Virus record (IMG/VR): IMGVR_UViG_3300008117_001142
Location: 1-24,689 of that record
From: a virus
Length of the DNA: 24,689 bases
Reading direction: 5' to 3' (one strand)
Shown: piece by piece, positions 1-24,689 of the stretch
How positions within the stretch are numbered: the first letter of the stretch is position 1
Layout of the letters: every line of letters begins with the position of its first letter
Translations under genes and position numbers: made by a program
Notes under the pieces: generated by a model
Told to the model about the DNA's origin: nothing
Databases searched by the model: none
The model's input: the letters and a program-made list of their open reading frames with translations, nothing else

Positions 1-1
1 G

Positions 2-469
2 ATTGGTATGGGTATCAACCAACGTATTTCAGGTTCACGTAAATCTGATTCAAAATACGAAAACACATTGGTTATTGTAAACCAACCTTGGGTTGAATTA
101 CCTGACAATCCATTCGGTCAACCAAAAATTAAGGCAAAAGGTGGTGAAGCTATTTGGTTGAACTCATCTTTGGTATTTTTATTTGGTAACCAAAAAGGTG
201 CGGGAACTAACAAGATTACTGCAACAAAAGACAAAAGAAGTGTTAAATTTGCTATCAGAACAAAAGTATCTGTAATGAAAAACCACATCAATGGATTAGG
301 ATATGAAGATGGTAAGATTATCGTAACACCACACGGGTTCTTGGCAGGTAAAGAAGCATCTGAAGAGAAGGCGTCAATTGAATCATACAAGAAAGAGTAT
401 GCTGACTATTGGAAAGAAATTATCGGAGTCGATGGTGACTTTGATTTAAAAGAAGAAAAAGAGGATTAA
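2..469 (+). CDS. uvsX: RecA/UvsX-like recombinase, C-terminal part (5' truncated by window)
   Basis: This is the C-terminal portion of a RecA-family strand-exchange protein, the role UvsX plays in phage recombination-dependent replication. The frame is open to the window edge, so the ATG at position 8 is probably internal and the Walker motifs lie upstream, outside the window. What is visible matches the RecA core around DNA-binding loop L2: a beta-strand ending in VNQ, then FGQPKIKAKGG (compare RecA FGNPETTTGG), then a strand ending LVFLFG, and then TKVSVMKNHI, equivalent to RecA TRVKVVKNKI. The L2 region looks more RecA-like than T4 UvsX does. The tail is acidic and lysine-rich (KEEKED). 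The 5' nuclease gene follows 29 bases downstream. The family call is good; the choice of UvsX rather than RecA rests on phage context. Confidence 0.82.
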   Translation: MGMGINQRISGSRKSDSKYENTLVIVNQPWVELPDNPFGQPKIKAKGGEAIWLNSSLVFLFGNQKGAGTNKITATKDKRSVKFAIRTKVSVMKNHINGLGYEDGKIIVTPHGFLAGKEASEEKASIESYKKEYADYWKEIIGVDGDFDLKEEKED

Positions 470-498
470 TATATTGTTTCACCCTTTAAATCACAGAT

Positions 499-1500
499 GT
501 GATTAAGACATTATTAGTAGACGGTAATAATTTATTTAAGATAGGATTCCACGGAGCCAAAGATGTTTTCAACAACGGAGACCACGTGGGCGGAGTATAC
601 CACTTTGTGAATATACTCCGTAAATTCCTTGAAGAACACAATCATGATAAAGTTGTTGTGTTTTGGGATGGTGAATCAAATTCATCTATCAGAAAGTCTA
701 TATACCCCCAATACAAAGAGAACAGACGAGAGAGTATGAATGAGTATAAATACGAATCGTATTTGTACCAAAGGTCTCGTGTCAAACAATACCTTGAAGA
801 AATTTTTGTAAGACAAATTGAGGTTGAAGATAACGAAGCCGATGACCTTATCGCATACTATTGTAAGATATCCAAAGACGAACAGATTATCATTTTTTCA
901 GCAGATAAAGACCTCACACAACTTATCTCTGAGAATGTGACCATCTACTCCCCAATCACAAAACAGTACTTTAAAAACGGAGATATGATATCCATCAATA
1001 AGGTGGACATACCTCACTATAATGTATTGGTTACAAAAGTGTTTACAGGAGATAAATCGGATAACATTGATGGTATTCAGGGACTTGGTGAAAAAACTTT
1101 AGTTAAGTTATTCCCTCAATTGCAGGAGAAACCATGCACTATCGAAGAAATCTTGGATTATGCACGAAATATCCCGCAAGACAAACCTTCAAAAACATTG
1201 ACAAATCTTTTGACAGGTAAAACAAAATCAACTATATTTGGAGAAGAGTTTTATAGAACAAACAAAAAGATAGTCGACCTTACAAACCCTTTAATTACTG
1301 AGAATGGAAAAGAATTAGTTGAACAAATTTTGAACGATACGATAGACCCAACGGACAGGGGTTATAAGAATCTGATGAGGATGATGATGGAGGACGGTCT
1401 ATTTAAGTATCTACCCAAAGACAATGAGGCTTGGGTCAATTTCCTCAAACCCTTTATGAAATTAACAAGAAAAGAAAAAAGAAATACAAACAAAAATTAA
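499..1500 (+). CDS. rnh: T4 RNase H-like 5'-3' exonuclease / flap endonuclease
   Basis: A FEN-family 5' nuclease of 333 residues, close to the 305 of T4 RNase H, which removes RNA primers and flaps from lagging-strand fragments. Visible family features are LLVDGNN with D8 near the N-terminus, VVVFWDGE with D57, the acidic cluster EVEDNEADD (110-116), FSADKD with D136 and D138, and TGDKSDNIDGIQGLGEKT (183-200), which holds the last metal-binding aspartates and the helix-3-turn-helix DNA-binding loop. The start is a GTG, because the ATG two bases upstream (497) is followed at once by TGA. From the GTG the protein begins directly with the hydrophobic first strand, as expected. The gene sits between the recombinase and the helicase genes, consistent with a replication operon. 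Confidence 0.88.
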   Translation: MIKTLLVDGNNLFKIGFHGAKDVFNNGDHVGGVYHFVNILRKFLEEHNHDKVVVFWDGESNSSIRKSIYPQYKENRRESMNEYKYESYLYQRSRVKQYLEEIFVRQIEVEDNEADDLIAYYCKISKDEQIIIFSADKDLTQLISENVTIYSPITKQYFKNGDMISINKVDIPHYNVLVTKVFTGDKSDNIDGIQGLGEKTLVKLFPQLQEKPCTIEEILDYARNIPQDKPSKTLTNLLTGKTKSTIFGEEFYRTNKKIVDLTNPLITENGKELVEQILNDTIDPTDRGYKNLMRMMMEDGLFKYLPKDNEAWVNFLKPFMKLTRKEKRNTNKN

Positions 1501-1503
1501 ATT

Positions 1504-1956
1504 ATGAAAGAGCAAGACAGCACCAAAATGGAATTCTTACTTACGTTGAACGACAACATTGTTGTCCAAAGATTCTTTAATGTTCGAGGGTATAACCCGA
1601 AAGCAAAAAATTCTTTGGAGTTATACGATTTTGTTAAACGACTTAAAGAAGAACTTGAGTACAATCTTAAAATGAAGACAGTTGTTTACATGATGGACAA
1701 CCGAGATGCTATTTTAGCAGACCCCGCAATTATGGACACATCGTTCACCGATGACAAGGAAGAGTTCAACATTTTTGTAAAAATTGGAGAGCAGACAATT
1801 TGTCATAGAAATTTTGATGGAAAATTGTTCCCGCCAAAAGTTCGTTATACGGTTGATGTACGACCATTTTTAAAAGACGTTCTCCGAGAATTAACTGACA
1901 TTTTTTCAGGTCAAAAATTATCTTTTGATTATTTGAACTTTGACCTAAACAAGTGA
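1504..1956 (+). CDS. Unknown protein in the replication cluster
   Basis: A 150-residue protein I do not recognise. It starts with ATG three bases after the 5' nuclease stop and precedes the helicase, so it is almost certainly co-transcribed with replication genes. It is charged and soluble-looking, with no membrane segment and no obvious nucleotide-binding motif. A Lys/Glu-rich probably helical stretch lies around residues 33-55, and the C-terminal part (about 110-148) reads as mixed alpha/beta. In T4 the recombinase and gp41 helicase genes flank gene 40, but I see no similarity strong enough to call this gp40 or a helicase loader. It is one of few genes here that end in TGA. Confidence 0.7.
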   Translation: MKEQDSTKMEFLLTLNDNIVVQRFFNVRGYNPKAKNSLELYDFVKRLKEELEYNLKMKTVVYMMDNRDAILADPAIMDTSFTDDKEEFNIFVKIGEQTICHRNFDGKLFPPKVRYTVDVRPFLKDVLRELTDIFSGQKLSFDYLNFDLNK

Positions 1957-1991
1957 ATATTTAATAAAACAGACGAACGAAAAAATACAAT

Positions 1992-3374
1992 ATGAACAAG
2001 AATTTTGATTACTTAGGAAACACATTTCAAATACAGCTTTTAAACCAAATTGTCGTCGATAAAGAATTTTCGGCGTCGATTATGGACGTAATCGAGAGTT
2101 CATATTTTGACAACAAATACTTCAAGATTATCTTGCAAATGATTAAGGAGTATCACGTAAAGTACCAATCAACGCCAAATTTTGACACACTCGAACAGAT
2201 TGTTAAATCTGAGATTTCACAAGAGTTAGTTGCAAAAATTGTCCTTGACACTATCAAACAAGTAAAAGACGCACCATTTGAAGGGACTCAGTTCGTTCAA
2301 GAGAAAGCGTTGAAGTTCTGTAAACAACAAGAACTTCAGAAGGCGATGGACAAAGCCCAAAAAATCATTACGGAAGGTGACTTTGAATCTTATGATAAGG
2401 TTGAAGGTTTGGTCCGTGAAGCTCTTCAGGTTGGGGAAAGAGATACAGGTACAACTGATATCTTCTCTAATCTTGACACAGTTCTTGATGAAGACTTCCG
2501 TCATCCAATTGCAATGGGAATACCAGGAATTGACCGACTACTTAAAGGTGGTTTGGCAAAAGGAGAAATTGGTGTTATCTTAGCACCTACAGGTGTCGGT
2601 AAAACTACCATCCTTACAAAGATTGCGAATACTGCGTTTAATCTTGGTTATAACGTCCTTCAAATATTCTTTGAGGATAACCCAAAGATTGTACAACGTA
2701 AACACTTCACACTTTGGACTGGTATTGAACCTGACAACTTGGTAAAACACAAAGATGAGGTCATGGCTAAAATCACAGAAATTAAAGAAACGATGAAGAA
2801 CGAGTTAATCTTGAAAAAACTTCCATCGGATTCTATGTCCATGAATCAAATCAAAAACCAAATCAGAAAAATGATTGCTGATGGTACAAAGATTGACTTG
2901 GTTCTTTTAGACTATATTGATTGTGTGGTTCCTGAAAGTTCGAGTAAAGATGAATGGAAGGCTGAGGGTTCAGTTATGAGAGGTTTTGAGGCGATGTGTC
3001 ACGAACTATCATTAGTTGGATGGACAGCAACACAGGGTAACAGAAGCTCTATATCTTCTGAGGTTGTTACCACCGACCAGATGGGTGGTTCTATTAAGAA
3101 AGCACAAGTTGGACACGTTATCATTTCTGTGGCTAAAACTTTACAACAAAAAGAAATGAACTTGGCAACCATCGCCATCACCAAATCACGTATTGGTAAA
3201 GATGGAGTTGTATTTGAAAACTGTAAGTTTAACAACGAATTACTGGAAATAGATACTGATTCGTCTGTAACATTCTTAGGTTTTGAAGAACAACAAGAAG
3301 AAAGAAAAAGAGACAGAGTTAAGGAATTGCTAGAAAAGAAAAAACAAAGAGAGCAACAACAACAACAATCGTAA
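1992..3374 (+). CDS. 41: Replicative DNA helicase, DnaB / T4 gp41 family
   Basis: A hexameric 5'-3' replicative helicase of the DnaB/gp41 family, 460 residues, close to T4 gp41 (475). The N-terminal domain (about 1-150) is helical, with the [16 protein letters not shown] type of sequence seen in DnaB-like helicases. The RecA-fold motor begins near 170 with [17 protein letters not shown]. It carries Walker [10 protein letters not shown] (198-206, K204), FFEDNP as the H1a-like glutamate motif, Walker B LVLLD (D307), and ATQGNRSS as the QxNR motif. The C-terminus is highly charged and ends in five glutamines encoded by pure CAA repeats. The start is the ATG at 1992 in an A-rich leader with no Shine-Dalgarno. 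Neighbouring recombinase and nuclease genes support the role. Confidence 0.92.
3354..3368 (+). repeat. (CAA)5 microsatellite at the helicase C-terminus
   Basis: Five consecutive CAA codons encode a short polyglutamine run just before the final Ser and stop of the helicase. This short tract could vary in length by replication slippage without disturbing the motor domain. No function is implied. Confidence 0.8.
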
Positions 3375-3393
3375 AAAAACACAATTTAAAATT

Positions 3394-4341
3394 ATGGAAA
3401 AAATATTAATAGAGAACCCTAATAGGTTTGTTATCTTCCCAATTCAACATAACGACATATGGGAGTATTACAAAATGCATCAAGCGGCTTTTTGGACGGC
3501 AGAAGAAATTGACTTGACAAACGACATCAGAGATTGGAATAATCTCTCAGAGAATGAACAATATTTTATTAAGAATATTCTATCATTCTTTGCGGCATCT
3601 GACGGTATTGTCAATGAAAACTTGGCTGAAAACTTTTATCGTGAAGTACAATACCCTGAAGCGAAGTTCTTCTATGGTATGCAATTGGCGATGGAGAACA
3701 TCCACAGTTTGATGTATTCACTTCTTATTGACACTTACATCTCAAGTGAGGAAGAAAAGAATTTATGTTTCACAGCATTGGACAACTTACCAGCAGTTCA
3801 AAAGAAAGCTAAATGGGCTTTGGATTGGATTGAGAAGGCATCGTTCCAAGAAAGATTGGTTGCGTTTGCGGCGGTTGAAGGTATCTTCTTCTCAGGTTCA
3901 TTCTGTTCAATCTTTTGGTTGAAATCAAGAGGTATCATGCAAGGTTTGTGTAATGCAAATTCTCTTATCTTTAAAGATGAAAACTTACACTGTGACTTCG
4001 CAATTCACCTTTTAAATAATCACGTTGAAAACAAACCAAGTGAAAAAAGAATCAGAGAGATTTTATTATCGGCGTTGGAAATCGAAAAAGAATTTATCAC
4101 CGAGTCATTACCTGTATCTTTAATTGGTATGAACTCAAACTTAATGAAACAATATCTTGAGTTTGTTGTTGATGGATTGTTGGTTAAATTTGGTTGTAAA
4201 AAAGAATTCAATGTTGAACAACCATTCAAATTCATGGAACAAATTGCTGTTGAGACTAAAGGTAACTTCTTTGAGTCAAGAACAGTTGAGTATCAAAAAG
4301 CTAAATTAAATGAAACAATTTCCTTCGAGGAAGATTTCTAA
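3394..4341 (+). CDS. nrdB: Ribonucleoside-diphosphate reductase class Ia, small (beta) subunit
   Basis: The radical-generating subunit of aerobic ribonucleotide reductase; with the next gene it makes deoxyribonucleotides for phage replication. All six di-iron ligands can be placed by alignment to mouse R2: D70 ([12 protein letters not shown]), E101 and H104 (AMENIHS), E162 ([10 protein letters not shown]), E196 and H199 (KDENLHCDF). The tyrosyl-radical residue is Y108, seven after E101, as in mouse. The spacings E101-D70 (31) and E196-E162 (34) equal those of the mouse enzyme. The C-terminus (SFEEDF) resembles the peptide that docks on the large subunit. The sequence is strikingly eukaryote-like rather than like E. 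coli or T4 NrdB. It starts at ATG 3394 after an A-rich leader and lies 11 bases upstream of nrdA. Confidence 0.95.
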
Positions 4342-4352
4342 TCTAAAACAAT

Positions 4353-6656
4353 ATGATGTCATTAAAAATTAAAAAAAGAAATGGTGAGGACGTATCATTC
4401 AATCCTCAAAAAATCTATAATCGAGTTAAACGTGCTGCTAAAGGTTTGAACGTAAACTCTGATGAAATATTCATCAAGGTTATTACGTCAGTACCAACTG
4501 AAGGACTTATCACAACTAAAGAGTTGGATAAGTTGGTTTATGAAATTGCTGCGGCGTACACTGGTAGTCATCACGACTACTCAAGACTTGCATCGTCGGT
4601 TGCAATTTCTTCTTACCACAAAGAAACCAATGATAGTTTCTGTGAGACTATTATGGAATTACATTCGACAGGTGTCTTGTTGAAGACACCTCAAGGTAAA
4701 GTAATTGAAAGACCACAACACATGTATATGAGAGTTGCGTTGTGGGTTACAAAATCATTTGAACAAGCGGTTGAGTATTACCACTCATTGTCTAATCAAC
4801 TCATTTCACCAGCTACACCAATCATTATCAATTCAGGAACCAAAGTTCCTCAGTTGGCGTCTTGTGTATTACACTACAACAATGATGATTCACGTAATGG
4901 TTTATTACATACCTTGAATGATATATCAACATATTCTTCAGACGCGGCAGGTATTGGATTAGCAATGTCTAATATCAGAAGTAAAGAAAGTCGTATCAAT
5001 TCGTCAGGTGGATTTGCGGGTGGATTGTTAAAGTATTTGAAAATTGTTAATGAGTCATTAAGATTCTTTAACCAACAAGGAAGACGACCTGGTAGTGCGG
5101 CTATCTACATTGAACCATGGCACAAAGATGTTATGGACCTATTGGATATCAAAAAGAATACAGGTGCTGAAGAATTGAGAGCAAGAGATTTGTTCACGGC
5201 TCTTTGGATTCCTGATAACTTCATGAGAGCGGTAAGAGAAAGTAGTGATTGGTATTTGTTCTGTCCTAACGACATTATCAAAGCGGGCATTAAACCACTT
5301 CAAGAATGTTATGGTGATGAGTACGAAACAAATTACAACAAAGCGGTTGAGTTAGGTCTTGGTAAAAAAGTTAAAGCTCAAGACGTTTGGACTAAGATTA
5401 TCGAATCACAAGTTGAAACTGGTGTTCCTTACTTATGTTCTAAAGACAATGCTAACAAGAAAACTAACCATCAGAATATAGGTGTGATTAAACAATCAAA
5501 CCTTTGTAATGAGATTTACCAATACACCGATGAGAAGACTACAGCAATCTGTACATTATCTTCAATGGTATTGAAAAACTTTATTAATAAAGGTGAGTTT
5601 AATTTCGACTTACTTTATAATGAGGTGAGAAAAGTTGTTAGAGCTCTTAACAAAGTTATTGACATTAACAGTTACTCAACTGAAAAGGGTAGAAAAGGTG
5701 GATTGGACCAAAGAGCAATTGCAATTGGTACTCAAGGATTGGCTGACGTATTCTATTTGATGGATTACATCTTTACATCAGAAGAAGCTAAGAAATTAAA
5801 TAAAATGATTTTTGAAACAATCTACTTCGCAGCTATCACTGAAAGTATGGAGTTGTGTAAGTCAGGTGAATACAAACCTTACGCTCACTTTGAAGGTTCA
5901 CCAATGTCAAAAGGTATATTCCAATTTGATATGTGGGGATTGGATTATGAAGGATTAGGTGGTTTATGGGATTGGGATAGTCTTAAATTAGAAGTATCTA
6001 ACCATGGAGTATGTAACTCATTATTTACGGCTCAGATGCCTGTGGCGTCTTCGGCGAAAATTACAGGTTCATATGAAATGACAGAACCAGCTCACTCAGC
6101 AATCTTTAACAGACGAGTTGTTGGTGGTGAAATCATGATTGTAAACAAATACTTAATTAACGACTTTGAAAAGATGGGTATTTGGTGTGAGGATTTGAAA
6201 AATGAAATCATCTTAAATGAAGGGTCAATTCAAAACATCAACTTCAACAACTACCTTGATACTGAAGACAAAAACTATACTAAGAAAGTTAAAAGAATTG
6301 AACACTTGATTAGTAAGTACAAAACAATTTGGGAGATTTCACAAAGAGAATTGATTAACATGGCTGCTGATAGAGCACCGTTTATTGACCAATCACAATC
6401 AATGAACATTTACATGGCTAATCCAACATTGTCTAAGATTACCTCATCACACTTCCACTCATGGGAAAAAGGTTTGAAGACATTATGTTATTATGTTAGA
6501 ACTAAAGCGATTTCAACAGGAGCTAAACACTTAGCGGTTGACATATCAAAAGTACAACAACCTAAAGTTAAAGTTGAAACACCTAAAGTTGAGTTACACG
6601 AACTAACACAGAAACCTGAAGACAGTCCTTTTGAATGTTTTGGATGTAGTTCCTAA
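4353..6656 (+). CDS. nrdA: Ribonucleoside-diphosphate reductase class Ia, large (alpha) subunit
   Basis: The catalytic subunit of class Ia ribonucleotide reductase, 767 residues. It has an N-terminal ATP-cone (about 1-90; KIKKRNGEDVSFNPQKI), which usually gives overall dATP control. The active-site thiols are C171 (QLASCVLHY), C385 within the finger-loop motif SNLCNEI (383-387), and C400 (AICTLSS). The 15-residue gap between the last two matches the eukaryotic enzyme rather than the 23 of E. coli. The redox-shuttle pair is at the extreme C-terminus, ECFGC (C762, C765). GRRPGSAAIYIEPWH and MPVASSAKITGS are further conserved blocks. It starts with two consecutive ATG codons at 4353 and 4356, and an intrinsic terminator follows directly, making it the last gene of the replication operon. 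Confidence 0.96.
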   Translation: MMSLKIKKRNGEDVSFNPQKIYNRVKRAAKGLNVNSDEIFIKVITSVPTEGLITTKELDKLVYEIAAAYTGSHHDYSRLASSVAISSYHKETNDSFCETIMELHSTGVLLKTPQGKVIERPQHMYMRVALWVTKSFEQAVEYYHSLSNQLISPATPIIINSGTKVPQLASCVLHYNNDDSRNGLLHTLNDISTYSSDAAGIGLAMSNIRSKESRINSSGGFAGGLLKYLKIVNESLRFFNQQGRRPGSAAIYIEPWHKDVMDLLDIKKNTGAEELRARDLFTALWIPDNFMRAVRESSDWYLFCPNDIIKAGIKPLQECYGDEYETNYNKAVELGLGKKVKAQDVWTKIIESQVETGVPYLCSKDNANKKTNHQNIGVIKQSNLCNEIYQYTDEKTTAICTLSSMVLKNFINKGEFNFDLLYNEVRKVVRALNKVIDINSYSTEKGRKGGLDQRAIAIGTQGLADVFYLMDYIFTSEEAKKLNKMIFETIYFAAITESMELCKSGEYKPYAHFEGSPMSKGIFQFDMWGLDYEGLGGLWDWDSLKLEVSNHGVCNSLFTAQMPVASSAKITGSYEMTEPAHSAIFNRRVVGGEIMIVNKYLINDFEKMGIWCEDLKNEIILNEGSIQNINFNNYLDTEDKNYTKKVKRIEHLISKYKTIWEISQRELINMAADRAPFIDQSQSMNIYMANPTLSKITSSHFHSWEKGLKTLCYYVRTKAISTGAKHLAVDISKVQQPKVKVETPKVELHELTQKPEDSPFECFGCSS

Positions 6657-6660
6657 TTTG

Positions 6661-6690
6661 AAAATCCCGACACAATCGGGATTTTTCATT
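6661..6690 (+). terminator. Intrinsic terminator after nrdA
   Basis: A perfect 10-bp stem (6661-6670 with 6676-6685) around a five-base loop, with the GC-rich core TCCCGA/TCGGGA, is followed by a T-rich tract. It lies four bases after the nrdA stop and separates the replication/nucleotide operon from the baseplate operon. Confidence 0.85.
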
Positions 6691-6694
6691 TTTA

Positions 6695-6716
6695 ATCTAT
6701 TTAAAGAAAAATAGAT
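6695..6716 (+). promoter_or_regulatory. AT-rich 8-bp hairpin upstream of the gp25 gene
   Basis: ATCTATTT (6695-6702) and AAATAGAT (6709-6716) form a perfect inverted repeat with a six-base loop, 18 bases before the gp25 ATG and just after the terminator. It could be an operator or a 5'-leader hairpin of the structural transcript. It is so AT-rich that chance cannot be excluded. Confidence 0.35.
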
Positions 6717-6734
6717 AGCATTATATTTATTATT

Positions 6735-7205
6735 ATGGCAGATGGAATTACTTATGGTATAAATTTTCCCTTTAGGGATTCTAGACGTGGTGATTATTTA
6801 GAACTTACAGAATTAGAATCTCAGGAAATTAAAGCCGACTTGATACATTTATTATTAACAAGAAAAGGTTCAAGATATTACTTACCTCAATTTGGTACAA
6901 GACTATATGAATTCCTTTTTGAGCCATTTGATGGTTTAACATTTAATGCGATTGAATCCGATATTAGAGATGCAATTGAAACATTTATGCCAAACTTGTT
7001 GGTTAATAGTTTAAGTATCACACCAGCAGACGCCCAAGAAGAAGTTGATATTGCAACAGGACAAAATATCGTAGGTTCAAGTGAATCATCAATTTACAGA
7101 TTTCCTGGTAAAGGTACATCTGAATATACTGCAAAAATAAGATTAGATTACTCAACCAACGGGTCAACATACGGACAGAGTGATTTTGTAATTATCAATA
7201 TTTAA
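6735..7205 (+). CDS. 25: Baseplate wedge protein, gp25-like (GPW/gp25 family)
   Basis: A 156-residue member of the GPW/gp25 family, which in contractile tails forms part of the inner baseplate wedge and primes sheath assembly. The family core lies at about 22-66: a helix (EIKADLIHLLLTRKG), then YYLPQFGTRLYEFLFEP, matching the usual 'lllT..GeR...p.fG..l...lFep' pattern. The C-terminal part (about 85-156) has alternating strands, with an insert around 98-115 that makes it a little longer than T4 gp25 (132). The start is ATG 6735, first gene after the terminator, without a Shine-Dalgarno sequence. The gp6 homologue follows five bases later, an expected partner in the wedge. Confidence 0.88.
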   Translation: MADGITYGINFPFRDSRRGDYLELTELESQEIKADLIHLLLTRKGSRYYLPQFGTRLYEFLFEPFDGLTFNAIESDIRDAIETFMPNLLVNSLSITPADAQEEVDIATGQNIVGSSESSIYRFPGKGTSEYTAKIRLDYSTNGSTYGQSDFVIINI

Positions 7206-7210
7206 TATAA

Positions 7211-9049
7211 ATGGCAAATAATAGAATATCGTACGCTACTAGAGATTATCAGTCAATTAGAACTGAACTCTTAAATTATACAAGAACATACTATCCTGAC
7301 TTAATTCAGGATTTTAATGATGCATCGGTATTCTCAGTATTTATCGATTTGAACGCAGCAATTGCGGACAACTTACATTACAACATCGACCGAAGTGTAC
7401 AAGAGACAGTATTACAATATGCACAACAAAGGTCATCCATTTACAATATAGCCCGAACTTATGGTTTAAAATTGCCAGGACAAAGACCATCGGTCGCCTT
7501 AGTTGATTTTTCAGTTACGGTTCCTGCATTTGGTGATAAAGAAGATGAGAGATATCTTGGTACTTTATTAAGAGGTTCACAAGTTGTTGGTGCGGGGGTT
7601 GTATTTGAAAATGTTTATGATATTGATTTTGCGTCACCGTACAACGCTCAAGGTTTCCCAAATAGATTGAAGATTCCTAATTTTAATTCTAACGGAATAC
7701 TTGTTAACTACACAATTACAAAAAGAGAAATTGTTGTTAATGGAATTACCAAAGTATTCAAAAGAGTTATCAGTGCAAATGATGTTAAACCCTTCTTTGA
7801 ATTGTTCTTACCTGAAAAGAATGTGTTAGGTATTACAAGCGTGTTATTAAAAAACGGAACTCAATATACAAACATACCAACCACAGCCGAATTTTTAGGT
7901 GCTGAGAATAGATGGTACGAGGTGGATGCATTGGCTGAAGATAGAGTGTTTATTGAAGACCCGACCAAAGTCTCAGACCAACCTGGTATCAAAGTAGGTA
8001 GATATATTCAAACACAAAATAGATTTATTACTGAATATACTCCTGAAGGATTTAAGAAAATGACTTTTGGTGGTGGTACGAACACTGCTCAAGACCAATT
8101 GAATCAATTCACGACTTTAGGTACAACATTAGAATTACAAAAGTATTCAAATAACTTCTCATTAGGTTCAACACTAACACCTAATTCAACATTGTTTATT
8201 CAATATAGAGTTGGTGGTGGTTTGGCGACAAACTTGGGAACTAATGTAATCAATCAGATTGGTACGGTATCTTTCTTTGTTAATGGTCCTTCAGAAACAA
8301 CAAACTCTGCGGTAATCAACTCATTAAGATGTGTTAACGTAACTGCCGCGGTAGGTGGAGCAGGACTTCCATCATTAGAGGAAATTAGAAATTATGTATC
8401 ATTTAACTTTGCGGCTCAGAAAAGAGCAGTAACAGTACAAGATTATGAATCAATCATTAGAAACATGCCAGCTCAATTTGGTGCACCTGCAAAGGTATCC
8501 ATTACTGAAAACGACAATAAAATTTTAATTCAAATATTATCTTATGATACGTCAGGTAAATTAACAAATATTGTGTCAAACACTCTAAGACAGAATATTG
8601 CCAACTACCTATCAAACTATCGTATGATGAACGATTACATATCAATATTCAGTGCTGAGGTTATTGACTTGAGTGTTGATGTTTCAATTGTTTTGGACTC
8701 GGCACAAAATTCAGGACAAGTAATTTCAAGTGTTATTGATAAAGTATCTGCGTACTTTAACCCACAAACAAGACAATTGGGTCAAAACGTATATCTGTCG
8801 GAGATTAGAAGTATTATTCAAAATACAAATGGGGTGTTAACAGTTGCGGGATTAGAAGTGTTCAATGAGGTTGGGGGTCAATACTCTTCAGCTGAAACAT
8901 CAATGGAATATTCAGACCCAGAACTTAAATTAATTGCTCCTGTTGACGACACAATCTTTGCTCAACCATCTCAGGTATATCAAATTAGATATCCTGGTAA
9001 AGACATCCGAGTTTCAGTTAAAAACTTCCAATCAATTACTTTCTCTTAA
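7211..9049 (+). CDS. 6: Baseplate wedge protein, gp6-like (baseplate J family)
   Basis: A 612-residue homologue of T4 gp6 (660 residues), the protein that forms the ring of dimers joining baseplate wedges. The N-terminus is diagnostic: YATRDYQSIRTELLNYTRTY, then DFNDASVFSVFIDLNAAIAD, close to the 'YasrDf.siR.el...y.....Df.d.s.g..liel.a...d' pattern of gp6/baseplate J proteins. A baseplate J-like middle region includes NYVSFNFAAQKRAVTVQDYE (about 395-415), typical for this family, followed by a domain with FNPQTRQLGQNVYLSEI. The gene starts at ATG 7211 right after the gp25 gene. A 92-base gap with a large palindrome follows. Confidence 0.9.
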   Translation: MANNRISYATRDYQSIRTELLNYTRTYYPDLIQDFNDASVFSVFIDLNAAIADNLHYNIDRSVQETVLQYAQQRSSIYNIARTYGLKLPGQRPSVALVDFSVTVPAFGDKEDERYLGTLLRGSQVVGAGVVFENVYDIDFASPYNAQGFPNRLKIPNFNSNGILVNYTITKREIVVNGITKVFKRVISANDVKPFFELFLPEKNVLGITSVLLKNGTQYTNIPTTAEFLGAENRWYEVDALAEDRVFIEDPTKVSDQPGIKVGRYIQTQNRFITEYTPEGFKKMTFGGGTNTAQDQLNQFTTLGTTLELQKYSNNFSLGSTLTPNSTLFIQYRVGGGLATNLGTNVINQIGTVSFFVNGPSETTNSAVINSLRCVNVTAAVGGAGLPSLEEIRNYVSFNFAAQKRAVTVQDYESIIRNMPAQFGAPAKVSITENDNKILIQILSYDTSGKLTNIVSNTLRQNIANYLSNYRMMNDYISIFSAEVIDLSVDVSIVLDSAQNSGQVISSVIDKVSAYFNPQTRQLGQNVYLSEIRSIIQNTNGVLTVAGLEVFNEVGGQYSSAETSMEYSDPELKLIAPVDDTIFAQPSQVYQIRYPGKDIRVSVKNFQSITFS

Positions 9050-9073
9050 CAAGTTTATTTATTTTTACTTTAA

Positions 9074-9111
9074 GTTATTATTTAATTACGTGCGTAAACT
9101 TTAAAAATAAC
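9074..9111 (+). promoter_or_regulatory. Long imperfect palindrome upstream of the 1459-residue gene
   Basis: The arms 9074-9090 and 9093-9111 can pair over 16 base pairs, interrupted by one bulged A (9080) and a three-base bulge (9098-9100). The centre is the near-palindrome TTACGTGCGTAA. No T-run follows, so it is not a normal intrinsic terminator. An operator, an RNA processing site or a 5'-leader structure are possible. It sits in the largest intergenic gap of the structural module. Confidence 0.45.
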
Positions 9112-9114
9112 GCA

Positions 9115-9126
9115 TAAACTATTTAT
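9115..9126 (+). promoter_or_regulatory. Candidate phage promoter element TAAACTATTTAT
   Basis: The 12-mer TAAACTATTTAT occurs 27 bases before this ATG and again, identically, 25 bases before the ATG at 17611. A shorter TATTTAT core also precedes the genes at 6735 and 23916. Position and repetition suggest a promoter -10-like element of the structural genes. This is inference in an AT-rich genome. Confidence 0.4.
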
Positions 9127-9141
9127 TAACTAAAGAGATTA

Positions 9142-12100
9142 ATGGGTCAATCATATAGAATAAGGACTGAGTTAGGTATTAGTAAAACTATTAATGTACA
9201 GTTAGACCAAGAGTTTGAACAGTTAGAGATTTTATCTTTAAAAATACAACAGGAGGATATCTACATAAGAAGTTGTGCTGATTACGGAGTAATTGTTGGT
9301 AGGGTTACCGCTAACAACGGATTCGGATTACCCAATGCTCGAGTGTCTATATTCATCCCAATTACAAATATTGATGAATCAAACCCAATAATTTCAAGTA
9401 TATACCCTTACAAATCCCCAACAGATAAAAATGAGGATGGTTATAGGTATAATTTATTACCTTATGAAAAATCATATTCCGCTCACGCCGCTACAGGTAC
9501 ATTACCATCAAGATTAGATGCGTTGACGGGAAATACCGCGGTTGAAATATACGACAAATATTACAAGTTCACCGCAAAAACAAATGATAGCGGGGATTAT
9601 ATGATTATGGGTGTCCCACTTGGGTTTCAAACTGTGGTAATGGATGTGGACTTATCTGATATAGGTGAGTTTTCATTAACACCACAAGATTTAATTAGAA
9701 TGGGGTTGGCAACTGAATCACAAGTTGCTGGTAATAGATTTAGAAGTTCAAATGATATTAACTCATTACCTCAAATTATTAACTTAGTTAAAAATTTAGA
9801 AATTTCACCACTATGGGGTGACCCTGGTATTTGCGATATTGCGATTAATCGACTTGATTTTGATTTAAGGGATGATGCCAATGTTAACATACAACCCACA
9901 TCGGTTTTCATGGGTTCAATATACTCCACTTCTGATGAATTTAGAGTTAAACGAACTGCAAGACCAAAAGATAACATGGGTAATTTGTGTTCTCTACAGA
10001 CAGCACCTGGTCAAATTCTTGCAATAAGACAAACAATATATCAAGATAGTGATGGAAATCCAACATTAGAAGAATATGAATTAGAACAATCAGGTAACGT
10101 TATTGACGGAGATGGAACATGGTTAACAGAATTACCAATGAACTTGGATTATTATATTACAAATGAGTTTGGTGACAAAGTGGTATCGAATGACCCTGAT
10201 ATAGGTATACCAACAAAGGGTAAATATAGATTTAAAATTAAATGGACCCAACCAACCGCACTAACGGAGCAAACAAGAAGACCTTATTACTTGGTTCCTA
10301 ACGTTAGAGAATATGGTTGGTCAAATACTGAAAGTGACCCAGTAAATTCTGGTATTTCATCGGTTCAAAAACGATTAGCGGGTTCATATTATTTTGGTTT
10401 AGATTGGACAGGTTATACTAATGTAAACGCGGCGATTGCTTGTGAAGACACTTTTTATCAATTTGACTATAATAAAGTGTATACCGTTGCTGGACTTATA
10501 GATGAATTTAAAAATGGAGGTAGAGGTAGATTTATTGGTATTAAAGAAATTGATAGTAATGATTGTGATGCGACAATCAACAAATTTCCAGTAAATGAAG
10601 GATTTAGAAATTTTGACTTAATTTACTTTTTATTTTCAATATTATTTACAATCATACAATATATTGGGATTCCCATATTAGTTGCGTATCATATTGTTGC
10701 GTGGATTAAAAACTTATTTAATAATAATTTATTAAAGGTTTTGTTATGGCCGCTTTGGTTATTAACGTTACCTATACGTTTATTAACTCCAAATATTGAT
10801 TATATAAAATTACCAATGATTACATATCCTGAATGTCAGGCATGTAACTGTGGAGATACTAAATCCCAATCAACTAATACCCCAAATATTGCATCTCTTT
10901 TATCAACACCAATTGAAACGGGAGTATTAACTCAAGTCTCTAATTCACAATTATATTACAATAAATTAACTGAACAATTTAGTACTGATTTAAGTACTAC
11001 AATTTCACAAGCAATATCAACTAATAGTGCACAACCTAATAATCCACAACTTTTTAAAACAGCTAAAAGTTCACCTGTAAACTTTTTTGAATACTCAATT
11101 CAAAAACAGACCTTACCTATTGGTGAGAGAATAAATGTGTTTAACACTAGAAATAAATATTTTGAAGGTGTTAATAAAATTAAAGTAACTTTTGCATCTG
11201 AAAATAACTTAACATATCACTACGATAATACATTAACGGTATTATCAACACAAAGTTTTCCTGCGGGTACCTTGTTGAGTTTTATTGCTCCTGAAAAAAC
11301 TACAGATAAAAATTATTTATGGAGTGGTACTACGCCATCGGGAGCCGTTTTAAAGGGTATTAATGGAATTATTCAAACTAATGAGTTTACGATTAATGTT
11401 GAATATGCTGACCCATCAAATACAAATAATAATTTAAATACAGTATATACAATACCTGCACAAACAAATGTCACTTGTGTTGATAGTATCACCGTTGATG
11501 TTACAAGTTTGGGTACTATAATATACGGTGATTGTTCAGGTGGTAGTAATACTTATGATGCGTTATCATTGGGTGTACAAACAATAACAAATGATAATTG
11601 TATTACGTTAGGTACATTTAACGGTACTGCAACATTTAATTTAATTAATAGTGGAAACACTTGCCAAAGATATACTTACCCATCAGATATTGAATACTAT
11701 CAAGTATTAACCGCAATTACTATTACAACAACAACTGTTAATGGTGTTACAATACCTATTGTGCCAAATTCTGCTAATTCTGGTGGTTTTTATGAAGGGG
11801 TATTAAGACAAAATAGTATTATTGAAAATTACGAAAAACAAATTATTGGGTATCCTGGAAATGCCGCAACTTTAGAAAGTACGGTTACTTTGAATCCTAC
11901 CGATTATATGGATGGATTCACGGACCAAGTAATATTAATTTTACAAAGAGGAGTTGACCCATATTCCCCATTATTAACCAATAAATATTCTATTGGTACT
12001 TTGTTTGGTACAGATGAAAATGATGTTAATTGGACATTTACCGCATCGACAAGGGTTAATATACCCATACAAAAAATACCAAATGGTTCTCCAACTTCGG

Positions 12101-13521
12101 TACCTCAACACAATACTCAAAATAATATTTATTTCCAATCACATTTTTATACCCCTGGTGTTGTGGGGTCTACCACACCAGGTTTACAGTATTCGTCATA
12201 CACTACAAGCAATGTTGGGTACTATGGTGCACTTGATGGAATTTCGACAAATAGGTATGTAGTAGTTCCTGGTTCAACATATAACTCTTCTTCCCTTATT
12301 AATCAAACTCCAGTGTATGGCACATCTAAAGGGGTGTCAACTAAAACTACAAACGTGTATTATGAAAGTGCTGTTTCAGTAAATGATTATGATATTGCTG
12401 AGGATTTATCAGGAGGTGCAATATTGTTCGGTAACCCTTTAACTGAATATCCTGCAACCACATCTACACAAGTAAGTTATAGTCCGTTTGGTACGATTTA
12501 TTTTAGTCCTATTTTATATCCATCATTAACAGGGGCTAGTCAACTTAATATTACAGGATACTCAAAAAATGTGATGAGAACTGATAGACTACCGTCATCG
12601 GATTACATTGATAGTAATAATTTAAGAGGTAATGTTAGTTTATTACAACAAAATCTTGGGTTTGCTGTTTATGCGTATGATAATGAAGGAGTGGAGTATA
12701 TTGCACCAGGATTTTCAACAGGTGCTTCTCAGGCAACCGCAAATATTGATGGACAATTAGCGTCTATAAACGTTATTGAAACTTTAGGTAGTTGTCAGAA
12801 TTTGGTTGGTTTAGGATGTTATGAAGGTGACGGAACAACTTTTGGAATTAAATCAAATTGTTCAGATGGTGCTACGGTTGAAGCTGGTTGTTATATCTTT
12901 GTCCAAGACCCTTTAAAAGATTTAATAAAAGATATTAAAAATTTCGCTGAGTGGGGTTACAGATTTAGATTTTTCTATGGTTTATGTCGAGGAGTTCTAT
13001 CACAAACCTTTACGAACAATTGGGTTAATGGTTCCTTGTATATGTTCCCAATCCAAGTGGATACTTATTTTAATGATAAAAACCAAGCATTACCACCTGA
13101 ATTTGTAAAAGAATTGGTTTATTTTGATAGTGATACTAATAATTTTTACTATCGAAGTTCACCATATCTTTCAGGCTCAACGACGCAAAGATTTATTGGA
13201 AGACCAACCACAGGTTTAATTAGACCAACTAATCAGAGAAATTTATTATTCCCAACAACAATTATTAATATGGGTATGAAGGATGATTTTTATGGCGAAA
13301 TAAATTATGAACCATCATCCAAAGGGTATATAATGAACAATCTAAACCCTACTAGTTATTCTGATACATCTGATTTGGTTAATTTGTTTGTAATTTCCAG
13401 AATAACTAATAGTAAATTTTTATTTGGTTTACCTACTAATAAAGTCTTCCGACCCAGTGGTTATTTTAGGTCCTCCAACTTCACCAACAATGGGTATTTT
13501 CTTTTCATCAACCACGTTTGA
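9142..13521 (+). CDS. Very large baseplate/tail structural protein with hydrophobic hairpin
   Basis: A 1459-residue protein, the largest in the window, placed among baseplate genes; I do not recognise a named homologue. The N-terminal region (about 47-165) resembles carboxypeptidase-regulatory/Ig-like folds: VIVGRVTANNGFGLPNARV, then TNDSGDYMIMGVPLGFQTV. Residues 494-522 and 530-549 form two strongly hydrophobic segments separated by a short basic/Asn turn, like a membrane hairpin, followed by a CxxCxC motif (C565, C568, C570). A long Thr/Asn/Ser-rich beta region follows. A Cys-rich patch lies at about 1215-1247, then FRFFYGLCRGVLSQT. It starts at ATG 9142 behind a palindrome and a promoter-like box. 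The frame ends in GTT-TGA-T, and the +1 frame continues smoothly, so the true product may be longer. Virion location is inferred from context. Confidence 0.8.
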   Translation: MGQSYRIRTELGISKTINVQLDQEFEQLEILSLKIQQEDIYIRSCADYGVIVGRVTANNGFGLPNARVSIFIPITNIDESNPIISSIYPYKSPTDKNEDGYRYNLLPYEKSYSAHAATGTLPSRLDALTGNTAVEIYDKYYKFTAKTNDSGDYMIMGVPLGFQTVVMDVDLSDIGEFSLTPQDLIRMGLATESQVAGNRFRSSNDINSLPQIINLVKNLEISPLWGDPGICDIAINRLDFDLRDDANVNIQPTSVFMGSIYSTSDEFRVKRTARPKDNMGNLCSLQTAPGQILAIRQTIYQDSDGNPTLEEYELEQSGNVIDGDGTWLTELPMNLDYYITNEFGDKVVSNDPDIGIPTKGKYRFKIKWTQPTALTEQTRRPYYLVPNVREYGWSNTESDPVNSGISSVQKRLAGSYYFGLDWTGYTNVNAAIACEDTFYQFDYNKVYTVAGLIDEFKNGGRGRFIGIKEIDSNDCDATINKFPVNEGFRNFDLIYFLFSILFTIIQYIGIPILVAYHIVAWIKNLFNNNLLKVLLWPLWLLTLPIRLLTPNIDYIKLPMITYPECQACNCGDTKSQSTNTPNIASLLSTPIETGVLTQVSNSQLYYNKLTEQFSTDLSTTISQAISTNSAQPNNPQLFKTAKSSPVNFFEYSIQKQTLPIGERINVFNTRNKYFEGVNKIKVTFASENNLTYHYDNTLTVLSTQSFPAGTLLSFIAPEKTTDKNYLWSGTTPSGAVLKGINGIIQTNEFTINVEYADPSNTNNNLNTVYTIPAQTNVTCVDSITVDVTSLGTIIYGDCSGGSNTYDALSLGVQTITNDNCITLGTFNGTATFNLINSGNTCQRYTYPSDIEYYQVLTAITITTTTVNGVTIPIVPNSANSGGFYEGVLRQNSIIENYEKQIIGYPGNAATLESTVTLNPTDYMDGFTDQVILILQRGVDPYSPLLTNKYSIGTLFGTDENDVNWTFTASTRVNIPIQKIPNGSPTSVPQHNTQNNIYFQSHFYTPGVVGSTTPGLQYSSYTTSNVGYYGALDGISTNRYVVVPGSTYNSSSLINQTPVYGTSKGVSTKTTNVYYESAVSVNDYDIAEDLSGGAILFGNPLTEYPATTSTQVSYSPFGTIYFSPILYPSLTGASQLNITGYSKNVMRTDRLPSSDYIDSNNLRGNVSLLQQNLGFAVYAYDNEGVEYIAPGFSTGASQATANIDGQLASINVIETLGSCQNLVGLGCYEGDGTTFGIKSNCSDGATVEAGCYIFVQDPLKDLIKDIKNFAEWGYRFRFFYGLCRGVLSQTFTNNWVNGSLYMFPIQVDTYFNDKNQALPPEFVKELVYFDSDTNNFYYRSSPYLSGSTTQRFIGRPTTGLIRPTNQRNLLFPTTIINMGMKDDFYGEINYEPSSKGYIMNNLNPTSYSDTSDLVNLFVISRITNSKFLFGLPTNKVFRPSGYFRSSNFTNNGYFLFINHV

Positions 13522-13990
13522 TTTACAAAATAAAGATTATTTAACTCCAGGGGTTATTAACTTTAGACCGACACCTGGAGCTAATGCAATTACATATCCA
13601 TATGGAATTAAATCACAGTATGTGCCATTCTATCAATGGGAGTTAAAACAAGAATACACTCCAAATATTTTTGGTTCTCAATTTAATAATTGGAAAACAA
13701 ATCAAGATTCTAATATTAATGTTAGTGGTATTTTTGGGTTTAATTATCAATCTTTAGATAGAAGAAATATTGACCCGCCAACTTATTTTGTTGGTTCTAA
13801 TAATACTAATGATATATACCAAAGAGGGTATATTTTTAATGTTAACTCAAGTGGTGGTTATTCATATAGTATGGGAGGTGTCCCATCAAGCAAATTTTTA
13901 GTTAGTGCTCCATTCCATTTTTACTTTGGAATTAAAAAGGGTCTGACGGCATTGGATAAATTTAAAACGAAATATTCGATAAGTGAATAA
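13490..13990 (+). CDS. Structural protein, or +1 continuation of the 1459-residue protein
   Basis: This frame is open from 13406 to 13990 and overlaps the end of the preceding gene. The only ATG that could start it near its beginning is at 13490, giving 166 residues and a 32-base overlap; a TTG lies at 13424. Alternatively it is not a separate gene: skipping the T at 13519 turns the upstream GTT-TGA-T into GTT-GAT and continues as DLQNKDYLTPGVINFRPTPG. The sequence is rich in Asn, Tyr, Gly and Ser like its neighbours, with no motif I recognise. It ends with a short overlap into the next gene. The frame is clearly coding; the start is uncertain. Confidence 0.6.
   Translation: MGIFFSSTTFDLQNKDYLTPGVINFRPTPGANAITYPYGIKSQYVPFYQWELKQEYTPNIFGSQFNNWKTNQDSNINVSGIFGFNYQSLDRRNIDPPTYFVGSNNTNDIYQRGYIFNVNSSGGYSYSMGGVPSSKFLVSAPFHFYFGIKKGLTALDKFKTKYSISE
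13516..13522 (+). other. Candidate +1 frameshift or indel site, GTT-TGA-T
   Basis: In the upstream frame the codons are GTT then the stop TGA followed by T. Omitting T13519 gives GTT-GAT and enters the downstream open frame, as UGA-U/C does in release factor 2 and antizyme genes. No upstream Shine-Dalgarno-like stimulator is visible. The shift could also be an indel anywhere in 13406-13521, where both frames are open. Confidence 0.35.
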
Positions 13991-15671
13991 GTATACTATC
14001 ATACCAAGTAGTCAGGAATATAAGTCAGCTCCATTTGTTGACCAAGATATTAGTGTGACTTTAGAACAACAATCACAATTAATTGTTGAATATGACCGAA
14101 GTCAAAGTATTAATCTTGCACAGGTTTTTGATGATGAAAGACAGGCTAGTTCAACATTTAGACCAACCTTTAAAGTAAACTATATCTATGCGAATACATA
14201 CACTGGTACTACAGGATATATCCCATTTAGAAATAATTTATTTTATATTGACCCAATACAATCTACGGTTAATGGTATATGGAAAGGATTTCCTCAATTC
14301 TACGAATTTGATTTTTATAGGCCACGAATAACTGACCAACACATTGATTACAAACCAAAAAGTGCTTACACATACAATTGGACCTATTATATTAGTCATG
14401 CGTATAGTAATGATAATACAAAACAATTATCGTATGAGTTAAATAATAGTTCATATGATTGGATAGCGTCTGAAGGAATACCGTTTTCGATTATTAATAG
14501 AACTCAAAATGGAAGTAATGTAATATCATTTCAGTGTATTGCTCCTCATGGTTTATCGGTTGGTGAATATGTTGAGTTATCTTTCTTTTATAACCAAATA
14601 AACTTATTCCAAGTATATTCTTTGGGTAATAATGAATTTGATAGTGAGGAATATATTTTTAGTATTTATAATTTTGGATATACAGGTACAACATTTGCTA
14701 ATGGGGTTACAGGTATATTTAAAAGGGTTATTAACCCTGATAACATTACCGAAACAAAATCTGAATATTATATAAGACAACATAAAATATTAACAGATGT
14801 TGATGGTGTGGTAATAACCAAAAATGGATTTGAAAAGAACGTGTTTGGTGAAGAAAAACAATTTGAATATAGTTCGATAACTCCAAATAACGTATCAAGG
14901 ATTTCACAAAAGACAAGTAGTAATTCTTATAACGTAACAGTTGCGAATGACATCAATTTATTTGGTGTGTTAGATAATCAAGGTAGACCTGTAACTGAAT
15001 TGTTTTTAACTATTATCAATAAAGGATATTCAGGTTATTTTAATCAACCAAATAATAATATTGGTTTAAAACAAGGGTGGGAGTTTAATATAACTTCGCC
15101 TGTAAGTGCTTGGTGGGATTTACAAAATAATTTTTCAGATACTAATATACCAACATCAAACTACACATTAACTAATGGTGTAACTAAAACTTTCTACTAT
15201 AATCAAGATTTGAAAGAAGGGGATATAATTGACGGGGATTTTTGTGAATGGAATGACTATGACCAAATTGAAAGAGTTATATCACCGTATTATCAGAAAA
15301 TTAATTATAATCAGAATGTGTTCCAAACCACAAGTTTGTACGATACAAATAGTCCAGGATTTTACTATAAACCACATACCTCAATGACTATTAGAGTATT
15401 CTCCGATTATGTTGAGACGGCGAATGTTGGACAGGTTGATAATGTACCATTCTATTCATACTATTCAAACTCGGACCAACAATTTAGATGGAGGGATTTA
15501 TATAGTTACGGTTTTAGAGATAATTTAGAACGAGGTGTGGACTATCCATTTTTGAATAGTGCCCAATATCCATTTAAAGAATTAACTTTTAGGTTAATAC
15601 CTGAAGGTATAAATTACAACACACTTGGTGTTGAATTCCCAATTAAACCATTGATAGATGAGTGTGAATAA
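13983..15671 (+). CDS. Unknown tail/baseplate structural protein (562 aa)
   Basis: A 562-residue protein rich in Tyr, Phe, Asn and Ser and predicted by eye to be mostly beta. I recognise no named family. The segment IAPHGLSVGEYVELSFF (about 187-203) resembles the 'PHGLsvGd.V' motif common in phage tail and baseplate proteins. Later blocks include EYYIRQHKIL and FYYNQDLKEGDIIDGDFCEW. The chosen start is a GTG at 13983 that overlaps the preceding stop by eight bases; no ATG lies near this end of the frame. The 3' end overlaps the next gene by 14 bases. Tight overlaps imply translational coupling within one structural operon. Confidence 0.72.
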   Translation: MNKYTIIPSSQEYKSAPFVDQDISVTLEQQSQLIVEYDRSQSINLAQVFDDERQASSTFRPTFKVNYIYANTYTGTTGYIPFRNNLFYIDPIQSTVNGIWKGFPQFYEFDFYRPRITDQHIDYKPKSAYTYNWTYYISHAYSNDNTKQLSYELNNSSYDWIASEGIPFSIINRTQNGSNVISFQCIAPHGLSVGEYVELSFFYNQINLFQVYSLGNNEFDSEEYIFSIYNFGYTGTTFANGVTGIFKRVINPDNITETKSEYYIRQHKILTDVDGVVITKNGFEKNVFGEEKQFEYSSITPNNVSRISQKTSSNSYNVTVANDINLFGVLDNQGRPVTELFLTIINKGYSGYFNQPNNNIGLKQGWEFNITSPVSAWWDLQNNFSDTNIPTSNYTLTNGVTKTFYYNQDLKEGDIIDGDFCEWNDYDQIERVISPYYQKINYNQNVFQTTSLYDTNSPGFYYKPHTSMTIRVFSDYVETANVGQVDNVPFYSYYSNSDQQFRWRDLYSYGFRDNLERGVDYPFLNSAQYPFKELTFRLIPEGINYNTLGVEFPIKPLIDECE

Positions 15672-16479
15672 ATTAACTATTCGTAAAGATGGGTTTGTTG
15701 ATAAACAACTTACCATCCCAGTACAATTTACTTGGGATTATTTGGGGCAAGACCAAAGTATTGAGGCATATGAAAGTGAAATCATTACAGAGGTAATTGG
15801 AATTGGACGAGATTTTGAAGTTAGTCGATTTGGCCATTCACCATTAACAGGTGCAACAAATGACCCAACGGATATTAAATATGAGTTTTATTTTTATTCG
15901 GGAACTTCATTAGATAGCTCGTCAAATTGGATTACTGATTATAGGGCGGAAGGATTCACCACTCAAGAGATATATTATTACTCAAACAATTATTCAAACT
16001 CATTTTTTAAACTTGATTTGTATGATAACTTTGATGAGAAAAGACAGAAAAATTATATAACAATAATAATTCCAACACAACAGGGATTGAAGATGAATGC
16101 CATTATGCAAACAACACCTGTTACTATTAATAAACCATCGTATGTTCTTGACTACGTTGGTGATAAAGAAGGTTTTTTTCTTTATTGGTTGAAAAAAAGA
16201 ACATTCTTGGATATTGAAACATTTTACATGACCGCCAAGTTTTATGATGCAAAACAAGGTGTGTTTGTTAAAATGATGAATATGCCACAATCATCTTTAT
16301 CAGGTAATAAATACGTGTTTGATAATTCACAATACTTCTATTATAGAGTTCATCTTGATTACGACAAACAAGAGTATCAGGTATTTAACATGAACCCAAA
16401 TCAAACAATTTATTTGAATGATGGTGAGCGAGCGGGAACTTTGGAACCCATAAAATGGTATGAATATGTTAACCCATAA
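15658..16479 (+). CDS. Unknown tail/baseplate structural protein (273 aa)
   Basis: A 273-residue protein, unrecognised, starting at ATG 15658 inside the preceding gene; a GTG two codons in (15664) is a possible alternative start. It begins with a beta-rich region (KLTIRKDGFVDKQLTIPVQF), and aromatic residues are frequent throughout, for example the Tyr/Phe-rich block around 218-240. No transmembrane segment or enzymatic motif is seen. Its stop overlaps the next start in a TAATG arrangement. Position between large baseplate-type proteins suggests a virion component. Confidence 0.72.
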   Translation: MSVNKLTIRKDGFVDKQLTIPVQFTWDYLGQDQSIEAYESEIITEVIGIGRDFEVSRFGHSPLTGATNDPTDIKYEFYFYSGTSLDSSSNWITDYRAEGFTTQEIYYYSNNYSNSFFKLDLYDNFDEKRQKNYITIIIPTQQGLKMNAIMQTTPVTINKPSYVLDYVGDKEGFFLYWLKKRTFLDIETFYMTAKFYDAKQGVFVKMMNMPQSSLSGNKYVFDNSQYFYYRVHLDYDKQEYQVFNMNPNQTIYLNDGERAGTLEPIKWYEYVNP

Positions 16480-17588
16480 TGGAGGATTTTTATAATATTA
16501 TTATTTCACCTGAAACTATTAAGGGTGACATCTTTACGGTTAACATGCAAGGTCAGGATGTTGGACCAAATTATACTGGTGAAACAACTGGCGTTTATTC
16601 TGCTATGACCCAAGTATTAAGTGCGGGTCCAAATGGAAGTTCACTACTTACAGGTTTAACTATACCTATCTTAATCAGACAAACCGCTGTTGACTTTGGT
16701 TATTATAGTCCATTTGATGGTGCGGTATTACAAAAAGATGTGGTTGCCAATTTTATATTTTCGTCAACAACTGCTGACCCATATGTATATAATGTATATA
16801 ATACATCAAGTGAGTTTCAAAAGTTTCTTAAGTTATCTGCATATAAAATTGATTGGGGTGATGGTACTCCTGAACAGACAATTAACACATACACACCAAA
16901 TTCAATTGTACACACTTATCCTGTTGCAAACGCTCAATATACTATTACTTTAAAACAAACTAATCCATGGGGTGTCACAAAAGTTTCAAAAACTGTGACA
17001 ACGCCTTATGTTGATGTTGTTCCTAATAACCCAAATGGTCAAGCATTTTTTATTCCTGCGGGTGGTAATTGGTTTGAGACACCTATTAGTTATGATTATA
17101 TATTTTCAGGTGATGCGGTAAATGTTGTATCCGCTCAAACCTCAAATAATTTTACAACGGTTCCATTTACAGTTTCAGGGTTAACAAAATCAAAACTTAA
17201 TGAATTGGCAATGTATGGACCAAACAAATTCCAAGTTGGTGTTCCTGTAGTTAAAAATGGTCAAATATGGGGAGCAATCACAAACACTGCAACAACATTT
17301 ACTGCTTATACGGTTAATTTGGTTGATTACTATGATTATATCGATGGTACTACAATATTTTTTGAACAATCTTCAGGATTTACCGATAGTAATTTAACTG
17401 CAAGACCAATAACCAAAGAAGAAGTTTTACTTAAAGCGGTTGACCAACCACAGATACAGACTAATGTTTTTGTTGAACGAGGAAAGAATTCTGCTTATGA
17501 ACGAATTCAAAGAATGGGTGAAGTGGATAATTTAGGTGACATGATTAACTACGGATATGGATTTTTTAACGTTGAAAAAAAGAACTAA
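16479..17588 (+). CDS. PKD-domain tail/baseplate protein
   Basis: A 369-residue protein with one clear PKD (polycystic kidney disease) Ig-like domain at about 85-165. Its signature is KIDWGDGTPEQ near 123-133 followed by IVHTYPVANAQYTITLKQTN, the usual 'WdFGDGt....HtYa..G.YtVtL' pattern. PKD domains are beta-sandwich adhesion or spacer modules, common in Bacteroidetes secreted proteins and found on phage virions. The C-terminal third (about 280-369) differs, ending with ERGKNSAYERIQRMGEVDNL, and may be the anchoring part. The start ATG overlaps the previous stop by one base (TAATG). A promoter-like box follows the stop. Confidence 0.78.
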   Translation: MEDFYNIIISPETIKGDIFTVNMQGQDVGPNYTGETTGVYSAMTQVLSAGPNGSSLLTGLTIPILIRQTAVDFGYYSPFDGAVLQKDVVANFIFSSTTADPYVYNVYNTSSEFQKFLKLSAYKIDWGDGTPEQTINTYTPNSIVHTYPVANAQYTITLKQTNPWGVTKVSKTVTTPYVDVVPNNPNGQAFFIPAGGNWFETPISYDYIFSGDAVNVVSAQTSNNFTTVPFTVSGLTKSKLNELAMYGPNKFQVGVPVVKNGQIWGAITNTATTFTAYTVNLVDYYDYIDGTTIFFEQSSGFTDSNLTARPITKEEVLLKAVDQPQIQTNVFVERGKNSAYERIQRMGEVDNLGDMINYGYGFFNVEKKN

Positions 17589-17597
17589 ACTATTTAT
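17586..17597 (+). promoter_or_regulatory. Candidate phage promoter element TAAACTATTTAT (second copy)
   Basis: Identical to the 12-mer at 9115-9126 and placed 25 bases before the ATG of the next gene; its first bases overlap the preceding stop codon. It could give an internal promoter for the distal structural genes. No matching -35 element was identified. Confidence 0.4.
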
Positions 17598-17610
17598 AAG
17601 ATAAAAAGAT

Positions 17611-18519
17611 ATGGCAATAGGTTCATACGGCACAATTAGACCTTCAGATGTTTCACCTGAAGATGTACAAATAATAATGAATTACACTCCATCAAGGGAT
17701 GTTACGGATAACTTTACCCTAACCCAACTTGACGCACAAACAATTCTTAAGCCTTACTTCAACAATACTCAAACAGGTGGAAATGCTGGTGTTGAGGTAT
17801 TGGGTGGACTATATAATTTAACATTACCTGCAGAGCAATTCAACGCTCTTGGAATCTATACATTGTATTTGAGACCAGCGCAGATTAGAACAAGAATTAC
17901 TGATTGTGGTGTGTTAAATGCGTTACCAAACGTAAAAGGTATTATTATTGATATTACAAATGTACCAACACAGTACCAAAACAAATTTGTACCACAAGGG
18001 TTGGTTGGTTTTAGAATAGAATATCTAAATCCCGATGGTTCAAAGATACCAAATTTCTTTAGAGTTGTTACCTCATCGTTCTTTTGTGAACCAGTTGTAA
18101 CAAATGAAACAAACACAACTCAAAAAAGTATTAGATACAGATATGTTGAGGGTAATTCTAATTTAATATTCTTAACATTATCACCATCTTCATCGCCAAC
18201 AAACAATCCAAATGCAACACCGTTTATTGGACAACCAAACCAAAACATTATAATCTCAAATACCTATTTCAATCCAATTACTTTGGAAATTGAAATGGTT
18301 GAGTACGACGTATCGTCTCTTGCAATTGCTCTTTATGGTAATCAAACCAAATCAATTGATGATGGTATCTATACAATCTATGACTCTCAAAATAACATAT
18401 ACAGACAATACAACTTATATGAAATTAGAGACCAATTTAATGCGTTACTTTACGAGGTTAGACAAAGTAGAGGTAATAACATTGACTTCAGTAAAAACTT
18501 CACAAATATAACAACTTAA
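17611..18519 (+). CDS. Unknown tail/baseplate structural protein (302 aa)
   Basis: A 302-residue protein with no family I can name. The N-terminus MAIGSYGTIRPSDVSPEDVQ is followed by a region with a conserved look (about 55-150: YNLTLPAEQFNALGIYTLYL, then RIEYLNPDGSKIPNFFRV). The middle has a Ser/Pro/Asn-rich linker (about 191-205), and the C-terminus is a charged, probably helical segment (about 265-290). No signal peptide or transmembrane segment is visible. It follows a promoter-like box and precedes the KGTRR-motif gene with a one-base TAATG overlap, so it probably belongs to the same assembly. Confidence 0.75.
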   Translation: MAIGSYGTIRPSDVSPEDVQIIMNYTPSRDVTDNFTLTQLDAQTILKPYFNNTQTGGNAGVEVLGGLYNLTLPAEQFNALGIYTLYLRPAQIRTRITDCGVLNALPNVKGIIIDITNVPTQYQNKFVPQGLVGFRIEYLNPDGSKIPNFFRVVTSSFFCEPVVTNETNTTQKSIRYRYVEGNSNLIFLTLSPSSSPTNNPNATPFIGQPNQNIIISNTYFNPITLEIEMVEYDVSSLAIALYGNQTKSIDDGIYTIYDSQNNIYRQYNLYEIRDQFNALLYEVRQSRGNNIDFSKNFTNITT

Positions 18520-20456
18520 TGGCGGTAAATACCAAAAATACTAAATTCTTTTACCCACCAAGACCAGGTAGTGGTGCAGGTACTTTCTCTGACAACATTG
18601 TAGGATTACAAACTGTTGAAGGTGGAGGACTTACGCAAGGTAATTTTGAGTTTACCACAGGTGTTACAGAAAAAGTTAATAGAACATTCAATGTCGGAGC
18701 TTTCTCCGAACCTATGACGTTGGATTCTATGAACATTGACAGTCTTGAAGAGAGTCGAAGAATATTAGCAACTCAATTTAGAGTTTACCCTAACTTTGAT
18801 ATTACCCAAGTTCTTAATTTCTCAATGTATGGTTCCCTATCTGAAAGATTTAGGGTTTCAATTACTAAGATTATTAATTATTTTCCAGCATCTTTAGACG
18901 TTCAGTTTGCTAATGGTAATTATGTAACTGGAAATACTGCATATGATATTGTTTATGATGTTCAAAATGACGAAACATATTTTAAAGTAAATGTTAATAG
19001 TATTAAAAACCCATTTGATATTGATTATTCAGTTAGTGCCACAACTAATTTGGCGATAAGAGAAATAGTTTCATCTAAGTATAGAAATTTAACTGAGACT
19101 TATTTGGATTATTGTATTAGTATTAATGATAACATATTCAAAATATTAGCTTTTGTTCCATCTCAAACATTATCTTCAGGTGAACTAACATTTTATGTTT
19201 CAGGAGCTCCGTTTGGTACGACCGCAACAACAATCAACGATGAATACCAGATTAGACCTAATGACTATATAGTTGACAAGTCCTTTCAAGAAGATTTTGA
19301 TGAAGTTGAAAAGTTTTTATTGAATAGATTAGTTAGACCTGAATACACTGCGGTATTCCAAGTACCTGCACAAAATGAATATGGTCAGACTTATACGAAT
19401 TACCAACAAGTGACTTGGCCAAAAAATGGTCCGTGGAACTTAGATATTAGTTCGTTTTTATTCGATAATTATTTGGAGCAAATTCAAGCGATTGCGGTAG
19501 AATTAGATTCATTTAAAACAAATTTAATTTCAAGATTCTTAGTTTCAGATTCATTAAAAGAATTTGATACTTTAGGTAGAAAAGTTGAAAAGATATTTCA
19601 AATTTACGGTAGAAGTTTCGACCAAATAAAACAATTTATTGAAGGATTAGCTTACATGAATTCTGTAAACTATAATCCATCAAACGATATACCATCACAG
19701 TTATTAGTTAATTTATCTCAAACTTTAGGATGGTCATCTAATTTCTCACCAATTACAAATGAAGATTTCTTATCGTCTGTATTTGGTAACACTGCCACAC
19801 CAACTTATCCTGGATATGCCAGAGCTTTAACACCTACAGAATTAAATTATGCTTATTATAGAAACTTAATTCTTAACGCTTCTTATCTTTTCAAATCAAA
19901 AGGTACAAGAAGGTCTGTTGAGTTTTTATTAAGATTAATTGGTGCACCTGATTCTTTAATTGAATACAACGAACACATTTATTTGGCCGACCAAAAAATT
20001 AATTTAGACCAATTCTATACTCAATGGGCTCAAATTTCAGGTGGAACATATGTTCAAGAAACACCAACATATGCTGTAGGCCAAACATATAGTATTCACG
20101 GTCAAATATTTACGGCATTTACAACAAATGCTACATACCAAGATGTGAATATCACATTAGAGAATTACCCAATAGATTTTGAGGGTTATCCAAACGCACC
20201 TGTTAATACTGAAAATTATTTCTTCCAAATCGGTGCAGGTTGGTATGAACAAACTCCACAACATAGAAGTCCTGACGAGGTTACGATTACAGGAAATGTG
20301 TTTACAGGTCAAAATTTTAATATCCAAACACAATTACAACCATTCACATATGGTCAGACTTATTTAAATAGATTTAGAGATTTCCCTTACATGACTGAAG
20401 GGTTTAAACTTCAGAAGATTGTTGATAATAATAAGTCAACAATCAAGAAACTATGA
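18519..20456 (+). CDS. Baseplate/tail protein with gpI-like 'KGTRR' motif
   Basis: A 645-residue structural protein. Residues about 455-480 read YLFKSKGTRRSVEFLLRLIG, resembling the 'l.r.kGT...l...l...g' motif of phage tail protein I and related baseplate wedge components. That suggests a wedge position comparable to P2 gpI or part of T4 gp7, but the similarity is local. Upstream there is a helical, charged region (about 325-385). The start ATG overlaps the previous stop (TAATG). The frame ends in CTA-TGA-T; the +1 frame continues as DYPIPESGLTVGY with no ATG for a further 130 bases or so. The protein is therefore probably either split or longer than this frame. Confidence 0.75.
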   Translation: MAVNTKNTKFFYPPRPGSGAGTFSDNIVGLQTVEGGGLTQGNFEFTTGVTEKVNRTFNVGAFSEPMTLDSMNIDSLEESRRILATQFRVYPNFDITQVLNFSMYGSLSERFRVSITKIINYFPASLDVQFANGNYVTGNTAYDIVYDVQNDETYFKVNVNSIKNPFDIDYSVSATTNLAIREIVSSKYRNLTETYLDYCISINDNIFKILAFVPSQTLSSGELTFYVSGAPFGTTATTINDEYQIRPNDYIVDKSFQEDFDEVEKFLLNRLVRPEYTAVFQVPAQNEYGQTYTNYQQVTWPKNGPWNLDISSFLFDNYLEQIQAIAVELDSFKTNLISRFLVSDSLKEFDTLGRKVEKIFQIYGRSFDQIKQFIEGLAYMNSVNYNPSNDIPSQLLVNLSQTLGWSSNFSPITNEDFLSSVFGNTATPTYPGYARALTPTELNYAYYRNLILNASYLFKSKGTRRSVEFLLRLIGAPDSLIEYNEHIYLADQKINLDQFYTQWAQISGGTYVQETPTYAVGQTYSIHGQIFTAFTTNATYQDVNITLENYPIDFEGYPNAPVNTENYFFQIGAGWYEQTPQHRSPDEVTITGNVFTGQNFNIQTQLQPFTYGQTYLNRFRDFPYMTEGFKLQKIVDNNKSTIKKL

Positions 20457-21354
20457 TTACCCAATTCCTGAATCAGGTTTAACGGTTGGTTATCCTGTAC
20501 CAGGTGGAGTTGATTGGACGTATGTTGACCCCAAGCCTAAGAAGAAAACATTCTTTGAATTCTCCCAAACTTTTTGGCAGAATATGATTAACACTCGAAA
20601 CAGACAATACATCTCTGATGGTAAAACGGGTGGTTATCCTACATTACAATCTATTTGGTGGAAATACATTGAATCAGAACAAACTGTTGGATTACCTAAC
20701 AACAAGTACACTTATCAAAAGTTAATTGATTATGTGAACGGTATTGGTCCGTATTGGACTAAGTTGGTAGAACAAATGGTTCCAGCAACAACCATTTGGA
20801 ATGGTGGGGTTAGATTGGAAAACTCTGTGTTACACAAACAAAAGTTTGTTTATAGAAGACAAAGAGGATGTCAGTTTGTACCAGTTCCTGTTGACCCATG
20901 TTTCATTATTTCAAACATTTTTGACTATACATGTAGTACAGAATATGTTGATTTCAATATCTATCCATGGTTGAATGGTGACATTGCGGTTTCAAACTTT
21001 GACAGCATTTTGGCAAATAGAATCAACAACATGTTATCATCAAGCGGATTGACATTAACTCAATGTGACCAAAATTCAGTTCAAACTGAATGGTTTGTTG
21101 ACTTACGAATTGCTGGCGATATATTAATACAAGAAACATTCTATAATGGATATGGGTACGATGACGTTCCAACAAATACTGAATGGAGAAATGCTTTGAT
21201 AGATAATTTACCAACATTATACAACTACGGATATACTTACTTCTTAAATGGTAATGAATTAACAATAACCAATTTAAATTGTTTGCCTCAAAATTTACAA
21301 GAGACAGTGGTTTTAAATGTCGGAATAAATATTAATATAGATTGTAGTATATAA
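20419..21354 (+). CDS. Tail/baseplate structural protein, probable +1 continuation of the preceding gene
   Basis: This open frame (from 20395 to its TAA at 21352) is clearly coding but lacks a credible independent start. The only early candidates are TTG codons at 20419 and 20422, and the first ATG is at 20584. An ATG start there would remove TFFEFSQTFWQN, which looks like part of a compact aromatic region continuing as RNRQYISDGKTGGYPTLQS. The more likely reading is that it is the C-terminal part of the 645-residue protein, reached by a +1 shift at 20454. Other visible parts are KFVYRRQRGCQ (about 142-152), a Cys-containing stretch (C151, C160, C170), and a beta-rich C-terminal domain. It ends in a TAATG overlap with the SprB-repeat gene. 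Function unknown. Confidence 0.6.
   Translation: MLIIISQQSRNYDYPIPESGLTVGYPVPGGVDWTYVDPKPKKKTFFEFSQTFWQNMINTRNRQYISDGKTGGYPTLQSIWWKYIESEQTVGLPNNKYTYQKLIDYVNGIGPYWTKLVEQMVPATTIWNGGVRLENSVLHKQKFVYRRQRGCQFVPVPVDPCFIISNIFDYTCSTEYVDFNIYPWLNGDIAVSNFDSILANRINNMLSSSGLTLTQCDQNSVQTEWFVDLRIAGDILIQETFYNGYGYDDVPTNTEWRNALIDNLPTLYNYGYTYFLNGNELTITNLNCLPQNLQETVVLNVGININIDCSI
20451..20457 (+). other. Candidate +1 frameshift or indel site, CTA-TGA-T
   Basis: The upstream frame ends CTA-TGA and the next base is T. Skipping T20454 gives CTA-GAT and joins the downstream frame, which has no ATG of its own nearby. Both frames are open only between 20395 and 20456, so any indel must lie there. P-site slippage from CUA to UAU would pair poorly, which counts against a classical release-factor-2-type mechanism. 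Confidence 0.4.
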
Positions 21355-23489
21355 TGTCAGTTTTTAACTATAACATATCGGTAACGGGGGACTGTTCAAA
21401 CACTAATTCAGGTTCAATCAGTTTATTATTGACTGGTGGTACACCTCCTTACACAGTACAATGGTTAAGTCCTGTTTTATCTCCTGATATTGTAACTACA
21501 TTACCTGCGGTTAAGACAGGGTTAAGCGCCACAACATATGCGGTTAGGGTTAATGATAGTACCCTACCAACAAACTCTGAATTTTATATTAACATCCCCG
21601 TATCAAGTGGGGTGTGTGCTAGTATTGTATCTGTTGTAGATACGACGTGTGGAATTAATAATGGCTCTGTGACAGGAACCTCAACATCTGATTATTCATC
21701 AACCAATTTTTATTTATACCATGGGGATGGTGTATTTTCACAATCTGCAATTACCAACCAACAAACTGTTGTATTTGGTAGTTTAACTGCGGGAACATAT
21801 TATATGACGGTTGAAGATTTGGGTGGATGTACTGCACAAACTTCTAACTTCATTGTTGAAGATTCTCCGTCATTAAACTATGGATTATATGCCGTACCAA
21901 ACTCTTCTTGCGGTGGAAGTCCTATGGGTAAAATCATGATTACGGGATTGACAGGTCATCCACCTTTTAGTTATTCTTGGAGTACAAGTGCGACGGGGTC
22001 GACTGTAACAGGTTTAACTGCGGGGGTTTATTCTGTTGATGTTACCGATGGTTATGGGTGTGTTAAAACTGAGACGGCAACTATTAATGATATTGCTCCT
22101 CTTGGTTTTGGAACATTTACCGCAACCCAACCTACTTGTTTTTCTGCCAACGGTGTATTAACAATTCAGATTACGGGTGGAACTGCACCTTATTATTACT
22201 CTGCATCGACAGGGGATGTTGTTGTTCAATATGCAACAAGTTGGACATTGTCAGGGTTATCACCAGGTAATTATAGTATAAGTGTCACCGACGCAGGTTT
22301 ATGTACCTTTACTCAAGGAACCGTATTAACTTCGCCAAATGGAATAACTTCCGTAAGTATAAACACTCAAGGTTCTACATGTTCGAGTAGTGGTGGTACT
22401 ATTAGTGTCGCGGTTAATGGGGGAACATCGCCATATACTTATACATTAATTTACCCTAATGGTAATGTTTTAAATGTTGCCAATTCACAAACAAATCAAT
22501 TATTTTCTAATTTATATTCGGGAACATATACAGTTTCAGTTGCAGATGCTTCAGGTTGTTTTTATATGGATGAGGTTACTTTAATTGCGACAAATACATT
22601 CACAATTTCAACACAAACAACAGGTACGACTTGTAATCAAAATAATGGATACATAACTGTAACCAAAACAACTGGTGGTGAACCTCCATATGATTATTCA
22701 TTGGATGGTTTGGTAAATGTGTTGGATACTTCGCAATCGGCCGTGACATTCAATAATGTGTCTTCAGGTCAACATACAATTACGGTTACTGATAATACAG
22801 GTTGTACTCAGACATTACAAGTTTATGTGAATGAAAGTCCATCATTAAATTATAGCTTATATAATACATCTTGTGGTAATGGTTCAAATGGTTCAATAAC
22901 TGCATTTATTTCTTCAGGGGAACCTCCATTTACATATGTTTGGTCACCTAATGTACCAAACAACCCACAACAAATTCAAGTAAGTGGTCTTACTGCGGGA
23001 ACATACAATGTTACCATCATAGATAGTAATGGTTGTTCATTACAAAGATTTACCGATATTACTTGTGATGCAAATTACGCTTCTTATCAGACATATGTGA
23101 TGGGGTCGGAAGTGTTTAACATCCAATCACAAACAAAATATGGTTTGTTACAAATGTTAAATGATGGATTTGACGATTTAACATCGGGTAATACAAGTTG
23201 TAGTTTAATTTCTGCGACTTATACTGTGAATGTTTCGGTTAATCCGTTAGGTTTAACCGCGAGTGATACTTTCTTTACAACTACTTCATTAGTTGTTGCG
23301 CCAACTGATAATGAATACTATGACACGGTTGTTAGTTTGTTACAAACAATACCTGGTATTGGAAATGTTACTGTAGATGCAGGTAACAATCAAATAACAA
23401 TTGAGACAAATCCAAATAGTAATAGTTTGGATGGTCAAGAAATCATTGTTGAGTTATTAATCGTTTATGATACAATTTGTTTGACATGA
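21354..23489 (+). CDS. Tail adhesin with seven SprB-type repeat modules
   Basis: A 711-residue protein built from about seven Ig-like modules of the SprB-repeat type, known from Bacteroidetes gliding adhesins. Each full module starts near a TC or SC, continues with GGTPPYTYSW-like sequence, then a GLTAGTYSVTVTD-like strand, and ends with GC. Approximate modules are 1-75, 97-160, 184-236, 260-316, 341-402, 424-484 and 505-561; the first lacks the usual Cys pair. Module 3 (HPPFSYSWS, then LTAGVYSVDVTDGYGC) is the clearest. The C-terminal domain (565-711) is different and ends with a beta-rich region. There is no signal peptide, fitting a virion protein. It starts in a TAATG overlap. Likely role: exposed fibre or adhesin at the tail tip; the receptor is unknown. 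Confidence 0.85.
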   Translation: MSVFNYNISVTGDCSNTNSGSISLLLTGGTPPYTVQWLSPVLSPDIVTTLPAVKTGLSATTYAVRVNDSTLPTNSEFYINIPVSSGVCASIVSVVDTTCGINNGSVTGTSTSDYSSTNFYLYHGDGVFSQSAITNQQTVVFGSLTAGTYYMTVEDLGGCTAQTSNFIVEDSPSLNYGLYAVPNSSCGGSPMGKIMITGLTGHPPFSYSWSTSATGSTVTGLTAGVYSVDVTDGYGCVKTETATINDIAPLGFGTFTATQPTCFSANGVLTIQITGGTAPYYYSASTGDVVVQYATSWTLSGLSPGNYSISVTDAGLCTFTQGTVLTSPNGITSVSINTQGSTCSSSGGTISVAVNGGTSPYTYTLIYPNGNVLNVANSQTNQLFSNLYSGTYTVSVADASGCFYMDEVTLIATNTFTISTQTTGTTCNQNNGYITVTKTTGGEPPYDYSLDGLVNVLDTSQSAVTFNNVSSGQHTITVTDNTGCTQTLQVYVNESPSLNYSLYNTSCGNGSNGSITAFISSGEPPFTYVWSPNVPNNPQQIQVSGLTAGTYNVTIIDSNGCSLQRFTDITCDANYASYQTYVMGSEVFNIQSQTKYGLLQMLNDGFDDLTSGNTSCSLISATYTVNVSVNPLGLTASDTFFTTTSLVVAPTDNEYYDTVVSLLQTIPGIGNVTVDAGNNQITIETNPNSNSLDGQEIIVELLIVYDTICLT

Positions 23490-23845
23490 CACAAGTAAGA
23501 ATAACTGAAATAACGGGGGGGACATACCCTATTGATGTATACATTTCAGATGTGTATGGTAACTATCAAACTTTACTTGGTACGATTGACCCTGGACCTG
23601 TCCCACCAATTGTTGAGTACAATACGGTAATACCTTCTATATTCAACACCGCACCTGAAATCATGTTAACATTAACGGATGATAATGGGTGTAGTATTTT
23701 TAAATTATTACAGTGTACTTTTGGTTGTACATTCCAAATCACAATTGAAATGGCGTCTTGTGTTGTCAATATTGATATTCAAGAGTCAAATTGTACTGTT
23801 AATATCGAAATTCAACCTGAAAGTTGTGTTGTTACGTTAGATTAA
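23486..23845 (+). CDS. Small Cys-repeat tail protein
   Basis: A 119-residue protein starting at the ATG that overlaps the preceding TGA (ATGA); a TTG nine bases upstream is less likely. The first part (about 1-70) resembles a single SprB-like module, ending LTLTDDNGC. The C-terminus consists of four short strands of about ten residues with the pattern C-x-V-x-I-x-I (GCTFQITIEM, SCVVNIDIQ, NCTVNIEIQ, SCVVTLD). Such evenly spaced Cys-led strands suggest a ladder-like or trimeric beta structure, as seen in fibre tips, but this is inference. It is followed by a 70-base gap and then a mucin-like gene. Confidence 0.72.
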   Translation: MTQVRITEITGGTYPIDVYISDVYGNYQTLLGTIDPGPVPPIVEYNTVIPSIFNTAPEIMLTLTDDNGCSIFKLLQCTFGCTFQITIEMASCVVNIDIQESNCTVNIEIQPESCVVTLD

Positions 23846-23892
23846 ACTTTCCAATATTTTTAATTCCTTTAAATGAAATAGTATTGTTGTGG

Positions 23893-23899
23893 TATTTAT
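23893..23899 (+). promoter_or_regulatory. Candidate TATTTAT promoter-like box
   Basis: The TATTTAT core of the boxes at 9115 and 17586 recurs here, 23 bases before the ATG at 23916, in a 70-base gap that otherwise shows only AT-rich sequence. Weak on its own; supported by the similar distance to the start codon. Confidence 0.3.
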
Positions 23900-23915
23900 T
23901 AAATAAAAACATATA

Positions 23916-24689
23916 ATGTCCACATATCTTATTTCAGTTACAAACGAAGCCCCTGGGTGCGGTACAGAAATCGAACAACAACTTACGATTACTGGTTGTA
24001 CTAGTTATATAGTTAGATTAGCTTCAAATTCAAATGCTTTAGGTCCATTTAATGTTTATGTTGACAATGTTCTTTACTATTCGGCACAAACAAGAACCCA
24101 AATGCTTAACGGAGTTGTAATAACTCTTGAATGTGTTACGCCTACACCAAGTGCGACACCAACGCTAACACCAACTCCAACACAAACTGACCCACTAACA
24201 GGTGCAACACCAACACCTACGATTACCACTACAAATACTGGAACCCCAACTCCAACACCAACATTATCTCAAGCACCGACAGGTACTCCAAGTGAGACAC
24301 CAACAAATACTCCTTCAATTACTCCGAGTCAAACTGAAACTCAAACACCTACGGTAACTCAAACTCCAACAGTAACTCCTTCAATTACTCCAAGCGAAAC
24401 TACAACTCAGACTCCTACAGTGACTGAAACGCCAACACTTACACCAACAACTACTACTACGTTAACTGCAACTCAAACACCAACTGAAACTGCGACACCA
24501 ACAGTAACTCCTTCAGTTACTCCAAGTGAAACCGCAACTCAAACACCAACAGTAACTCAAACACCAACACTTACTCCAACAACTACTACTACGTTAACTG
24601 CGACTCAAACTCCTACTGAAACTGCAACACCAACTGTAACTCCAAGTGAGACGCCAACTAATACTCCTACAGTAACTCAAACACCTACT
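23916..24689 (+). CDS. Thr/Pro-rich mucin-like tail fibre protein (3' truncated by window)
   Basis: An open frame of 258 codons from ATG 23916 to the window edge without a stop. Residues 1-73 form a small Cys-containing beta domain (C15, C28, C73; [13 protein letters not shown]), possibly related to the start of the preceding small protein (PIDVYISDV). From about residue 74 on the sequence is almost entirely Thr, Pro, Ser, Gln, Glu and Ala in TPT-, TPS- and TQTPT-like units, with a 44-residue tandem repeat. Such a segment should be an extended, flexible stalk and a possible O-glycosylation target. A C-terminal binding domain may lie beyond the window. The frame and the codon-level repeat make coding very likely. 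Confidence 0.82.
24375..24638 (+). repeat. Two tandem copies of a 132-base (44-codon) Thr/Pro repeat
   Basis: Copies 24375-24506 and 24507-24638 align without gaps at an offset of 132 bases, differing mainly at third codon positions (for example CAA versus CAG, ACA versus ACT). They encode TPS[IV]TPSET near the start and [20 protein letters not shown] near the end. A third copy starts at 24639 but lacks the next few codons (TPSETPTN). Synonymous divergence implies selection on the protein or an old duplication. Confidence 0.85.

Follow-up and report, generated by a model that had tools for sequence, protein, structure and literature searches.

The way in which contractile phages get their DNA through the inner membrane is not well understood, and membrane helices have been discussed in tape measure proteins (sections of PMC5099701, PMC10996793 and PMC11948020). 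The window, a 24,689-nucleotide stretch of virus DNA recorded in IMG/VR, raises the question of what a membrane-like domain is doing in a very large protein, here called the giant, that is encoded in a baseplate gene cluster. The giant is uncharacterised and is encoded by uncultured lake jumbo phages; its membrane-like domain, a defined segment (residues 480-575) in a common lake phage lineage, is another place to look, and the conserved stretch and cysteine motif within it may help the phage to cross the host membrane. As a tentative proposal, the giant is quite possibly a baseplate component peculiar to this lineage, with a hydrophobic domain that would enter a host membrane during infection.

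The extent of the gene has to be settled before its domains are described. The ORF at 9142-13521 (+ strand, 1459 aa), on which the preliminary description was based, was confirmed as an open frame in the window, but its end is wrong and the protein so predicted is about 200 residues too short, as the ORFs of L001, L002 and L003 read on. In close relatives the gene encodes about 1661 aa, with an end corresponding to position 13990 of the window. L001 and L002, in which the DNA around the gene is approximately 99% identical to the window, have giant ORFs of about 1661 residues, and that of L003 has 1624 residues; each of the three possesses 137 bp extra relative to the window at 13444/13445, where its ORF continues. 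The early stop of the window ORF is due to the absence of these approximately 137 bp, which shifts the frame so that the remainder appears as a separate ORF (13424-13990); the missing 137 bp may be either an assembly error or a true deletion. The gene consists of a first part up to the break, in a frame identical to that of the relatives (9142..13444, + strand), and a remaining C-terminal part in another frame, which is intact in relatives (13445..13990, + strand). Both pieces align to a single ORF (J35) of a 326-kb record, G001. Among giant ORFs that both begin and end within the locus (the window excluded), 118 of 119 have at least 1500 aa, with a median of 1701, and the one exception (L112) has 532 aa; these are from kept loci of the first two IMG/VR scans, some of which share a contig.

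The surroundings of the gene bear out its proposed membership of a baseplate cluster. A gp25-like baseplate wedge gene (6735..7205, + strand; PF04965, E 2.5e-11; phrog_261, E 1.4e-17) and a gp6/Baseplate_J-like wedge gene (7211..9049, + strand; PF04865, E 1.4e-7; phrog_219, E 1.3e-24) are located upstream, and a conserved neighbour of 562 aa, to which no function is assigned, is located directly downstream (13983..15671, + strand). In the kept loci of the first two IMG/VR scans (some from one contig) that have enough flank, gp6 is upstream of the giant in 142 of 142, gp25 in 121 of 121 and nrdA in 63 of 91, and on the downstream side 104 of 105 have the 562-aa gene, 80 of 80 a 369-aa gene and 69 of 69 a 645-aa gene. 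The cluster of G001 is colinear with that of the window, and a tail sheath gene is present in G001. It is highly improbable that the giant is a non-virion membrane protein made during infection and encoded in the tail cluster: the PDB sequence search with either half of the giant, which gave nothing at E values up to 1, would suit such a protein in that no homologue of known structure emerged by sequence, but a fixed place between gp6 (142/142) and further cluster genes (104/105) at testable loci argues against it, as do the size and beta-rich C-terminal half of the giant, which resemble tail parts. None of the PHROGs and Pfam matches of the giant is to a T4-type wedge family (gp25, gp6 or gp7); a sub-threshold match to DUF1638 was taken as chance.

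Hundreds of relatives of the giant were found in IMG/VR. The first scan had 442 of 453 matching stretches confirmed and the second at least 589 of 600, with 80 kept from each; two scans started from divergent members (591 and 589 of 598 confirmed) returned the same family. A tblastn search of INPHARED at E 1e-5 gave zero relatives, and none of the 154 matches to a peptide pattern in GTDB contigs encodes a relative of the giant; the INPHARED and IMG/VR scans may omit records very close to the window. The giant protein looks lineage-specific. For the study of conservation, the kept loci of the four IMG/VR scans supplied 286 matching ORFs, of which 277 loci were condensed to 161 distinct sequences that extend 170 residues or more beyond the NFD motif, and nine ORFs were set aside: six that are too short, and L217, L220 and L237, in which the motif reads NFN.

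Two hydrophobic segments had been placed at residues 494-522 and 530-549, and both are present in the window protein, at residues 490-522 and 530-548. Membrane-like character was judged with two hydropathy scales, Kyte-Doolittle and octanol. A Kyte-Doolittle 19-mer of at least 1.6 arises in 1563 of 2000 shuffles of the giant and is therefore common by chance. The best octanol 19-mer of the giant scores -14.25, equalled in 113 of 5000 shuffles; two segments of at most -14.0 and -13.0 on this scale arise in 5 of 5000, and any CxxCxC in 12 of 5000. The strongest hydrophobic 19-mer in the 105 ORFs of G001 with at least 300 aa belongs to the giant. Taken in the window sequence alone, the hydrophobic segments and CxxCxC can be called suggestive, and the decision would lie with the relatives.

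The first segment, a conserved membrane-like helix by hydropathy and conservation (TM1, residues 490-522; 10609..10707, + strand), has an octanol score no higher than -12.2 in all 161 distinct sequences; by this scale, a conserved segment long and apolar enough for a bilayer is present in every one. Ahead of it in the alignment is a near-invariant NKFPVNEGFRNFD motif (residues 480-492; 10579..10617, + strand). The three variants L217, L220 and L237, read separately, carry TM1 and CxxCxC, with about 120 hydrophobic residues. Well-conserved residues of TM1 include Q506, G509, L513 and H517. The conservation moment of TM1 is not significant for residues 493-520 (p 0.13), and a conserved helix face is not claimed; other spans gave p values of 0.60 (493-510), 0.04 (505-522) and 0.16 (490-522).

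The second segment (residues 530-549; 10729..10788, + strand) has a different history. In the form found in the window it is common to the window and L001-L004 only, L088 having a similar stretch but a weak one (-2.8), and so the hairpin of the preliminary description does not survive as a conserved unit but is a trait of the small clade around the window. In other members this position is occupied by little, by a cysteine-bearing loop or by different hydrophobic helices. Because TM1 is kept everywhere whereas the 530-549 segment is not, the domain is best described as a conserved membrane-like helix followed by a swappable module. A module 19-mer of -6 or lower is present in 97 of 168 distinct sequences, the other 71 being without a strong second segment. 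With a lax threshold applied to the whole region of 113 distinct sequences, one hydrophobic segment is found in 4, two in 47, three in 46 and four in 16. The module is long in 82 of 151 rows; in the remainder it is a Cys4 loop (a CxxC followed by two single cysteines) in 47, has two cysteines in 10 and none in 12; the corresponding numbers for 70 representatives are 39, 20, 5 and 6, and L109, L088, L112 and L133 are absent from these counts. On a tree of the pre-motif part (70 rows), module type changes 11 times, compared with a minimum of 3 and a shuffled mean of 27.5; going between two and four cysteines is a small step. Between strongly conserved flanks, some members have a single hydrophobic segment and others as many as four or more. 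Replacement of the module is, like the place and the conservation of the gene, an observation.

What the domain does in the particle can be weighed against these data. A buried helical bundle that joins several copies of the giant in the baseplate, never touching lipid, is somewhat doubtful. A virion protein must keep a hydrophobic segment away from water, and the four well-conserved residues of TM1 and the single long helix predicted at residues 486-534 would be consistent with such a bundle, but a packed core is hard to reconcile with repeated module changes that alter the number of segments while the flanks are conserved, and the helix-face test is not significant. A domain with a changing number of helices between conserved flanks would resemble one embedded in lipid more than a packed core, and on this account a membrane-inserting role appears to fit better than an ordinary core helix.

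The cysteines that follow the hydrophobic stretches in the window protein (C565, C568 and C570) form an invariant CxxCxC (residues 565-570; 10834..10851, + strand). All 161 distinct sequences contain PxCxxCxC, and CxxCxC is found also in the three separately read variants; by a laxer rule the motif is present in 168 distinct sequences and missing only from L112 and L133, both of which end too early. In 65 aligned rows, the cysteines at 45, 231, 283, 475, 565, 568 and 570 are invariant, and C434 is conserved in at least 95%. A second conserved patch (residues 1218-1282; 12793..12987, + strand) includes C1218 (98% of the 65 rows), C1250 and C1282 (both 95%), and C1226 and C1240 (both 83%). Both cysteine groups noticed in the window are thus conserved across homologues, and because they are, the combination of core helices with unconserved cysteines, which had been named as telling against the preliminary description, is not what was found. 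Its core observation is largely right and stronger than at first reading, with two corrections: the gene is longer, and one segment is conserved rather than a hairpin.

Structure models and profile searches describe the rest of the protein unevenly. Its N-terminal half is conserved among the relatives. The Ig fold suggested for the N-terminus finds some echo in a possible Ig-like domain similar to CarboxypepD_reg (residues 48-170; 9283..9651, + strand), matched at E 0.01 or lower in 31 of 43 members (the best, 1.4e-4, not being the window's own), but the match is weak: three matching members score 14.5-16.9 bits, well below the curated Pfam cut-off of 32.3, and a fourth gave no match. A model of residues 1-660, built with 43 similar sequences, has one long helix (486-534) in place of the hairpin, but its mean pLDDT is only 42. 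The C-terminal model, made from L002 (residues ~590-1661), is confident and beta-rich over its first 590 residues (residues ~590-1180; 10909..12681, + strand) and poor beyond. Foldseek returned no match for this model at E 0.001 or lower in PDB (best 1.4e-3) or BFVD, and VIA-align, which re-aligns Foldseek's own matches, gave a Z of 4.2 at most, over 55 residues; the missing structural match does not amount to a new fold, because 481 of 1072 residues of the model have pLDDT below 50. Points that weigh against membrane insertion are the poor single-helix model of the N-terminal part, the p of 0.13 for a helix face, and the 71 of 168 sequences without a strong second segment.

Several known systems resemble the giant in part. 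The tape measure proteins of TP901-1, diffocin and Pam3 likewise possess a hydrophobic membrane-like domain that is proposed to reach the inner membrane (sections of PMC5099701 and PMC10996793). According to part of PMC10996793, tape measure proteins with membrane helices are proposed to make the inner-membrane passage, with five helices per chain in diffocin, and hardly any transmembrane region, or none, is predicted in those of T4 and T5, Pam3 being an exception; a hydrophobic stretch is mentioned for T4 gp29 in a section of PMC11948020. The hydrophobic regions of TP901-1 were not tied to membrane insertion, and deletions gave no proof of it, in the account of part of PMC5099701; this result weighs against the membrane-insertion reading. 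Unlike tape measure proteins, the giant has another gene place and is not helix-rich: helix formers make up a fraction of 0.30 of J35 versus 0.47 for sheet and loop formers, and this composition and the beta-rich C-terminal model depart from the long, mainly helical build of a tape measure protein. PHROGs tape-measure matches were obtained for 1 of 43 N-terminal members (phrog_34923, E 0.027) and 0 of 40 C-terminal members of the family. No tape measure protein was identified in G001.

The thylakoid-anchored CIS (tCIS) of Anabaena is likewise contractile and has a membrane helix in a protein of the baseplate region; it is held to a membrane by the tail-fibre-like Cis13, in which such a helix is predicted, together with a baseplate extension (sections of PMC8894136). 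Compared by description in the same sections, Cis13 differs from the giant in being tail-fibre-like, in having a single predicted C-terminal helix and in anchoring within the producing cell. A corresponding role for the giant, in which the domain would tether it, or a baseplate still being assembled, to the infected cell's inner membrane, is decidedly unlikely: the presence of a membrane-like domain in a baseplate-cluster gene and the example of tCIS would agree with it, but such an anchor would need release, because the phage must exit the cell, and no relative of the giant is found near gp6 in phages with a related gp6. These phages (immuto, Mel-JY01 and LR756508), to which the gp6 of the window led, gave nothing when about 30 kb around gp6 was searched with a profile of the giant (best E 0.13). 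Their protein of about 1300 aa is remotely related to the 645/311-aa gene of the window rather than to the giant (E 1e-8 against J30 of G001). In mostly open literature, no phage baseplate protein with this kind of membrane domain was found, tCIS (sections of PMC8894136) being nearest.

If the hydrophobic domain of the giant does enter the host membrane, the large protein domains of the giant would shield it in the virion until sheath contraction rearranged the baseplate and freed it into a host membrane, probably the inner membrane; there it would anchor the tail or line the DNA passage. We infer this location in the virion, the timing, the membrane concerned and the passage; shielding followed by insertion is proposed because T6SS effectors follow the same logic, their membrane helices travelling shielded and inserting later (a section of PMC7773334). 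The cysteines may steady the neck of the hydrophobic domain through metal or disulfide. The baseplate of Milano likewise is contractile and has conserved cysteines, and its disulfide network indicates that tail disulfides can matter; the disulfides of Milano were seen by structure whereas the cysteines of the giant were seen by sequence, and a Milano membrane domain is not mentioned in the relevant sections of PMC10811340.

Replacement of the module would tune the hydrophobic domain to differing host membranes. It is unlikely, as a more general scheme, that jumbo phages of Gram-negative Bacteroidota, as a widespread and uncultured lineage, have moved membrane breaching from the tape measure protein to the giant, with a fixed entry helix, a cysteine clamp and a freely swapped, host-matched cassette that holds little, a cysteine loop or further membrane helices. 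The phages with the giant are most likely contractile jumbo phages of freshwater Bacteroidota. A terminase was found in all six large contigs that carry the giant, and bS21 is encoded about 3.4 kb from it, on the opposite strand, in five of the six (the sixth, G003, yielded no match to bS21); the window itself ends short of this region. Placement of bS21 opposite terminase is the arrangement in freshwater Bacteroidetes myophages of 293-331 kb (a section of PMC9723584). The likeness to these bS21-encoding jumbo phages lies in freshwater origin, a size of about 300-330 kb and bS21 opposite terminase; neither the giant nor its membrane domain is mentioned in that section. The virus probably belongs with, or close to, this group. 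Bacteroidetes hosts agree with the SprB repeats in a 711-aa protein of the window and with the best NrdA matches, which are to Tenacibaculum and Cellulophaga phages at approximately 39%.

The nrdA gene of the window (4353-6656) encodes 767 amino acids, versus 814 in G001, a 326-kb IMG/VR record that carries the giant baseplate-cluster gene, and approximately 122 bp near position 4670 are absent relative to L002, a close relative of the window. Two ORFs of 645 and 311 amino acids (18519-21354) both match a single 996-aa ORF of G001, and approximately 149 bp are absent from this region of the window relative to L002. Because the nrdA gap is accompanied by two others, in the giant and in the 645/311-aa gene, there is a hint of repeated assembly gaps.

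The 645/311-aa gene is remotely related to a tail protein of approximately 1300 amino acids in phages immuto and Mel-JY01. The 711-aa protein encoded at 21354-23489 contains six SprB repeats, a domain typical of surface proteins in Bacteroidota.

Near the sheath gene of G001 are two very large ORFs, J46 (59319-67043), which weakly matches tail-protein family phrog_52, and J48 (67341-72467); a search of G001 for a tape measure protein identified none. The bS21 ribosomal protein gene (141706-141852 in G001, locus L190; further loci L186-L189) is oriented opposite to terminase in five of the six large contigs that possess both the giant and terminase.

A few members of the giant family have a second strongly hydrophobic stretch within the C-terminal half, at about residues 1029-1081 in L058-L060, L063 and L064, and at residues 1020-1061 in L120.
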